DNA of 64,000 nucleotides from Salinimicrobium sp. TH3 (GTDB lineage Bacteria > Bacteroidota > Bacteroidia > Flavobacteriales > Flavobacteriaceae): contig NZ_JAPONB010000005.1 of NCBI RefSeq assembly GCF_026676115.1, positions 186,001 to 250,000 on the forward strand, read 5' to 3'. The notes under the pieces are model-generated. The model searched no databases. It was not told the DNA's origin and was given only the letters and a program-made list of their open reading frames with translations. Below are positions 1 to 64,000 of the stretch, one piece after another. The position numbers were made by a program, and so were the translations under genes. Within the stretch, counting starts at the first letter, position 1. Each line of letters starts with the position of its first letter.

Positions 1-525
1 AGTCCGCAGGTATTATATCTTTATCTAAACAAGAAAGACAATAATATTTACGACGACCGCATCCTGTTTTTTGCCGAGCCCGGTGAAATGACCATCAACA
101 CTACTCTCAAGAAATTTGAAGATGATGTGGTCGTGGAGGGTTCCGAAAATCAAAAAAAGCTATTGGAGTACCAAAAAATGGTAAACCGTTTTAATACCCG
201 AAATCTTGAACTCATCCAACAGAGTGTAAAGGCACGGCAGGAGGATAACCTGGCTTCTTTAGATTCAGCAAATGTGGAATATGACAGGCTCTTGAGAAGA
301 AGGTATCTTTTTACCGTGAATTTCGCTATCAATAATAAGGATCTTGAAATAGCCCCTTATCTGGCCATGTCTGAAGTGTTTGACGCTAATATTAAATATC
401 TTGACACCATATACTCTTCCCTTAGTCCCAAAGTAAAGGAGTCCCGGTATGGAAAGAATCTTAAAGAATTCCTGAAGGAACGCCGGGAAAATGAAAAAGT
501 GCAGGAAGAAGCTAATTCCCAATAA
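1..525 (+). CDS. DUF4369 domain-containing protein (C-terminal part)
   Basis: The reading frame is open from the first base of the window, so the gene starts upstream and only the last 174 codons are present. The visible part begins inside a beta-rich region (DRILFFAEPGEMTI, then GSENQKLL-type residues) and continues as a charged helical segment. This fits DUF4369, a domain found in Bacteroidota lipoproteins and often fused to a thioredoxin-like domain. No thioredoxin CxxC motif follows here, so this looks like the short, stand-alone form. An internal ATG at base 88 is not the true start, because the frame upstream encodes typical family sequence. A strong terminator follows 30 bases after the stop. 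The molecular function is not known. Confidence 0.75.
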   Translation, partial: SPQVLYLYLNKKDNNIYDDRILFFAEPGEMTINTTLKKFEDDVVVEGSENQKKLLEYQKMVNRFNTRNLELIQQSVKARQEDNLASLDSANVEYDRLLRRRYLFTVNFAINNKDLEIAPYLAMSEVFDANIKYLDTIYSSLSPKVKESRYGKNLKEFLKERRENEKVQEEANSQ

Positions 526-553
526 CCAGCCTGTCAAAAACTTGTAATTACCC

Positions 554-580
554 ATCCCGCCAACCGGCGGGATTTTTTTT
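554..580 (+). terminator. Intrinsic terminator after the DUF4369 gene
   Basis: An 8-base-pair perfect stem (ATCCCGCC / GGCGGGAT) with a four-base AACC loop is followed directly by eight T residues. It lies 29 bases after the stop codon of the DUF4369 gene and before mqo. Confidence 0.9.
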
Positions 581-661
581 GTCTCTGTTTTTGGAAAGGT
601 TTAATACTTCCTTAGTAAAGCTTATTTCCTGAAATCTTTATTTTGAGAAAAAGCAATAAAA

Positions 662-2167
662 ATGAACAAACCTGGAGAGATTAATCGAGAATATGATTTC
701 ATATGTGTAGGTGGAGGTGTAATGAGTGCAACTTTAGCTATAATGCTAAAGATCCTTGATCCCGATCTCAACGTTATAATTTTTGAAAAACTGGATGAGG
801 TTGCACTGGAAAGCTCGGCTGCCAAAAACAATGCAGGTACTGGTCATTCGGCTTTTTGTGAATTGAATTACACCCCGCGCACCGGGGACGGAAGTATAGA
901 TATTAGTAAAGCCATTAGAATTTTTGAAGAGTTCGAAACCTCTAAACAATTCTGGTCTTTCCTTGTACAGGCGGGAATACTTGATGAACCTGAAGCCTTT
1001 ATTAATAGCATTCCACACCACGCCTGGGTTCCCGGAGAAAAAAATGTGGAATTTTTAAGAGACAGGTTTAAAGCCATGCAGTCGCATTTCATGTTTGAGA
1101 CCATGGAATACACTGAAGATCATGAGACCATGAGATCCTGGTTTCCTCTTATCATGAAGGAAAGGTCAAAGGATGAGAAACTGGCAGCAACAAGAATGGA
1201 GCTGGGAACCGGTGTTAATTTTGGAGCCCTTACCCGTAAACTTTTTGGCGTACTTAAAGAAAAATTTAATGTTCCTGTCCTCACAGAACATCAAGTACTG
1301 GATATAGATCCCGGAAGAAAAGATCAATGGCTGGCAGAGGTTAAGAATCTTAAAACCGGGGACCGAACCTATTTTGATGCACAAAACGTCTTTATAGGTG
1401 CCGGTGGAGGCGCACTTCCTCTCCTTCAAAAAGTAGAAATTGATGCGAAGGATGGCTATGGTGGTTTTCCTATCAGCGGGCAATGGCTATTTTGTAAAAA
1501 CGAAGATTTAATAAAACAACACACCGGAAAAGTCTACAGCAAAGCAGAAGTAGGTTCGCCCCCAATGTCTGTTCCCCACCTGGACACCCGGTACATCAAT
1601 GGAAAAAAAGAGTTGATGTTTGGGCCTTTCGCAGGTTTCAGCACCAAATTTCTTAAACAGGGATCAAAAACAGATCTAGTCAAATCTCTAAACCTGAGTA
1701 ACCTTCCATCGATGTGGGGAGTTTTCTGGCACAATTTGGACCTCACAAAATACCTTATTGAGCAGGTAAGCATGGGGCATGAAGACAGGATCGAGGAACT
1801 GCGCGTCTTTTTAAAGGATGCCAAACCCGAAGACTGGGAACTGCAGGTAGCAGGACAGCGGGTGCAGATAATTAAAAGAGATGAAGAGGAAGGTGGAACT
1901 TTAGAATTCGGAACAGATGTTCTGCACAGTAAAGACGGTGCCATTACCGCATTACTTGGAGCATCCCCCGGAGCATCGGTCTCAGTTAAAATTATGCTGG
2001 AAGTGCTGGGCCTGGTCTTTCCTGAAAAGATGGAGACCGAAAAATGGCAAAAAAAGTTAACTGAAATGATACCATTTTGGAATCGGGATATAAAGGATCA
2101 TAAAGAGGAATTTCAGAAAGTACAGGCTGAAGCTTCTAAATCCCTAAAACTGGATGTGCTTCATTAG
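662..2167 (+). CDS. mqo: Malate:quinone oxidoreductase
   Basis: The enzyme oxidises malate to oxaloacetate and passes the electrons to the quinone pool; it is an FAD-dependent, membrane-associated enzyme of the TCA cycle. The 501-residue length is normal for Mqo. The N-terminal dinucleotide-binding stretch (VGGGVMSATLA, residues 16-26) is followed by EKLDEVALESSAAKNNAGTGHS, the conserved Mqo signature. Family blocks continue to the end, including GGFPISGQW near residue 268 and LLGASPGASVS near residue 430. The ATG at 662 gives a complete N terminus and I see no better start. The gene is monocistronic: a terminator precedes it and repeats plus a hairpin follow. Assignment is secure. Confidence 0.96.
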   Translation: MNKPGEINREYDFICVGGGVMSATLAIMLKILDPDLNVIIFEKLDEVALESSAAKNNAGTGHSAFCELNYTPRTGDGSIDISKAIRIFEEFETSKQFWSFLVQAGILDEPEAFINSIPHHAWVPGEKNVEFLRDRFKAMQSHFMFETMEYTEDHETMRSWFPLIMKERSKDEKLAATRMELGTGVNFGALTRKLFGVLKEKFNVPVLTEHQVLDIDPGRKDQWLAEVKNLKTGDRTYFDAQNVFIGAGGGALPLLQKVEIDAKDGYGGFPISGQWLFCKNEDLIKQHTGKVYSKAEVGSPPMSVPHLDTRYINGKKELMFGPFAGFSTKFLKQGSKTDLVKSLNLSNLPSMWGVFWHNLDLTKYLIEQVSMGHEDRIEELRVFLKDAKPEDWELQVAGQRVQIIKRDEEEGGTLEFGTDVLHSKDGAITALLGASPGASVSVKIMLEVLGLVFPEKMETEKWQKKLTEMIPFWNRDIKDHKEEFQKVQAEASKSLKLDVLH

Positions 2168-2171
2168 ATAG

Positions 2172-2192
2172 GAGATTTGAGACTTGAGACTT
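2172..2192 (+). repeat. Heptamer tandem repeat after mqo stop codon
   Basis: Three consecutive 7-base units (GAGATTT, GAGACTT, GAGACTT) start four bases after the mqo stop codon and fade into a related inverted segment (GTCTTGACTCTTAAG). It belongs to the group of heptad-period repeats seen after several genes in this window. Confidence 0.7.
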
Positions 2193-2340
2193 AAATGTCT
2201 TGACTCTTAAGTGTGAAAATTTGAATTTTAAAAAGATTTCCTTTTACAAAACATTTTTGGTCGATTGAGGGACTTCTTTGGACTAGAAGAAAAGACTACC
2301 TCCTATTAGATCAGGTCTCCCGTACCGCACTTAAATAAAT

Positions 2341-2370
2341 AAAAAAGCTTCCACAAAGGAAGCTTTTTTA
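2341..2370. terminator. Bidirectional hairpin terminator
   Basis: The stem AAAAGCTTCC / GGAAGCTTTT with an ACAAA loop is flanked by A residues on the left and T residues on the right. It can end transcription from mqo on the plus strand, although it lies about 175 bases past the stop. Confidence 0.7.
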
Positions 2371-2457
2371 TTTAGAGCCAATCGAGGGACCCCGTTCGAC
2401 AAGCGCTATAAGAGGCGTGCCCGGCACAGGCTCCTCGTCCCTCAGAATGAGGCATAA

Positions 2458-2485
2458 AAAAACCTCTCAAAATGAGAGGTTTTAA
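2458..2485 (-). terminator. Terminator of tRNA-Thr
   Basis: On the minus strand the stem AACCTCTCA / TGAGAGGTT is followed by a run of T residues (the six A residues at about 2457-2462 on the plus strand). It lies just downstream of the tRNA-Thr gene. Confidence 0.75.
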
Positions 2486-2491
2486 ATTAAG

Positions 2492-2565
2492 AGCCGATGG
2501 AGGGACTCGAACCCACGACCTGCTGATTACAAATCAGCTGCTCTAGCCAGCTGAGCTACATCGGC
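2492..2565 (-). tRNA. tRNA-Thr (TGT anticodon), copy 1
   Basis: The minus strand folds as a full cloverleaf: acceptor GCCGATG/CATCGGC, D arm, anticodon stem GCTGA/TCAGC with loop TTTGTAA, and a normal T arm (GTGGG TTCGAGT CCCTC). The anticodon TGT reads ACA-type threonine codons. No CCA is encoded. The gene is identical in sequence to the tRNA-Thr at 29665-29738. Confidence 0.95.
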
Positions 2566-2578
2566 AATTGCTTTATTA

Positions 2579-2845
2579 TTATAAAGCGTTTATTTTTTCT
2601 ACAAGGTTTTTGGCTTTTGCCTCAAACTCTTTTTCTATTCCTTTAAAATGTTGCTTTTTGTTCTCAACATTTTTCTGGTTCATCTTTCCAATCAACTCGT
2701 CAAAATATGAAATCGCCTCATCAACAACTTTTTCAGATTTGGCAGGATCTTCATCGGGATGGGTTATCTGATGCAGGTAAGCAGCCTCTATGATGTCTCC
2801 AAAGACATAATTCATATCCCTTTTTAATGTTCTTCTATTGGCCAT
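2579..2845 (-). CDS. Small conserved protein of unknown function
   Basis: An 88-residue, highly charged, helix-rich protein without signal peptide or membrane segment. It begins MANRRTLKRDMNYVFGDI and ends in a Lys/Glu-rich coiled-coil-like half (residues 45-88, EKEFEAKAKNLVEKI). The composition and a clean ATG start indicate a real gene, and similar short proteins are common in Flavobacteriaceae, but I do not recognise a named family. It ends 13 bases from tRNA-Thr and is probably cytoplasmic. Confidence 0.75.
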   Translation of the reverse strand: MANRRTLKRDMNYVFGDIIEAAYLHQITHPDEDPAKSEKVVDEAISYFDELIGKMNQKNVENKKQHFKGIEKEFEAKAKNLVEKINAL

Positions 2846-2914
2846 CTTTCGCGTAATTTTTCAGGTGCGAATTTACACTATTTCTCAATTCAAAAAACAG
2901 TTTTGTGAAAAAAA

Positions 2915-3325
2915 TTATTCTCCTTTGTAGGTAACAAAGTTTCGTGGGGTTTCATACAAGGTTACTTCCAAATCAAGATGCGGCTCAAGTTCTGCTCTTA
3001 ATTTACGCCATATCACTACAGAAATATTCTCGGCAGTAGGGTTTAGATCTTTAAATTCAGGCACTTCTACATTGAGGTTTTTATGATCAAAAGGAACTTC
3101 TATTTTATTATAGATTAACTCCTTAAGATCCTTAAGATCCATCACAAATCCTGTTTGCTCATCAATTTCTCCTGTGACTGCAACAATTAATTCATAGTTG
3201 TGGCCGTGATAATGAGGATTACTGCATTTTCCAAAAACCTGGCGGTTTTTCTCCTCATCCCAGTCTTTTCTATGCAATCTATGTGCTGCATTGAAATGTG
3301 CCCGTCGGTTTACCGTTACTTTCAT
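2915..3325 (-). CDS. 6-pyruvoyl/6-carboxy-tetrahydropterin synthase family protein (PTPS/QueD)
   Basis: A zinc enzyme of the PTPS/QueD fold that acts on 7,8-dihydroneopterin triphosphate. His15, His40 and His42 fit the zinc site, Cys34 the catalytic cysteine, and TAENI near residue 96 and the final Glu-containing strand (TLYETPRN) are conserved. The length of 136 residues is normal. The spacing CxxxxxHGH (Cys34 to His40) is that described for tetrahydrobiopterin-type PTPS, whereas classical QueD of queuosine synthesis has CxxxHGH; so the product could be 6-pyruvoyl- rather than 6-carboxy-tetrahydropterin. Its ATG overlaps the stop of the upstream idi gene by one base (TAATG), which indicates translational coupling. 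Confidence 0.88.
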   Translation of the reverse strand: MKVTVNRRAHFNAAHRLHRKDWDEEKNRQVFGKCSNPHYHGHNYELIVAVTGEIDEQTGFVMDLKDLKELIYNKIEVPFDHKNLNVEVPEFKDLNPTAENISVVIWRKLRAELEPHLDLEVTLYETPRNFVTYKGE

Positions 3326-3840
3326 TACTGGATGTGCTTGTAATATTTATCAAAAATGATCTTGAACCAGGCAGTATAGATCTCTGGATTTTCTTTCATA
3401 TCCTTTTTAAGCTCATCAAGACTTACCCATTTATAATCATTTGCCTCATCTGGGTTAAGATTGGGTTCACCATTGTAATACCCTACAAGAATATGGTCGA
3501 ATTCATGTTCGGTAAGACCATTGTCAAAGGGGGCTTTATAAATGAAAGAAATAGTGTCCTTTAATTCAGTAGAGAATCCCATTTCTTCCTGCAGGCGACG
3601 CTTACCTGCCTCAATATTGGTTTCTCCTTCCCGCTGGTGACTGCAACAGGTGTTGGTCCACAGCCCGGGGGAATGATACTTGCCCAGTGCGCGCTGCTGG
3701 ATCATGAGCTCGTTCTTATCATTAAATACAAAGACTGAAAAGGCCCTATGCAGCAATGCTTTTTCATGAGCTTCCATTTTTGCCATAAGGCCAATTTGCT
3801 CATCATTTTCATTAACCAGGATGACTTGTTCTTCTTTCAT
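3325..3840 (-). CDS. idi: Isopentenyl-diphosphate delta-isomerase, type I
   Basis: Interconverts isopentenyl and dimethylallyl diphosphate for isoprenoid (quinone, carotenoid, undecaprenyl) synthesis. It is a Nudix-fold protein of 171 residues, the usual length of bacterial type I Idi. HRAFSVFVFN (31-40), LWTNTCCSHQREGE (60-73; catalytic Cys66) and RRLQEEMGF (81-89; Glu of the metal/catalytic site) are all present, as is the C-terminal EANDYKWVSLDEL block. It is the first gene of a two-gene operon with the PTPS/QueD gene. A TACATTTG -7-like box lies about 17 bases upstream of the ATG. Confidence 0.94.
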   Translation of the reverse strand: MKEEQVILVNENDEQIGLMAKMEAHEKALLHRAFSVFVFNDKNELMIQQRALGKYHSPGLWTNTCCSHQREGETNIEAGKRRLQEEMGFSTELKDTISFIYKAPFDNGLTEHEFDHILVGYYNGEPNLNPDEANDYKWVSLDELKKDMKENPEIYTAWFKIIFDKYYKHIQ

Positions 3841-3954
3841 TGTAAAAATTGAGCTTCAAATGTACAAAATCGATCGGGAAAACCTCTTTTTAAGGCTCCA
3901 GAAAAGCCGGAAAAGGAGAGTCTCTTCTTAGTACGAAATTCACGATCAAATAAT

Positions 3955-3962
3955 TATCTTTG
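3955..3962 (+). promoter_or_regulatory. Promoter -7 box of prfC
   Basis: TATCTTTG followed by CAGCC matches the Bacteroidota -7 consensus TAnnTTTG and lies 17 bases before the prfC ATG. No clear TTG is seen 19 bases further upstream. Confidence 0.5.
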
Positions 3963-3979
3963 CAGCCTTAAATACAAGT

Positions 3980-5566
3980 ATGAAGTTTTCAGAAGAGATC
4001 AAGAGAAGAAGGACTTTTGGGATCATTTCCCACCCCGATGCCGGGAAAACTACCCTAACCGAAAAACTGCTGCTTTTTGGAGGCGCAATCCAGGAAGCCG
4101 GGGCTGTAAAATCCAACAAGATCAAAAAAGGCGCGACCAGTGACTTTATGGAGATAGAGCGCCAACGGGGAATTTCGGTTGCTACTTCTGTACTTGCTTT
4201 TGAATACAAAAAGAATAAGATCAATATTCTGGATACCCCGGGACACAAGGATTTCGCCGAAGATACTTTTCGAACCCTTACTGCTGTTGACAGTGTGATC
4301 GTAGTAATTGATGTTGCAAAAGGGGTTGAGGAACAAACCGAAAAACTTGTAGAGGTTTGTCGCATGCGCAATATTCCAATGATCGTTTTTATAAACAAAC
4401 TTGACCGGGAAGGAAAAGATGCTTTTGAACTCCTTGATGAGATCGAACAAAAACTTAACCTTACCGTTACTCCGTTAAGCTTCCCTATCGGGATGGGTTA
4501 CGATTTCAAAGGGATCTACAATATTTGGGAACAAAACGTAAATCTTTTTACAGGAGACCCAAGAAAAGATATCGAGGAGACTGTAGAGATCTCTAATCTC
4601 GAATCCAAGGAGCTGGACGATCTTATAGGGAAAAAGGCTGCCGATACTTTAAGAGAGGAGCTCGAACTGGTACACGGGGTATATCCCGATTTTGACAAGG
4701 AGGCTTATTTGGCAGGAAACCTGCAACCGGTATTTTTTGGTTCTGCCCTAAACAATTTTGGAGTAAGGGAATTGCTGGATTGTTTTATTACTATCGCACC
4801 TCCTCCCCGTCCAAAAGACAGTGACATTCGAAAAGTTAATCCTTCCGAAGATAATTTCACCGGCTTTGTTTTTAAGATTCATGCCAACATGGATCCCAAG
4901 CACAGGGACCGACTTGCCTTTATCAAGATTGTTTCGGGAAAATTTGAAAGGAACAAACCTTACCTGCACGTAAGGCACAATAAAAAGCTGAAATTCTCCA
5001 GTCCTAATGCCTTTTTTGCTGAAAGAAAGGAGATCGTGGACGTTTCCTATCCCGGAGATATTGTGGGGCTTCACGATACCGGGAATTTTAAAATTGGAGA
5101 TACGCTTACTGAAGGAGAAGAATTGCGATACAAAGGTATCCCGAGCTTCTCTCCTGAACATTTCCGTTATATCAATAATGCCGATCCAATGAAGTCCAAA
5201 CAGCTGGAAAAAGGGATCGACCAGCTTATGGATGAAGGGGTGGCCCAGTTATTTACCTTGGAATTGAACGGCCGAAAAGTGATTGGAACGGTTGGGGCAC
5301 TACAGTTTGAAGTAATACAATACCGACTGGAACACGAATACGGCGCCAAATGCACCTATGAAAACCTGAACGTCCACAAGGCATGTTGGGTGGAACCCAA
5401 GGATCCAAAAAGCGAGGAATTCAAAGATTTTAAAAGAGTAAAGTCCAAGTTTCTCGCCATTGATAAACGGGGCCAACTGGTATTTCTTGCCGATTCTGCT
5501 TTTTCACTACAAATGGCACAGCAAAAATATCCCAACGTGAAGTTCCACTTCACTTCGGAATTTTAA
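3980..5566 (+). CDS. prfC: Peptide chain release factor 3
   Basis: A GTPase that removes RF1/RF2 from the ribosome after termination. The 528-residue protein has the P-loop HPDAGKTT (18-25), the RF3-specific segment SNKIKKGATSDFMEIERQRGISV (G2 region), DTPGHKDF (G3) and NKLD (G4), followed by EF-G-like domains II and III. The C terminus PNVKFHFTSEF is typical. A -7 promoter box and a strong terminator on either side indicate a single-gene transcript. Assignment is secure. Confidence 0.96.
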   Translation: MKFSEEIKRRRTFGIISHPDAGKTTLTEKLLLFGGAIQEAGAVKSNKIKKGATSDFMEIERQRGISVATSVLAFEYKKNKINILDTPGHKDFAEDTFRTLTAVDSVIVVIDVAKGVEEQTEKLVEVCRMRNIPMIVFINKLDREGKDAFELLDEIEQKLNLTVTPLSFPIGMGYDFKGIYNIWEQNVNLFTGDPRKDIEETVEISNLESKELDDLIGKKAADTLREELELVHGVYPDFDKEAYLAGNLQPVFFGSALNNFGVRELLDCFITIAPPPRPKDSDIRKVNPSEDNFTGFVFKIHANMDPKHRDRLAFIKIVSGKFERNKPYLHVRHNKKLKFSSPNAFFAERKEIVDVSYPGDIVGLHDTGNFKIGDTLTEGEELRYKGIPSFSPEHFRYINNADPMKSKQLEKGIDQLMDEGVAQLFTLELNGRKVIGTVGALQFEVIQYRLEHEYGAKCTYENLNVHKACWVEPKDPKSEEFKDFKRVKSKFLAIDKRGQLVFLADSAFSLQMAQQKYPNVKFHFTSEF

Positions 5567-5586
5567 GAAAACCTATTCAATTAAAA

Positions 5587-5619
5587 GCCTTCCAAAAAAG
5601 TCATTTTTGGAAGGCTTTT
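5587..5619 (+). terminator. Terminator of prfC (CTTCCAAAAA-type hairpin)
   Basis: The stem GCCTTCCAAAAA / TTTTTGGAAGGC with a short loop is followed by TTTT, 20 bases after the prfC stop. The core is nearly identical to hairpins at 40088-40118 and 54188-54226. Confidence 0.85.
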
Positions 5620-5702
5620 CTAAGTTTAGAATCTCCTAAGAAATTCACCCCGCCCTGAAAGGAATCCCCTTGGCCTCTGTAGTATCCTGCCGGTAAAGAT
5701 TC

Positions 5703-6260
5703 TTAAGCCAATCCAACATCCACAGGTACGCCATGTGAAACTACATCGAAAACGGGCGAATTCTTTGCGTATGATATTAGCTCCATTCTTTGTTCCTCGG
5801 TAAGATTTCCTTTAATATCAAATTTTACCCTTATATCTTGATATCCATTTCTAACTTTATCATTTAGACCTAAAAATCCCTGCACATCCAGATCACCTTC
5901 AAGATGAGATTCAACGCTTTCTACTTCCATACCCCTGGCAGCGGCGTGTAAAACCATTGTTGTGGTCATACAACCAGCCAAAGCATGTAGGATGAATTCC
6001 ACAGGATTTGCTCCTTCGTTGCTTCCTAAAAGAATAGGTGGTTCACCGTTATCAAAAACGAATGCTTCCTGTCTTGAATTATCTTCCTGCCCGGCTCCAT
6101 AGAATGATTGGATCCTACTCCGGTTGTGTCCGCCGGTCACCCATTTATTGTCTGCCCTAAATTGAAATTTAGCTAATTCGGGTTGTTCCTTTAATAAATT
6201 CACGGTTGCTGTAATGTCTTCAGATTTGAATCCATTTACCTGTTTTTTCATTGTTTCCAT
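5703..6260 (-). CDS. OsmC family protein
   Basis: A peroxide-defence-type fold protein of 185 residues. The peroxidatic cysteine lies in ALAGCMTTT (Cys97). At the second conserved position, where classical OsmC/Ohr proteins have Cys-Pro-Val, this protein has Ser168 (NSPVFDVV), so it lacks the resolving cysteine and may not act as a classical thiol peroxidase. A second ATG three codons downstream is also possible as start. The gene is divergent from a sigma-54 activator and has a -24/-12-like sequence upstream, which suggests that the activator controls it. Confidence 0.85.
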   Translation of the reverse strand: METMKKQVNGFKSEDITATVNLLKEQPELAKFQFRADNKWVTGGHNRSRIQSFYGAGQEDNSRQEAFVFDNGEPPILLGSNEGANPVEFILHALAGCMTTTMVLHAAARGMEVESVESHLEGDLDVQGFLGLNDKVRNGYQDIRVKFDIKGNLTEEQRMELISYAKNSPVFDVVSHGVPVDVGLA

Positions 6261-6295
6261 TTTACTTTTGTTTTAGTTAATGTACCTACCATAAG

Positions 6296-6310
6296 TCACA
6301 ACCTGTACCA
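6296..6310 (-). promoter_or_regulatory. Candidate sigma-54 (-24/-12) promoter for the OsmC gene
   Basis: On the minus strand TGGTAC, nine-position spacing and TGA (TGGTACAGGTTGTGA) match TGGCAC..TTGC at the critical GG and G positions, though the -12 half deviates from TTGC. It lies about 36 bases before the OsmC start codon and next to a divergent sigma-54 activator gene, which makes the match more credible. Confidence 0.35.
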
Positions 6311-6425
6311 AACAACCCAAATGTTTATTTTACAGGTGTTTACAATATTTTTAACATCCTTACATCACCCGAATCTTCGTAAATTTGTGAAAGTTCGTTA
6401 GCGAATTTCCGTAAAATTCATAGCG

Positions 6426-8366
6426 ATGAAAGAAAGGGAAGCTCAATCTTCAAAGCTGTTTGCCCTCAAGCAAATCCTGGAAGGAACAGCCGAGTATACC
6501 GGGGAGGAATTCTTTATGTATCTGGTAAAAATTCTTTCAGAAGTCCTCCATGTAAAGGGAGTCTGGATTACCCAATTTCTTAAAGAGAAAAATATGCTGG
6601 ACTCCCTGGCATTTTATCTTGATGGTAAATTTGTAAAGGAATACTGTTACCCTGTTGAAAATACCCCCTGTGAGCCGGTCCTGGAAACTAATGATATTTG
6701 CCACTTCTCAAATAACCTCATAAATTTATTTCCCAGGGATCCCGACCTGGCGGAGCTAAATGCGGTAAGCTATCTGGGGATTGCCCTTAGGGATATGGAC
6801 GGCCAGGTATTAGGTCATCTTGCAGCACTGGACTCCAAACCCATGAAGGAGGTACCGGAATTCTTTGCCGTATTTAAAATTTTTGCTGGTCGCGCTGCAG
6901 CAGAGTTGAGAAGGATCAAAAAAGAACAGGAGCTAAAAGAAAGCAATCATAAACTCGACCGCATTCTGAACGGTACTTCTGAAGCTATTCTGGAACTGGA
7001 TAGTGATTTGAACATCACGCAAGCGAATACCGCTGCAGAAAAAGAATTTGGTTATTCTAGAGTTAATTTCTATAATCTTTCGGTTCAGAAAATTGTGGAT
7101 TCGGAGGCTTTCAAGAAGATCCTCAGTGCAATTTCCAAGTTGAAATTAGAGGAGAAAGCCTTTTGCACCACCCGTATTCAAGGAAAGATAAGATGTATTT
7201 CTGCCTCAAAAAAGACATTTTCTTCAAAGGTTTCCATGTCCTGTTACAGATTTCAGCAAAAACACTTTTATTCTCTGTTCATAAGAAATGTTGAAGAAAA
7301 GGAGAAGGCAGAAGAAAAAATAAGAGAGCTCCATATTGAAACCCACCTTCTCCGGAACAAATTGAAAGAAAACTTTAATAGTAATATTATTGGAAAAAGT
7401 CCGCAGATATTATCGGTTCTCGATCTTATTTCCAAAGTGGCGAAAACAGATTCCACTGTTCTAATCACCGGAGAAACAGGCACCGGAAAGGAATTGGTTG
7501 CTGAAGCTATTTTCAAGAACAGCAAAAGAAATCATAACTCTTTTGTAAGCTTGAATTGCGCTGCACTACCTGCAGAAATTATTGAAAGTGAACTCTTCGG
7601 CCATGTGAAGGGAGCCTTCACTGGCGCAAACAGTTCGAGAGAAGGCCGCTTTTCCCTGGCCGATAAAGGCACCATTTTTCTGGATGAAATTGGGGAATTA
7701 CCCTTACAATTACAGTCAAAATTACTAAGGGTCCTACAGGAAGGAGAATTTGAACCGGTCGGAAGTTCCAGAACAAAGAAAGTGGATGTAAGAATAATTG
7801 CCGCAACCCATCGTGATCTTTTTGAGGAAATGACCAAAGGAAATTTTCGCGAAGATCTTTATTACCGGCTCAATGTATTTCCCATCCCGGTAGCACCTCT
7901 AAGGGACCGGGGTGAGGATATCATTTTATTGGCAAATGCCTTTATTGAAAGACTGGCTAAACAATCTGCTACAAACCTGGAACCCTTGAGCGAAACCTCA
8001 AAACAGCAATTACTTTCCCATCATTGGCCGGGCAATGTTAGAGAACTCCAAAATATAATAGAAAGAGCTGTAATAATTTCTGAAGATGGAAGGCTTGACT
8101 TTTCCCAGATCCTTTCTGGTAATGAAATCGAGAAGAAAACAGTATTTAAGAGGGAACATAATCGTGTTCTTACCGATAAGGAAATGGCAGCACTTGAAAA
8201 AAGGAACCTTCTTCTGGCCCTTCATCTTACCGGGTGGAGAATATCGGGTAAGAAAGGTGCAGCTAAGCTACTCCAGATTCCTCCTTCTACCTTGTCCTCG
8301 CGTCTTGCTAAATTCGGTATAAAAAAAGCTGGAAATACGAGCGGATTGGAGTTCACCGATTTCTAA
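6426..8366 (+). CDS. Sigma-54-dependent transcriptional activator (GAF-PAS-AAA+-Fis HTH)
   Basis: A 646-residue bacterial enhancer-binding protein. A GAF-like sensor occupies about residues 15-165, a PAS-like domain about 175-290, then a short coiled-coil linker. The AAA+ core has Walker A GETGTGKE (about 349), the sigma-54 contact loop GAFTGA (about 396), Walker B GTIFLDEIGE (about 415) and VRIIAATHRDL. A Fis-type helix-turn-helix (GAAKLLQIPPSTLSSRL) lies near residues 610-635. There is no receiver domain, so the activator is ligand- or redox-sensing rather than a two-component regulator. It is transcribed away from the OsmC gene across a 165-base gap. A TAAATTTG box at 6380-6387 may be its own promoter. 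Confidence 0.93.
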   Translation: MKEREAQSSKLFALKQILEGTAEYTGEEFFMYLVKILSEVLHVKGVWITQFLKEKNMLDSLAFYLDGKFVKEYCYPVENTPCEPVLETNDICHFSNNLINLFPRDPDLAELNAVSYLGIALRDMDGQVLGHLAALDSKPMKEVPEFFAVFKIFAGRAAAELRRIKKEQELKESNHKLDRILNGTSEAILELDSDLNITQANTAAEKEFGYSRVNFYNLSVQKIVDSEAFKKILSAISKLKLEEKAFCTTRIQGKIRCISASKKTFSSKVSMSCYRFQQKHFYSLFIRNVEEKEKAEEKIRELHIETHLLRNKLKENFNSNIIGKSPQILSVLDLISKVAKTDSTVLITGETGTGKELVAEAIFKNSKRNHNSFVSLNCAALPAEIIESELFGHVKGAFTGANSSREGRFSLADKGTIFLDEIGELPLQLQSKLLRVLQEGEFEPVGSSRTKKVDVRIIAATHRDLFEEMTKGNFREDLYYRLNVFPIPVAPLRDRGEDIILLANAFIERLAKQSATNLEPLSETSKQQLLSHHWPGNVRELQNIIERAVIISEDGRLDFSQILSGNEIEKKTVFKREHNRVLTDKEMAALEKRNLLLALHLTGWRISGKKGAAKLLQIPPSTLSSRLAKFGIKKAGNTSGLEFTDF

Positions 8367-8384
8367 AATGTCTGTACCTTAATT

Positions 8385-8717
8385 TTAATCATCTTTAGAA
8401 TCAAAACTTCTTTTACCAAAAAAGGTTTCAAAAAACAATTTAAAATCTGAAATCAGACTCCAAAAAGGGTATTTAAATGTGGCTAGTTTGTTCCTCTCAA
8501 AAAAAGCATGACCCAACCAGTCGAAGCCGTAGCCCACTAACGGCAAAAAAATCCATTCCCAGCCCCAGCCGTTGAAAATGGCCAGAAAGAGCAATACAAA
8601 CACCAGAAAAGTGCCTTTAAAATGCAGAATCCTGCTCGTCCTGTTTTGGTGCTCGGTGAGATAAAACCTGTAAAACTCCCGGTAGTTAGTAATTCTTTCT
8701 GCCATAAGTATGTTCAT
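8385..8717 (-). CDS. DUF962 (Mpo1-like) membrane protein, paralogue A
   Basis: A 110-residue protein of the DUF962/YGL010w family. The family motif FYxFYLTEHQNRTSRILHF lies near the N terminus and GHAFFERNKLATFKYPFWSL near residues 73-92, with two hydrophobic segments between. The yeast member Mpo1 is an iron-dependent dioxygenase of 2-hydroxy fatty acids; whether the bacterial protein does this is unknown. Comparison with the paralogue at 13790-14110 favours the internal ATG at 8705 (MAERITNYREF) as the real start. The stop is only 18 bases from the end of the convergent activator gene. Confidence 0.85.
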   Translation of the reverse strand: MNILMAERITNYREFYRFYLTEHQNRTSRILHFKGTFLVFVLLFLAIFNGWGWEWIFLPLVGYGFDWLGHAFFERNKLATFKYPFWSLISDFKLFFETFFGKRSFDSKDD

Positions 8718-8762
8718 CTTTAAAGAGTATAAGTAGGTACTCTTTATTATTGTGGAAAACGG

Positions 8763-9203
8763 TTATAAGAGATTAGCAGGTAAATCAAACTTTTGAGAGC
8801 TAAGATCCTTCCTGCCTCTGCTGATAACTTCGAAAACTCCCGCGAGAAATAACCAAATGGGTAAAACCATAATAACAGCGGCTTCGGCAATTCCAAAAAC
8901 ATCTACAGTAGAATAAAGGAGTGCTAAAGCGAGTATAACCAAAACAATCCCACTAATGATGCGAAGCCATTTGGTAGCACCACCCAGAAATAATCCTGCT
9001 ACAAAGTTCCACAAAAGTAATAAACCAATAAGGGCAAAGAAACCTGCCCAGATATAGTCGGCGGTATCTGCGCCTTCAAGTAAAAAGATAACGCAATAGC
9101 TGAATATAACTCCAAGCACCAGCCTTGAAATGATCCAGAAGATGCGGGTAAGCCTGAAAAAGGATTTTATGATTCCCATCTGTTTTAGAATTCCTTGGAT
9201 CAA
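8763..9203 (-). CDS. Small four-helix membrane protein (DUF308/HdeD-like)
   Basis: A 146-residue integral membrane protein. After a short cationic N terminus come about four to five hydrophobic helices (residues about 27-45, 50-72, 80-100, 108-130) and a cytoplasmic tail with RGRKDLSSQ. The Gly-rich helices suggest the DUF308/HdeD group, but no diagnostic motif is visible. An internal ATG at codon 9 (MGIIKSFF) is an alternative start. It lies upstream of the DUF962 gene on the same strand with a 45-base gap and may be co-transcribed with it. No function is assigned. Confidence 0.6.
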   Translation of the reverse strand: MIQGILKQMGIIKSFFRLTRIFWIISRLVLGVIFSYCVIFLLEGADTADYIWAGFFALIGLLLLWNFVAGLFLGGATKWLRIISGIVLVILALALLYSTVDVFGIAEAAVIMVLPIWLFLAGVFEVISRGRKDLSSQKFDLPANLL

Positions 9204-9410
9204 ATAAATATACAGTTTAATTTAAAAGAAAAACTAAAGCTTTTGCTCCGGTTGCCTCAATTTATTATGCCGGTTCTAAAGGTTCAGATTTTTATCTAAT
9301 ATATCTTTCTCCTCAAGGATCAATGAGGCATTTTTTTCCAGGGTCTTTTCAGGTACCCGTAGAACAAAAAACAGCTAATAAGACCGTAAGGATATCATAT
9401 ATAAATCAAT

Positions 9411-9438
9411 AAAAAACCCGAAGCATGAACTTCGGGTT
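9411..9438 (-). terminator. Terminator with AACCCGAAG stem
   Basis: The 9-base-pair stem AACCCGAAG / CTTCGGGTT with a six-base loop has a run of T on the minus strand (AAAAAA on the plus strand). It ends the lipoprotein gene at 9526 and forms the second half of a two-hairpin module with 9447-9468. Confidence 0.85.
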
Positions 9439-9446
9439 CAAAAGAT

Positions 9447-9468
9447 CTTCAAAAATGGCTTTTTAGAA
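9447..9468 (-). repeat. CTTC-AAAAATG-CTTTTT-GAA hairpin repeat
   Basis: CTTCAAAAATGGCTTTTTAGAA is an imperfect palindrome directly preceding the terminator on the minus strand. Similar sequences lie in the same relative position at 10594-10615 and 11836-11858. Confidence 0.6.
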
Positions 9469-9525
9469 AAGGGTAAATCTTCTCTTCTTGATCTGGGGAA
9501 AGTTGTGTAGAGAACAGTATATAAT

Positions 9526-10326
9526 TTAATTGGTTATTTGAGCATCAGTTGTAAAGTGATAATCTGTATATCCAACAAGACAAGAAAATTCCACATCACA
9601 AAAAGTAATGGAATAGCTACCTTCTCCCAACCTCACTACATAAACTGAATCGCCGGCGCTGGGACCCGAAGTACACCAGGAATTAAGAGTCCCCATATCT
9701 ACAACAGCTGAAATCATACATTCGTTAAGTGTCTTATTCAGGGAAAAATCTGATACTATTGTATAAATCCCAGACATTGGAACATGGCTAAAATCCACAC
9801 GTAAATCTCCCCGTGACCCGTTGGCAATGACACCGTAATCACCAAAATGTCCATGTTGTTCACCGGCTAAAGGTTTTCTAAAAGTCATCAACATTCCCTG
9901 ATGGTCCATTGTATTAGCTTCAGGTGAACAGGGAGCATTAATTTGAAGTTCTCCGGTCACAAATTCGACTGCATCACCGTAGGAAATACCTGTAGAATTT
10001 GTGGCATAACTCCTGACAAAATATTTGGTCTCCGGCTCCAAATTGACAAGTTCGATTGTGAAGCGGGTGTCATCTCCGTCAGCAACAACATACTGGTCAT
10101 CTATTGTAGGGTTTTGGTTCGTGCTCCAACAAACTCCCTTGCCCGTAACAGGACTTGTTCCTTCAGAGATAATTTCACCACCGGTTTGGGCAGAATGATC
10201 AGTTATCAAAGTAACCTCTACAGTTGCAATTACAGGGAGGTTTTCATCAACATCGTCAGAACTTTCACCAGTACAACCTAGGAATACTAAAAGAAATAAG
10301 AGCCAAAGACATTTGAGTTTTTCCAT
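9526..10326 (-). CDS. Lipoprotein with fibronectin type III-like domain
   Basis: A 266-residue exported protein. The N terminus has a signal peptide with lipobox ending at Cys18 (FLGC). Residues about 33-128 form a fibronectin-III-like repeat of a kind common in Bacteroidota, with GKGVCWSTNQNPTI and TKYFVRSYATNSTGISYG as hallmarks. The remaining 130 residues are beta-rich with six cysteines (for example NECMISA, NSWCTSG, ITFCDVEFSC) and could form a disulfide-linked domain; I do not recognise it. It is probably anchored in the outer membrane and surface exposed. It has its own terminator. Confidence 0.75.
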   Translation of the reverse strand: MEKLKCLWLLFLLVFLGCTGESSDDVDENLPVIATVEVTLITDHSAQTGGEIISEGTSPVTGKGVCWSTNQNPTIDDQYVVADGDDTRFTIELVNLEPETKYFVRSYATNSTGISYGDAVEFVTGELQINAPCSPEANTMDHQGMLMTFRKPLAGEQHGHFGDYGVIANGSRGDLRVDFSHVPMSGIYTIVSDFSLNKTLNECMISAVVDMGTLNSWCTSGPSAGDSVYVVRLGEGSYSITFCDVEFSCLVGYTDYHFTTDAQITN

Positions 10327-10556
10327 TTTACTATATGATTAAGTTAAGTCCAAAAACTATTTATCTTGAATGATTCCATTCAAAGCGTTTTTTGTATTAA
10401 AAATTAAATTAAACAGAAAAACATCAATCATTAACCATTTTTCAGCAACATAATCTAACAAAAGCACATAAAAATATAATTATTTAATATTCATAATATT
10501 AACACTCCTAAAGAGGCGGATCAAAATTCAAAATCGCGTATTTTTATTATTCACCG

Positions 10557-10583
10557 AAAAGCCTGAAGCCAAAGCTTCGGTTT
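10557..10583 (-). terminator. Terminator with CCGAAGC stem
   Basis: On the minus strand CCGAAGC / GCTTCAGG with a TTTG loop is followed by CTTTT. It stands about 50 bases after the stop of the secreted protein at 10634-11602, behind a CTTTTTAGAAGG hairpin repeat at 10594-10615. Confidence 0.65.
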
Positions 10584-10593
10584 AAATCGACCA

Positions 10594-10615
10594 TGAAAAA
10601 TCGCTTTTTAGAAGG
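10594..10615 (-). repeat. CTTTTTAGAAGG-type hairpin repeat
   Basis: TGAAAAATCGCTTTTTAGAAGG matches the repeats at 9447-9468 and 11836-11858 and again sits between a minus-strand stop codon and a terminator-like hairpin. Confidence 0.55.
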
Positions 10616-10633
10616 CACTTTTTGTAATATTTA

Positions 10634-11602
10634 CTAGCCTTCCTTTTTCTTCATCTTCTTTACAGCCTTTGCCACATCCTTTAGATCTTTACTCTTTAGG
10701 TTATAAGACATTGGCTTGTAAGCGTTGAAAACGATCTCCCCGCTTGTACTATGGAAAACGGTAAAAAATTTTTCTGACGAACTTCTCGTGTACACGAGGT
10801 AATAAAAATCTTCCCCTGCAATTATCGCATCACTTATTTGGCAGGCAGTCTTAAATTCATGAGGATAGGGATAATTCTTCATAAGCTTTTCAGGATCCTC
10901 TGAACCCGCTACTAACCCAAACATTTTGCTCCTTTTCTCCAGGGCATATTCAGGTATATAAAGGGTTTTATTAGCCATACGGGCAATGGCTGGAACATCA
11001 TCTATCCCCTTGTAAAGCCCTTTCCCCTCTCCTTTTTCCAGAAGGTCATTAATATTCCTGAAATAGTTACGTAGGAAACCGGGAGTCCAGTTATTTATTT
11101 CGGCGTCACCATAGAGATAAACAAATATTTCACTTTCGCTCATTGTTGCCATCGCCCTCATAGCTTCTTCAGAAGGAAAAAGATCAAGTCGCGCGAAACT
11201 TTGAACAAATTCTTTTCCGTTTTTATCTGGAAGCGACATGTACAAGTGCAAAAACAAATAGGAATTGTCAACCGTAGCATATTGCTTGACAACTTTTCTT
11301 AATCCCTCAATAACAAAAAAGGATTTCCCTGTAAGATCTATACTGCCGGCTTCAGAAAAAGGTATAAGAATTAGGTCGGAGATGGTCCAGACATCTTCAA
11401 GAGCCTTCCGCAGCTCTATTAGATCATCATCAGCACGATAAAAGAACACCGTTTGGGAATTCTTCAATCTGTCAATGGCTTCTTCACTTAATTCATTGGG
11501 GTCAAGTTGTTTTTTCTCTACAGGCTTTACTCTAAACTGCCCAAAAACGGGTAGAGTGAATAAACCAATTGCAATAAATAGTAATAGATAAGAGATTTTC
11601 AA
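10634..11602 (-). CDS. Secreted protein of unknown function
   Basis: A 322-residue protein with a cleavable signal peptide (MKISYLLLFIAIGLFTLPVFGQ, cleavage near residue 21). The mature part is mixed alpha/beta with many charged residues and a very basic C-terminal tail (LKDVAKAVKKMKKKEG). Residues about 50-65 (TVFFYRADDDLIELRKALEDVW) look like the start of a folded domain. I do not recognise the family. The gene stands alone on the minus strand and ends in the two-hairpin module also seen after its neighbours. Confidence 0.65.
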   Translation of the reverse strand: MKISYLLLFIAIGLFTLPVFGQFRVKPVEKKQLDPNELSEEAIDRLKNSQTVFFYRADDDLIELRKALEDVWTISDLILIPFSEAGSIDLTGKSFFVIEGLRKVVKQYATVDNSYLFLHLYMSLPDKNGKEFVQSFARLDLFPSEEAMRAMATMSESEIFVYLYGDAEINNWTPGFLRNYFRNINDLLEKGEGKGLYKGIDDVPAIARMANKTLYIPEYALEKRSKMFGLVAGSEDPEKLMKNYPYPHEFKTACQISDAIIAGEDFYYLVYTRSSSEKFFTVFHSTSGEIVFNAYKPMSYNLKSKDLKDVAKAVKKMKKKEG

Positions 11603-11826
11603 TTATTGAAAGATTTAATGAATTATACTTTCAATATAGAGGAAAAAATGATTAGTTATTACTTTTTTGTTGATATAATCGTTTAAGTGACAGAATAATA
11701 GGTTTTAAGTAGATAAATTTGAGGTGGAGGCGGTAATTGCAGTTAAAATAAAATTATGTACTTCAAAATAAATCGAAATGCCGGCTTTGCCATACAACTA
11801 AAAACGAAAGCAAAAGCTACGGGGTT

Positions 11827-12109
11827 TTAAAACATCTTCAAAAATGCTTTTTTAGAAGGGTAATCGTCTTCTGTCACTTTGGCGCTCTTACCAATGATGA
11901 AATATAGAATGATCCCAATATCCGGCGCGAAAAGCACCACCAAAGCCCGGAGCAGCTTCTTGTCCACTTTAAACTTTGAGGTAAGGATCTGGTAAAATGT
12001 CGCCACACAAAAGATGAGAAAAAGAAATTCCAAGCTGAACCAAATCGTGTTTTCCCAGAAGAAATGTTCCTGAAGGAACCTGGCGGGATCGATGTAAAAA
12101 AGTTTTCAC
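11827..12109 (-). CDS. PLDc_N-like small membrane protein
   Basis: A mini-protein with two membrane helices of the type found at the N terminus of cardiolipin synthases (FAPDIGIILYFIIGKS near the second helix). An internal TTG at 12033 would give 68 residues, but the frame continues upstream in good protein sequence (FYIDPARFLQEHFFWENTIW) to a GTG at 12109-12107, with an in-frame TAA just before it. I therefore prefer the 93-residue GTG form. The last codons (KKAFLKMF and stop) lie inside a CTTCTAAAAAAGCATTTTTGAAG hairpin repeat, so the repeat forms the C terminus. Function unknown. Confidence 0.6.
11836..11858 (-). repeat. Hairpin repeat overlapping a gene end
   Basis: CTTCAAAAATGCTTTTTTAGAAG on the plus strand is a near-perfect palindrome of the same family as 9447-9468. 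It covers the last codons of the PLDc_N-like gene. Confidence 0.6.
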
Positions 12110-12245
12110 TTTATATTATCTCACCTTTAAAGCCAAAAGCCCGGGGCCTAATATCCAGACTCTAAAGTTTTGATGAAAAACCTTTCAGAAATAACATTTT
12201 TTGAAAAGTCTTCTTGCACCTTAATGTTTTTCCCTAAAGGTGGAT

Positions 12246-13031
12246 TCACAGTCGCTCTTTTACAAATTGTAGTGCTTTAGCCTGGTAAAACTCCACAAGC
12301 TCAAACCGCTTAGCTTCAGGTAAAAGGGTGGAGAATCTTCTATTTTCGGCACAAAAATAAACGAAGTCCCTAATACGATCTTCGGGAATATCCAAATCTG
12401 TGAAAAAAGCAAGTGGCAATGCCGCTACTCCCGCATCTACAATCTGCGAAAGATCTTCGTTGGCAGCGGCTTTTTGAAGCATTGCTGTTTTGCCGTTGAT
12501 GCTGTTAATTATTCCGTCGAGACTTACATTTAGATTCCCGGGAGGATTATATTTTGAAGAGGTACTCACATTAGATGCCGTTTTTAACTTTCGTTCAATA
12601 GAAGTAGGCCTGGGCCTATCTGACATTGGGAAACCAAGATCAGCTTGGGTTAAGGTGGGAATGTTTTCAAGATCTTTCGCCAGGTTTCCGCTCAGGTTAA
12701 TGTCGCTCAAAGTTACCTCCGGTAACTCATCGATTTTTTCTACAAGAAGCACAGGTAAAAATGCCTTTTTTAGCACCTCACTTGTTATCACTATTTCCCG
12801 GGACTCGTATTGAACCGAGGAAAAAAGAATTGTATCGTTAACTGCCACTTCTAATTCAAATTCCCCACGCTTATTGTTTGTTGTTCCCTTTTCGCTCGTA
12901 AGATTGATGATATTAATAGCGGAAATTTCTTTCTCTGGCGCCACAATCTTTCCCTGCAACAAAGTTTTTTCCTGCGCTATTGAGGAAAGATTAAAAATTA
13001 GAAATAGAAAAAGGGCTAGAGATCTCTTCAT
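12246..13031 (-). CDS. Carboxypeptidase-regulatory-like domain protein, tandem copy A
   Basis: A 261-residue secreted protein (signal peptide MKRSLALFLFLIFNLSSIAQ). Residues about 25-105 form a CarboxypepD_reg-like beta-sandwich (GKIVAPEKEISAINIINLTSEKGTTNNKRGEF...), the domain that often precedes TonB receptors but here stands alone. A helical C-terminal domain (AAANEDLSQIVDAGVAALP...RIRDFVYFCAE) follows. It is a close paralogue of the gene 14 bases upstream (13046-13786); the two differ mainly in a spacer of about 25 residues near positions 150-175. Probably periplasmic or outer-membrane associated; function unknown. Confidence 0.78.
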   Translation of the reverse strand: MKRSLALFLFLIFNLSSIAQEKTLLQGKIVAPEKEISAINIINLTSEKGTTNNKRGEFELEVAVNDTILFSSVQYESREIVITSEVLKKAFLPVLLVEKIDELPEVTLSDINLSGNLAKDLENIPTLTQADLGFPMSDRPRPTSIERKLKTASNVSTSSKYNPPGNLNVSLDGIINSINGKTAMLQKAAANEDLSQIVDAGVAALPLAFFTDLDIPEDRIRDFVYFCAENRRFSTLLPEAKRFELVEFYQAKALQFVKERL

Positions 13032-13045
13032 TGATTAATTAAAAA

Positions 13046-13786
13046 TTATATTCTTTCCTTTACGAACTCCGGGGCCTTTTTCCGATAATACGCTACAAGT
13101 TCAAGACGCATGGCATCAGGTAAATATGTATGAAAATTGGGATCTTCTGCACAGAAATATATAAAGTCCCTTATTTTATCTTTCGGAATCAAAAGCTCCT
13201 CGAAAAAGGAAGTCGGTAGCGCAGCTTCCCCGGCATCAACCAACTGAGAAAGATCTTCATTGGCAGCAGCTTTTTTCAGCATTTTAATTTTCCCCTTTAG
13301 GGTATTGAAAAGTAAGTCCATCCCGGAGGACGCCGTAGTGAGCTTTCTCTCAATGGAAGTTGGCGGGGGAACATCGGACATTGGAAAGCCGATATCTGCT
13401 TGGGTAAGCGTTGGAATATCTTCAATATCTTTAGCAAGATTTCCACTAAGGCTAATATTGCTAATACTTACCTCCTTAAGCTCATCTATTTTCTCCACAA
13501 GAAGTACCGTCAAAAATGCCTTTTTTAGGACCTCTTTGGTTATTACTATTTCCCGTTGCTCATACTGGACCGAAGAAAACAGAAGAGTATCGTTAACTGC
13601 TACTTCTATTTCAAATTCCCCTTTACTATTGTTAGTTGTTCCCGTTTTACTTGTGAGGTTGACAATGTTAATAGAGAAAATTTCACCGTCAGGCGTTAAT
13701 ATCTTTCCCTGTAACAGAGATCTCTCCTGCCCCACTGAAGAAAGACTTAATAGAACGAATAGAAGAAGTAGAAAATTTTTGATCAT
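13046..13786 (-). CDS. Carboxypeptidase-regulatory-like domain protein, tandem copy B
   Basis: A 246-residue secreted paralogue of the gene that follows it. It has a signal peptide to about residue 19 and the same two-domain plan: CarboxypepD_reg-like domain (GTTNNSKGEFEIEVAVNDTLLFSSVQYE...) and helical C-terminal domain (AANEDLSQLVDAGEAALP). The similarity runs along the whole length, which points to tandem duplication. Its ATG comes right after two consecutive stop codons (TAG TAA) of the DUF962 gene upstream, so the three genes probably form one transcript. Confidence 0.78.
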   Translation of the reverse strand: MIKNFLLLLFVLLSLSSVGQERSLLQGKILTPDGEIFSINIVNLTSKTGTTNNSKGEFEIEVAVNDTLLFSSVQYEQREIVITKEVLKKAFLTVLLVEKIDELKEVSISNISLSGNLAKDIEDIPTLTQADIGFPMSDVPPPTSIERKLTTASSGMDLLFNTLKGKIKMLKKAAANEDLSQLVDAGEAALPTSFFEELLIPKDKIRDFIYFCAEDPNFHTYLPDAMRLELVAYYRKKAPEFVKERI

Positions 13787-13789
13787 TTA

Positions 13790-14110
13790 CTAATCCTTTC
13801 GGGAATCAAAGCTCTTGCTCCCGAAGAGAATTTCAAAAAATAATTTAAAGTCGGAGATCAGGCTCCAAAAAGGATATTGGAAGGTGGCAGGCTTGTTCTT
13901 TTCAAAAAAGGCATGACCTACCCAGGCGAAGCCATATCCCACCAGCGGCAAAAAGATCCATTCCCAGCCCCAGCCGTCTAATATTGCGAGAAACAAAAGC
14001 ACGAATACGAGAAATGTGCCTGTAAAATGAAGAATCCGGCTGGTTCTGTTTTGATGTTCTGTAAGGTAGAAATGGTAAAATTCTTTATAGGAGGTAATCC
14101 TGTTTCCCAT
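13790..14110 (-). CDS. DUF962 (Mpo1-like) membrane protein, paralogue B
   Basis: A 106-residue paralogue of the protein at 8385-8717; most positions are identical (YKEFYHFYLTEHQNRTSRILHF, GHAFFEKNKPATFQYPFWSL). The family motifs and two hydrophobic segments are intact. Its stop codon is three bases from the start of the next gene (TAG TAA ATG), so it is the first gene of a likely operon with the two CarboxypepD_reg-like proteins. Possible role: oxidation of 2-hydroxy fatty acids, by analogy to yeast Mpo1 only. Confidence 0.85.
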   Translation of the reverse strand: MGNRITSYKEFYHFYLTEHQNRTSRILHFTGTFLVFVLLFLAILDGWGWEWIFLPLVGYGFAWVGHAFFEKNKPATFQYPFWSLISDFKLFFEILFGSKSFDSRKD

Positions 14111-14163
14111 GGAATGATGTTATGTAGGATAAATATAGAAGAATTTTAAAATTTTTCTGATGC

Positions 14164-14694
14164 TCAATGGTTTTTCTTCTTGGAATCCGCGACGTTTCCC
14201 AGAGATTTTCCAAAACAATAGCTTTTTTCCACTCCGGCGTACTGTCCATAATTAGGAATTCTCTGATATCCGCTTTTGAAGTAAAGCCGGATAGCTTCCG
14301 GCTGATTAATTCCGGTCTCCAGAACACAGCGTTTATAGCCGAGTTCTTTTGCCCAGGCTTCCAACTCTGCCAAAACCTTGCCGGCGTTACCCTTTCCCCT
14401 ATTATCGGGTGACGTGTACATTCTTTTCACCTCTGCAGTTTCATTACTGTAGTACTTCAAGGCTCCACAGGAAACCGGTCTATCATTTTCAAAAATAACA
14501 ACGGCATGTTTAATCGCATCCAGCTTATTAAACTGATCGTAAAAAGCATGGTCTTCCCCATCGGTTACAGCCAGCTCTTTATCCAGATCATTTACCAGCA
14601 AGATGAAATTCTCATCTGTTGCAGTTGTTCGTTTGACTGCCATATTTTTTGAATTATTTATTTCAGCCGCTGCAGTTCTTATTCTGTTCATCAC
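14164..14694 (-). CDS. GNAT family N-acetyltransferase
   Basis: A GCN5-type acetyltransferase. The acetyl-CoA pyrophosphate-binding motif is visible as VKRMYTSPDNRGKGNAGKVLAELEAWA (about residues 89-115), followed by ETGINQPEAIRLYFKSGYQRIPNYG, the usual motif B region. The substrate is not predictable. The full frame gives 176 residues, but the first 17 are unlike the family, and an internal ATG at 14643 (MAVKRTTATDE) is a plausible real start. It lies 54 bases upstream of the DUF962 gene on the same strand. Confidence 0.86.
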   Translation of the reverse strand: MMNRIRTAAAEINNSKNMAVKRTTATDENFILLVNDLDKELAVTDGEDHAFYDQFNKLDAIKHAVVIFENDRPVSCGALKYYSNETAEVKRMYTSPDNRGKGNAGKVLAELEAWAKELGYKRCVLETGINQPEAIRLYFKSGYQRIPNYGQYAGVEKSYCFGKSLGNVADSKKKNH

Positions 14695-14733
14695 ACTTTA
14701 TCTTTCTGAAAAAATAGCCAGCAATGAAGATAA

Positions 14734-15156
14734 TTAATCCAATTCACTTAAATGTGCCGAAATAGCTTTCCATTCTCCATTCTTCTTCATCCACACAAAG
14801 GTGTATCTAACAGGTACAGAAAATTCATTTCCCTTCCACGCACCTGTGAATTCAGTGCTTCCGGTGGAAACAACGGTGTTACCGTGAACGGAATATTCCC
14901 GGTTATTGAGAATCAGAGGTTCCAGGTTTCTTTCGGCCATAGCAGAGGTCTCAAGATACTGCGATCGGGTTTCATTGATTGAGCTACTGCCGTTGAGAAT
15001 AAAAGCTTGATCCAGAATTCCTGAAATGACCACAGTATCCTTTTTTACGAGAGCCTCCATCCATTGATCCTCTAAAACTATTATCCTGTCTGTATCTGTC
15101 GTAGAACAGCCTGAAAGGAAAATGATTAACAAGAAATAAAACGCAGGTTTCTTCAA
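14734..15156 (-). CDS. DUF4440/NTF2-like lipoprotein
   Basis: A 140-residue lipoprotein (lipobox ending at Cys17, FLSGCSTT). The mature part has the NTF2-like cone fold pattern of DUF4440: LEDQWMEALVKKDTVVISGIL at the start and VRYTFVWMKKNGEWKAISAHLSEL at the end. Members include SnoaL-like enzymes and calcium/calmodulin kinase II association domains; without visible catalytic residues no activity is assigned. It is located in the periplasm or at a membrane. Confidence 0.8.
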   Translation of the reverse strand: MKKPAFYFLLIIFLSGCSTTDTDRIIVLEDQWMEALVKKDTVVISGILDQAFILNGSSSINETRSQYLETSAMAERNLEPLILNNREYSVHGNTVVSTGSTEFTGAWKGNEFSVPVRYTFVWMKKNGEWKAISAHLSELD

Positions 15157-15228
15157 AGCTCTATTTTAATGACATTATGCGTTTAAATGTAAGTCATATT
15201 GGAATTACTACATACACCTTAAAAAATA

Positions 15229-15253
15229 AAAACCTGAAGCGCGAACTTCAGGT
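15229..15253 (-). terminator. Terminator with ACCTGAAG stem
   Basis: The perfect 8-base-pair stem ACCTGAAG / CTTCAGGT with a CGCGAA loop has T residues on its minus-strand 3' side. It lies about 160 bases after the stop of the PLDc_N-like gene at 15414 and resembles the stems at 9411 and 10557. Confidence 0.7.
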
Positions 15254-15413
15254 ATATTGACTCCGTTAAAAACATTATTTTAGAGGAGCATTTATTCCTT
15301 ATCCTTAATTTCTTTCCTTGCCCGGAATCCCGATTAAACAATTCTAAACCGGCAATCTTCCAGAAGGAAAACTTGCCAAAAAAGAACAGCAAACTAAAAT
15401 CCTTCAAAAAAAG

Positions 15414-15641
15414 TCATTTTTGATATATATTCTTTACTGTTCTGGTACTTCTCCCATAGGCCAAATAAGCCAGCAGTCCAATTACCGGAACAAAGAACAC
15501 AAAGAGACCCCACAGCATTCCTTCTCTTCCTCTAAAACCTGAAGTAATAATCTCATATAGGAAATACATCCAGGCAACCAAAAAACCAAACATAAATGCC
15601 TGCCACAAAAAAGCTACATAAGAGATATCATTCAATATCAT
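15414..15641 (-). CDS. PLDc_N-like small membrane protein
   Basis: A 75-residue protein with two membrane helices (about residues 10-30 and 42-64). The second, with VFFVPVIGLLAYLAYGRS, matches the PLDc_N pattern (Pro-xx-Gly followed by Leu/Tyr-Gly-Arg) known from cardiolipin synthase N termini. The stop codon lies in a CAAAAATGACTTTTTTTGAAGG hairpin-like repeat, as for the similar gene at 11827-12109. It is 10 bases downstream of the DUF3467 gene and probably co-transcribed with it. Function unknown. Confidence 0.7.
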   Translation of the reverse strand: MILNDISYVAFLWQAFMFGFLVAWMYFLYEIITSGFRGREGMLWGLFVFFVPVIGLLAYLAYGRSTRTVKNIYQK

Positions 15642-15651
15642 TTCTATTTAT

Positions 15652-15978
15652 TTATGCCTGTCCTGTGGGCCCAAAGTTTAAAGGAATTGGCGGCTGGTCA
15701 TAATCCTTGATCTCCCCATGAGCTTTCTCAAAACGCTGCACATTGTCCCCCAAAGCTTTTAACAGCCGTTTCGCATGCTGCGGAGTTAAAATTATACGGG
15801 ATTTTACTTTGCTCTTTGGAGTACCCGGCATAATACTTACAAAATCCACTACAAATTCAGATACGGAATGGTTGATGATCGCCAGGTTGGAATAGGTGCC
15901 TTCGGCAACTTTTTCATCAAGTTCTATATTGATCTGTCCTTTTTTGGACTTTTTAGGATTGTTGTTTTCGTCGCTCAT
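15652..15978 (-). CDS. DUF3467 domain-containing protein
   Basis: A 108-residue cytoplasmic protein. After a Lys/Asn-rich start comes the DUF3467 core: INIELDEKVAEGTYSNLAIINHS, FVVDFVSIMPG and RIILTPQHAKRLLKAL. In Bacteroidota this gene is commonly found directly downstream of rpoC, as here. Its role is unknown; the position suggests a link to transcription. Two hairpin terminators separate it from rpoC, so it probably receives only read-through or its own transcription. Confidence 0.88.
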   Translation of the reverse strand: MSDENNNPKKSKKGQINIELDEKVAEGTYSNLAIINHSVSEFVVDFVSIMPGTPKSKVKSRIILTPQHAKRLLKALGDNVQRFEKAHGEIKDYDQPPIPLNFGPTGQA

Positions 15979-16003
15979 TATTAAATTTTTATAGGATTAA
16001 AAG

Positions 16004-16036
16004 TACAAAAAAATCCCGACCGTGAGGGTCGGGATT
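16004..16036 (-). terminator. Second terminator after rpoC
   Basis: The 10-base-pair stem AATCCCGACC / GGTCGGGATT with loop GTGAG is followed on the minus strand by a T run (A residues at 16006-16013). Confidence 0.8.
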
Positions 16037-16050
16037 CTCTTTCTTAAACA

Positions 16051-16078
16051 GAAAAGGCCGCTATTGCGGCCTTTTCTT
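16051..16078 (-). terminator. First terminator after rpoC
   Basis: The 10-base-pair perfect stem AAAAGGCCGC / GCGGCCTTTT with a TATT loop lies directly after the rpoC stop codon. Confidence 0.8.
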
Positions 16079-16081
16079 CTG

Positions 16082-19000
16082 CTAGTTATAATTTACTTCC
16101 TGCTTTTTCTCAAGCATTTCGTCAAATTCTTCTTTAGAACCAACAATGATATTCTCATACTCCCTAAGACCTGTACCGGCAGGGATTCTATGTCCAACAA
16201 TAACATTTTCTTTTAGTCCTTCAAGTTCATCAACCTTACCGCTTACGGCTGCCTCGTTAAGTACCTTCGTAGTTTCCTGGAAGGACGCTGCAGAAATAAA
16301 TGATTTGGTTTGCAGTGATGCACGGGTAATACCCTGTAGAACCGGAGTCGCTGTTGCAGCAACTACGTCCCTTGCGGTAACCAGATTCTTATCCTCTCTT
16401 CTAAGAATAGAGTTTTCGTCTCTAAGGTCTCTTGGAGAAATAAGTTGTCCCGGTTTAAGGTTCTCTGAATCTCCTGCATCTTCTACCACCTTCATTCCAA
16501 AGATCTCATCGTTCTCCAAAGTGAAATCATCTTTGTGAATCAATTGGTTTTCAAGGAAAATAGTATCTCCCGGATCAACGATTCTAACCTTACGCATCAT
16601 TTGTCTCACAACTACTTCAAAGTGCTTATCATTGATCTTCACCCCTTGTAGACGGTATACTTCCTGAACTTCGTTCACAAGATACTGTTGTACAGCACTT
16701 GGTCCTTTGATAGAAAGTATATCTTCAGGCGTTACAGAACCATCAGATAATGGCATTCCGGCACGCACGTAGTCATTTTCCTGAACAAGGATCTGGTTGG
16801 AAAGTTTCACAAGATACTTCTTAACCTCACCAAGTTTAGATTCGATAATGATCTCACGGTTACCACGTTTGATCTTTCCGAAGGAAACAACTCCGTCAAT
16901 CTCACTTACCACAGCAGGATTAGATGGATTACGTGCTTCGAAAAGCTCGGTTACCCTTGGAAGACCTCCTGTAATATCCCCGGACTTCGAAGATTTACGT
17001 GGGATCTTAACCAAAATCTTACCTACCTTGATCTTCTCATCGTTGTCTACCATAAGGTGAGCTCCAACAGGAAGGTTGTAAGAACGAATTACTTCGTCTT
17101 TCTTACCAAGGATCTGTAGAGTTGGAATAAGTTTCTTGTTACGACTCTCGGAAATTACTTTTTCCTGGAATCCTGTCTGCTCATCGATCTCAACCTGGTA
17201 TGTCACCCCTTGCTCGATATTCTCGTACCTGATCTTACCTGCAAATTCTGAAATGATCACCCCGTTATAAGGATCCCACTGGCAAACAACCTCGTCTTTG
17301 GAAACTTTGTCTCCGTTCTTGATAAATATCTGTGATCCATAAGGAATGTTACTTGTACTAAGAACAATTCCAGATTTTGGATCTTTCAGTTTTAATTCTG
17401 AAGTCCTGGAAATCACGATCTCAGCCTCGCTACCGTCAGGAGCTTCTCCTTTAACAGTTTTAAGGTCTTCGATCTCAGCGATTCCCGGGAACTTCGCGAT
17501 CAATTTATTTTCTTCAGAAATGTTTCCTGCAATACCACCCACGTGGAAGGTACGTAGTGTAAGCTGTGTACCCGGTTCTCCAATAGACTGGGCAGCTACA
17601 ACTCCAACCGCTTCACCTCTTTGTACCGTTTTATTGGTAGCAAGGTTACGGCCGTAACATCTCACACAAATACCCTTTTTGGCCTCACATGTAAGAGCAG
17701 ATCGTACTTCTACACTTTCAATTGGTGCACTGGTGATCTTCTTAACGATATCTTCGTCAATTTCAACACCCGAAGCTACCAAAAGCTCATTTGTTAATGG
17801 ATCGTATACATCATGAAGGGCAGTTCTACCAAGAATACGCTCTCCAAGTGATTCAACGATCTCTTCATTCTTCTTCAATGGAGAAACATCAACACCTCTT
17901 AACGTACCACAATCTTCTTCGTTGATGATCACATCCTGTGAAACGTCAACAAGACGACGGGTTAGGTAACCAGCATCGGCCGTTTTAAGAGCCGTATCGG
18001 CAAGACCTTTACGTGCACCGTGAGTAGAGATAAAGTATTCAAGAATTGAAAGACCTTCCTTAAAGTTAGAAAGAATAGGGTTTTCAATAATTTCTCCACC
18101 TCCAGATGTAGATTTCTTAGGCTTAGCCATCAAACCACGCATCCCGGTTAACTGACGGATCTGTTCTTTAGATCCCCTTGCTCCCGAGTCAAGCATCATA
18201 AACACAGAGTTAAATCCTTGCTGGTCTTCACGAATACGCTTCATGGCTAATTCCGTTAAGCCGGCGTTCGTAGAAGTCCAGATGTCAATAACCTGGTTAT
18301 AACGTTCGTTGTTGGTAATAAGACCCATGTTATAGTTACCAATGATGCCTTCTACCTGCTGGTTTGCATCATCGATCATGCTCTGCTTTTCCTCTGGAAT
18401 AATAATATCCCCAAGGCTAAAGGAAAGACCACCGCGGTATGCATATCCATAACCCATTTCTTTAATGGCATCAAGGAATTCTGCAGTTTCAGGTACACTG
18501 GTTACTTTAAGAATATTACCAATAATGTCCCTAAGAGACTTTTTGGTAAGTACTTCATTCACATAACCTGCAACTTCTGGCACAGCCTGGTTAAATAACA
18601 CCCTACCAACAGTTGATTCGATGATTTGGCTTACCAGTTTACCTTCTTCGTTATAATCTTTTGTACGTATCTTAATGATAGCGTTCAGCTCCACTCTCTT
18701 CTGATTATAGGCAATAACTACCTCTTCAGCAGAATAGAAAGTAAGGCCTTCACCCTGAACTTTTCTCTCTTCAGTTGATTTTCTGGCCTTTGTCATGTAG
18801 TAAAGACCAAGCACCATATCCTGAGAAGGTACAGTAACAGGAGAACCGTTTGCAGGGTTCAAAATATTGTGAGAACCTAGCATCAACAGCTGCGCCTCAA
18901 GGATAGCCTCTGGCCCAAGTGGAAGGTGAACAGCCATTTGATCCCCATCAAAGTCGGCGTTAAATGCAGTACACGCAAGCGGGTGTAACTGGATCGCTTT

Positions 19001-20383
19001 ACCTTCAATAAGTTTAGGCTGGAATGCCTGGATACCAAGTCTGTGAAGGGTTGGGGCCCGGTTAAGCAACACAGGATGCCCTTTCAACACGTTCTCAAGA
19101 ATATCCCAAACAACAGGTTCCTTCTTATCTATAATTTTCTTGGCAGATTTTACTGTCTTAACAATACCTCTTTCAATAAGCTTTCTTATCACAAAAGGCT
19201 TGTAAAGCTCGGCTGCCATGTCTTTTGGAAGACCACATTCGTAGAACTTCAACTCAGGTCCAACAACAATTACCGAACGGGCTGAATAATCCACACGTTT
19301 ACCAAGCAGGTTTTGACGGAAACGCCCTTGCTTACCTTTTAAGGAATCGGAAAGAGATTTTAACGGCCTGTTAGAATCGGTTTTTACTGCTGAAGATTTT
19401 CTGGTGTTGTCGAACAACGAATCCACAGATTCCTGAAGCATACGTTTTTCGTTACGTAGGATCACCTCAGGAGCTTTGATCTCCATTAAACGCTTCAAAC
19501 GGTTGTTACGAATAATTACGCGACGGTAAAGATCGTTCAAATCTGAAGTTGCGAAACGTCCTCCATCAAGCGGCACCAATGGACGCAATTCCGGCGGAAT
19601 GATTGGAATTACCTTCATGATCATCCACTCTGGACGGTTCTCGCGGTTTTTATTGGCATCACGAAGCGACTCAACAACCTGAAGTCTCTTAAGAGCTTCA
19701 GTCTTACGTTGCTTCGAAGTTTCGTTATTCGCTTTATGTCTTAATTCATATGAAAGTTCATCAAGATCAATGCGCTGCAGGATATCAATAAGACATTCTG
19801 CACCCATTTTAGCGATAAATTTGTTCGGATCCTTTTCATCAAGGTACAGGTTTTCCTGCGGAAGGGTATCCAGAATGTTCAGGTACTCTTCTTCGGTTAG
19901 GAAATCCATTTTCTTCAACGGCGATCCATCTTCATTCTTGGCAATACCCGGCTGAATTACCACGTATCTTTCGTAGTAAATGATCATGTCTAATTTCTTA
20001 GACGGAAGACCAAGCAGGTAACCAATTTTGTTAGGTAAAGAACGGAAGTACCAGATGTGTGCTACAGGAACCACAAGGTTGATATGTCCTACGCGGTCTC
20101 TACGCACTTTCTTTTCGGTCACCTCTACACCACATCTATCACACACGATCCCTTTGTAGCGGATTCTCTTGTACTTACCGCAGGCACATTCATAATCCTT
20201 CACAGGACCAAAGATGCGCTCACAGAAAAGCCCGTCCCTTTCGGGTTTGTGCGTACGATAATTGATAGTTTCAGGCTTTAAAACCTCTCCGCGTGACTCG
20301 GCAAGAATCGACTCAGGAGAAGCTAAACCTATAGAGATCTTGTTAAACCTCTGTACTGTATTCTTATCATTATTTCTAGCCAT
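16082..20383 (-). CDS. rpoC: DNA-directed RNA polymerase subunit beta'
   Basis: The largest RNA polymerase subunit (1433 residues). The catalytic motif [16 protein letters not shown] is present near residue 470. The N-terminal zinc ribbon (CACGKYKR...CDRCGVEV) is near residues 66-87 and the second zinc site ([14 protein letters not shown]) near residues 898-911. [13 protein letters not shown] (trigger-loop/bridge region) is normal for the family. It follows rpoB in the same operon with a 64-base gap. Two consecutive hairpins after the stop end the long ribosomal-protein/RNA-polymerase transcript. Confidence 0.99.
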
Positions 20384-20447
20384 AATAAATGGTGCTATCT
20401 AATTATTGTAAATGCTGTGCAGGGTTGCGGCCCTGCACAACAAAGCT

Positions 20448-23400
20448 TTATTCTTCTAATCTAATATCTAATCCCAGACCTTTCAATTCGTGCATTAACA
20501 CGTTAAAAGATTCAGGTAGTCCAGGTTCTGGCATTGGCTCACCTTTTACAATGGCTTCATAAGTCTTGGCTCTTCCTATTACATCATCAGACTTCACAGT
20601 AAGGATCTCACGCAAGGTTGCAGAAGCACCATATGCCTCAAGCGCCCAAACTTCCATCTCTCCAAAACGTTGTCCACCAAATTGAGCTTTACCTCCAAGC
20701 GGCTGCTGTGTGATCAATGAGTATGGCCCGATTGAACGTGCGTGCATCTTATCATCGATCATATGCCCTAACTTAAGCATATAAATAACTCCAACAGTTG
20801 CAGGCTGGTCAAAGCGATCTCCGGTTCCACCATCATAAAGATAAGTGTGACCAAATCTCGGGATTCCAGCTTCATCTGTCAATTCATTGATCTGGTCTAT
20901 AGTTGCACCATCAAAAATTGGAGTAGCAAATTTTCTACCCAGTTTTTGTCCGGCCCATCCAAGCACAGTCTCATAAATCTGCCCAATGTTCATACGTGAT
21001 GGTACCCCAAGAGGGTTCAACACGATATCAACAGGCGTTCCATCTTCAAGGAATGGCATATCTTCCTGGCGAACGATACGTGCAACAATACCTTTGTTCC
21101 CGTGACGTCCTGCCATTTTATCCCCTACTTTAAGTTTACGTTTCTTAGCGATGTAAACTTTAGCAAGTTTGATGATACCAGAAGGAAGTTCATCCCCTAC
21201 AGAAATAGTGAATTTCTCTCTTCTTAAGTTACCCTGAATATCATTTTCCTTAATACGGTAGTTGTGAAGAAGATCGGCAACCAAAGCGTTAAGGTGATCA
21301 TCTGTAGTCCACGTACCTTGTGTAAGGTGAGCATAATCATCAACTGCATTAAGCATTTTTTGAGTATACTTTTTACCTTTTGGAAGGATCTCCTCACCCA
21401 GGTCGTTCATCACTCCCTGAGCAGTTTTTCCACCAATGATCGCGAACAATTTATCTACCAGTTCAGACTTTAAAATGGCAAATTTCGCTTCATATTTTTT
21501 CTCAAGTGCCGCAACATCTTCTTTATCCTGAGCTCTCTTACGCTTATCTTTAATGGCACGGGCAAACAATTTCTTGTCTATTACCACACCTCTTAATGAT
21601 GGCGAAGCTTTAAGAGAAGCATCTTTTACATCTCCAGCTTTATCACCAAAGATCGCTCTAAGAAGTTTTTCTTCTGGAGTTGGATCGCTCTCTCCTTTTG
21701 GAGTGATCTTTCCAATAAGTATATCTCCAGGCTTAACTTCTGCACCAATTCTAATCATACCATGCTCATCAAGGTCTTTTGTAGCCTCTTCTGAAACGTT
21801 TGGAATGTCATTAGTTAATTCTTCGTTACCAAGTTTGGTATCTCTAACTTCAAGAGAATATTCATCAATGTGAATCGAGGTGAAAATATCATTTCTCACC
21901 ACATTTTCTGAGATCACAATTGCATCCTCAAAGTTGTAACCTTTCCATGGCATGAAGGCAACCTTCATGTTACGTCCAAGAGCAAGTTCCCCTGCCTCGG
22001 TAGCATAACCCTGGCAAAGCACCTGTCCTTTCGCAACCCTGTCACCTACTCTTACGATTGGCTTAAGGTTGATAGAAGTTCCCTGGTTCGTCTTTCTGAA
22101 TTTTACCAGTTCATAAGTCTTGGAATCTGAATCAAAGCTTACCATTCGCTCCTCTTCAGTTCTATCATACTTAATGGTGATTTGATTTGCATCAACGTAC
22201 TCTACAGTTCCATCTCCTTCAGCATTGATCAATACACGGGAATCTGTAGCTACCTGTCTTTCCAGTCCTGTACCTACGATTGGAGAATCAACTCTCAATA
22301 ATGGTACTGCCTGGCGCATCATGTTAGATCCCATCAAGGCCCGGTTAGCATCATCGTGCTCAAGAAATGGGATAAGAGAAGCAGAAATAGAAGCGATCTG
22401 GTTTGGAGCAACATCCATATAGTGAACCTGGGTAGGATCAACAACAGGGAAATCACCTTCTTCACGCGCAATTACTCTTTCAGCCTCAATAGTACCATCA
22501 TCACTCATTGCAATGTTCGCCTGGGCGATCATCTTGTCTTCTTCCTCTTCGGCACTTAGATATCTTGGCTCCTCGGTAACATTTACTTTACCGTTAACTA
22601 CCTCGCGGTAAGGAGTCTCAAGGAATCCCATTGAATTCACCTTAGCATAAGCCGAAAGTGAAGAGATAAGTCCAATGTTTGGACCTTCAGGAGTTTCAAT
22701 AGGACATAGTCTTCCATAGTGGGTATAGTGAACGTCACGTACCTCAAATCCTGCACGCTCACGGGAAAGACCACCTGGCCCTAAGGCCGAAAGTCTTCTT
22801 TTGTGAGTGATCTCTGCCAGTGGGTTTGTTTGATCCATGAACTGAGACAACTGGTTGGTTCCAAAGAAAGAGTTGATAACAGAAGACAAAGTCTTCGCGT
22901 TGATCAAATCTATTGGGGTAAATACCTCGTTGTCACGTACGTTCATCCTTTCACGAATAGTACGTGCCATACGGGCAAGACCTACACCAAACTGTTGAGA
23001 CAGCTGCTCTCCTACTGTTCTTACACGACGGTTAGACAAGTGGTCAATATCATCAACCTCTGCCTTTGAGTTTATAAGTTCAATAAGATATTTTACGATA
23101 GTAATGATATCCTCACGGGTAAGCACCTGCTTATCCATAGCGATATCAAGACCTAGCTTTTTGTTCATTCTGTAACGCCCTACTTCCCCAAGGTTGTAAC
23201 GCTGGTCACTAAAGAACAACTTGTCAATAATTCCGCGGGCAGTTTCCTCATCGGGTGGTTCTGCGTTACGAAGTTGACGGTATATATGTTCAACCGCTTC
23301 CTTTTCAGAGTTGGTTGGATCTTTTTGTAATGTGTTATGGATGATGGCGTAATCCCCGGTCTGATTATCTTCTTTGTGAAGAAGAATGGTTTTAGATCCG

Positions 23401-24263
23401 GTTTCTACGATCTCTTCTATATGATCTTTTTCAAGAACAGTATCACGATCTAATACAATCTCGTTACGTTCAATTGAAACTACCTCACCTGTATCTTCAT
23501 CTACAAAATCTTCATACCAGGTATTCAATACACGTGCAGCGAGTCTGCGTCCAAGGACCTTCTTAAGTCCGGTTTTGGAAACTTTAACCTCTTCTGCAAG
23601 GTCAAAGATCTCCAGAATGTCTTTATCACGCTCAAAACCAATGGCGCGGAAAAGGGTTGTTACAGGTAATTTTTTCTTTCTATCGATATACGCGTACATA
23701 ACGCTGTTGATATCGGTAGCGAATTCAATCCAGGATCCTTTAAAAGGAATTACACGGGCCGAATAAAGTTTAGTCCCGTTTGCATGGAAGGATTGTCCAA
23801 AGAATACTCCGGGAGACCGGTGCAACTGAGAAACGACTACGCGCTCAGCTCCATTGATACAAAAGGTCCCGCTTGGGGTCATGTAAGGAATAGTCCCAAG
23901 GTACACATCCTGAACAATAGTTTCAAAATCTTCATGTTCCGGGTCTGTACAATAAAGCTTTAACCGTGCTTTAAGCGGCACACTATAGGTCAATCCACGC
24001 TCAATACACTCCTGTAGGGAGTATCGCGGTGGGTCCACAAAATAGTCTAAAAATTCTAGTACGAATTGGTTACGGGTGTCCGTAATGGGAAAGTTCTCCA
24101 TGAAGGTATTATATAAACCTTCATTTCCTCTTTCTTCTGATTTCGTTTCTAATTGAAAGAAGTCCTGGAATGACTTAATTTGGATATCCAAAAAGTCTGG
24201 GTAAGCAGGCCTGTTCTTTACAGAAGAGAAACTCAATCTTTCAGTTTGCGTTGCTAACATCAA
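20448..24263 (-). CDS. rpoB: DNA-directed RNA polymerase subunit beta
   Basis: The second large RNA polymerase subunit, 1271 residues. The rifampicin-region sequence ([33 protein letters not shown], here from about residue 466) is intact and wild-type-like, with Asp, His and Ser at the usual resistance positions. The C-terminal block [18 protein letters not shown] is conserved. The first codons are MMLATQ, so the second Met is an equally possible start. A long two-part hairpin lies in the 128-base gap from rplL. Confidence 0.99.
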
Positions 24264-24330
24264 TGGACGGAATTATGTTAAATAAAAAAATGTGTGCGAA
24301 ATAAACAGGAAATGTTTATATACGCAAAAT

Positions 24331-24369
24331 GGTTTAGACCTCAGAGAACCTAATCTCCGGGTCTAAACC
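24331..24369 (-). promoter_or_regulatory. Long hairpin in the rplL-rpoB gap (attenuator or RNA processing site)
   Basis: A perfect 10-base-pair stem (GGTTTAGACC / GGTCTAAACC) encloses a second small stem (GAGA / TCTC). No T run follows, so it is not a plain terminator. It lies between the ribosomal protein genes and rpoB, where other bacteria have a partial terminator and an RNase III site that lower rpoBC expression relative to L10/L7/12. Confidence 0.55.
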
Positions 24370-24391
24370 TATATTAGTGTGTGGGTTTAGC

Positions 24392-24769
24392 TTACTTAAG
24401 CTCAACCTCAGCTCCTGCTTCTTCTAACTGTGCTTTAAGTGCTTCAGCTTCGTCTTTAGAAACTCCTTCCTTTACAGGTTTTGGAGCGTTATCTACCAAT
24501 TCTTTAGCATCTTTCAAGCCAAGACCGGTAAGTTCTTTTACTAATTTCACTACGGCTAGTTTTGATCCACCCGGAGCTTTAAGGATTACGTCAAATTCAG
24601 ACTGCTCTTCTGCGGCTTCTTCACCACCAGCGGCAGCACCACCAGCAACAGCTACAGCTGCAGCAGCAGGCTCAATCCCGTATTCTTCTTTCAAAATATC
24701 AGCTAACTCATTAACTTCTTTTACTGTTAAGTTAACCAATTGTTCTGCGAAATCTTTTAAATCTGCCAT
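24392..24769 (-). CDS. rplL: 50S ribosomal protein L7/L12
   Basis: The stalk protein bL12 (125 residues), which recruits translation GTPases. It shows the N-terminal dimerisation helix region ([24 protein letters not shown]), the flexible Ala/Gly hinge ([21 protein letters not shown], residues about 35-55) and the C-terminal domain ([33 protein letters not shown]). It follows rplJ by 57 bases, the classic L10-L12 gene pair. Confidence 0.98.
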
Positions 24770-24826
24770 TTTCTATCGTTTTTAAAATGTAATGTAATTT
24801 ATGTTTGTTAAAAAGTGCGTACGTGT

Positions 24827-25348
24827 TTATCCTTCTTTTTCAGAAAGAGTTTTAAGAATTCCTGCGATCTTACCACCACCAGACTTAAGTGCCGAAATAA
24901 CATTTTTGGCAGGTGATTGAAGTAATCCAACAATATCTCCAATAACTTCTTCTTTAGATTTGATGCTAACCAGTGTATCCAGTTTATCATCTCCAATGAA
25001 GATAGCCTCTTCAATAAACGCGCCTTTTAGTAAAGGTTTGTCAGATTTTTTTCTAAATTCTTTAATTACTTTGGCTGGTCCATTTCCTGTTTCAGAAAAC
25101 ATGATGGAAGTATTTCCTTTCAATACTGAAGGAAGTTCTCCAAAATCTTTATCTGAACTTTCCATGGCTTTAGCCAAAAGGGTGTTCTTAACTACCGCAA
25201 GCTTTACGTTCGCTTTAAAACAAGCTCTACGTAAGTTTGATGTATTTAAGGCGTTCAAGCCTGAAATATCTGCTAGGTAAATAGTGGTATTATCAGCTAA
25301 CTGGGCAGTTAAATCTTCAATTACTCTTGATTTTTCTTCTCTTGTCAT
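24827..25348 (-). CDS. rplJ: 50S ribosomal protein L10
   Basis: The stalk base protein uL10 (173 residues), which carries the L7/L12 dimers. MTREEKSRVIEDLTAQLADNTTIYLADISGLNA and the LRRACFKANVKLAVVKNTLLAKA segment are typical, and the C-terminal helix (SPAKNVISALKSGGGKIAGILKTLSEKEG) is the L12-binding part. It lies 12 bases after rplA and is followed by rplL. Confidence 0.98.
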   Translation of the reverse strand: MTREEKSRVIEDLTAQLADNTTIYLADISGLNALNTSNLRRACFKANVKLAVVKNTLLAKAMESSDKDFGELPSVLKGNTSIMFSETGNGPAKVIKEFRKKSDKPLLKGAFIEEAIFIGDDKLDTLVSIKSKEEVIGDIVGLLQSPAKNVISALKSGGGKIAGILKTLSEKEG

Positions 25349-25360
25349 AATCCAATAATA

Positions 25361-26059
25361 TTATTGCTCAGTGAACCTTTTAGTATCAATTTCAACACTA
25401 GGACTCATAGTGCTAGACATGTGTATACTTTTAATGTATATACCTTTAGCAGCCGTAGGTTTCAATTTTACCAGGGTAGTTAATAATTCTCTTGCGTTTC
25501 CAGCTATTTTATCAGCCTCAAAAGATGCTTTTCCAATACCAGCGTGTACAATACCTGTCTTATCTACTTTGAAATCGATCTTACCGGCTTTAACATCAGA
25601 AACAGCCTTAGCCACGTCCATAGTTACAGTACCGGTCTTTGGGTTAGGCATTAAACCTCTTGGTCCTAAAATACGTCCAAGGGGTCCTAATTTACCCATA
25701 ACGCTAGGCATAGTGATAATTACATCCACATCTGTCCAGCCACCTTTAATCTTATCAAGGTACTCATCTAAACCAACATAATCGGCACCGGCTTCTTTAG
25801 CTTCTGCTTCCTTATCTGGAGTCACAAGAGCTAAAACCTTTACGTCTTTACCTGTACCGTGTGGTAAAGTAACTACGCCACGCACCATTTGATTCGCCTT
25901 ACGGGGATCTACGTTCAAACGAACGGCGATATCCACAGAAGGATCAAAGTTTACATTGGTAATGTCTTTTATTAAAGCTGAAGCTTCTGCAACCGAATAA
26001 GTTTTACCTTTTTCAACCTTAGACTGTGCTTCCTTTTGCTTTTTAGTCAATCTTGCCAT
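25361..26059 (-). CDS. rplA: 50S ribosomal protein L1
   Basis: The L1-stalk protein uL1 (232 residues). [25 protein letters not shown] and the signature [16 protein letters not shown] with [11 protein letters not shown] just before it are present. In many bacteria L1 also represses its own operon by binding the rplK leader. It follows rplK by 18 bases. Confidence 0.98.
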
Positions 26060-26077
26060 TTTTAATTTCTTTTTGGA

Positions 26078-26515
26078 TTAAAAAGGTGCTTGTCCTTTTA
26101 CAGTAATTCCCATAGATCTTGCTGTTCCAGCTACCATCTTCATTGCAGACTCAACTGTGAATGCATTTAGATCCTGCATTTTATCTTCAGCAATGGCTCT
26201 TACCTGATCCCAAGAAACACTAGCTATTTTCTTACGGTTTGGCTCACCAGAACCCTTTTTAGCTTTCGCAGCTTCCAAAATTTGAACTGCAGCCGGTGGA
26301 GTTTTAATAACGAAGTCAAAAGACTTGTCTTTATAAACTGTAATTGCAACAGGCAATACTTTTCCCTGCTTATCCTGGGTTCTTCCGTTAAATTGCTTAC
26401 AGAACTCCATGATGTTAACTCCGGCAGCACCTAAAGCTGGTCCAACTGGTGGTGATGGGTTAGCAGCACCTCCGCGAACTTGTAACTTTACAACCTTACT
26501 TACTTCTTTTGCCAT
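26078..26515 (-). CDS. rplK: 50S ribosomal protein L11
   Basis: uL11 (145 residues), part of the GTPase-associated centre. The N-terminal domain begins [28 protein letters not shown] with the conserved Pro-rich stretch, and the C-terminal rRNA-binding domain ends [11 protein letters not shown]. It is preceded by a 77-base gap that holds a stem-loop. Confidence 0.98.
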
Positions 26516-26533
26516 TTTATTAATTTTAAGATG

Positions 26534-26568
26534 ATAGTTTTGTTAGTGGAAGCATACTAAAACTATCC
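26534..26568 (-). promoter_or_regulatory. Stem-loop in the rplK leader
   Basis: GATAGTTTT / AAAACTATC pair, extended by ACT/AGT pairs around a one-base bulge, with an eight-base loop. It lies between nusG and rplK, where an L1-binding autoregulatory leader occurs in other bacteria. There is no T run, so it is not a terminator. I cannot match the conserved L1-site residues with certainty. Confidence 0.4.
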
Positions 26569-26592
26569 AAAAATATATAGTGTAACAGTTTA

Positions 26593-27144
26593 TTAAACTT
26601 TTTCTACCTGCATGTAGCTGAGCTCCAGTGGGGTCTTTCTACCAAAGATCTTCACCATCACCTCAAGCTTACGCTTCTCTTCATTGATCTTTTCAACTGT
26701 ACCGTTAAAGCCGTTGAAAGGACCGTCAATCACTTTAATAGTTTCACCAATGGTGAATGGAATTGCAACGTTATCTGCCTTAACAGAAAGTTCATCCACT
26801 TTTCCAAGCATACGGTTAACTTCAGATTTTCTCAAAGGCACAGGATCTCCTCCTTTTGTCTCGCCCAGAAAACCGATAACACCGTTGATAGATTTAATAA
26901 TGTGAGGGATCTCTCCGCCTATATTGGCTAAGATCATAACATATCCAGGGAAGTAAACACGCTCCTTATTTACCTTCTTGCCATTTCTTATTTGAATGAC
27001 TTTTTCAGTAGGAACAAGAACCTCTTCAATAAAATCTTCAAGGCCTTCATGAGCGATTTCCCGCTCAATATATTCCTTAACTTTATTTTCCTGTCCGCTT
27101 ACGGCACGAACTACATACCATTTTTTGTCTTTCACCTCTGCCAT
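26593..27144 (-). CDS. nusG: Transcription termination/antitermination protein NusG
   Basis: 183 residues with an NGN domain (KKWYVVRAVSGQENKVKEYIE... YFPGYVMI) and a C-terminal KOW domain (ETIKVIDGPFNGFNGTVEKINEEKRKLEVMV, about residues 128-160). It couples RNA polymerase to Rho and ribosomes. It follows secE by 11 bases. Confidence 0.97.
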   Translation of the reverse strand: MAEVKDKKWYVVRAVSGQENKVKEYIEREIAHEGLEDFIEEVLVPTEKVIQIRNGKKVNKERVYFPGYVMILANIGGEIPHIIKSINGVIGFLGETKGGDPVPLRKSEVNRMLGKVDELSVKADNVAIPFTIGETIKVIDGPFNGFNGTVEKINEEKRKLEVMVKIFGRKTPLELSYMQVEKV

Positions 27145-27155
27145 TGCAATATTGT

Positions 27156-27353
27156 TTATGATTTAATCCACTCAAAATATTGCTCTATCACGCCACTAAA
27201 CACAGTATCTACACCCCAAATCAATAATGCAAAAATTATAGAAAAGACAGCTACCACTACGGTTAACCTTTGAGCTTCTGCCCAGGTTGGCCAGGTAACG
27301 TGGTTCTTCAATTCATTATAGGACTCCGAAATGTAATTTGCTATTCCTGCCAT
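27156..27353 (-). CDS. secE: Preprotein translocase subunit SecE
   Basis: A 65-residue single-span SecE of the short type. SYNELKNHVTWPTWAEAQRLTVVVAVFSIIFALLIWGVDTVF contains the conserved amphipathic helix (KxHVTWPTW) and the membrane helix. It stands between tRNA-Trp and nusG, the standard order. Confidence 0.96.
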   Translation of the reverse strand: MAGIANYISESYNELKNHVTWPTWAEAQRLTVVVAVFSIIFALLIWGVDTVFSGVIEQYFEWIKS

Positions 27354-27462
27354 GGTATAATTTTTTTTCGCTTAGTTTGAAGTTAAGCGCCGGCTCCCGT
27401 TTTACTACCCCTTTCTTCGGAAAGAATTCGGTGGCCATGTAGTTGATCAATATTGTTATAAA

Positions 27463-27486
27463 ACAGAGGTTTTAATCACCCCTCTT
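27463..27486 (-). terminator. Weak hairpin after tRNA-Trp
   Basis: AGAGG / CCTCT with an 11-base loop, followed by GTTTT on the minus strand. It could be a partial terminator or processing site between tRNA-Trp and secE. Confidence 0.3.
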
Positions 27487-27492
27487 TTTATG

Positions 27493-27565
27493 CACGGGTT
27501 GAGAGACTCGAACTCCCGACACCTGGTTTTGGAGACCAGTGCTCTACCAACTGAGCTAAACCCGT
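27493..27565 (-). tRNA. tRNA-Trp (CCA anticodon)
   Basis: Acceptor ACGGGTT/AACCCGT with discriminator G, anticodon stem CTGGT/ACCAG and loop CTCCAAA (anticodon CCA), T arm with TTCGAGT. No encoded CCA tail. It lies between tuf and secE. Confidence 0.95.
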
Positions 27566-27624
27566 AAATATAAGTCAAGGTATTCACCAGAGTGAATACC
27601 TCAACTTTATAATATAAGACTGTA

Positions 27625-28812
27625 TTAGTCTAGAATTTCAGTTACCTGACCAGCACCTACAGTTCTACCACCTTCACGGATAGCGAAACGTAGACCAACG
27701 TTCATTGCGATTGGCTGGATAAGATCAACAGTAATAGTAAGGTTATCACCTGGCATTACCATTTCAACTCCTTCAGGAAGGTTAATTGTTCCTGTAACAT
27801 CAGTTGTACGAACGTAGAACTGTGGTCGGTAGTTGTTGTGGAATGGAGTGTGACGTCCACCTTCTTCTTTCTTAAGGATATAAACCTCAGCTTTGAATTT
27901 AGCGTGCGGAGTTACAGATCCTGGCTTGGTAATTACCATACCACGAGAAATCTGGCTCTTTTCAATACCTCTTAGAAGGATACCAACGTTATCACCGGCT
28001 TCACCTCTGTCAAGAATCTTACGGAACATCTCAACTCCTGTAATAGTAGAAGTAAGTTTTCCAGCACCCATACCAATAATCTCTACTGGATCTCCAGTGT
28101 TTGCAACACCAGTTTCGATACGTCCTGTAGCAACAGTACCACGACCAGTAATAGAGAATACATCTTCGATAGGCATAAGGAATGGCTTATCAACATCGCG
28201 CTCTGGCAATTCGATCCATGTATCAACAGCTTCCATTAACTTAAGAACTGTATCAACCCACTGCTGCTCTCCCTGAAGTGCTCCAAGAGCAGATCCAGAA
28301 ATTACAGGTCCATTATCTCCATCATATTCGTAGAAAGAAAGCAGATCTCTTACTTCCATTTCAACTAGTTCAAGAAGCTCCTCATCATCAACAAGGTCAA
28401 CTTTGTTAAGGAACACAACGATTCTTGGGATACCAACCTGGCGTCCTAGAAGGATGTGCTCACGAGTTTGTGGCATAGGACCATCTGTAGCCGCAACCAC
28501 AAGAATAGCACCGTCCATTTGAGCAGCACCAGTTACCATGTTCTTTACGTAATCGGCGTGACCAGGACAGTCAACGTGAGCGTAGTGACGCTTCTCAGTT
28601 GAGTATTCAACGTGTGAAGAGTTAATAGTAATACCTCTTTCTTTTTCTTCCGGTGCGTTATCAATCTGATCAAAAGATCTAGCTTCTGAATAACCGGCAT
28701 CAGCCATTACCTTAGTAATCGCTGCTGTTAAAGTTGTTTTTCCGTGATCTACGTGTCCAATTGTACCTATGTTTAGGTGCGGCTTGGACCGATCGTAAGT
28801 TTCCTTTGCCAT
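27625..28812 (-). CDS. tuf: Elongation factor Tu
   Basis: 395 residues. G1 GHVDHGKTT (19-27), G3 [13 protein letters not shown]4 NKVD and the switch I region with [12 protein letters not shown] are intact; domains II and III complete the protein ([25 protein letters not shown]). It lies between tRNA-Thr(GGT) and tRNA-Trp, the same order as the E. coli thrU-tyrU-glyT-thrT-tufB cluster followed by secE-nusG. Confidence 0.99.
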
Positions 28813-28870
28813 AATTAATACTTATTTAATCTTAGTTATATATTAGTGTTCAATTTTATACAAATCTCAG

Positions 28871-28942
28871 AGCCAACGACGGGAATTGAACCCGTGACCT
28901 CTTCCTTACCAAGGAAACGCTCTACCCCTGAGCTACGTCGGC
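28871..28942 (-). tRNA. tRNA-Thr (GGT anticodon)
   Basis: Acceptor GCCGACG/CGTTGGC, anticodon stem TTTCC/GGAAG with loop TTGGTAA (anticodon GGT), T loop TTCAATT. It lies 58 bases upstream of tuf and may be processed from a common transcript. Confidence 0.95.
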
Positions 28943-29285
28943 AAAAAAAGCCCCCTCCGACAAAGCTATTTCTTGGGGGAGACAACTATAGGTTTCGAGA
29001 CTCAAGGTCCAAATTTTGCTAACAGGAAAACACGCCTTGTAGCGTGATAATCTCTATTATAAAAGAAGACCAGATTCCTCCTTACTTCCACAAGGTCTAA
29101 ATTCAATATTTAAACCAGCAAAAGACTTTATGCGGGCAATCTATTTTAATTTGCTTTAACAGCCAATTTAAGACTCACCAACAAAAAGATTTAGAGAAGA
29201 AAACCAGTTTTGGGATTCTCACTCTGCTTTTCTTTTCAATAAAACTCAAAATTATCCGAGCTTTACAATTAAAAGAAAAACTTAG
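28943..29285. other. 343-base gap between tRNA genes
   Basis: A possible hairpin with long loop (GCCCCC...GGGGG, 28950-28981) with T residues on the minus strand may terminate the upstream tRNAs. The remaining 300 bases are AT-rich. I see no gene, and no promoter that I would assign with confidence, although tuf or tRNA-Thr(GGT) transcription may start here. Confidence 0.45.
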
Positions 29286-29358
29286 AGCGGGAGACCGGGT
29301 TCGAACCGGCGACATTCAGCTTGGAAGGCTGACGCTCTACCAACTGAGCTACTCCCGC
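29286..29358 (-). tRNA. tRNA-Gly (TCC anticodon)
   Basis: Acceptor GCGGGAG/CTCCCGC, anticodon stem TCAGC/GCTGA with loop CTTCCAA (anticodon TCC), T arm CCGG TTCGAAC CCGG. Second-last gene of the four-tRNA cluster upstream of tuf. Confidence 0.95.
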
Positions 29359-29366
29359 AATTCCTA

Positions 29367-29430
29367 AATTCCAGCCTCAAGCACCAAATCCCAGTTTGGT
29401 ATATGGAATTTGTTATTGGAATTTAATTTT
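29367..29430. repeat. Heptad-period repeat fragments between tRNA-Gly and tRNA-Tyr
   Basis: Units such as ATTCCAG, CACCAAA, TCCCAGT and then ATGGAAT, TTGTTAT, TGGAATT run in both orientations. They share the CACCAAATCCCAG words of the repeat after ftsE (53987-54056). Confidence 0.45.
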
Positions 29431-29432
29431 TG

Positions 29433-29514
29433 TGGGGAGAGCAGGATTCGAACCTGCGAAGTTAAAAACAGCAGATTTACAGTCTGCCCTCGTTGGCCGC
29501 TTGAGTATCTCCCC
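29433..29514 (-). tRNA. tRNA-Tyr (GTA anticodon)
   Basis: An 82-base class II tRNA with acceptor GGGGAGA/TCTCCCC, anticodon stem GCAGA/TCTGC, loop CTGTAAA (anticodon GTA), a long variable arm and T loop TTCGAAT. Confidence 0.95.
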
Positions 29515-29664
29515 AATTAATTTTTTCAGTATTTCAGAGAACCATCGCTTTGGAATGGCTTGTTTTTTGAAGCCGCAAATTAAAAGAAAATTAATTTACC
29601 AACCAAAGCTTTTTAATTCAAAATTTCAAGAACTTTAAAAACCGTTCTTTATTCGGTTTTTCAG

Positions 29665-29738
29665 AGCCGATGGAGGGACTCGAACCCACGACCTGCTGAT
29701 TACAAATCAGCTGCTCTAGCCAGCTGAGCTACATCGGC
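29665..29738 (-). tRNA. tRNA-Thr (TGT anticodon), copy 2
   Basis: Identical to the tRNA-Thr at 2492-2565: acceptor GCCGATG/CATCGGC and anticodon TGT. This copy is the first gene of the Thr-Tyr-Gly-Thr-tuf cluster. Confidence 0.95.
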
Positions 29739-29757
29739 GAAACTCTTAACTTTTTCA

Positions 29758-29786
29758 CAAAAAAAGTCCGCTATTTCTAACGGACT
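29758..29786 (-). terminator. Terminator of the rpsU-xerC-hpf operon
   Basis: On the minus strand AGTCCG...CGGACT with additional TA pairs in the loop is followed by seven T residues. It lies 50 bases after the hpf stop. Confidence 0.8.
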
Positions 29787-29835
29787 GCAAATGTATAAAT
29801 TTAATTCTGTTCTCAAAACATTTGAGAAAAATATT

Positions 29836-30141
29836 TTACGCTACTTGCGCATTAAATTTTGGCTTTCGTTTTTGAAGTTGTCTCCCTAATGAACTAATAC
29901 ATTCATCCACACCTACTTCAAACTTCCTACCCCTCTTCTTACAAATTACCTCATCCCCGGGAAGGCTCAATAAAATTTCAGTAAGCTTGTTCTCCTTGTC
30001 ACTGGCTTTTTCGACTTTGAGATATACATCGGCATAAATCACATTGTCAAAATGATTTTCCAGCTTGTCCAGCTTTCTCTGAATAAAATTGACTAGTTTT
30101 TGATCGGCGTGGAAATTCACGGACTGTACATTGACTTTCAT
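29836..30141 (-). CDS. hpf: Ribosome hibernation-promoting factor, short form (HPF/RaiA)
   Basis: A 101-residue protein of the YfiA/HPF domain only. MKVNVQSVNFHADQKLVNFIQRKLDKLENHF and the strand VIYADVYLKVEKASDKENKLTEILL are typical. It binds the small subunit in resting cells; this short form lacks the C-terminal dimerisation domain of long HPF. It is the last gene of an operon with rpsU and xerC, which groups two ribosome-associated factors. Confidence 0.92.
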   Translation of the reverse strand: MKVNVQSVNFHADQKLVNFIQRKLDKLENHFDNVIYADVYLKVEKASDKENKLTEILLSLPGDEVICKKRGRKFEVGVDECISSLGRQLQKRKPKFNAQVA

Positions 30142-30168
30142 AAAAATAGAAGTTTTAATTAGACAATT

Positions 30169-31095
30169 CTAAGATCCCTTCTTCTTGTTCCGTGGATGCG
30201 CATTCTGGTAGACTTTATTAAGCTCGGCCATGCTGTTATGGGTATAAACCTGAGTGGCAGCGAGACTGGAATGTCCCAGAAGTTCTTTAACAGCATTTAA
30301 ATGAGCACCCTGGTTCAATAAGTGAGTAGCAAAGGAGTGTCGCAGGATGTGCGGGCTCTTTTTTAACTTACTCGAGATACCTCTAAAGTAATTATTAATT
30401 GTTCGGTAAACAAGGGAATCATACATTTTAACGCCTGCTGCTGTTAAAAATAAATACCCCTGTGAAATGTCATTTTCCACACCTTTTCTTTCCTCAATAT
30501 AATTCTGCACTGTTGCTACAACCGAAGTTATAAGCGGAATAAACCTTTCTTTGTTACCCTTACCCCTCACCTTCAAAATTCCCGCCGTTAGATCAAGGTC
30601 CTGCAGCTTTATTCCAATTAGCTCACTGCGTCTTATCCCCGTGGAATAGAAAAGCTCTACCATCAATTTATTTCTCACCTCTTCAAAACCTTCGGCCGGG
30701 ATCTGCTGGAGGGCCTTCTCCATCTCGGTTTCAGAAAAAGGCACCTGCAGGTTTCGGGAAGTTTTTAAGGCACGATGGGTGGCTAAAGGAGATACCTCCA
30801 ACTGCCTGGTTTTTTGAAGAAAACGATAATAGGCTTTTAGAGAAGAAATCTTACGGTTGATACTGTTGTTGGATAGCCCCTGCTCCACCAGTTGCACTAT
30901 CCAGCTGCGCACCTGGGAATAATTAACCTCTTTAATATCTTTCTGGCTGTAAGTAGCAGAAATAAAATCAGAAAACGACAGGAGGTCGGCCCGGTAGGCG
31001 GTTATAGTGTGAGCCGAATTATTCTTTTCAAGCTCCAGGTACTCAAAAAAGGGGGTGTATTGATTTTGAGGCATAAAAAAACTGTTGACAAACAA
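30169..31095 (-). CDS. xerC: Tyrosine recombinase XerC-like
   Basis: A tyrosine site-specific recombinase. The N-terminal SAM-like core-binding domain (FFEYLELEKNNSAHTITAYRADL) is followed by the catalytic domain: Arg in YSTGIRRSELIGI, HILRHSFATHLL (His-x-x-Arg), LGHSSLAATQVYTH with catalytic Tyr near the end. It probably resolves chromosome dimers at dif. The internal ATG at 31074 (MPQNQYTPFF) is a better start than 31095, because the first seven residues are unlike the family. It lies between rpsU and hpf. Confidence 0.93.
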   Translation of the reverse strand: MFVNSFFMPQNQYTPFFEYLELEKNNSAHTITAYRADLLSFSDFISATYSQKDIKEVNYSQVRSWIVQLVEQGLSNNSINRKISSLKAYYRFLQKTRQLEVSPLATHRALKTSRNLQVPFSETEMEKALQQIPAEGFEEVRNKLMVELFYSTGIRRSELIGIKLQDLDLTAGILKVRGKGNKERFIPLITSVVATVQNYIEERKGVENDISQGYLFLTAAGVKMYDSLVYRTINNYFRGISSKLKKSPHILRHSFATHLLNQGAHLNAVKELLGHSSLAATQVYTHNSMAELNKVYQNAHPRNKKKGS

Positions 31096-31162
31096 AGTTA
31101 TTAAACTTTATCTATCAACAGCTATAATTGTATACCTAAGAACTCAGGCTTAGGAATTGATA

Positions 31163-31357
31163 CTAGATCTCTTCCTGATCTCTTAGATGCTGAATGTAAG
31201 CAGCTTTTTGGATTTGAGCCCTACGTTCTACTGACGGTTTTGTAAATGCTTGACGAGCTCTTAACTGACGCATTGTTCCTGTACGATCAAACTTACGCTT
31301 AAAACGCTTCAGCGCTCTATCAATATTCTCTCCGTCTTTAACTGGTATAATTAACAT
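31163..31357 (-). CDS. rpsU: 30S ribosomal protein S21
   Basis: bS21, 64 residues: MLIIPVKDGENIDRALKRFKRKFDRTG and a basic C-terminal helix (RRAQIQKAAYIQHLRDQEEI). The gene has an almost complete Shine-Dalgarno (31362-31372) with ideal spacing, unlike all other genes seen here. In Flavobacterium, bS21 takes part in sequestering the anti-SD, so this SD is a known autoregulatory device. The promoter has both elements (31396-31425). First gene of the rpsU-xerC-hpf operon. Confidence 0.97.
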   Translation of the reverse strand: MLIIPVKDGENIDRALKRFKRKFDRTGTMRQLRARQAFTKPSVERRAQIQKAAYIQHLRDQEEI

Positions 31358-31361
31358 AGTG

Positions 31362-31372
31362 TCACCTCCTTT
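31362..31372 (-). promoter_or_regulatory. Extended Shine-Dalgarno of rpsU
   Basis: On the minus strand AAAGGAGGTGA lies seven bases (counted after GGAGG plus TGACACT) before the ATG. It is complementary to the 16S rRNA 3' end (CACCTCCTTT). Other genes of the window show no comparable sequence. Confidence 0.9.
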
Positions 31373-31395
31373 CTTTAAAAATTATTTTCGAGCTG

Positions 31396-31425
31396 CAAAG
31401 ATAATCGTTAATTGCAAACTCACAA
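31396..31425 (-). promoter_or_regulatory. rpsU promoter (-33 TTG, -7 TATCTTTG)
   Basis: On the minus strand TTG (31425-31423), exactly 19 bases, then TATCTTTG (31403-31396) fit the Bacteroidota sigma-A consensus. The predicted start gives a leader of about 33 bases that contains the Shine-Dalgarno. Confidence 0.8.
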
Positions 31426-31507
31426 TTTTAATTCATTTTATTTTCTGAAATTCTGTTGCGGGTTGTGCGACTGATTTATGTTTGACTTCTCAAAATTTAA
31501 TCTATAG

Positions 31508-31535
31508 CCCAAAACCTTAAACCTGAAACCTTAAA
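31508..31535 (-). repeat. Heptamer repeat directly after acyl-CoA dehydrogenase
   Basis: On the minus strand four 7-base units (TTTAAGG, TTTCAGG, TTTAAGG, TTTTGGG) begin with the very next base after the TAG stop codon. Confidence 0.8.
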
Positions 31536-32705
31536 CTACTTGGCTGCCGGCTTGTACTCCTTGCCGTCGATAACCATTTTGGCAATGATCTCACGAAGGA
31601 TCTCCGAAGTACCACCCCCAATAGGTCCTAAGCGGCTGTCGCGAGACAATCTCGCCAAAGGATAATCTTCCATATACCCATAACCTCCAAGGAACTGCAG
31701 GCACTTGTAGATCACCTCATCGGCAATTTTTGTAGAAAGCAATTTCGACATACTGGCTTCTTTCACCACGTATACCCCACGATGCATTCTCTCGGCAATG
31801 GAATAATTAAATTCTTTTGCCATTTCCACTTCACTGGCCATCTCGGCATAAGTATGGCGCAAAGCCTGGAATTTATCTATAGTTCGGCCAAAAGCCTCTC
31901 TTTCTTTCATGTACTGCAGGGTGTAATCAAGTGCAAATTCTGCACGGGCATGAGCGTTGATACCCATGATCAACCTTTCAAAAGCAAAATGCTGCATAAT
32001 GTATGGGAAACCTTTGCCTTCTTCTCCCATTAAATTTGAGGCGGGAATCTCTACATTATCAAAGGCGATCTCTGCAGTGTCTGATGCTCTCCAACCCATT
32101 TTATCAAGCTTGGTAGCCGAGATACCCGGCGTGTCGCGGTCCATAATAAAAATGCTCATCCCTTTAGACTTTAGCTCGGGATTAGTCTTGGCCGCAACCA
32201 CCAAATAATCTGAATAGACACCGTTGGTTATAAATGTCTTTGATCCATTGATCACATATTTATCTCCTTTTTTCACTGCCGTTGTTCTCATGCCGGCAAC
32301 ATCACTCCCTCCCGCAGGTTCGGTGATACAAAGACATCCTATTTTTTCTCCGCTAATACTTGGAGTAAGGTATTTTTCCTTGATTGCTTCATCTCCCTCT
32401 TTTGCCACATGCGTCATGGCAAGGTAAGAATGAGCCCACATAGCAGCGGCAAATCCACCACTGTTGATCTTTTGCAACTCCTCCAGAAAGATTACTGTAT
32501 AGAAAATATCCAGGTCCAGCCCGCCATATTTCTCGGAATAATTAAGACCGAAATATCCCATCTCTCCAAATTTCTCCCAAATGAAACGCTCAATGGTTCC
32601 AGTTTTTTCCCATTTCTCAATATTGGGCACTACCTCTTTCTGTAAAAATTCCTGAAAGCTCTTGCGGAATAATTCGTGTTCTTCTGTAAAATATCTACTG
32701 TTCAT
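31536..32705 (-). CDS. Acyl-CoA dehydrogenase
   Basis: A 389-residue FAD enzyme that introduces a 2,3-double bond into an acyl-CoA. CLCITEPAGGSDVAGMRTTA (about 132-151), KTFITNGVYSDYLVVAAKT, ERLIMGINAHARAEFALDYTLQYMKEREAFGRTI and the C-terminal QFLGGYGYMEDYPLARLSRDSRLGPIGGGTSEI are standard family blocks. Length is normal. Chain-length preference cannot be read from the sequence. It stands alone, and its stop codon is followed directly by heptamer repeats. Confidence 0.94.
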   Translation of the reverse strand: MNSRYFTEEHELFRKSFQEFLQKEVVPNIEKWEKTGTIERFIWEKFGEMGYFGLNYSEKYGGLDLDIFYTVIFLEELQKINSGGFAAAMWAHSYLAMTHVAKEGDEAIKEKYLTPSISGEKIGCLCITEPAGGSDVAGMRTTAVKKGDKYVINGSKTFITNGVYSDYLVVAAKTNPELKSKGMSIFIMDRDTPGISATKLDKMGWRASDTAEIAFDNVEIPASNLMGEEGKGFPYIMQHFAFERLIMGINAHARAEFALDYTLQYMKEREAFGRTIDKFQALRHTYAEMASEVEMAKEFNYSIAERMHRGVYVVKEASMSKLLSTKIADEVIYKCLQFLGGYGYMEDYPLARLSRDSRLGPIGGGTSEILREIIAKMVIDGKEYKPAAK

Positions 32706-32761
32706 AAAATTATTTTCTGAATATTATATAACCCAAAATTATTTATGGGAATGAGAAAACC

Positions 32762-33640
32762 TCAGTTTTCCTGGTCGATCGTCAAATATAGTGCAATTCT
32801 GTCTAATTTTTCGAAGGGAAAATTCTTAATCTGCTGTAGTTCCTCCATGCTTTTTATCTCCCCTACCTCTTCACGATATTTAACCACGGCCCGTGCCTGC
32901 TCATAATTAAAGAATGGCAGCTCTGTGAGTTGGATAATACTCACCTCATTAAGGTTCCACTTTTCTACAGCCATTTTTGGAACTTCAAACCGCTGCAAGA
33001 CCCTTTCCACCACCTCGGGAGAAAGACCATAGACATCTTTGAGCTGTACCCCGGCCCGAAAACCTCCAAGGCTGTTACGATAGTTCACTATCCTGGCCGA
33101 AAGTTTTTCCCCAATGCCATTGACCTGCTGTAATTCTTCAGCCGTAGCCGAATTTAAATCGGCTTTGGAAAGAGGTGCCGAAAATGCCTTTTTTGACGCT
33201 CTGTTTTCTGAGAAAGTTTTTCCGCGGAAATCGGGAAACTTAAATGATGGCGAGAGGATCTTCAGCAAAGAATCTGAAATACCTGTCACCTCCTGAAATT
33301 CTTCAGCAGAATTGACCCAATGATCCTGCTCCCTATGCTCGTGAAGCCGGTCAATTTCGGCTATAGACATCCCCAGCATATACCCCTTGTAATCTGAAAT
33401 ATAGTTGGGATTAAAAGACTTTACCGAAAGTGAATCAAGTTCCACAGCATCCTGTTTCAGGGAATCTATAGTTTCCTGAAGCTGATTGGCAATTATCTCT
33501 TCTTCAGGATTGGGAGGATTTTCCGAAGAAAAAGGATAAAAGAAATATACTGCCTGCAGGATAACTATAAGAGTAACTAAAACAAAAATCCCATTTTGTT
33601 GACTTCTATCGAAAACAAAATGGGATCTCCAGTTATTCAT
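32762..33640 (-). CDS. ComEA-like helix-hairpin-helix protein
   Basis: A 292-residue protein with one N-terminal membrane helix (NGIFVLVTLIVILQAVYFFYPF, about residues 16-37) and three HhH-type motifs outside: EFQEVTGISDSLLKILSPSF (about 112-131), DLNSATAEELQQVNGIGEKLSARIVNYR (about 160-187) and INQLTELPFFNYEQARAVVKYRE near the C terminus. The plan resembles ComEA, the DNA receptor of natural transformation; in Bacteroidota such proteins are common and their function is unproven. It is 15 bases downstream of the symporter gene. Confidence 0.82.
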   Translation of the reverse strand: MNNWRSHFVFDRSQQNGIFVLVTLIVILQAVYFFYPFSSENPPNPEEEIIANQLQETIDSLKQDAVELDSLSVKSFNPNYISDYKGYMLGMSIAEIDRLHEHREQDHWVNSAEEFQEVTGISDSLLKILSPSFKFPDFRGKTFSENRASKKAFSAPLSKADLNSATAEELQQVNGIGEKLSARIVNYRNSLGGFRAGVQLKDVYGLSPEVVERVLQRFEVPKMAVEKWNLNEVSIIQLTELPFFNYEQARAVVKYREEVGEIKSMEELQQIKNFPFEKLDRIALYLTIDQEN

Positions 33641-33655
33641 GTATGTTAGTTCGGC

Positions 33656-35743
33656 CTAAGAAGCTTTTTTCACCCGCTCCTTTGAAGGATTGTGAAAAAG
33701 CTCACCGGCTTTTAATTTTCGAGAGTATTCTTTCAGATCTCTTCTCACCTCACCCGACATTATGTAAAGACCTATAATGTTAGGGAAGGACATGGCCAGG
33801 ATCATCATATCCGAAAAGTCCAGAACTGCTCCAAGACTCACGGAAGCTCCAACTACAACAAACACAAGGAAAAGCGCTTTGTACAGTAGCTCCATATTTT
33901 TGCTTTTCCCAAATAAGTAAGTCCAGGCTCTCATTCCATAGTAAGACCAGGAAATCATGGTAGAGAAGGCGAAAAGAAATACTGCAGCCGCAAGCACGTA
34001 AGGGAACCATGAAATCACACTACCAAAGGCCGTAGAGGTAAGTTCTACCCCTCCTACTCCTTCAACTTCATGCATTCCGGTAAAAATAAGTACAAGGGCA
34101 GTAAGGGTACAAACCACCACGGTATCAATGAATGGTTCAAGAAGCGCCACAAAACCTTCAGACGGCGGATGGTGGGTCTTGGCCGCTGAGTGAGCAATAG
34201 CCGCCGATCCAACTCCGGCCTCATTCGAGAATGCCGCTCTTTGGAAACCTACAATTAAAACTCCAATTACACCACCTTTTAAAGCACTGGGGCTAAATGC
34301 ACCATCCCAGATGGCTGCAAATGCAGGTCCAATATTTTCAATGTTTACTCCAATTACCACTAAAGCTCCAAGGATATATATTGCAGCCATAATAGGAACT
34401 ACCTTTCCTGTTACTTTGGCAATACTACTTATCCCTCCAATAATTACAATCCCTACAAGGATAGCAACAACTACCCCAAAAAGAAATCCATTTCCTACAA
34501 GCGCAGGAAACTCCCCTGCAAGAATGACAAAAGACTGGTTCGCCTGGAACATGTTCCCACCTCCAAACGAGGCTCCAATCGCAAGTATAGCAAAGAAAAC
34601 TGCCAGGAATTTACCAAAACCGCCCATGTTTCTCTTTTCGAGACCGTAACGAAGATAATTCATAGGACCTCCAAAAACACGACCTTCCGAGTTAATAAAG
34701 CGATATTTTACTCCCAGGGTACATTCCACAAATTTTGAAGACATTCCCAGTAGACCTGCAAGGATCATCCACATTGTTGCCCCGGCTCCACCTAAAGAAA
34801 TAGCTACTGCAACCCCGGCAATATTACCAAGTCCAACTGTACCCGAAACTGCCGTAGCCAACGCCTGAAAGTGCGTTACCTGCCCCGGCGCATTTGGATC
34901 ATCATATTTTCCTTTTGCAAGATCAAGAGCGTGTTTAAATCCTCTAATATTAATAAAGCCCATCCTTATTGTAAAGAATAATGCTCCGAGAACCAGCCAT
35001 ATTACGATAAAAGGAATATCTTTTTGCTGCAGGTCTCCGTTAGGATGCAGCAATGGCACGGGCTGGTCATATCTTATTGCAGCAAGGTAATGAGCCCCTT
35101 GTTCTATGACATGCTCTACATTTTCTGAATTATAAATTACCCCACCCTCTTTCACTAAATATTCTAGGGTTCCGGTTGCATTCGCATAAGCCTGGGTTTC
35201 TTCCTCTCCATCCTGAAGCACAATAGCAATTGGCTCCCCTTCTTCAACACGCTCGCCTTCGGCTTTAAGCCATTCCTTAAGAACGAATCGACCCTCGGCA
35301 CGAGCTTCCCAGTTTGGTGCTGCCACTCTTTTAATATCGGCATAGACAACCGGGTCGTAAATTCCAATTGCCGAAAATGGATCCCAGAACAAAACGCTCC
35401 CCATGCTTGCCACAATTGGCGCAAAGGTTCCATTGAAATGCTCGGTAATAGCTTCTGCAGGCACTTTGACTGTTTTGGTGACAGAGTTGTTTGCTGCATC
35501 GGTAATCGTCACCGTATATTCTACCCCTTCTACAAGGGCTCCCGCCCTGGAAGCATCCAAAGGTGTTTGCTGGTTGGACCATTTATATTGATAAGGAGGT
35601 GTTCCCCCACGCACATCCAGCTCTACAAAACCGTCATTGATCACCTTTGACGGGTTTTCAATCTGGACATCAACCTCTAATTCCTGAGCATAGGAAGACA
35701 AAAAGAAAACAGAAAAAAATAATGAAAGTATGGACTTTCTCAT
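33656..35743 (-). CDS. Alanine/glycine:cation symporter (AGCS) with N-terminal Ig-like and biotinyl/lipoyl-like domains
   Basis: A sodium-coupled amino-acid symporter of unusual build (695 residues; simple AGCS proteins have about 450-550). Signal peptide to residue 20 (SSYAQ); residues 22-95 form an SprB/PKD-like Ig domain (GGTPPYQYKWSN at 47-57, EYTVTITDAANNSVTKTVKV); 102-130 may be the first transporter helix (FAPIVASMGSVLFWDPF); 150-217 look like a barrel-sandwich hybrid (LKEWLKAEGERVEEGEPIAIVLQ ... NATGTLEYLVKEGGVI). The AGCS core follows from about 243: GTVGLGNIAGVAVAI, GGPMNYL and QRAAFSNEAGVGSAAIAHS. At the position of the modified lysine the barrel has none. The core fits transport of Ala/Gly with Na+. 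Confidence 0.9.
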   Translation of the reverse strand: MRKSILSLFFSVFFLSSYAQELEVDVQIENPSKVINDGFVELDVRGGTPPYQYKWSNQQTPLDASRAGALVEGVEYTVTITDAANNSVTKTVKVPAEAITEHFNGTFAPIVASMGSVLFWDPFSAIGIYDPVVYADIKRVAAPNWEARAEGRFVLKEWLKAEGERVEEGEPIAIVLQDGEEETQAYANATGTLEYLVKEGGVIYNSENVEHVIEQGAHYLAAIRYDQPVPLLHPNGDLQQKDIPFIVIWLVLGALFFTIRMGFINIRGFKHALDLAKGKYDDPNAPGQVTHFQALATAVSGTVGLGNIAGVAVAISLGGAGATMWMILAGLLGMSSKFVECTLGVKYRFINSEGRVFGGPMNYLRYGLEKRNMGGFGKFLAVFFAILAIGASFGGGNMFQANQSFVILAGEFPALVGNGFLFGVVVAILVGIVIIGGISSIAKVTGKVVPIMAAIYILGALVVIGVNIENIGPAFAAIWDGAFSPSALKGGVIGVLIVGFQRAAFSNEAGVGSAAIAHSAAKTHHPPSEGFVALLEPFIDTVVVCTLTALVLIFTGMHEVEGVGGVELTSTAFGSVISWFPYVLAAAVFLFAFSTMISWSYYGMRAWTYLFGKSKNMELLYKALFLVFVVVGASVSLGAVLDFSDMMILAMSFPNIIGLYIMSGEVRRDLKEYSRKLKAGELFHNPSKERVKKAS

Positions 35744-35878
35744 ATAAGAATTTTAAAATAATATTAAATGGAATTTTCGGCGAAGCAAGATGCTAAAAAT
35801 ATTAACGTTTTCAAATTTTCTGAAGTTAAATTGCAAACGAAACGTTAATCCATGAGAGATAATATGACAGGATCTTTT

Positions 35879-36109
35879 TTATAGATCAAAAACAGAAGTC
35901 CTCTTAGAATAGATCATGTCTTTGAATTTCAGGAGAAAGGCAAGTGTGAGATAAATGGCAAAACCAATCCCAAAGGTTGCAAATGAGAGGTAGATAAAGA
36001 AAAGCCGGACATTTTTTGCTCTCATTCCCAGCTTATCGGCAAAGCGTGAGGAAACATAGAACCCATGTCTCTCAAAAAAGTTTCTTATCTGGTTTACCCA
36101 TTGCTGCAT
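35879..36109 (-). CDS. PspC domain-containing protein
   Basis: A 76-residue protein with the PspC pattern: a short amphipathic start, then FADKLGMRAKNVRLFFIYLSFATFGIGFAIYLTLAFLLKF with one or two membrane helices. PspC domains occur in envelope-stress sensors; here only the domain exists. The ATG is separated by four bases from a TATCTTTG -7 box, so the mRNA is probably leaderless. It is 12 bases downstream of the DUF2851 gene. Confidence 0.82.
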   Translation of the reverse strand: MQQWVNQIRNFFERHGFYVSSRFADKLGMRAKNVRLFFIYLSFATFGIGFAIYLTLAFLLKFKDMIYSKRTSVFDL

Positions 36110-36113
36110 AAAG

Positions 36114-36121
36114 CAAAGATA
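36114..36121 (-). promoter_or_regulatory. -7 box directly before the PspC gene
   Basis: TATCTTTG on the minus strand ends four bases before the ATG (CTTT between them). Transcription from it would start at or next to the start codon. It overlaps the end of the DUF2851 gene region; a clear -33 TTG is not visible. Confidence 0.4.
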
Positions 36122-37441
36122 TTAAATTTGGACTTGCGGTTGAAGTATCTTTAAACCTACTGCACAATTCAAACAGGCTTTTTTATCGCAGTATTCCTTT
36201 TTTAATTGCAACAAAGCTTGCGACTCTAAAGCACCAGTGGGAATAGAAGGTCTTAAGGAATGGAATTTTTTAATGACCTCGTTCTGCTCTGCATCTACTG
36301 CCTCAATTAATGGTGCTATCTTTTCAAAAGCATCTTTCCCCTTACTTCTTAAATAGGCAAATTTTACGGGGACTACAGTGTTAATGATAAGGAGATCCAG
36401 AAATTTCCTGCTCATTTTCTTCTTCCTTGGAGAATGACTGCTGGAAAAAGTATAGTGTGTACTCCAGAACTCATCCAACCTTACCTCAAACAGATCATAC
36501 ACCTGCTGTGGATCCTCCCATTTAAGAAGTTTCGAAAACAATGCAGGATGTTCACTATAAACTACTGCCAATTGTACTAACCTAAGTTCTGGAAAATTAT
36601 CGGGTCTTAGCCGAAAATACTTTACGGGCATTACTCCGGTATTGGACAAATTAAATTTATGCTTTAAATAAACGTATACCTCCCTTAACCGTAAAAAATG
36701 TTGATCCTCGCAATTCCCGTTTAGGATACCCGCCTGCCCCAGCAATAGTGCCTCCATATGGACCTTATTTGCTCGAACTTTCCTTACAATCGAAAATGGA
36801 ATGGAGGCTGCTATACTAAGAAAAGCTTCTCCATTGATATTTAGCCCGAAACTTTTTGCCAGCATTTGGAAAAGCACTGCTTCCCAATCCCCGGCCATTT
36901 TGATTAAAAGCCCTTCTATAAGGGAAGATCTTTTTTCAAGCCTTTCCACATAAAGTCTTTCCAGCCAGTTATTCATTAAAAAATCATCTATGACAGGAAA
37001 ATCCTGTTCACAGTTGATCCATCTGGAAGAGCCCTCGGTACAAAGGTTTTGATAACTGTTAAGACTTTCCCGGGAAACAAGTTGCTGTACCTCCATAACG
37101 GGAAGCGGGGAATTATCTTTTCGGAAAATTTCCACATCATGTATCCACACCACATGTAGAATTACATTATCATAGGCCGGGTCGGTCTCATGTCCATGCA
37201 TGTACCAATCGGAGGAACGGAGGTGAATCTCCACATTACCTGCCCATTCCTGGTTACCAATGAGCAGCCGGGAATTAAAGAAATCGGGGCCGGAAAATTC
37301 ATTATGCCGACCGGGCGAAATAACCCTAACTGCATTCCCATCCACAGTTTTCATCTCCTGAAGATCGAATTTTTGAAACTGCCATAGGTAATGTAAATAA
37401 TCCTCCCGCATCAAATAAAAGTATGGAATTTTTCCATACAC
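36122..37441 (-). CDS. DUF2851 family protein
   Basis: A Bacteroidota-specific family without known function. The conserved start MREDYLHYLWQFQKFD lies at codon 11, so the real start is probably the ATG at 37411, giving 429 residues. GRHNEFSGPDFFNSRLLIGNQEWAGNVEIHLRSSDWYMHGHETDPAYDNVILHVVW (from about residue 48) is the diagnostic block, with Asp/His residues like those of nucleases. The C-terminal part has a Cys cluster (CDKKACLNCAVG), which may bind a metal. Cytoplasmic. Confidence 0.9.
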   Translation of the reverse strand: MYGKIPYFYLMREDYLHYLWQFQKFDLQEMKTVDGNAVRVISPGRHNEFSGPDFFNSRLLIGNQEWAGNVEIHLRSSDWYMHGHETDPAYDNVILHVVWIHDVEIFRKDNSPLPVMEVQQLVSRESLNSYQNLCTEGSSRWINCEQDFPVIDDFLMNNWLERLYVERLEKRSSLIEGLLIKMAGDWEAVLFQMLAKSFGLNINGEAFLSIAASIPFSIVRKVRANKVHMEALLLGQAGILNGNCEDQHFLRLREVYVYLKHKFNLSNTGVMPVKYFRLRPDNFPELRLVQLAVVYSEHPALFSKLLKWEDPQQVYDLFEVRLDEFWSTHYTFSSSHSPRKKKMSRKFLDLLIINTVVPVKFAYLRSKGKDAFEKIAPLIEAVDAEQNEVIKKFHSLRPSIPTGALESQALLQLKKEYCDKKACLNCAVGLKILQPQVQI

Positions 37442-37489
37442 CTCTAAGAATCAGTTAAATAAAATGCAGGAGAAGCCTTACAAATACTG

Positions 37490-38191
37490 TTATTTTTTTA
37501 TAGCGACTTTTTGCCTTACTTCTTCATAAAAATGATCTACCCACTGGCGATACATTTCCCCACTTGGATGCAGGTCATCTTCTGCAATAAGCTCAGGCTC
37601 ATTGGCGGCCTTGCGTGAAATTGGAGTAATATCATAAAAATCCACATTGAATTCTGAAGCTACTTCTTCAAAAATCCTGTTGAATTCATCAAGTTCCTTT
37701 CCAATTTCCTCAGCTCTTTCCTCTCCGAAAGGAGTAACTCCATAATCGGGGATACTTACAGCAAAAACTCCCTCTGCTCCACTTTGGGAATGTGAAATCG
37801 CTCTTTCGAAGATCTCGTAAAGATCATCACGATAAGCTTCTATAGACTTTCCCTGGTATTGATTATTAACCCCTATTGAAACAGAGACAAGATCAAATTT
37901 CTCATTGTTGAGTTGAGCCTCCATGGCGCTTAGCAGATCCTGCGTGGTCCAGCCCGTTGTGGCAATTATTCTGGGATCTTCAATGTCAAGACCTTCTTTT
38001 TGTAGTCTTTCCACGAGTTGCACCGGCCATCTCATCTCTACCCCGACACTTTCTCCAATGGTATACGAATCGCCCAAAGCAAGATATCCTAGTGCATCTT
38101 CCTGGACGACAGTAACATTTTCAGATTCATTTTCTTTACAGCCTGTAAGCAGGACAATTAAGCACAATGGTAACAGATAAGTAAATTTCAT
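37490..38191 (-). CDS. SGNH/GDSL hydrolase lipoprotein
   Basis: A 233-residue lipoprotein (lipobox ending at Cys18, LLTGCKE). The SGNH blocks are visible: GDSYTIGE with nucleophile Ser42, Gly/Asn in SVSIGVNNQYQG, and the C-terminal DDLHPSGEMYRQW with the catalytic Asp and His. It is probably a periplasmic or surface esterase/lipase acting on lipids or acetylated glycans; the substrate is unknown. Confidence 0.9.
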   Translation of the reverse strand: MKFTYLLPLCLIVLLTGCKENESENVTVVQEDALGYLALGDSYTIGESVGVEMRWPVQLVERLQKEGLDIEDPRIIATTGWTTQDLLSAMEAQLNNEKFDLVSVSIGVNNQYQGKSIEAYRDDLYEIFERAISHSQSGAEGVFAVSIPDYGVTPFGEERAEEIGKELDEFNRIFEEVASEFNVDFYDITPISRKAANEPELIAEDDLHPSGEMYRQWVDHFYEEVRQKVAIKK

Positions 38192-38413
38192 AGGATCAGT
38201 TTTTTTGAATCTACTAAAATATATTTTTCTCCCGCAGCACCACCACTCCTCCCCTAAAATTTATAAACTCAGCCACATATTGAAACCCCGGGAAATAAAA
38301 TTGTGTGGTCCCGTGTCTTTTGTGCAGATAAAGATTCTTAATTCCCGGTTAAACCGGCTGCTGTCCCAAGAAGTTTCCGGTAAAAATTTTATCTTATTCA
38401 AAAATCATTAGAT

Positions 38414-38593
38414 ATGAAGCCAGAGCAGCCTGAGCCCGGCGGGCAGAATCCGGAAAAATATAAAAATACCTCCCCTTCCAAAAATGAGAGTAAATTCATG
38501 AGCGGACTTAAAAAAGTGGGATTCAACGTTTGGTTAGCGGTAATGATCATTGGCGGGGCCCTGGCATTTATTACAGCTCTTTTTCTGATATGA
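38414..38593 (+). CDS. 59-residue single-span membrane protein (AtpZ/AtpI-like)
   Basis: A short gene: an ATG at 38414 opens 59 codons ending in TGA. The first 28 residues are hydrophilic and Pro/Asn/Lys-rich (MKPEQPEPGGQNPEKYKN...), followed by a hydrophobic helix (VWLAVMIIGGALAFITALFLI). The size and layout recall AtpZ/AtpI-type or similar mini-proteins, but there is no firm match. Its stop overlaps the start of the next gene (ATGA), which supports that both are real and co-translated. Confidence 0.65.
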   Translation: MKPEQPEPGGQNPEKYKNTSPSKNESKFMSGLKKVGFNVWLAVMIIGGALAFITALFLI

Positions 38594-38967
38594 GAAATAT
38601 TTATCTGCTGTTTTTTATTTGCTTTGGAATTTTCCTTGGAAATTTAATCGTACTTAATCTTCCTTTACAACTGCCCACCTTCTTCTCCTCCTATCTTAAC
38701 GACCTGCTGTGCATGCCTATAGTTTTGAGTGTTTGTCTTTTCGTGATCCGAAAGATCAGCAAAAGGAAAGATCTAAAAATTTCACTTTTTTCTGCTTTTT
38801 CTCTCGCGGCACTTTATTCTATTTACTTTGAATGGTACCTTCCTGAAATTACAACAAGATATACTCAGGATGTGGTCGATGTACTGCTGTACTTCGGCGG
38901 AGCCTTAATTTTCTGGCTGATCCAGAGATCTGAAGCATCATCACAAAAGCTTCAGTATGAGAAATAA
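38590..38967 (+). CDS. Four-span membrane protein of unknown function
   Basis: A 125-residue integral membrane protein starting at the ATG that overlaps the preceding stop by four bases (ATGA). The frame is open further upstream, but that part is the wrong frame of the preceding gene. Hydrophobic helices lie at about residues 3-20, 35-55, 64-82 and 100-116; the loops are short and basic, with RKISKRKDLK between helices 2 and 3. A VanZ-like or AtpI-like role cannot be shown. A terminator overlaps the stop codon. Confidence 0.7.
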   Translation: MRNIYLLFFICFGIFLGNLIVLNLPLQLPTFFSSYLNDLLCMPIVLSVCLFVIRKISKRKDLKISLFSAFSLAALYSIYFEWYLPEITTRYTQDVVDVLLYFGGALIFWLIQRSEASSQKLQYEK

Positions 38968-38996
38968 AAAAAGCTGTCTAAAAAAGACAGCTCTTT
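38967..38996. terminator. Bidirectional terminator between convergent genes
   Basis: The stem AGCTGTCT / AGACAGCT with an AAAAA loop lies immediately after the stop of the membrane-protein gene, with A residues left and CTTT right. It serves the plus-strand pair and possibly also the cysteine synthase gene. Confidence 0.75.
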
Positions 38997-39045
38997 ACTA
39001 TTTTATTTTACCAGGTACTGGTTCCTGAATATTGTCTCCCGGTTC

Positions 39046-40026
39046 TTACTCTATATATCCCATTTTTCGCATCCAGTCATCATTGAACATTTTCCCTACA
39101 TAACGGCTGCCGTGATCGTGGAATAAAATTACTACTACATCATCCTTTTTGAAATGCTCTTTTAGCTGAAGTAAACCCTTGATCGCAGCTCCTGCACTAT
39201 TCCCAAGGAACATTCCTTCTTCCTTAGCAAGTCTTTGGGTGTAGATAGCGGCATCTTTATCAGTCACTTTTGTAAAGCCATCAATAATATCAAAGTCAAC
39301 ATTCTTAGGCAAAATATCTTCTCCAATCCCTTCTGTCACATAAGGATATATCTCCTTCTCATCAAACTCTCCGGTTTCGTGGTACTTTTTAAAAACTGAG
39401 CCATAAGTATCCACACCCCAGATTTTCACATTTGGATTCTGCTCCTTCAGGTATTTTCCAACCCCCGAGATGGTACCGCCCGTTCCCACTCCAACAACAA
39501 AATGAGTAACTTTACCATCGGTTTGTCTCCAAATTTCAGGCCCTGTACTCTCATAATGAGCTTTGGTATTCGAAAGATTGTCATATTGGTTGACATACCA
39601 GGAATTTGGTGTTTCTTCAGAAAGACGTTTGGAGGTAGAATAGTAAGACTGAGGATCATCTGGTGCCACATCGGTGGGACAAACGACTACCTCACTGCCT
39701 ACGGCACGTAAAATGTCAATTTTTTCCTTGGATTGCTTATCGGCCATGACACAAATCATCTTATAACCTTTTACAATAGCAGCAAGAGCAAGACCCATTC
39801 CCGTATTTCCTGAAGTCCCTTCAATAATAGTTCCTCCCGGCTTTAAAAGTCCGGCAGCTTCGGCATCTTCGATCATTTTCACTGCCATCCGGTCCTTAAC
39901 CGAGTTGCCCGGATTAAAAGTCTCATATTTTGCCAGCACCAGTGCATCTATACCTTCTGTCAATTTATTCATCTTGACGAGAGGCGTATTTCCAATAGTA
40001 CCTAATATATTTTCAGCGTATTCCAT
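39046..40026 (-). CDS. PLP-dependent cysteine synthase / cystathionine beta-synthase-like enzyme
   Basis: A fold-type II PLP enzyme, 326 residues. The PLP lysine lies in NSVKDR (Lys44), the substrate loop is TSGNTG (71-76), and the phosphate loop GTGGTISGVG is near residue 178. Two features point to the cystathionine beta-synthase branch rather than plain O-acetylserine sulfhydrylase: the MADKQSKEKIDILRAVGSEVVVCPTDVAPDDPQSYY stretch and the C-terminal FHDHGSRYVGKMFNDDWM. There is no heme domain and no CBS regulatory domain. It acts in the cytoplasm in sulfur amino-acid metabolism. A -7 box precedes it. Confidence 0.88.
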   Translation of the reverse strand: MEYAENILGTIGNTPLVKMNKLTEGIDALVLAKYETFNPGNSVKDRMAVKMIEDAEAAGLLKPGGTIIEGTSGNTGMGLALAAIVKGYKMICVMADKQSKEKIDILRAVGSEVVVCPTDVAPDDPQSYYSTSKRLSEETPNSWYVNQYDNLSNTKAHYESTGPEIWRQTDGKVTHFVVGVGTGGTISGVGKYLKEQNPNVKIWGVDTYGSVFKKYHETGEFDEKEIYPYVTEGIGEDILPKNVDFDIIDGFTKVTDKDAAIYTQRLAKEEGMFLGNSAGAAIKGLLQLKEHFKKDDVVVILFHDHGSRYVGKMFNDDWMRKMGYIE

Positions 40027-40044
40027 GTCTTAATTTTTCGGCTG

Positions 40045-40052
40045 CAAAGGTA
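40045..40052 (-). promoter_or_regulatory. -7 box of the cysteine synthase/CBS-like gene
   Basis: TACCTTTG followed by CAGCC on the minus strand matches TAnnTTTG, 18 bases before the ATG. The -33 position is T-rich (TTT) rather than TTG. Confidence 0.5.
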
Positions 40053-40087
40053 AGAAAAAAAGCAGCTTTTAAAAGAGTTCAAAAGAG

Positions 40088-40118
40088 GTGCCAAAAATGC
40101 CGTTTTTGGAAGGTGCTT
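40088..40118 (-). terminator. Hairpin of the CCAAAAA..TTTTTGG family after the permease gene
   Basis: CCAAAAA / TTTTTGG with a five-base TGCCG loop directly after the permease stop codon, followed on the minus strand by a T-rich stretch (CACCTCTTTT). It shares its core with 5587-5619 and 54188-54226. Confidence 0.65.
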
Positions 40119-41354
40119 CTAATCAAACTTCATTGCTTTGACGGGAGAGATCCTGGTAATTATAAATGAGGGGATAAGCAACATGAGCATACATAGAAGC
40201 AGAGTTCCCAGGTTCACTCCCAAAATATATTCCCAACCCAGATAAACAGGCGCTTCGGTCACATAATAAGTTTCGGGATTAAGAGGGATGAGTTTAAGGT
40301 ATTTTTGCGCAAACAGTAAGCCCAGGCCGATCAAGTTCCCCCAGAACAGCCCGAGAAGAATAAGATATCCGGCGTTGTACAGAAAGATCTTTCTTATGAT
40401 CCAGTCGCTGCTTCCCAGCGCTTTCATGATCCCAATCATTTGCGTTCGTTCCAGAATAAGCACCAGCAAAGCCGTGATCATGTTAATTCCTGCCACCAGG
40501 ATCATAATCCCAATAATAAGTGCAATGTTAAAGTCAAACAACGACAACCACTCAAAAATGGAGTAATACTGCTGCTTTATTGTGCGCGTATCAAGGAAGG
40601 AGCCGGTGTTTTCATAAATCTCCTGTCCTTTCTCTTCCAGTTGACTGAAATCTTCAAGAAAAACCTCAAAATTCCCCACCTGATCTTTTTCCCAGCGGTT
40701 AATACGTTGCACGTGCCGTATGTCGCCTAACATATATAGCTCATCAAATTCCTGAAACCCCGAATTGTATATACCTTTTACCTCAAAAGCCCTTGTCAAA
40801 GGAGTTCTGCTGCTTTCGTCCCGCAAAAAGTAGGTGATCGCTTTGTCCCCAACCTCCAGGCCCAGGCGGTTTGCGGTGTATTTTGATATAAGAACCTCAT
40901 CATTGAGGCTTCCGGACACATCGGGCATTTCCCCTTCAACAAGAAAATCCTCAAAATATTCCCAGTTGAAATCGGTTCCCACCCCTTTTACAATAATCCC
41001 TTCAAAATCGGTTTCAGTGCGAATCACTCCGCCCAGGTATGCTGTTGCCTGAATATGCTCAACCCCGTCGACCCCGGTAAATTCGGGATAAAAATCCTGA
41101 TCTGTTGAAATTGGCATCAATGACACCTGTGAATTATTGTTATCGTAGCTGGAAATGGTAATATGGCCAGTAAAAGCCGACATTTTTTCCCTTATCTTTT
41201 GCTGTAGGCCAATTCCTGTCGCAAAGGCAACCAGCATCATGATCACCCCTAAGGCAATAGCCACAATCGCTATTTTTATTATAGGGGCCGATATGCTACT
41301 TTTGTGCTGCTTCGAACTTATGAGGCGTTTGGCGATAAAGAATTCCAGATTCAA
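40119..41354 (-). CDS. LolC/LolE-like ABC transporter permease (FtsX fold)
   Basis: A 411-residue inner-membrane protein with four helices: one after the N terminus (about 25-50), then a large periplasmic domain, and three at the C-terminal part. ALLVLILERTQMIGIMKALGSSDWIIRKIFLYNAGYL is the FtsX-type signature. Proteins of this type extract lipoproteins (LolCDE) in partnership with a LolD ATPase; no ATPase gene is adjacent. Its start is eight bases from that of the divergent DUF1343 gene. A -7-like box TACTTTTG lies inside that gene (41380-41387). Confidence 0.9.
   Translation of the reverse strand: MNLEFFIAKRLISSKQHKSSISAPIIKIAIVAIALGVIMMLVAFATGIGLQQKIREKMSAFTGHITISSYDNNNSQVSLMPISTDQDFYPEFTGVDGVEHIQATAYLGGVIRTETDFEGIIVKGVGTDFNWEYFEDFLVEGEMPDVSGSLNDEVLISKYTANRLGLEVGDKAITYFLRDESSRTPLTRAFEVKGIYNSGFQEFDELYMLGDIRHVQRINRWEKDQVGNFEVFLEDFSQLEEKGQEIYENTGSFLDTRTIKQQYYSIFEWLSLFDFNIALIIGIMILVAGINMITALLVLILERTQMIGIMKALGSSDWIIRKIFLYNAGYLILLGLFWGNLIGLGLLFAQKYLKLIPLNPETYYVTEAPVYLGWEYILGVNLGTLLLCMLMLLIPSFIITRISPVKAMKFD
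41297..41304 (+). promoter_or_regulatory. -7 box for the DUF1343 gene inside the permease gene
   Basis: TACTTTTG on the plus strand, 58 bases before the DUF1343 ATG and inside the first codons of the permease gene; a T-rich region lies at the -33 position. Confidence 0.4.
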
Positions 41355-41362
41355 GAGTAGCT

Positions 41363-42595
41363 ATGAGTTTAAGATTTTTCAAAAGTACATTTTTATTCCT
41401 ATTTATTGCCGCTATGGCCTGCGGAAACAACCCGGGAAAACCTTCTCCTGTTCCTGCTGAAGTCAGTAAGGATTCGATAACTGCTGAAGCTGTGCAGGAA
41501 CTAAAACTCGGCGCCGAAAGAACCGCCTTTTTTTTGCCCTTTTTGGAAGGTAAAAAAATCGGTCTGGTGGGCAACCAGACAAGTATCATTCCCACTGAAG
41601 CCAAAAATGTGCATCTCGTAGACACGCTGCTGTCTCTTGGAGTTGATCTTCGGAAAGTCTTCGCTCCGGAACACGGTTTTCGAGGCACAGCCGATGCCGG
41701 CGAGGCAGTTGAAGATGGTAAGGATCCACGCACGGGGCTTCCGGTAATTTCCCTCTACGGAAACAACAAAAAACCTTCTGCACAACAACTTGCAGGTCTT
41801 GATGTTTTGATCTTTGATCTTCAGGATGTGGGGGCCCGATTCTACACATACATCTCGACACTACATTACGTAATGGAAGCAGCTGCCGAAAATAATATTC
41901 AGGTTATTGTTTTTGACCGTCCTAACCCAAACGGGCATTACATCGATGGGCCGGTTCTCGAACCTGAACATAAGAGTTTTGTAGGAATGCACCCTATCCC
42001 GGTGGTACACGGAATGACAATAGGAGAGTATGCGAAAATGATCAATGGGGAAGGCTGGCTAAAAGATGGAATCCAGGCGCCTTTACAGGTGGTCGAAATG
42101 GAAAATTATAACCGGGATGCATCTTATAAGCTGCCGGTCAAACCATCCCCAAACCTGCCAAATACTAAAGCAGTCAACCTTTATCCCAGCCTGTGCTTTT
42201 TTGAAGGAACCAATGTGAATGCGGGACGCGGAACCTCGAAACAATTTCAGGTGTTTGGTTCCCCATTCCTTCCGAAGGAAAAATTTCCTTTTTCCTATGT
42301 TCCGGAATCTAACGAAGGGGCAAAATCTCCAAAGCACATGGGAAAAACCTGCTATGGCAAAGACCTTTCAGAAACCAACCGGCTGGACTCAATTAACCTG
42401 GAATGGCTTATAGAAGCCTACGCACATACCTCTCAAAAAGGGGAGTTTTTCAATTCCTTTTTCACCAAGCTTGCGGGGACCACTACACTTCGCCAACAAA
42501 TTGAGGCCGGTAAAAGTGCAGAAGAGATTCGTGCTATTTGGAAAGCCGGGTTGGAAGAATTTGCAAAGGTCAGGAAGAATTATTTATTGTATTAA
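41363..42595 (+). CDS. DUF1343 lipoprotein (NamZ-like exo-beta-N-acetylmuramidase family)
   Basis: A 410-residue lipoprotein (Cys20 after FIAAMA). The core begins GKKIGLVGNQTSI and continues with FAPEHGFRGTADAGE, GLPVISLYGN, DVLIFDLQDVGARFYTYISTL and VFDRPNPNGHYIDGPVL. These blocks define DUF1343, whose characterised member NamZ removes N-acetylmuramic acid from the non-reducing end of muropeptide or synthetic substrates. Location in the cell envelope fits peptidoglycan recycling. Heptamer repeats follow its stop codon. Confidence 0.9.
   Translation: MSLRFFKSTFLFLFIAAMACGNNPGKPSPVPAEVSKDSITAEAVQELKLGAERTAFFLPFLEGKKIGLVGNQTSIIPTEAKNVHLVDTLLSLGVDLRKVFAPEHGFRGTADAGEAVEDGKDPRTGLPVISLYGNNKKPSAQQLAGLDVLIFDLQDVGARFYTYISTLHYVMEAAAENNIQVIVFDRPNPNGHYIDGPVLEPEHKSFVGMHPIPVVHGMTIGEYAKMINGEGWLKDGIQAPLQVVEMENYNRDASYKLPVKPSPNLPNTKAVNLYPSLCFFEGTNVNAGRGTSKQFQVFGSPFLPKEKFPFSYVPESNEGAKSPKHMGKTCYGKDLSETNRLDSINLEWLIEAYAHTSQKGEFFNSFFTKLAGTTTLRQQIEAGKSAEEIRAIWKAGLEEFAKVRKNYLLY
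41380..41387 (-). promoter_or_regulatory. -7 box for the permease gene inside the DUF1343 gene
   Basis: TACTTTTG on the minus strand, about 26 bases before the permease ATG and inside the signal-peptide codons of the divergent gene. No TTG is seen at -33. Confidence 0.35.
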
Positions 42596-42603
42596 AGAAG
42601 TTA

Positions 42604-42645
42604 CAGGTTTCAGGTTTCAGGTTCCAGGTTCCGGGTTTCAGGTAA
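42604..42645 (+). repeat. Heptamer tandem repeat after the DUF1343 gene
   Basis: Six 7-base units: CAGGTTT, CAGGTTT, CAGGTTC, CAGGTTC, CGGGTTT, CAGGTAA. They start eight bases after the stop codon and end 19 bases before the convergent four-helix-bundle gene. Confidence 0.85.
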
Positions 42646-42664
42646 AATGAACTAAGCTTTTTAT

Positions 42665-43036
42665 TCAGGTTTTCCAGGAGCTTTCGACGTACCTAATGAA
42701 GGAAAGAATTTTTGCTCCTAGCTTTTCGTAATCCTTCTTTAATATCTCATTCCCTGACATTATCCCCGGATACAAAAAATTCAGTTTCTCTAGATGTGAG
42801 ATAGTTTCGTCACTACTTGCGTGAGCGTATACTAGAAATTTCAGAAAATCTGCTTTATATCTTTTTCTTCCGTACCCCTCAACAATGTTAGTTGTAATTG
42901 AATCGGAGGACCTCCGTAACTGACTACCCAACTCGTACATTTCATATTTTGGAAGGCGTAGAGTTAATGGATGAACTTTATAAAAAAGTTGCAGTGCTGA
43001 GGTGTATATTTCCAGATCCCAATAAGAAGTACTCAT
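42665..43036 (-). CDS. Four-helix-bundle protein (23S rRNA intervening-sequence type)
   Basis: A 123-residue protein of the S23/IVS family (TIGR02436 type). WDLEIYTSALQLFYKVHPLTLRLPKYEMYELGSQLRRSSDSITTNIVEGYGR and KADFLKFLVYAHASSDETISHLEKL are the family hallmarks. Relatives are encoded in intervening sequences of 23S rRNA genes, but here the gene is free-standing and not near any rRNA. Its function is unknown; the crystal structure family forms pentamers. The repeats at 42604-42645 lie directly downstream. Confidence 0.9.
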   Translation of the reverse strand: MSTSYWDLEIYTSALQLFYKVHPLTLRLPKYEMYELGSQLRRSSDSITTNIVEGYGRKRYKADFLKFLVYAHASSDETISHLEKLNFLYPGIMSGNEILKKDYEKLGAKILSFIRYVESSWKT

Positions 43037-43121
43037 TGTTTTTTTTCTTTAAGATAAAAAGAAAAGCTTTAAATTCTATGGTATGCTCTAATTCGGATTT
43101 CGCCGTGCAACTTGCAACGCT

Positions 43122-43613
43122 CTATGGTAGTCGCTTTTTCATCTCCTCCACAATATTATATGCTGCGGGACAGATGCCTACATTTTTAATGGTGAGATTG
43201 GAGATCTTGTGGAAGTCTTTTCTGTTTGTATGAGGAAATTCGCTGCAGGCTTTGGGGCGAACGTCGTAAATGAGACAGTAATTATCGGGAGCGAGAAAGG
43301 CGCAGGGCACTTCCTGTAGCACATAATCATTATCTTCATCTATGCGCAGGTATTGATCGATAAACTGCTGGGGTTTTAAACGCAGATGCCTGGAAATACG
43401 TTCTATGTCCTTGTTGGTAAAAAGAGGGCCTGTAGTTTTGCAACAATTGGCACAATTAAGACAGTCGGTACGGCGGAATTCCTCCTCGTGCAGCTCCTGC
43501 ATTTGAAGATCTAAATGCTTTGGTGGCTTCTTTTTAAGCTGGGAGAAAAACTTCTTATTCTCCTTATGTTTATCTTTGGCCCTTTGCGGGAGCCCATTTA
43601 ACTCATCCTGCAT
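43122..43613 (-). CDS. YkgJ family cysteine cluster protein
   Basis: A 163-residue protein with the YkgJ metal-cluster pattern: RTDCLNCANCCKTTGPLFTNKDIERISRHL (Cys near 57-64), CAFLAPDNYCLIYDVRPKACSEFPH (Cys near 103-122) and a last Cys near residue 147. The family probably binds zinc or an iron-sulfur cluster; activity is not established. Its promoter has both -33 and -7 elements and ends four bases before the ATG, so the mRNA appears leaderless. It is divergent from the methyltransferase gene. Confidence 0.9.
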   Translation of the reverse strand: MQDELNGLPQRAKDKHKENKKFFSQLKKKPPKHLDLQMQELHEEEFRRTDCLNCANCCKTTGPLFTNKDIERISRHLRLKPQQFIDQYLRIDEDNDYVLQEVPCAFLAPDNYCLIYDVRPKACSEFPHTNRKDFHKISNLTIKNVGICPAAYNIVEEMKKRLP

Positions 43614-43617
43614 GCTG

Positions 43618-43647
43618 CAAAGATAAACAGAACCAACACGTGAACAA
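43618..43647 (-). promoter_or_regulatory. Promoter of the YkgJ gene, probably leaderless
   Basis: On the minus strand TTG (43647-43645), 19 bases, TATCTTTG (43625-43618), then CAGC and ATG. Because transcription starts a few bases after the -7 box, the start codon would be at the 5' end of the mRNA. The -33 element lies inside the first codons of the divergent methyltransferase gene. Confidence 0.7.
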
Positions 43648-44371
43648 GTTAAAAAACGATCCCGATATTTTTGGAAAAGCTATAACTGCATTCTTTGAAA
43701 CCGGTGACGAAGAGGATATAATAGTCCACTCGCCCGACTTTGATAATGATGTGATCCCCGTGCCTTACCTCTTTAGAGGTTATAAGGAAATGCCAAAGCT
43801 GGAACAAAAAGCTTTACAACTGTGCCGCGGAAAAGTGCTTGATGTGGGTTGCGGCGCCGGAAGCCACTCTCTTTACCTGCAGGAGGAACGAAAGCTTCAG
43901 GTTACTGCCATAGACACTTCGGCCGGAGCTATAGATATTTGTCAAAAACGTGGTATCTCAGATGCACGAAACATTGCCTTTGAAAAACTTTCCGAAGAAA
44001 AATTTGACACTATCCTGCTGCTCATGAACGGCACGGGAATCGTAGGAAAAATGAAATTCCTTGACAACTTTTTTAAGCAACTCAAAAATTTGCTGGCCAA
44101 AGATGGACAGGTGATCATTGACTCATCAGATCTTATTTATCTTTTTGATGCCGATGAAGATGGAGGTGTTTGGGTTGACTCTTCAAAAGGTTATTACGGG
44201 GAACTTACTTACAGTTTAAGTTATAAAAGTGAAACTTCAGCAAGATTCGACTGGTTGTACCTTGATTTTGATTCATTATCTTTAGCAGCATCAAAGAATG
44301 GATTTGATTGTGCAAAAATCTATGAAGGAGAACATTACGACTACCTGGCAAGGCTAACAATAAAAAAATAA
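43640..44371 (+). CDS. Class I SAM-dependent methyltransferase
   Basis: A 243-residue Rossmann-fold methyltransferase. The SAM-binding glycine loop VLDVGCGAGSHSL (about residues 66-78), the acidic residue in VTAIDTSAGAID, and NGTGIVGK (post-II region) are present. The substrate is not predictable. The start is a GTG at 43640 (no ATG is nearby), 26 bases from the divergent YkgJ start. The stop is followed after one base by the ATG of the lipoprotein gene, so these two genes are co-transcribed. Confidence 0.85.
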   Translation: MNKLKNDPDIFGKAITAFFETGDEEDIIVHSPDFDNDVIPVPYLFRGYKEMPKLEQKALQLCRGKVLDVGCGAGSHSLYLQEERKLQVTAIDTSAGAIDICQKRGISDARNIAFEKLSEEKFDTILLLMNGTGIVGKMKFLDNFFKQLKNLLAKDGQVIIDSSDLIYLFDADEDGGVWVDSSKGYYGELTYSLSYKSETSARFDWLYLDFDSLSLAASKNGFDCAKIYEGEHYDYLARLTIKK

Positions 44372-44372
44372 A

Positions 44373-45137
44373 ATGAGGGGGAAATATTTTTTTAGCTGGA
44401 TCTTTTTTTTGCTTTTTTTAACCGGATGTAGCCCTGATGATCCTGCAAAGGCACCTTCTGCGCATAGAAATGACCTCGTTTTAGGAGCTTCGGCAAGAGA
44501 TTATCTAAGCGATGAATTATTTACTTCAATGGAGCTGGAAGTAGTCTACGTGACAGGACACGAACCTGCAGAAGAAGCTTTACAAAGCCTCTCCACATTT
44601 CTCAACAAGTACATTAATAAACCGGACGGAATCTCCATTAAGAAGAGGGCCATTGCCAGTCCCCAGGATGATACGTACTCTATTGAAGAGATCAAAAGTG
44701 TAGAGAAAAAAAACCGGACAGCTTTTTCAAAGGATAAGAAACTTGCAACTTTTATCTTTTTTGCCAATAATAAAAGTGAAGATAGCGAAAACCGCCACAG
44801 AATCCTGGGTAAAGCATATATGAATACCTCCATGGTGGTTTTTGAAAATGAAATTGATGAAATGGCAGGTACCATCTCAAGGAGTGAAGTACAAACTGTA
44901 ACGCTGCACCATGAATTTGGTCACCTCTTCGGGCTGGTAGATAATGGATCCCCTGCTCAAAGTGCACACGAAGACACAAATAAAGAATACCGGGCCCATT
45001 GTAATGTAGATGGATGTCTAATGGCTGCTGCTATAGACATTAGCTCCTCTCCCCTTAGCTTTTTTGAAAATGGGCAAAAGGTCATTGATTTCGATGAAAA
45101 GTGTAAGCTGGACCTCAAGGCCAATGGAGGAAAGTAA
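44373..45137 (+). CDS. Lipoprotein zinc metallopeptidase (HExxHxxGxxD)
   Basis: A 254-residue lipoprotein (lipobox ending at Cys19, LFLTGCSPDD). The zinc-binding motif HHEFGHLFGLVD (His180, Glu181, His184, Asp190) gives HExxHxxGxxD, as in metzincin-type peptidases with Asp as third ligand. Residues before it (for example FVFFANNKSEDSENRHRILGKAYMNTS) fit the strand above the active site. No Met-turn is certain. It starts one base after the methyltransferase stop. Probably a periplasmic or surface protease. Confidence 0.85.
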   Translation: MRGKYFFSWIFFLLFLTGCSPDDPAKAPSAHRNDLVLGASARDYLSDELFTSMELEVVYVTGHEPAEEALQSLSTFLNKYINKPDGISIKKRAIASPQDDTYSIEEIKSVEKKNRTAFSKDKKLATFIFFANNKSEDSENRHRILGKAYMNTSMVVFENEIDEMAGTISRSEVQTVTLHHEFGHLFGLVDNGSPAQSAHEDTNKEYRAHCNVDGCLMAAAIDISSSPLSFFENGQKVIDFDEKCKLDLKANGGK

Positions 45138-45152
45138 GCCCCTGGCTTACTA

Positions 45153-45180
45153 TTCAAAATTCAAAATCAAGGTTCAAAAT
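45153..45180 (+). repeat. TTCAAAA repeat after the metallopeptidase gene
   Basis: Two perfect TTCAAAA units are followed by TCAAGGT and TCAAAAT; the array begins 15 bases after the stop codon and keeps a 7-base period. Confidence 0.55.
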
Positions 45181-45276
45181 TTGTTAGTTTCTAATCGAAC
45201 ATGAAAAATAAAATCCTTCAAAGATATTTTTTAAAGGGTTTTCAGATTCTGAATTCGTACGTCTAAACCCGTACTT

Positions 45277-46908
45277 CTAATAAACTTTCTTACCACCCAA
45301 ATAGGTAGCGCTGGCTTTCATGTCTGGAATTTGTTCTTCGGAAACCTTCATGATATCCCTGTCTAAAATGACAAAATCTGCAAACTTTCCTGGCTCTATT
45401 GATCCTTTTTCATCTTCCTCAAAATTGCTGTAAGCGGCCCATATTGTCATTCCGCGCAAAGCTTCTTCCCTGGTGAGGGCCTGTTCGGGCATATAGCCGC
45501 CTTCCGGATAATTTTTAGTGTCTTTACGTGCTACCGCGGCGTAAAATGTAAGGAAGGGACTCACCTGCTCCACAGGAAAATCTGTTCCAAGGGCGATGAT
45601 CCCCGCTTCATCCAGTAACTTTTTGTATGCATAGGCTCCTTTCTCCCTCTCCGGCCCCAGCCTTTCCTGTGCCCAATACATGTCACTGGTGGCATGTGTT
45701 GGCTGCACTGAAGGAATAATATTTTTACTGAAGTATTTAAAATCTTCGGGAGCTATGACCTGTGAATGCTCCACTTTCCAGCGTCTATCTCCCGCATCTG
45801 CAAGAAGGGAATCATAAGTCTTCAACACAACAACATTAGCCGAATCCCCGATTGCGTGAGTATTCATTTGATATTCTGAACCGGCAATGCGCGCCGCAGT
45901 TGCTTTAAAGTCGGCTACCGAAGATAGTAAGGCTCCAAAATGATTGTGCTTATCTGAATAAGGCTGTTTAAGAGCGGCTCCTCTTGACCCCAAAGCCCCA
46001 TCTGCATAGAATTTCACAGCACGTACATTAAGTTTATCTGTCTTAAAAGGTTTCCTGTCAAGGAAATAATCCAGATTCTCCTTTGTGTTACTAATCATTG
46101 CATAAATCCTTACATCCAACTCTCCTGTTTGCTGCAAACTGTCAATGAGTTCTATTGTAGAACGATCTAAACCTGCATCATTAACTGTTGTTAAACCATA
46201 CTGAAAAACCTCTTTTTGAGCATCCAGCAAAGCAAAAGTCTGATCTTCTAAACTTGTTTGAGGAACAGCGTTCTCCACCAGTGCCATTGGATTATCAATG
46301 AGGATCCCGGTTAATTCTCCATTCTTCTTTTCAATTTCTCCACCTTCAGCAGGAGTATTTAGGGTAATACCGGCAGCATCCAGCGCCGCCTGATTCGCCA
46401 ATAAAGCATGCCCGTCAATGCGGGTTATGGCTACAGGAGTATCGGGGAACAATACATCAAGAGTGTCCTTCACGGGAAATTCCTTTACTTCCCAATCGTT
46501 CTGATCCCATCCCCGACCAACGATAAAATCGGAATTCTTTTCCTTTTGAAATTCAGTGATACGAGCGACCACTTCTTCAAAACTCTTGGTGCCGGTAAGG
46601 TTAACCGTTTGCATGGTAGACCCAAGACCGTAGAAGTGAGCATGGGCATCAATTAAACCGGGGAGAATTGTTTTTCCCTGGGCATCGAAGACTTCGGCGG
46701 CATTGTATTTCTCCTGCAGATCTTTCGAAGAACCAACAGCGAGGAACTTTCCGTCTTTCACTACAAAGGCTTCCGCAGTAGAAAATTCATCATCCACGGT
46801 ATACACATTGGCGTTAATTACAAGAAGATCGGCTTCTTCTTTATTAATGTCATTGCAGCCAAAGAAAATTCCGAAGCTAAGAATGGAAAAAAATATTTTC
46901 TTGATCAT
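45277..46908 (-). CDS. Amidohydrolase family lipoprotein (YtcJ-like)
   Basis: A 543-residue exported metal-dependent hydrolase. Signal peptide with lipobox (FFGCNDIN, Cys18), then the beta-sandwich start (VINANVYTVDDEFSTAEAFVVKDGKFLAVG) and the TIM barrel with metal ligands in DAHAHFYGLG, VEHSQVIAPEDF, and the Asp of LGTDFPVE. The C-terminal GSIEPGKFADFVILDRDIMKV closes the family pattern. It is likely periplasmic and acts on N-acyl or amide compounds; substrate unknown. Confidence 0.9.
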   Translation of the reverse strand: MIKKIFFSILSFGIFFGCNDINKEEADLLVINANVYTVDDEFSTAEAFVVKDGKFLAVGSSKDLQEKYNAAEVFDAQGKTILPGLIDAHAHFYGLGSTMQTVNLTGTKSFEEVVARITEFQKEKNSDFIVGRGWDQNDWEVKEFPVKDTLDVLFPDTPVAITRIDGHALLANQAALDAAGITLNTPAEGGEIEKKNGELTGILIDNPMALVENAVPQTSLEDQTFALLDAQKEVFQYGLTTVNDAGLDRSTIELIDSLQQTGELDVRIYAMISNTKENLDYFLDRKPFKTDKLNVRAVKFYADGALGSRGAALKQPYSDKHNHFGALLSSVADFKATAARIAGSEYQMNTHAIGDSANVVVLKTYDSLLADAGDRRWKVEHSQVIAPEDFKYFSKNIIPSVQPTHATSDMYWAQERLGPEREKGAYAYKKLLDEAGIIALGTDFPVEQVSPFLTFYAAVARKDTKNYPEGGYMPEQALTREEALRGMTIWAAYSNFEEDEKGSIEPGKFADFVILDRDIMKVSEEQIPDMKASATYLGGKKVY

Positions 46909-46930
46909 TGTTTAGAGATTTAGGGTAAAA

Positions 46931-46961
46931 ATAGAAAATGCGCTCCAAACCGGAGCGCATT
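46931..46961 (-). terminator. Hairpin between amidohydrolase and PiT-like genes
   Basis: A 10-base-pair stem AATGCGCTCC / GGAGCGCATT with an AAACC loop, followed on the minus strand by TTCTATTTTT. It lies 24 bases after the stop of the PiT-like gene and would isolate the amidohydrolase gene from it. Confidence 0.7.
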
Positions 46962-46984
46962 TATATCATTTTGAGCAATGGAGA

Positions 46985-48118
46985 TTAAATCCAGCCTACA
47001 ATTGCTTCCCAAATGGCTTCACGAATATCGGGGTTGGCACCGGCTGCAAGAGCAATGGAAATGAATAACCCGATCATGGCATAGGAGAAATCTTTAAATA
47101 TCATTCTGCCTGCTTTTTTACGGTGCTTTTTACCTTTTTTGGTACGTGCAAGACTCACTGCAATTTCCCTTCCTCCAATAACTCCCAGGAATACCCAGGT
47201 GGTACTCATTGGAACTGTACTAATAAAAAGTTTATAGATCAACAGGATCACATAAGTTGCATCAATTAAAGTTGCTGCCCTTATGTCTGAAATCCTCGCC
47301 TTTTCACTCACCACTTGCTGTATCTTATCTCCCCTTAGGTAGAACAGGAGACCAAGACCTACAAAAATAGTGACGGAAAAAATTATAAACTGCATGAAGT
47401 CAAGCTGTCGTGGAAGGAATACCGCTATGTTCGCACCATCCTGCATCACCCATACACCCCATAATGTACCACTCACAAGCCACTGAACAATATTCCAGCT
47501 TTTGTTGAATTTACGGCTCTTGAAGTACTTTTTAATGGTGTTATAGGATAAGTACCAAACCAAGAATGACAGCACAAAAGCCATGATATACCCCGTCCAG
47601 GACTTCCATACTACAGAGGTAATCCCCGAGGTATCTGCACTAAAGACACTTAATATAAGAAAGGTAGTAGATACCGGCATCCTTAACCTTGTAAGTATTA
47701 AAAGTACAAGGGGTGCAATGATCTGGAAAAAGCTAAAATTCTCGGGATGAGGATATTTTGTCGTTCCATCTGGGTTCAATAGTCTTTGGTAGGTGACATC
47801 TCCATCAAAAACTATCCAGCTATAGGTAACTACGGCCAGAAAAATAATCCCAATAAATAGCCACATCGTCCACCACTTGCGGCTCTTATTACTTTCGATA
47901 AAGGTTCCCAGCGACTGTATACTGTCATTAGCCACAGTTGCATAAGCGGCGAAAAAGAATCCAAGCCACATCCCGGCCTGTCCATAACCTGTAAGAATTC
48001 CTGCCAGAACGAGTCCCACAATTACTATGGCAAGGAATGTTTTTTCCTGAACCATGAAATCGAGCACGTTCAAATACGGCCGGTTCCTTTTAATCCTGTT
48101 AAATTTAGCTTTTGCCAT
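46985..48118 (-). CDS. PiT-like (inorganic phosphate transporter family) permease
   Basis: A 377-residue protein with about ten membrane helices and two homologous halves. Each half carries PiT-like marks: ANDSIQSLGTF (about 62-72) and DGANIAVFLPR (about 224-234) in the Asn-Asp/Gly-Ala-Asn positions, and RMPVSTTFLILS and TVPMSTTWVFLG in the Pro-x-Ser-Thr-Thr position. These suggest phosphate or anion transport with a cation, but the family is poorly described in Bacteroidota. A TATTTTTG -7-like box lies at 48190-48197. Confidence 0.65.
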   Translation of the reverse strand: MAKAKFNRIKRNRPYLNVLDFMVQEKTFLAIVIVGLVLAGILTGYGQAGMWLGFFFAAYATVANDSIQSLGTFIESNKSRKWWTMWLFIGIIFLAVVTYSWIVFDGDVTYQRLLNPDGTTKYPHPENFSFFQIIAPLVLLILTRLRMPVSTTFLILSVFSADTSGITSVVWKSWTGYIMAFVLSFLVWYLSYNTIKKYFKSRKFNKSWNIVQWLVSGTLWGVWVMQDGANIAVFLPRQLDFMQFIIFSVTIFVGLGLLFYLRGDKIQQVVSEKARISDIRAATLIDATYVILLIYKLFISTVPMSTTWVFLGVIGGREIAVSLARTKKGKKHRKKAGRMIFKDFSYAMIGLFISIALAAGANPDIREAIWEAIVGWI

Positions 48119-48283
48119 TTCCTAATTATAGGTTTTCAAAAATTTCTTAAAAATGCGAATATAACTTCTTTTATCCCTTTTTGGGGCTGCAAAAATATAT
48201 ACTTGCATATATCCACTGTTTAATTCCTATGTTATCTAATTGTTAAGAATTCTTTAAATCCAATATTCCTGGAAGTTGAGCAT

Positions 48284-48312
48284 AAAAAAAGCCGGTAAAA
48301 ACCGGCTTTTTC
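48284..48312 (-). terminator. Terminator of the barrel-TPR operon
   Basis: Stem AAAAGCCGGT / ACCGGCTTTT with an AAAA loop, T run on the minus strand, 15 bases after the stop of the outer-membrane protein gene. Confidence 0.85.
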
Positions 48313-48326
48313 GCACTTCATTAATT

Positions 48327-50057
48327 TTATCTTCCGAAGTCAAACTTGTAGGTAGCTCCTGCCAGCACCTGCAGCCCTAAAACGGGATAATCTGCCCACT
48401 TCTCGTAATTATCCCCCAAAAGGTTATGACCACGGGCAAATATGGAAAGCCTGTTATTAAATCTATATCCAAGATTTGCATTAAGATCAACATAAGAATC
48501 CAGGGTGACACTTTCTTCTACAACAGGAGTTCCCGAAGTAAAATCAAACGTACCGTAATCTTCCCGCTCACCAACTATAAAAATATTGCCCCCTGCAAAC
48601 CATTTTTCTGTGATTTGATAATCGGCTAATAAATTCGCTTTGAAGTCTGGCAGGTTCCAGGCCTCATCCTGCTCATCGGTATCATACACAAAGTATTCAG
48701 CATTGATACGCAGGTTAAGTTTGCGATTTACATCGAAGTTGAGTTCCCCAAATGCCGAAATAGTACTCACCTTGTCATAAACAACTGCAAATGAATTCCC
48801 GAAAGCATAAGGTGGCCTGCTCAGGGCTTCAGAAGGATCGGAAGGCGTGGACACAAAGAGTGGCCTAAAATCTTCGGCCATATATTTTAAACGGGTATTA
48901 TAACCTATACTGCTGGTTAATTTTCCTTTTGCACCTACGTAAGCTTTATATTGTTGATCTGTAGATGCTATTCCTACTCCCGGAGTAAGAAAAGGGTTCT
49001 CGTTCGTAAATTCATAATAAGAATTCTGTCGCAGTTCTCCTTCAAGACCGGCGTAAGCAATAAAATAATCTCCGGCAGCGCGATAGCTTGCAGTGACCTG
49101 CGGGTAAACATATATCCCGCTGTCACTGTTCTCTGAATCATAGCTGTAATAGATCGCAGCACCCAAATTAAGAGTAAGATCGTCTCTAAGCACAACTAGA
49201 CTCGAGGCCAGTCCAATATTCATATAACTGTAATTAATTTCCTCAGAATCGCCGATAGCTAGAGAAGAACTACCATTTAAATAGTCTAAAATCACATTGG
49301 TATGAAACAATTCGCCACCAATAGGAATTTCAAGCGTTGGTTTAAATGTAAGACGGTGTTCGTTAGATTCAAAGTCATCACCAAAATATCGGTATTTGAC
49401 TTCTGCCCTGTCAAAAAAGGCCTTTTCCCAGTTAATTTCCCCACCAGCATATACACTGTAGTAATTATGCTGGGGATCGATATCATCGATAATGTTATTA
49501 CTTACCTCATCCACGCGTACTCCATACCAGTTAAATAGTCGGTGCTCTACCCCAAATTCGGTGTTCCAGATGAGATTTCGGTTTCTTGAAGAGTAATTAA
49601 GATTGAGTTCTGTATCGTAATAATTATCCTCCAGTTCCACACCGTCAATCCCACCTTGAGCCGAATTATGAGTGAGGAAAATTCCGAAGTTATCGGTCCT
49701 GGTGACTTCAATATTGCTGTAGAACTCGGCTAAAGCACTGGTGTAGGTACCAAAACCAAGGGTGATGTAATTATCATACAGCTTTGGCGGACGCTGGCGC
49801 TCCACGGTTGTAGCCCTTCCTTTGGCAGGGGCAAAAGTGGAGGCAACCGGAACAGAAAATATGCTGTATTGTACAGGTCTTTTTTCAAGGTTCACTGAAT
49901 CTGATATTTTTGGAGTCTCCCTTATTTTGGAGGCATCACTAACAGTAGGGGTATATGGTTTCACCACTTCTACCGTTTCGCTCCCAAGGTCCTGGGCATA
50001 TGTGAAGCCGGTAAAAAATAAGAACATGATAACTACACTTAACGAGTTGATTTTCAT
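48327..50057 (-). CDS. TonB-receptor-like outer membrane beta-barrel protein
   Basis: A 576-residue protein with signal peptide (cleavage near residue 21, TYAQ). The short N-terminal region is Pro-rich (EVVKPYTPTVSDASKIRETPKIS) and there is no plug domain with TonB box typical of full receptors. The rest alternates aromatic/hydrophobic strands; the C-terminal end (FARGHNLLGDNYEKWADYPVLGLQVLAGATYKFDF) is that of the barrel of TonB receptors. It is downstream of the TPR gene (19-base gap), so the two form an operon, possibly an envelope-bound complex. Confidence 0.8.
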   Translation of the reverse strand: MKINSLSVVIMFLFFTGFTYAQDLGSETVEVVKPYTPTVSDASKIRETPKISDSVNLEKRPVQYSIFSVPVASTFAPAKGRATTVERQRPPKLYDNYITLGFGTYTSALAEFYSNIEVTRTDNFGIFLTHNSAQGGIDGVELEDNYYDTELNLNYSSRNRNLIWNTEFGVEHRLFNWYGVRVDEVSNNIIDDIDPQHNYYSVYAGGEINWEKAFFDRAEVKYRYFGDDFESNEHRLTFKPTLEIPIGGELFHTNVILDYLNGSSSLAIGDSEEINYSYMNIGLASSLVVLRDDLTLNLGAAIYYSYDSENSDSGIYVYPQVTASYRAAGDYFIAYAGLEGELRQNSYYEFTNENPFLTPGVGIASTDQQYKAYVGAKGKLTSSIGYNTRLKYMAEDFRPLFVSTPSDPSEALSRPPYAFGNSFAVVYDKVSTISAFGELNFDVNRKLNLRINAEYFVYDTDEQDEAWNLPDFKANLLADYQITEKWFAGGNIFIVGEREDYGTFDFTSGTPVVEESVTLDSYVDLNANLGYRFNNRLSIFARGHNLLGDNYEKWADYPVLGLQVLAGATYKFDFGR

Positions 50058-50076
50058 GGGAAGGCTTTTATGTATT

Positions 50077-53000
50077 TTAATTGTTGGTTTCTACAGAAGC
50101 ATTGGTCCTTGCTTCCTGTGCTTTTATCCTGGCTAGTTCCTGTTTGGCTTCATTTACAACTTCGGGGAACTGGGTGAAATTCTTGATCACGTTATCCAGA
50201 ATGTAAGTGGCCTGGTAAGCATCACCTAAGGCATAGAAATTCTTCGCCATCAACACCAGCCCTTTTGCACCAAATAATTTGTAACCCGAATAATCTTTGG
50301 CTAAGCGCTGTACAGCATCATTTGAAGCCTGGAAGTTTCCGGCTTTGTTCTTGAAATAAGCATCATAGTACAATGCCTCGGCTGCCAGCTCTCCGGTGGC
50401 CGATTTCTGCACTTCGGCATAAGCTCTTTTTGCGCGCTCTTCATTTCCCGTTCTCATAGCGGCACGGGCAATGATCACCTGCGCATCGTTTTTAGCACTG
50501 GTTTCGGCATTTGGATTTGCCAGCACCTTTTCGGCATAACTTACAGCTTCATCATATTTTCCTGTTTCCAGGTAAGACTTCATGAGGTTAGACTGTGCAA
50601 AAATGGTATTTTGAGCAAAAGATGCTTGAGATTCAAGACGCTTTAACAGCGGAATAGCTTCGGAATAATTGCTGTTTTCCAGGTAAACTTCGGAAAGTCT
50701 CGCAAGAGATTGCTCGAGATATTCTGATGCCGATCTTCCAATCACATATTTGTAATGCGGAATGCTTTTCTCCCTGTTTCCTTCACGGAAATATAATTGC
50801 CCCAGGTAAAAATGAGCCTGTACCGAATGTATTCCGTTAGGGAATTTTACAAGGTATTTGTCCAGCGCAGTAATGGCCGCTGAAGTATTGTTGTTTTGGT
50901 ACTGTTTTTCGGCAGATTCAAAGGTGGTGTTATCAAGATCTACATCGGTCACTTCCACAAAATCCAGATCTTTAACCCAGTTTGCATATTCATCTGTTCT
51001 ACCCAGATCTACATAAATAAGTCTGGCCGTACTTACTGCCTGGATAGCTTCAGCCGAATTAGGAAAATCGGCTACTACTCTTTTCATCTTTTCCAGCGCC
51101 TGGTTAGGCTTATCATTGTTGTAATAGATCAAGCCCTGCTTAAGCAAAGCCTGCGGGACGAAAGTGCTGCCGGGAACATCTCTAATAAGCCTGTTATAGG
51201 CTTCCATCCCCTGGCTGGTATTGTTCATCGCTACATAAGTATTACCGAGTTCATAGGCTGCATCATCCCGATATGAAGAGCGGGGATATTTCTTAAGAAA
51301 TTCGGTTAACTCCTGAATTTTGGTCTCATTGCGCTGCACAAAACCATAGCTTATTGCTTTCTGAAAAGCTGCATAATCATTTTCGGATCCATTAAGAGCG
51401 ATTGCAGCATTATAAGCATCCATGGCAGGCCAGTAGCTACTGTTCACAAAATGGCTGTCTCCCAATCGCACAAAGGCATCATTCCTCCTGCCCCGATCTT
51501 TAGAAGCATCATTAGCGTAGCGCTTAAAGAACTCTATCGATCTTCCGTAATCGCGCTGTTTAAAATACGCGTAACCTATATTATAATCAAGGTTTTCCTT
51601 TTCTGAAGCTCCCTGTGCACCACTCATACCGGCAAATTCCCGGTAGCCAATCAGGGCTTCATCAAAATTGCGCAGGTTAAAATCGGTCTCAGCTTTCCAG
51701 AAGGTTGCCAGGGCCGTAAAGCGGGGGTCACGTCTTTCTGTAAGGGCAAGATCAAAATATTCCTTTGCTTCACGATACTTTCCTTCTTCAAAAAGTTCCA
51801 GTCCGCGATAAAATGCCACTTGCTGGTAAACTACATTATTTTGAAAATTGCGGTTTCCTTTGAGAAGACGCATTGCTTCTTCATAGTTCTTCGAAGTAAT
51901 AAAAGAGTTGATGAGCAACTCATTAATTTCCTCTTTGGCAGGAGAATTGGGATAAGCCTCCAGGTAGTTCATTAAAACCTGTGGCGTACTTGCATAACTG
52001 TTCCCAATCTCGTAGCTCAATTTAGCGTAATTGAGTGCAGCATCGGCCTTGATCTCAGGATTGAAATCCATCTCGCTGGCATTCTTAAATGCATTGAGTG
52101 CCTGCTGCTTTTTATCATCTTTTAGGTAAGACTGGGCAAGGTGATAATATGCATTTTGGGCGACGGCATTTTTCCCATCAATGATCTTGTTGAATTCGGA
52201 AATGGCAGCCTCATAATTTCCCTGCTGAAAATAGGCGTAACCTAACTGGTAATAATCTGTGTTGTTCCACTTCCCTCTTTCCCCCTGGTATTCTTTTAAA
52301 TAAGGAATAGCTTTTTCGTACTGTCCAAGGTTAAAATAGCTCTCCCCAATAATTTTATTTAGTTCGGACCTGTCGCGGCGATCGGCCCGGGGTAATTGCT
52401 CCAGTCCAAGTTGAATAGCTTTTTCAAAATTCCCCTGCTTAAAATTCATATCGGCCTGGAAGTAAGAAAGATCTTCCTCGTAACGTTCAGTGTCCTCTAC
52501 CTCCTCAAAAAGGGCATTTGCCTGCTCATAATCATCCCCCTCATAAGCCATAAAGCCCAGGTAGTATTTAGCCTGGGAACCATATTTTTTGGAGTCTTTT
52601 ACTTTGCTCAAATATTCTTTAGCTTCTTCAGGCTGATTTGCCTTAAAGTAAGCGTAACCATTATTGAAGTTAAAACGTTCCTTTTCAGCTTTGCTTAAGT
52701 TCCTTTGATCAACCGTGTCATACCACTTGCGGGCAAGAGAATACTTTCCTGTTTCAAAATAATAGTCGGCCACATCGAGATAGGCTGCATTGGTTTTGGT
52801 GCTGGTAGGATAACGCTCCACAAAATCCTCCATGAGCGCATCGGCTCCCGGTTGATTTAAGCGAATAGCAGCATTGGCTATATAATAGGCGGCATTGGCC
52901 TTGATCCTTTCATCATCCACTTCATCCTGTACTTCATCAAATAAGGTTTGTGCGGCAAGATATTGCTGATTGTTGTATAACTCCAGGGCGCGGTTATAAT

Positions 53001-53097
53001 CGGCCAGTTCATTTGTCTGAATAGCAGATTGTTGTGAAAAACCTAAAACCGAAGAAAAAACAAGGACAACAAAAAGGCAGATTTTGCAATGTTTCAT
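50077..53097 (-). CDS. Exported tetratricopeptide-repeat protein
   Basis: A 1006-residue protein with signal peptide (MKHCKICLFVVLVFSSVLGFSQQ) and TPR units over nearly its whole length, e.g. AYYLGQ-type sequences such as GESYFNLGQYEKAIPYLKEY and LGYAYFQQGNYEAAISEFNKI; I count at least fifteen. The C terminus is charged. It is probably a periplasmic scaffold for the outer-membrane protein encoded behind it. A -7 box TATCTTTG lies 26 bases upstream. The ftsE gene is divergent. Confidence 0.9.
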   Translation of the reverse strand: MKHCKICLFVVLVFSSVLGFSQQSAIQTNELADYNRALELYNNQQYLAAQTLFDEVQDEVDDERIKANAAYYIANAAIRLNQPGADALMEDFVERYPTSTKTNAAYLDVADYYFETGKYSLARKWYDTVDQRNLSKAEKERFNFNNGYAYFKANQPEEAKEYLSKVKDSKKYGSQAKYYLGFMAYEGDDYEQANALFEEVEDTERYEEDLSYFQADMNFKQGNFEKAIQLGLEQLPRADRRDRSELNKIIGESYFNLGQYEKAIPYLKEYQGERGKWNNTDYYQLGYAYFQQGNYEAAISEFNKIIDGKNAVAQNAYYHLAQSYLKDDKKQQALNAFKNASEMDFNPEIKADAALNYAKLSYEIGNSYASTPQVLMNYLEAYPNSPAKEEINELLINSFITSKNYEEAMRLLKGNRNFQNNVVYQQVAFYRGLELFEEGKYREAKEYFDLALTERRDPRFTALATFWKAETDFNLRNFDEALIGYREFAGMSGAQGASEKENLDYNIGYAYFKQRDYGRSIEFFKRYANDASKDRGRRNDAFVRLGDSHFVNSSYWPAMDAYNAAIALNGSENDYAAFQKAISYGFVQRNETKIQELTEFLKKYPRSSYRDDAAYELGNTYVAMNNTSQGMEAYNRLIRDVPGSTFVPQALLKQGLIYYNNDKPNQALEKMKRVVADFPNSAEAIQAVSTARLIYVDLGRTDEYANWVKDLDFVEVTDVDLDNTTFESAEKQYQNNNTSAAITALDKYLVKFPNGIHSVQAHFYLGQLYFREGNREKSIPHYKYVIGRSASEYLEQSLARLSEVYLENSNYSEAIPLLKRLESQASFAQNTIFAQSNLMKSYLETGKYDEAVSYAEKVLANPNAETSAKNDAQVIIARAAMRTGNEERAKRAYAEVQKSATGELAAEALYYDAYFKNKAGNFQASNDAVQRLAKDYSGYKLFGAKGLVLMAKNFYALGDAYQATYILDNVIKNFTQFPEVVNEAKQELARIKAQEARTNASVETNN

Positions 53098-53123
53098 TCG
53101 TAAATTTTATTTTGTTGATGATT

Positions 53124-53131
53124 CAAAGATA
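53124..53131 (-). promoter_or_regulatory. -7 box of the TPR-barrel operon
   Basis: TATCTTTG on the minus strand, 26 bases before the start codon of the TPR protein, matches TAnnTTTG; no TTG at -33. Confidence 0.45.
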
Positions 53132-53296
53132 TAAGAAACTCTAAGGTAATAACGCCTATGTTGTAAGATAAATTATGTCTTTCCGTTAAATGAAACCTAA
53201 AATTTCCTTCGAAAAATTTCGGCAGAAGAAAAGCAACACAAGCTCATATATTTACGTTCTCTTTCTTACTTTTACCTCTCAAAAATGTGATTTTTC

Positions 53297-53980
53297 ATGT
53301 CCAATAATGTTCTGTACCTAAAAGACGCTGCCATTTATCAACGGGAGACCCTTATCCTTTCTGAAGTTAATATAGAGATCGAAAAAGGGGAATTCGTTTA
53401 CCTCATCGGGAAAACCGGAACAGGAAAAAGTAGTTTCATGAAAACCCTTTATGGCGATCTTCCTCTAACCGAAGGTGAAGGCCAGATAGTGGATTACGAT
53501 TTGCGCACGCTTAAGGAAAAAGATATCCCGTTCCTGCGCCGCAAACTTGGTGTCGTATTTCAGGATTTTAAGCTGCTCAACGATCGTAATGTCAATGAGA
53601 ACCTGCTGTTTGTACTTAAAGCTACGGGCTGGAAAGACAGGGCATCTATGGATGCCAAAATCGAGGAAGTTCTTAAAAAAGTAGGAATGGGCACCAAGGG
53701 TTTTAAAAACCCCTACCAACTTTCGGGAGGAGAGCAACAACGTATAGCCATCGCCCGTGCGCTTCTTAATGACCCCGAACTCATTTTAGCCGATGAACCC
53801 ACCGGAAACCTCGACCCACAAACTTCGGTTGAAGTGATGGAGGTCCTTCAACAAATCAGTAAAAACGGAAAAACCATTCTCATGGCTACTCATGATTACG
53901 CTTTACTGCTGAAGTATCCTTCCAAAACCCTCAAGTGCGACGGACAAAAAGTATTTGAGGTGGTTCAAAAAACAGTGTAA
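53297..53980 (+). CDS. ftsE: Cell division ATP-binding protein FtsE
   Basis: An ABC ATPase of 227 residues. Walker [10 protein letters not shown] (38-46), Q-loop [17 protein letters not shown], signature [15 protein letters not shown], Walker [13 protein letters not shown] and the H-loop ATHD are present. It fits FtsE, partner of FtsX in activating septal peptidoglycan hydrolases. The ftsX gene is not adjacent in this window. The start at 53297 (ATG) is supported by normal N-terminal sequence. It is divergent from the TPR gene. Confidence 0.9.
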
Positions 53981-53986
53981 CGGAAG

Positions 53987-54056
53987 CAACAAATCCCAGG
54001 CACCAAATTCCAGGCAACAAATTCCAAGCAGCAAATCTCAGGCAACAAATTCGAAA
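53987..54056 (+). repeat. 14-base (2 x 7) tandem repeat after ftsE
   Basis: Five units of 14 bases around the consensus CAACAAATTCCAGG run without gap, starting six bases after the ftsE stop codon. Each unit is two heptads (CAnCAAA and TTCCAGG). Confidence 0.9.
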
Positions 54057-54121
54057 GAAGCCGAAAGACAACCGAATTTAAGCTCTTATTTTTAGGTTAA
54101 AGGATAATACTGCTTCCTCAT

Positions 54122-54166
54122 TGGGAGATTGCTTGGCTTACTGCGTGTGCTCGCAAGGACGGTTCA
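54122..54166. repeat. Fragment of a dispersed palindromic repeat
   Basis: CATTGGGAGATTGCTTGG ... GTGCTCGCAAGGACGG resembles the widespread bacterial intergenic repeat with GAGATTGCTTCG...CTCGCAATGACG. The copy is degenerate. A related end (CTCGTCCCTCAGAATGAGG) lies at about 2430-2453. Confidence 0.4.
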
Positions 54167-54187
54167 AAACAAAACCAGCGCACAAAG

Positions 54188-54226
54188 AAAACACCTTCCA
54201 AAAATGACATTTTTGGAAGGTGTTTT
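54188..54226. terminator. 17-base-pair perfect hairpin between convergent ftsE and YgjV-like genes
   Basis: AAAACACCTTCCAAAAA pairs perfectly with TTTTTGGAAGGTGTTTT around a five-base loop (TGACA). A on the left and T on the right make it a bidirectional terminator for convergent genes. The core is the best example of the CTTCCAAAAA hairpin family here. Confidence 0.9.
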
Positions 54227-54269
54227 CTGTAATTCTAACTTTTTACCTCGTTCTTCTTCACTTTAACTT

Positions 54270-54509
54270 CTAACCTTCAGTGTTCTTCCGGTTAATGAAG
54301 AGGTAATAAATATTGATAAGAATAATAGCACCGTTTGTTATAGTGATTGGCAAGGAATCAAGAAGAATTCCGTAGGCGACAAATAAACCGCAGCCAAGAC
54401 TGTTGATGTATCTTAAGGTGGTTATGTTTCTCATTAGGAAGGACAATAGCAAAAAGAAAGATGCCAGGTATCCAATCCATTCTATGTAAGATATTCCAAG
54501 TATTTCCAT
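54270..54509 (-). CDS. Three-span membrane protein (YgjV/CBU_0592-like)
   Basis: A 79-residue membrane protein with three helices (about 8-25, 30-45 and 55-72). IEWIGYLASFFLLLSFLMRNITTLRYINSLGCGLFVAYGI resembles the YgjV/CBU_0592 family (EamA-like small proteins), in which the RxxNxxG motif is conserved. Function unknown. It is convergent with ftsE; the terminator between them is shared. Confidence 0.75.
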   Translation of the reverse strand: MEILGISYIEWIGYLASFFLLLSFLMRNITTLRYINSLGCGLFVAYGILLDSLPITITNGAIILINIYYLFINRKNTEG

Positions 54510-54596
54510 TTTAATTTCAGGAGTTAAAATTTATAGATTCAAGATCGGGAAGGTCGCTTTCACTGTTTCCCGGGTTATTAAAAGAATTTAAAATAT

Positions 54597-54631
54597 AAGA
54601 GCCGCCAAAATTACGAATTTTGGCGGCTCTT
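54597..54631 (-). terminator. Terminator of typA
   Basis: A 16-base-pair stem AAGAGCCGCCAAAATT / AATTTTGGCGGCTCTT around a three-base loop, 19 bases after the typA stop, with a T-rich minus-strand tail. Confidence 0.8.
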
Positions 54632-54649
54632 AATATATATTTCCCTTAA

Positions 54650-56449
54650 TTAAAAGGTCTTATTTCTCTTTCTGTCGTTCTCTGTAAGATAGATCTTTCT
54701 TAGACGTATATGTTTTGGCGTAACCTCAACATATTCATCCTTTTGAATATATTCCAGTGCCTCTTCAAGAGAGAACTTTATTGCCGGAACTATCTTCGCT
54801 TTATCATCTGCCCCAGAAGAACGTACGTTGGAAAGCTTCTTGGTTTTAGTAATGTTCACCACCATATCATCCTGGCGCGAGTTCTCTCCAATTACCTGAC
54901 CTTCATAGATATCTTCTCCCGGATCAACAAAAAACTTTCCACGATCCTGAAGTTTATCTATAGAGTAAGGAATAGCTTTTCCTTTTTCCATGGATACCAA
55001 AGAACCGTTTTGACGCTCTGGAATTCCTCCTTTAAGCGGCTGATATTCCTTGTACCGGTGTGCCATAATTGCTTCTCCAGCAGTAGCAGTAAGCAGTTGA
55101 TTACGTAATCCTATAATACCGCGTGAAGGAATCTGGAACTGGATGGTCATCCTGTCTCCTTTTCCCTCCATGCTCAACATTTCACCTTTTCTCATAGTCA
55201 CCATCTCCACTGCTTTTCCAGAAACATCTTCAGGAAGGTCAATGGTTAACTCTTCAATAGGTTCGCATTTCACTCCGTCAATCTCCTTGATGATCACCTG
55301 TGGCTGACCAATTTGAAGCTCATAGCCTTCACGACGCATGGTTTCAATTAATACAGATAAGTGAAGAACACCACGACCAAACACCATAAATTTATCGGCA
55401 CTATCGGTCTCCTCCACTCTAAGGGCAAGATTCTTTTCAAGCTCCTTCATTAGACGTTCCTTGATGTGTCTCGAGGTAACGAATTTCCCGTCTTTTCCAA
55501 AGAAAGGGGAATCGTTGATGGTGAACAACATGCTCATTGTTGGTTCATCAATAGCGATTGTTTTAAGTCCTTCAGGATTTTCAATATCGGCAACAGTATC
55601 CCCAATTTCGAAACCTTCAAGTCCAACAATAGCACAAATATCTCCCGCCTGTACTTCTTCTATCTTTCTACGGCCAAGACCTTCAAAAGTATGTAATTCT
55701 TTAATTTTAGTTTTCTTGATGCTGCCATCTCTCTTCACAAGCGCAACCTGCATTCCTTCTCTCAAAGTACCGCGTTGAAGACGACCAATTGCGATCCTTC
55801 CCGTAAAAGAAGAAAAGTCAAGAGAAGTAATCAACATTTGTGGAGACCCTTCTTCAATTTTTGGTGAAGGAATATGCTCAATAACCATATCAAGCAAAGG
55901 CTCAATATTCTTAGTCTCATTTCTCCAGTCGTCACTCATCCAGTTATTCTTGGCCGAACCATAGACTGAAGGAAAATCAAGCTGCCATTCTTCGGCACCA
56001 AGTTCGAACATCAAGTCAAAAACTTTCTCATGCACTTCCTCGGGAGTACAGTTCTCTTTATCAACTTTATTAATTACCACACAAGGTTTCAATCCAAGGT
56101 CAATAGCTTTTTGAAGTACAAAACGCGTTTGCGGCATTGGACCTTCAAAAGCATCTACCAAAAGCAGTACACCATCGGCCATGTTCAACACCCTTTCAAC
56201 TTCTCCTCCAAAGTCGGCGTGACCTGGGGTATCGATGATGTTAATCTTTGTTCCTTTATAAACTACGGAAACATTCTTAGAGGTAATGGTAATCCCACGC
56301 TCCCTTTCAAGATCATTGTTGTCAAGGATAAGATCCCCGGTATTTTCGTTTTCCCTGAATAGCTGACAATGGTACATAATTTTATCTACCAGAGTAGTCT
56401 TTCCGTGGTCAACGTGTGCGATAATCGCGATATTCTTAATAGCTGTCAT
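54650..56449 (-). CDS. typA: Translational GTPase TypA/BipA
   Basis: A 599-residue ribosome-binding GTPase. G1 AHVDHGKTT (11-19), G3 [17 protein letters not shown]4 NKVD, then EF-G-like domains and the BipA-specific C-terminal domain ([27 protein letters not shown]). A -7 box TACCTTTG lies 26 bases upstream. It promotes growth at low temperature and under stress in other bacteria. Assignment is secure. Confidence 0.97.
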
Positions 56450-56474
56450 ATAAACGCCTGATTTTTAAAGGCTG

Positions 56475-56482
56475 CAAAGGTA
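56475..56482 (-). promoter_or_regulatory. -7 box of typA
   Basis: TACCTTTG followed by CAGCC on the minus strand, 26 bases before the ATG; the same TTTGCAGC ending occurs before the cysK-like, rpsU, YkgJ and prfC genes. Confidence 0.5.
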
Positions 56483-56756
56483 CGTTTATTTTTTCCATTT
56501 AAAATAGCCTTGCTTTGATTTAAATTTAATTTTAGCAGCCATTTAACGACATGACCTTCAGATAGTTAACTAAGATGCCTTATTAGTGAGCCTTCCTGGC
56601 GTAACATTTAAAAAAAGGAATAGCATCTATAAAGCCCAAAAACTGAGACTCCTCATATTTTAAGATTGTAAAATTCATTTAAAGATCATAATTCCTTAAT
56701 TTTAAGTAATTGTGCTCCAATATTTTACACGAATAAGAATTAAAAATATAAGTGCT

Positions 56757-57350
56757 ATGAAGTCAATAAAAAAATGGAAGAAAAAGAATTTGCTGCTCTG
56801 GATTGTAGTACTGGGATTATTTGTTTGGAGTCAACCCGTTACAGCCCAGGTGGATGGTAAACCGAGCCTTGACTTTCCTATGGAGGAAGAACTAATTCAA
56901 AAGGCCAAAGAAACAGTTAAAGCTTATGAAATGGGGAATTGGGACGCACTCAGGGAACATTCTGATGCAGATGCAATGTTTTACAACCTGGGAAGCTACG
57001 ACAGCCTTAGCCTAAAAGAAACAATAAACTACTGGAGCAAAGGCCGTGAGATCGCCACTCCTGTATTGGCCGAAGATGGTGTATGGCTGGGAGTGACTGT
57101 TCCCGAAGGCCCAAGAGAGGGCAACTGGGTTTTACATTGGGGATATAATACCCTTAGTTATCCTAATGGTGAAACTATTAGCTTTCCATATCACGTCGCT
57201 TTAAAGTTCAAGGATGATAAAGTGAGTCGCGCTCATTTTTATTATGACAACAACAGGATAATTCGCGGACTGGGTTATGAAATTCGACCCCCGTTTGATG
57301 AAGAGCTGAATGACAGTTTATCGCAAGGTGATAAAAGTGGCAACCATTAG
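56757..57350 (+). CDS. NTF2-like/SnoaL-type secreted protein
   Basis: A 197-residue protein with a signal-anchor or signal peptide (KKNLLLWIVVLGLFVWSQPVTAQ). The mature part is a SnoaL/NTF2-like domain (AKETVKAYEMGNWDALREHSDADAMFYN ... YHVALKFKDDKVSRAHFYYDNNRIIRGLGYEIRPPF). The frame is open to an ATG at 56712, but the ATG at 56757 precedes a basic N-region and hydrophobic core and is the better start. Function unknown. kdsA follows 62 bases downstream on the same strand. Confidence 0.7.
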   Translation: MKSIKKWKKKNLLLWIVVLGLFVWSQPVTAQVDGKPSLDFPMEEELIQKAKETVKAYEMGNWDALREHSDADAMFYNLGSYDSLSLKETINYWSKGREIATPVLAEDGVWLGVTVPEGPREGNWVLHWGYNTLSYPNGETISFPYHVALKFKDDKVSRAHFYYDNNRIIRGLGYEIRPPFDEELNDSLSQGDKSGNH

Positions 57351-57389
57351 TAACCCAAAGCCCGGTGCGTATAAAATTTCCAAAAAAGG

Positions 57390-57397
57390 TATCTTTG
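57390..57397 (+). promoter_or_regulatory. -7 box of kdsA
   Basis: TATCTTTG followed by CAG lies 15 bases before the kdsA ATG, so the leader would be short; no clear -33 TTG. Confidence 0.5.
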
Positions 57398-57412
57398 CAG
57401 TAAATTTATTTT

Positions 57413-58231
57413 ATGCAACTCAACAAAATACCACAGATAAAGCACACAGATTCGAACAATTTCTTTTTGCTAGCCGGCCCCTGTGCCATTGAAGGCGAAG
57501 AGATGGCATTAAGAATCGCCGAAACAATTTTAAAAATTACAGATAAGCTACAGATCCCTTTTATCTTTAAAGGATCATTTAAAAAAGCAAACCGAAGCAG
57601 GGTTGACAGCTTCACGGGAATTGGAGATGAAAAGGCTCTAAAAATTCTTCGGAAGGTTTCTGAAACTTTTCACATCCCCACGGTAACCGATATTCACGAA
57701 AGAGAAGATGCTACCCTGGCGGCAGAATATGTGGATGTACTTCAAATTCCTGCATTTTTAGTGCGGCAAACAGATCTTGTTGTCGCAGCCGCCGAAACCG
57801 GAAAAGTAGTCAATCTCAAAAAAGGACAATTCATGAGTCCCGAAAGCATGAAACATGCCGTGACCAAAGTAACCGACAGCAATAATGAGCAGGTAATGGT
57901 GACCGACCGGGGGACTATGTTTGGTTATCACGATATGATAGTCGACTTCCGCGGAATCCCAACCATGCGTGAATTTGCACCTACAGTGCTGGATGTTACC
58001 CATTCCCTGCAACAGCCCAACCAAAGCAGCGGAGTTACCGGTGGAAGACCCGATATGATAGAAACCATCGCCCGTGCCGGAATAGCAACAGGAGCCGATG
58101 GATTATTCATTGAAACTCACTTCGATCCCGCAAATGCGAAAAGTGACGGTGCCAATATGTTGGACATACAATATTTGGAGAAATTGCTGAGCAACCTAAC
58201 AGCAATCAGAAAGACTATAAATTCTTTTTAA
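57413..58231 (+). CDS. kdsA: 2-dehydro-3-deoxyphosphooctonate aldolase (KDO-8-phosphate synthase)
   Basis: A 272-residue enzyme that condenses phosphoenolpyruvate with arabinose 5-phosphate, the first committed step of KDO synthesis for lipopolysaccharide. LLAGPCAIEGEEMA, FKGSFKKANRSRVDSFTGIGDEKALKIL and ATLAAEYVDVLQIPAFLVRQTDLV are conserved, as are the KKGQFMSPESM and GLFIETHFDPANAKSDGANML blocks. The strong terminator after the stop and REP-like palindromes lie downstream. Confidence 0.96.
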   Translation: MQLNKIPQIKHTDSNNFFLLAGPCAIEGEEMALRIAETILKITDKLQIPFIFKGSFKKANRSRVDSFTGIGDEKALKILRKVSETFHIPTVTDIHEREDATLAAEYVDVLQIPAFLVRQTDLVVAAAETGKVVNLKKGQFMSPESMKHAVTKVTDSNNEQVMVTDRGTMFGYHDMIVDFRGIPTMREFAPTVLDVTHSLQQPNQSSGVTGGRPDMIETIARAGIATGADGLFIETHFDPANAKSDGANMLDIQYLEKLLSNLTAIRKTINSF

Positions 58232-58242
58232 TGTGGTAGCTC

Positions 58243-58265
58243 GGCACGGATTGCAAATCCGCGCC
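58243..58265 (-). repeat. REP-like palindrome, copy 1
   Basis: GGCACGGATTGCAAATCCGCGCC folds into a hairpin with ten pairs and a three-base loop (the single A/C mismatch is a G-U pair in the minus-strand RNA). A near-identical copy lies at 58398-58419, same orientation. Confidence 0.75.
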
Positions 58266-58281
58266 AACTTAGAGATACTTT

Positions 58282-58319
58282 AGGCCTAACAGGTTTCAAA
58301 AACCTGTTAGGCCTTTTTA
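58282..58319 (+). terminator. Terminator of kdsA
   Basis: A 15-base-pair stem AGGCCTAACAGGTTT / AACCTGTTAGGCCTT around a short CAAA loop, followed by T residues, 50 bases after the kdsA stop. Confidence 0.9.
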
Positions 58320-58397
58320 TTTGATACTCTCTTTTTATTCTTTTCGGTTTCCCGATTAAGAATGTGCGCAATTGTAATTCATTAGTACATGAAGTCT

Positions 58398-58419
58398 GCA
58401 CGGATTACAAATCCGCGCC
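58398..58419 (-). repeat. REP-like palindrome, copy 2
   Basis: GCACGGATTACAAATCCGCGCC differs from copy 1 at one base (TTGCAAA versus TTACAAA) in the loop and forms the same hairpin. The two copies are about 155 bases apart, on either side of the kdsA terminator. Confidence 0.75.
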
Positions 58420-58461
58420 ATCTGAGATTTCCAATAATTTTATTTGGATTTATAGAATAGC

Positions 58462-58493
58462 AAAACCCCGCTCCTTTTCAGAAGCGGGGTTTT
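58462..58493 (-). terminator. Terminator of the ribonucleotide reductase gene
   Basis: Stem AAAACCCCGCT / AGCGGGGTTTT with a loop of about ten bases lies 29 bases after the stop of the reductase gene on the minus strand. Confidence 0.75.
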
Positions 58494-58522
58494 CCTATTT
58501 ACCGGGGGACTAAATTAAATTC

Positions 58523-61081
58523 TTACCCGCATTTTGAGTAGCCACAGCTCTTGCAAACCAGACAACCTTCAGAAAAAATGATTCCTTCGGGATCACCACA
58601 TTCACCACAGGTCTTATCTGCGGCAGGTGTACCATCGGGGACGAACTGTTTAAGGGCACGTACAACACCGGCTTTCCAGGTATTTATACTTTCATCAAGC
58701 AGGTTAAGGTTGTTAATGAGGTCAACTACATATGGAATTGGCATTCCGTGACGAAGTACTCCGGAGATCAATTTGGCGTAGTTCCAGTATTCTTCGTTAA
58801 AAGATCTTGACAGACCTTCGATTGTCACTTTATATCCATGCTTGTCACAGAACTGGAAGTCATATCGGGATTTACCATCCTCATCACGATTTTTGATCAC
58901 ATATCCTTTTTCAACCCAGGTTGGGAGGTTAAATACATCTTCCATTTTTCCAGTGAAGATCTCATATGGGCGGTCATTAAGAATACCTACTACGGCAAGC
59001 CATTTCTCTTTTTCGTTGTTGAACCGGATAATTTTTGACTCCAGTTTCTTGGGACGTTTTGGTGCATAAGTTTCTGCAAATACACTTTGAGCTGCTTCTG
59101 CACTCTTGTCTTTCTTATCATCTGAAGAGACAAGAATTCCGCTACGTGAACCATCGCGATAAACAGTAATACCTTTTAGACCCTGTTTCCACGATTCAAT
59201 GTAGATATCGCTTACCTTCTCCTGGCTCACATCTGTCGCAAGGTTAATAGTAGAACTAATAGAGTGCGTGGTATATTTTTGAACAAGCGCCTGCATCTCT
59301 ACACGCTTTTGCCAGTTAATTTCTGAAGCTGTTGCTCCTGCATAAGGACTTTCCTCTATAGCATTTTTTCCAGAAGCTGCCATCCATGTTTTTACTTTAG
59401 GATGATAAACCGTAAATTCTTCAAAAGCATCTCCTGTGTCATCAACAAAGGCTACTTTGGCATTTGCTCCGGAAGCGTTTACTTTTCTTCTTCTTTTATA
59501 AGACAACATGAATACCGGCTCAATTCCCGAAGAGGTTTGGGCAAGCATACTTAAACTTCCTGTTGGAGCAACAGTACTAATAGAGATATTCCTTCTTCCA
59601 TGCTGCATCATGCGGCTGTAAAGATCGGGGAACTCTCTCTTCATCATTTGAACAAAATCTGACTGCTCTTCGATAGCAGGATCAAAAACCTTAAACGGTT
59701 CCCGGGTAATCGCCATATCAATACTACTGTCGAATTCTCCTTTAAGTTTAGTCTGCATGATCTTATCAACCACTTCAAGAGCCTCGTCTGTATCGAATTT
59801 CACCCCAAGGGCAGCAACAGCATCGGCAAGGGCAGTAAAGCCAAGGCCGGTACGCCTTCCTGTTTTACCATTTTCGGCAAGTAATTTCCAGGTGTCTATC
59901 TCATTCTTCTTGATAAAATCAGGCTCCTCATCCTTATCAATTTTGGCAAGGATCTTTTCTACAGCTTCGAGTTCAAGATCTACAAGATCATCCATCAACC
60001 GCTGAGTTTCATAAATTACCTTATAGAATTTATCATGGTTGAAAGAGGCACTCTCTGTAAATGGATTATCAACAAAATTATACAGGTTTACTGCAATTAA
60101 ACGGCATGAATCCCCTCCCTGCATTGCAATTTCAGAACAAGGGTTGGTGGAACTGTTCTTAAAGCCGGGGTAAAAAGATGATGTTGAATAAGTATGTTGT
60201 TTATCCCAAAAAATTAGACCAGGCTCTGCTGTATTGTGCGCACATTGAATAATTGTATCCCATAATTCCTTGGCACGAACCACTTTCGTGTACTTTGGAT
60301 TGGGACTGTCGATTGGCCAGCGTAAGGTAAAATCGGCATCCTCGGTAACGGCTTGCATGAACTCATCTGTTAGACGCAGAGAGATATTCGCACCTGTTAC
60401 CTTTTTAAGGTCCTGTTTGATGGTAATAAAATCTTCAACATCGGGATGAGAAATATCTATTGTAAGCATTAAAGCTCCTCTTCGGCCATTTTGGGCAACT
60501 TCCCGGGTGGTGTTTGAAAACCGCTCCATGAAAGAAACCGCTCCTGTTGTTGTTCCCGCAGAATTTGATACCAGTGCATTCTTAGGACGAAGGCCCGAAA
60601 GATCAACTCCTACCCCACATCTTCTTTTAAACAATTGTACCAGTTGTTGATCTGTATGAAGGATTCCGCCGTAAGAATCATAAACCGGCGGCACAACAAC
60701 ACAATTAGAAAGGGATGCGATCATTTGATCATTACCAAGGGCTGCCATGACACTACCCTGAGGAATGCTGTACTTAAAATCCTTGAAGAGTTGAAATATT
60801 CTTTCTTCACTTAAAAACTCTCTAGACTTACCGTACTCAGACAGGTTTTCTTTTCCCGCTGCACGATCGGAATATTTGGCCTCCATCCTGGCAAATTCTT
60901 TTGCCATTCGCCGGTGCATATCTTCGGGAGTTAGTTCAAGAAACTTTCCGTTTCTGTCTTTTACTGCATACTTATTTATCCAGGTAGTAGCTGCGAGCTC
61001 GTCATTTTTAAAATATTTTAAACATGCTTGCAGTACTTCATCGTACGTATAAGTCTGGGTGCTAAATAATTCTTCAACCAT
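58523..61081 (-). CDS. nrdJ: Vitamin B12-dependent ribonucleotide reductase (class II)
   Basis: Makes deoxyribonucleotides with an adenosylcobalamin-generated thiyl radical. The 852-residue length is typical for the Bacteroidota NrdJ. LSNCVVVPPVYDSYGGI, the FKRRCGVGVDLSGLRP loop, NPCSEIAMQGGDSCRL (active-site cysteine region), and STVAPTGSLSMLA are present. The C-terminal CGECGDPEGIIFSEGCLVCKSCG zinc-binding tail is characteristic. No cobalamin riboswitch is recognisable upstream. It is the only ribonucleotide reductase in the window. Confidence 0.95.
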   Translation of the reverse strand: MVEELFSTQTYTYDEVLQACLKYFKNDELAATTWINKYAVKDRNGKFLELTPEDMHRRMAKEFARMEAKYSDRAAGKENLSEYGKSREFLSEERIFQLFKDFKYSIPQGSVMAALGNDQMIASLSNCVVVPPVYDSYGGILHTDQQLVQLFKRRCGVGVDLSGLRPKNALVSNSAGTTTGAVSFMERFSNTTREVAQNGRRGALMLTIDISHPDVEDFITIKQDLKKVTGANISLRLTDEFMQAVTEDADFTLRWPIDSPNPKYTKVVRAKELWDTIIQCAHNTAEPGLIFWDKQHTYSTSSFYPGFKNSSTNPCSEIAMQGGDSCRLIAVNLYNFVDNPFTESASFNHDKFYKVIYETQRLMDDLVDLELEAVEKILAKIDKDEEPDFIKKNEIDTWKLLAENGKTGRRTGLGFTALADAVAALGVKFDTDEALEVVDKIMQTKLKGEFDSSIDMAITREPFKVFDPAIEEQSDFVQMMKREFPDLYSRMMQHGRRNISISTVAPTGSLSMLAQTSSGIEPVFMLSYKRRRKVNASGANAKVAFVDDTGDAFEEFTVYHPKVKTWMAASGKNAIEESPYAGATASEINWQKRVEMQALVQKYTTHSISSTINLATDVSQEKVSDIYIESWKQGLKGITVYRDGSRSGILVSSDDKKDKSAEAAQSVFAETYAPKRPKKLESKIIRFNNEKEKWLAVVGILNDRPYEIFTGKMEDVFNLPTWVEKGYVIKNRDEDGKSRYDFQFCDKHGYKVTIEGLSRSFNEEYWNYAKLISGVLRHGMPIPYVVDLINNLNLLDESINTWKAGVVRALKQFVPDGTPAADKTCGECGDPEGIIFSEGCLVCKSCGYSKCG

Positions 61082-61389
61082 GGCATTTGTTTTTGTTTTA
61101 ACTTGAAAGAGGGATAAAGTTATTTTAATTCTTGAGTTTTCAATTAGGAGGTTTAGCTTTCTTATTAACTAAACACTGTTGAAAAAAATTTCAACTTTTT
61201 TTCTGAAAAATGGCATTTGCTTTCAGCCCTTGCTACTCCTAATTTTTCTGAATTATCATCTTCACTTTTTGTACCAAATAAATATTAACAACATCCCAAA
61301 TATTTTTTTAAACTCTTGTTAAGTGACTGTGGCATAAGTGCTTTTTATTCTAACTTCCAATACTAACTTTCTTAAAAAACCAATAACTT
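61082..61389. other. 308-base gap between divergent nrdJ and mechanosensitive channel gene
   Basis: An AT-rich gap that must contain both promoters. The one visible structure is a palindrome GTTGAAA/TTTCAAC at 61178-61195 followed by seven T residues on the plus strand. I looked for a cobalamin riboswitch and saw no conserved B12-box core or stem array. Confidence 0.5.
61178..61202. repeat. Palindrome with T tail upstream of nrdJ
   Basis: GTTGAAA AAAA TTTCAAC plus seven T residues. It may be an operator or a weak terminator on the plus strand; no plus-strand gene lies before it. Confidence 0.3.
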
Positions 61390-62817
61390 ATGGAAACGCA
61401 ACTGGAACACATTGGTGATAGAATTGCCAATTTCTTACCCGAATTGCTGGGAGCCGTACTTGTCATCTTAATAGGCTGGCTCATCGCTAAAGGGATCAAA
61501 ACATTAGTGGTAAAACTCCTTCGCAAGACCACCTGGGATGAACGCCTTTTTGGGAGGGATAATATTGAGGACACCAATGTCTTTGTAGGTAATATCTTTT
61601 ATTACCTTATTATGATCATCGTCCTGTTGATCGCTTTGGAGGTTCTTGGAATTAGTGAAGTTCTCACACCCCTTGAAAATATGCTCAATGAGTTCCTCAT
61701 GTTCATTCCAAACCTTATTGGAGCACTACTCATAGGTTTTATTGGATATGTACTTGCAAAATTCGTCTCCAATCTTATCAACATTGGTGGCGGATTGCTG
61801 GACAGGTGGGTAGATAAAACAGGGTTTAAGGATACAGATAAGCTTGTGAACATTATTCGTAAGATCGTGTTCATTGTTATTTTCATTCCCTTCCTGATTC
61901 AAGCCTTCAACACACTTCAACTGGATGCTATTTCAGAACCTGCAAACGATATCCTTTATGGCTTTACCGAGCTCATTGGAGAAATCGTAATTGCAGCACT
62001 TATCCTTGTTGTGTTCGTATGGGGAGGGAAATATCTGGCCAACTTCCTTGAAGATCTTTTCAAAAGTATGGGACTCGATCGAACTGCAGAAAAGATCCAG
62101 ATTCACAACATGATTGGAGCGGGACAGTCCTTATCAAAACTCGTAGCAAACCTTGTATATTTCTTCCTGGTTTTCTTCGGAATTATTACAGCTGTCGAGA
62201 TTCTTGGACTTTCCAGACTCACAGAAATCCTCCATCAAATCCTGGAAATAACAGGCCAGATTTTATTTGGGCTGGTAATTCTTGCCATAGGTAACTATAT
62301 CTCCCTTTTAATCTACAACACTATGACACGGTCCAGCAAAAACCATTTTATCGCGGGAGTGATAAGATGGGCTTCGCTGGCTTTATTCATTGCAATAGCT
62401 TTACGCACAATGGGAATTGCCAATGAAATTGTAGAACTTGCCTTTGGATTAATTCTTGGTGCCATTGCAGTAGCAGTAGCTTTAAGTTATGGTCTTGGTG
62501 GCCGCGAGGCAGCAGGAGAGCACTTTCGGGATATTATTCAGAAGTTTAGAACAGAAGCAGCTGATGCCAGAGATCCAAACAAAGGAAATCCTGATGTTCG
62601 CAATACCGGAAAAAATTTCCCTCCTGAAGGAACCGGAGCCGGAAAAGCGAGTACTCCTTCCACACCTGGAGGTTCAGGAAATAAACCGACAGATCCTAAT
62701 CCTCCAAGACCTGGGAACACAGGAGGACCGAATCCAAACAAAGATAATCCGTCGAGAGATTCAGATAAAAATGGTCCTGCGGGAGCAGGCCCGAATAAAC
62801 CAATCAATCCCACCTAG
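61390..62817 (+). CDS. Mechanosensitive ion channel-like membrane protein with long Pro/Gly/Asn-rich tail
   Basis: A 475-residue protein with an unusual, duplicated membrane part of TM_helix repeats. ELLGAVLVILIGWLIAKGIKTLVVKLLRKT (about 18-47) and similar Gly-rich helices recur near 105, 185 and 300; the last helix GLILGAIAVAVALSYGLGGREAAGEHFRDIIQKF is the typical MscS-like pore-helix edge but no beta domain follows. It resembles CmpX-type channels. The last 80 residues are a low-complexity Pro/Gly/Asn/Lys tail (NKPTDPNPPRPGNTGGPNPN). Divergent from nrdJ. Confidence 0.8.
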   Translation: METQLEHIGDRIANFLPELLGAVLVILIGWLIAKGIKTLVVKLLRKTTWDERLFGRDNIEDTNVFVGNIFYYLIMIIVLLIALEVLGISEVLTPLENMLNEFLMFIPNLIGALLIGFIGYVLAKFVSNLINIGGGLLDRWVDKTGFKDTDKLVNIIRKIVFIVIFIPFLIQAFNTLQLDAISEPANDILYGFTELIGEIVIAALILVVFVWGGKYLANFLEDLFKSMGLDRTAEKIQIHNMIGAGQSLSKLVANLVYFFLVFFGIITAVEILGLSRLTEILHQILEITGQILFGLVILAIGNYISLLIYNTMTRSSKNHFIAGVIRWASLALFIAIALRTMGIANEIVELAFGLILGAIAVAVALSYGLGGREAAGEHFRDIIQKFRTEAADARDPNKGNPDVRNTGKNFPPEGTGAGKASTPSTPGGSGNKPTDPNPPRPGNTGGPNPNKDNPSRDSDKNGPAGAGPNKPINPT

Positions 62818-62834
62818 GATGGGTTGAAAATATA

Positions 62835-62864
62835 AAGCCACGCAAATGCGTGGCTTTTTTTTTA
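62835..62864 (+). terminator. Terminator of the mechanosensitive channel gene
   Basis: A 10-base-pair stem AAGCCACGCA / TGCGTGGCTT with a two-base AA loop and a run of eight or more T, 17 bases after the stop. Confidence 0.9.
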
Positions 62865-62879
62865 ACATTAGTTGAAGCT

Positions 62880-63710
62880 TTATAACAACTCAAGCTGTAC
62901 AAGCACCGGAAAATGATCTGAAGGGTATTTCAAATCTTTTGAATCGCTTAGAACTCCATACTTCTTAACATCAATTTCTCCTGATGTGAAAATATAATCA
63001 ATGCGCCGGGTTACCGGTGAAGTAAAATCATAGCCGTTAAAAGTACCTTCGGGACCAAAAACAACTTCAGCTTCATATTTTGAGTCCTTATAATGGGTTG
63101 AGAGAAATTCTATTTCTTCAGTTTCGGGTTCAAGATTCAAATCTCCCATTAAGATCATTGGCTTTTCCTCCGGGTTGAGTTTATTTATCTTACTTTTAAT
63201 CAATTTCACACTTTCTGCCCTTGCCTGTACCCCGTTATGATCAAAATGTGTATTAAAAACCCAAAACTCCTTCCCGGTTTCCTTTTCTTTAAATAAACCA
63301 TAAGTACATACCCGTGGATAGTCGGCATCCCAACCTCTACCCGGGTTTTCGGGTGTTGAAGAAAGCCAGAATGTGCCGTGTTCTAAGAGTTCGAATTTGT
63401 TGGTTTTAAAAAAGATGGCGCTAAATTCCCCGTTTTGATCCCCATCGTCGCGACCTTTTCCAAAATATTCATAGCCTGAAAGTTCATCCTGCAGAAATTC
63501 CAGCTGACTGTGCAATGCTTCCTGAACTCCAAAGATATTCGGCTCGTAAAATTTTAGTTGTCCGGCGAGATGATCCTTCCTAAGAGACCAGCTGTTCCTG
63601 CCGTCATCCTCGTTAGCATATTTAATATTATAACTCATCACGGTGAGCTGAGCTTTAGCCGGGATCATTGTAAACATTAAAACCATAAAACCTATAATCT
63701 CTCTTTTCAT
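62880..63710 (-). CDS. Secreted endonuclease/exonuclease/phosphatase family protein
   Basis: A 276-residue protein with signal peptide (MKREIIGFMVLMFTMIPAKA). MSYNIKYANEDDGRNSW at the start, FGVQEALHSQLEFL (catalytic Glu), WVFNTHFDHNG, ILMGDLNLEPE and the C-terminal SDHFPVLVQLEL are the EEP blocks with all catalytic residues. It may act as a secreted phosphodiesterase or nuclease in the periplasm; substrate unknown. Its ATG overlaps the stop of the upstream saccharopine-dehydrogenase-like gene (ATGA), so the two form one operon. Confidence 0.9.
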   Translation of the reverse strand: MKREIIGFMVLMFTMIPAKAQLTVMSYNIKYANEDDGRNSWSLRKDHLAGQLKFYEPNIFGVQEALHSQLEFLQDELSGYEYFGKGRDDGDQNGEFSAIFFKTNKFELLEHGTFWLSSTPENPGRGWDADYPRVCTYGLFKEKETGKEFWVFNTHFDHNGVQARAESVKLIKSKINKLNPEEKPMILMGDLNLEPETEEIEFLSTHYKDSKYEAEVVFGPEGTFNGYDFTSPVTRRIDYIFTSGEIDVKKYGVLSDSKDLKYPSDHFPVLVQLELL

Positions 63711-64000
63711 ATTCCTATTTCCTTACCTTTTACATAATCCTTAAGGTATTCGAACCTGGAAGTAAGTCTGCCATTTTGGGTCATTCTTGCCCTCTCCAGA
63801 ATTCCATTTTTGTCGCCGTTAAAAAAAGCTGGAAGCACATTTTTCAAAAACATTTCCCCAAAACCTTCACTGGCATCTTTGGGCAATTCGCATGGGAGAT
63901 TATCGACAGCCATCACAAGGATGGAATTTTTCTCACGAAAATCCACCTCCCGTTCTTCCTGTGGATCGTAACCATAAAAAGGTTCGGCAATAGTGGACGG
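63707..64000 (-). CDS. Saccharopine dehydrogenase-like (LYS1/alanine dehydrogenase family) protein, C-terminal part
   Basis: Only the last 97 codons are in the window; the gene continues beyond base 64000. The visible sequence, IAEPFYGYDPQEEREVDF and then VMAVDNLPCELPKDASEGFGEMFL...ERARMTQNGRLTSRFEYLKDYV, matches the end of LYS1-type NAD(P)-dependent saccharopine dehydrogenases of the alanine dehydrogenase family. A GTG at 63946 is not a start, as the frame is open to the edge. It overlaps the start of the EEP-family gene by four bases. Confidence 0.75.
   Translation of the reverse strand, partial: PSTIAEPFYGYDPQEEREVDFREKNSILVMAVDNLPCELPKDASEGFGEMFLKNVLPAFFNGDKNGILERARMTQNGRLTSRFEYLKDYVKGKEIGI

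Follow-up and report, generated by a model that had tools for sequence, protein, structure and literature searches.

Why should a sodium-coupled amino-acid symporter carry a soluble head in front of its membrane part? The general view of LeuT-fold symporters is of carriers that work alone, and a gene of Salinimicrobium sp. TH3 raises this question. It lies at 33656-35743 on the minus strand of the window, i.e., the whole stretch of 64,000 nucleotides that was analysed, and encodes, in 695 aa from its ATG, an AGCS symporter behind a signal peptide, an SprB/Ig-like domain and a barrel-sandwich-hybrid (BSH) domain. The symporter core (residues 244-681; 33701-35014, minus strand) had been recognized in the original prediction, and its AGCS membership is borne out by both PF01235 (residues 284-681, E 5.1e-121, 405.1 bits against a Pfam cut-off of 24) and TIGR00835 (residues 246-673, 386 bits against a cut-off of 272.65). 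Its nearest PDB sequence is the sodium/alanine symporter AgcS (6cse/6csf), with 6cse matched by phmmer over residues 244-675 at E 5.7e-90 and by VIA-align at Z 16.4 over 338 residues (6.3 A). Going by its family, the window core is expected to take up small neutral amino acids together with Na+, like AgcS. The likeness is confined to the core: 6cse has merely 16 residues ahead of the matched part, with room for neither an Ig nor a BSH domain, and the canonical paralogue in the same genome (L159) passes from a short segment ending FVWG at once into its first membrane helix (EFASFVWGLPLLILLTGG), again with no room for either. A glycine riboswitch is described as controlling a sodium:alanine symporter gene in a streptococcus in an excerpt of PMC5829553. 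A riboswitch at the window gene is unsupported: in an Rfam search of positions 30000-40000 that admitted E values of up to 1, the two matches lay far under their gathering scores.

The N terminus of the protein points to export. Residues 1-19 (35687-35743, minus strand) form a predicted signal peptide, MRKSILSLFFSVFFLSSYA, followed by Gln20 at +1. This is the pattern of the Bacteroidetes Q-rule, by which Gln stands directly behind the type I signal-peptide cleavage site of exported proteins, as stated in an excerpt of PMC10653852. Gln occupies the +1 column in 78 of the 81 aligned proteins (P0001 and L031-L110, some of them incomplete), and the other three have NAQ closing their leader, as judged by eye. 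By this sequence pattern the window protein is a candidate Q-rule-type exported protein, with cleavage and export predicted.

Behind the signal peptide, residues 20-95 (35459-35686, minus strand) form the SprB/Ig-like domain. PF13573 (SprB) scores 26.2 bits in the window protein, under its gathering score of 28, and is detected at E <= 0.1 in 43 of 43 scanned members (best 2.9e-9). The likeness to the SprB-repeat proteins of Bacteroidota consists of this Pfam match and a GGTPPYxYxW motif. AlphaFold2 of residues 19-242 yields a beta-sandwich at about residues 23-93, with ten-residue blocks at pLDDT 70-88, and the Ig-type rows in VIA-align reach Z 7.7-7.9 only, a level classed as common arrangement. 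The Ig domain anticipated at residues 22-95 was accordingly recovered, at 20-95, by the profile in members and by the modelled sandwich. SprB itself is a large repeat adhesin, whereas the window protein is an inner-membrane transporter with a single such domain. In two genomes, both from one further family of the order, a different N-terminal segment stands in the place of SprB (L021:1489-3405 and L026:1489-3306), with no Pfam match.

The second added domain (residues ~137-228; 35060-35335, minus strand; about 133-230 with its flanking strands) is modelled as a BSH fold of the lipoyl-like type. When the ectodomain, residues 19-242, was predicted alone from 61 sequences (mean pLDDT 79.2), the blocks of this domain reached pLDDT 77-94. 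In VIA-align the top 35 rows have Z 8.0-9.5, and biotin or lipoyl enzymes account for 33 of these rows, including two integrative models; the rows cover residues 129-242 at their widest and mostly about 133-230 in full-length numbering. Foldseek returned only two matches at E < 0.001, both biotin-dependent carboxylases. PF00364 (Biotin_lipoyl) gives 16.1 bits in the window protein (19.5 in the genome search), under its gathering score of 22.1, and matches 42 of the 43 scanned members at E <= 0.1 (best 1.6e-7). A lipoyl-like barrel had been expected at residues 150-217; the fold holds up, with Z 8-9.5 to biotinyl and lipoyl domains, and the extent had to be widened to about 133-230. Both the BSH and the Ig-type sandwich were modelled at fair to high confidence. 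The window domain shares its fold and profile matches with the E2 lipoyl domains of 2-oxoacid dehydrogenases and with biotin carboxyl carrier domains, but differs from them in being attached to a transporter, in a Gly instead of the lysine, in an additional loop with a short helix at about 205-216 and in a hairpin longer by one residue.

The BSH domain had been placed between the first and second transporter helices, which proved incorrect: it is N-terminal to the first membrane helix, residues 244-261. It is preceded by a conserved pre-membrane segment (residues 96-136, FWDPFSAIGIYDPVVYAD, containing FWDP; 35336-35458, minus strand), probably a short helix and one hairpin strand, which is positioned like the L159 segment ending FVWG. 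The stretch 99-118 is a helix in the full model at pLDDT ~45 and is not helical in the ectodomain model, where residues 98-124 have pLDDT <50, and this helix is therefore unproven. On the other side, a return segment with the link to the first membrane helix (residues 229-243, VPLLHPNGDLQQKDI; 35015-35059, minus strand) is common to insert-less relatives. The same core with a short turn, SprB and no BSH insert is present in L152-L154, L156-L158 and L027 of the same family and in L017 and L028 of other families of the order. In L153, one of these SprB-only relatives, the insert region reads FWDPFAALGLYDPVVYDDAGEPLKHPNGDDVTIAIPFIVIWL, and in the window protein it reads FWDPFSAIGIYDPVVYAD, ~92 residues and then VPLLHPNGDLQQKDIPFIVIWL. 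At the junction, YDPVVYDDAGEPLKHPNGD of L153 faces YDPVVYAD, the insert and VPLLHPNGD, and thus the BSH domain stands where L153 has a few turn-like residues. From this alignment it seems to replace a short turn ahead of the first membrane helix, where L153 may form a hairpin. AGCS genes of other families of the order (L024:1495-1914, L025:316-735, L029:1174-1593) have a different segment of ~70 residues with a GTxF...G..I.I..G..Y.I pattern ahead of the first membrane helix, for which Pfam gave no match at E up to 1.

The first helix of a LeuT-type core starts in the cytoplasm, and since one membrane helix (244-261) precedes it here, the residues before 244 should be periplasmic. This topology agrees with the signal peptide, the Q-rule pattern and the acidic character of the ectodomain (36 D/E against 16 K/R in residues 20-243). 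In the AlphaFold2 model of the whole chain, made from a homogeneous alignment (mean column identity 80%), mean pLDDT is 53.3 and the transporter part is poor, with much of the core <50; the packing of the head on the core is therefore not visible in it.

A lipoyl-like domain on a transporter brings up the question of whether it carries a cofactor. Alignment to E2 lipoyl domains and the offset from the conserved Ala173 set Gly179 (codon 35207-35209, minus strand) at the place of the lipoyl lysine, so that the hairpin-tip lysine of a functional lipoyl or biotinyl carrier is missing from the window gene, in addition to its PF00364 score below the gathering score for a carrier domain. Lysine occurs at the equivalent offset in 16 of the 81 aligned proteins, 12 of them as D-K, and the residue is otherwise G, N, D, S, T, R, E or P (the pairs are DG, NG, SN, DK, DR and others). 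The earlier statement that no lysine stands at the modification position is thus right for the window gene and wrong for part of the family. Lipoylation of the window protein was rejected on account of Gly179. Judging from the alignment, this site is not conserved as a modification site across the family, and because the lysine is absent and its position unconserved, we regard the window BSH as no cofactor carrier. The lysines of the D-K relatives, together with the likely derivation from an E2 lipoyl domain, could be taken to mean that these members are lipoylated or biotinylated and carry a periplasmic redox or acyl arm on the transporter. We consider this extremely improbable: Gly occupies the site in the window gene, a wide range of residues is seen there in the family, the D-K-A triplet that is usual in lipoyl domains is missing from all of the listed D-K members, and the signal peptide would imply export away from the cytoplasmic ligases.

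As for the origin of the domain, a profile built from 12 sequences of the insert region (A2) gave weak matches in 47 genomes of a phylum sample beyond the 8 with full-length matches (55/395 in total). The 22 weak-match places that were retrieved (L119-L140) all score again in a second profile scoring, and 21 of them match within profile positions 27-123, the lipoyl-like part, the exception being L129 with a match to the membrane-helix junction. L119, the sole one of the 22 checked with Pfam in this respect, is the E2 of a 2-oxoacid dehydrogenase and contains a pair of lipoyl stretches. In the genome of the window gene, where 10 lipoyl or biotin loci (9 different ORFs) were retrieved, the highest profile score fell on an ORF of 560 aa that has two lipoyl domains (L164/L165). 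Because these matches to E2-type lipoyl domains are weak but consistent, an E2 lipoyl domain appears the likeliest source of the BSH insert.

A scan of genome contigs yielded 426 coding relatives, some bearing the insert and others lacking it. The best 80 of the 426 each match nearly all of the 167-residue query and, judged by their names, belong to Flavobacteriaceae, except for Cytophaga sp. FL35, which falls with Flavobacteriaceae in the tree. These 80 loci contain 81 ORFs with at least ~300 core residues, 77 of which are flagged for both domains; the other four are L106, which has the insert and missed the strict SprB motif, and three cut pieces (L037 and the upstream second copies in L045 and L099). 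Full-length matches occur in 8 of 395 genomes of the phylum sample, all of them Flavobacteriaceae. Matches of at least 150 bits, counted as full-length, are present in 63 of 397 genomes of the Flavobacteriaceae sample, with two copies in 13. The architecture deserves to be called unusual, as it had been, for AGCS as a whole; within Flavobacteriaceae, it is recurrent. Some copies deviate. Five genomes retrieved for their second copies (L144-L148) have a second insert-bearing AGCS gene 4.7-5.8 kb upstream, with a more diverged insert in the upstream copy and with DUF2851 and a GDSL gene and/or a u145-like gene between the copies. In L010 of the same genus and L037 (Salinimicrobium catena), which may be the same species, the gene is broken by an in-frame stop near codon 372. 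The frame ends early at about residue 617 in L041 (Gramella sp. KN1008), where similarity resumes in another frame, and at about residue 565 in L052 (Gramella jeungdoensis), where it resumes in the same frame, each being a pseudogene or a sequencing error.

In a tree of 74 cores, from which L003-L011, two in three of L031-L110 and any identical or incomplete cores were omitted, a branch with support 96/89 separates all 54 SprB+BSH proteins from the other rows, and no insert-less protein of the 74 rows falls inside this clade. Its nearest rows are the SprB-only proteins L152-L154 (joint group 98/69; the three alone 86/26), and the deep part of the tree is unsure owing to the long branches of L030 and L029. 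With the SprB+BSH proteins united in one clade of these 74 rows, a single gain of the design is the simplest reading, and losses may have occurred outside the sample. That the insertion was near-neutral, i.e., that a lipoyl domain came to lie in a turn that tolerates it and was retained as a folded spacer without a specific role, sits poorly with a clade in which the insert was never found missing. It also has to account for the nine positions of residues 133-230 that are invariant in 77/77 proteins, including Trp158, Val166, Ala173, Gly191, Gly200, Gly216, Ala217 and Tyr225. In its favour, the BSH is the least conserved folded part (mean pairwise identity 55%, compared with 60% for the Ig domain, 76% for residues 96-132 and 86% for the core, in 77 proteins with 4 incomplete ones left out), it evolves faster than the core, it is strongly altered in some second copies (L149, L151), and the same stretch holds a different segment in L024, L025 and L029. 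On balance we consider a role-less spacer quite unlikely. The best-kept residues in or beside the BSH include Tyr134, Trp145, Tyr225, His233, Asn235 and Gly236, and the loop EGxVIYNSENxxHVIEQGA is well conserved among these proteins; the hairpin that bears the lysine in true lipoyl domains is a variable part of the insert.

Comparison of the cores of 43 insert-bearing rows (11 of the second-copy type left out) with 19 insert-less ones (L030 left out) revealed only four separating positions, 320, 366, 404 and 527. Two of them are outer and two inner by the inferred topology, so no excess on the periplasmic face was shown, and a clustering of core substitutions on the outer face was not upheld. 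Residue 320 (codon 34784-34786, minus strand), in an outer loop by the inferred topology, belongs to a GGPGA motif, GG(P/A)GA in the alignment. Of 54 insert-bearing cores, 53 have Ala there and one has Ser; of the 20 others, 19 have Pro and the insert-less L030 has Ala. The association of the Pro320 to Ala change with the insert is suggestive at the level of the alignment, and it may be one change on one branch. We also considered that a sodium symporter took up an enzyme's swinging-arm lipoyl domain on one occasion, that this domain ceased to serve as a cofactor carrier and that it would now act as a periplasmic gate or cap controlling transport, compensated by the change of GGPGA to GGAGA at 320, and regard this as a doubtful reading that is improbable in its full form.

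The neighbourhood of the gene is shared as well. Counted over 80 loci (the best 80 of 426) in flanks of up to 4 kb, the upstream DUF2851 gene (36122-37441, minus strand; Pfam) has a match in 76 of 80, the downstream helix-hairpin-helix (HHH) gene (32762-33640, minus strand; Pfam HHH_3) likewise in 76, and an acyl-CoA dehydrogenase gene (31536-32705, minus strand; Pfam) in 74. The HHH protein of the window has a hydrophobic N-terminal stretch. The HHH gene is absent from L012, and in several distant relatives the HHH matches are just 23-34% identical and partly cover the repeat motif alone. It also lies 3' of AGCS genes with neither added domain (L018, L019, L020, L022, L023) and of eight of the nine SprB-only relatives (L017, L027, L028, L152, L154, L156, L157, L158), the ninth, L153, having no detected neighbour. 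A functional link to HHH as the reason for the ectodomain was rejected because the HHH gene also adjoins AGCS genes that lack it. None of the DUF2851, HHH and acyl-CoA dehydrogenase neighbours was found at L153 and at the second-copy or stand-alone loci L141-L143 and L149-L151.

The same neighbours bear on whether the head is a docking adaptor, in which SprB/Ig and BSH would bind a periplasmic or outer-membrane partner, e.g., a peptidase or a TonB-dependent peptide importer, that passes released amino acids to the symporter. BSH domains of efflux adaptors have a docking role, and one such adaptor, BesA, supplies the remaining two VIA-align rows among the top 35 (4kku Z 8.2, 4kkt Z 8.1); moreover, related genomes contain large ORFs in which SprB-like segments are found again, as weak matches to about query residues 16-126, many of them in frames of 900-3500 aa. 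But the recurrent neighbours include no obvious periplasmic peptidase or outer-membrane importer, they flank insert-less relatives too, and the BSH hairpin tip is variable. We consider this adaptor unlikely, though still deserving of attention, and it overlaps the docking half of the proposal we favour. The sensor- or adaptor-like role that the original prediction gave to the added domains is conjectural.

We propose, with about even confidence for and against, that the head acts mechanically, as a rigid and non-catalytic cap or docking module on the periplasmic side of its symporter. An ordinary Na+-coupled symporter of the alanine/glycine type would have gained its periplasmic head in steps, first with an SprB/Ig domain added behind a cleaved signal peptide and later with a domain of E2-lipoyl lineage inserted, probably once, in the short turn just ahead of the first membrane helix. 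The BSH would sit at the periplasmic mouth, packed against the conserved membrane-proximal segments, and the head would tune access to, or the stability of, the outward-facing state, or hold the transporter beside a periplasmic partner. This proposal is supported by the domain and fold evidence, the E2 profile matches, the Q-rule signal peptide, the acidic ectodomain, the junction and the one clade, and further by the conserved pre-membrane segment (76%) and BSH loop and by the Pro320 to Ala change that tracks the insert. Against it count the poor core model, the low pLDDT of residues 98-124, the four core differences without an outer excess and the possibility that the change at 320 happened on a single branch, with Ala also in L030. 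The faster evolution of the insert and the altered second copies L149 and L151 likewise weigh against a cap or docking module, as they would also fit a weakly constrained spacer.

Among the listed open-access full texts in PMC, as far as their titles and the openings of their abstracts tell, this architecture was not found described, and it may still have been published. The domain architecture is real and conserved, probably of single origin, unusual for AGCS and recurrent in Flavobacteriaceae. In many flavobacteria a LeuT-fold symporter is maintained whose additional head, probably in the periplasm, contains a lipoyl-like domain that has no conserved lysine. The relatives in the same gene neighbourhood that lack the head offer a natural before-and-after series on the insertion of a soluble domain beside a first membrane helix and its effect on a sodium symporter. 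The design suggests that an E2 lipoyl domain was re-used outside its enzyme and, as we infer, outside the cytoplasm.
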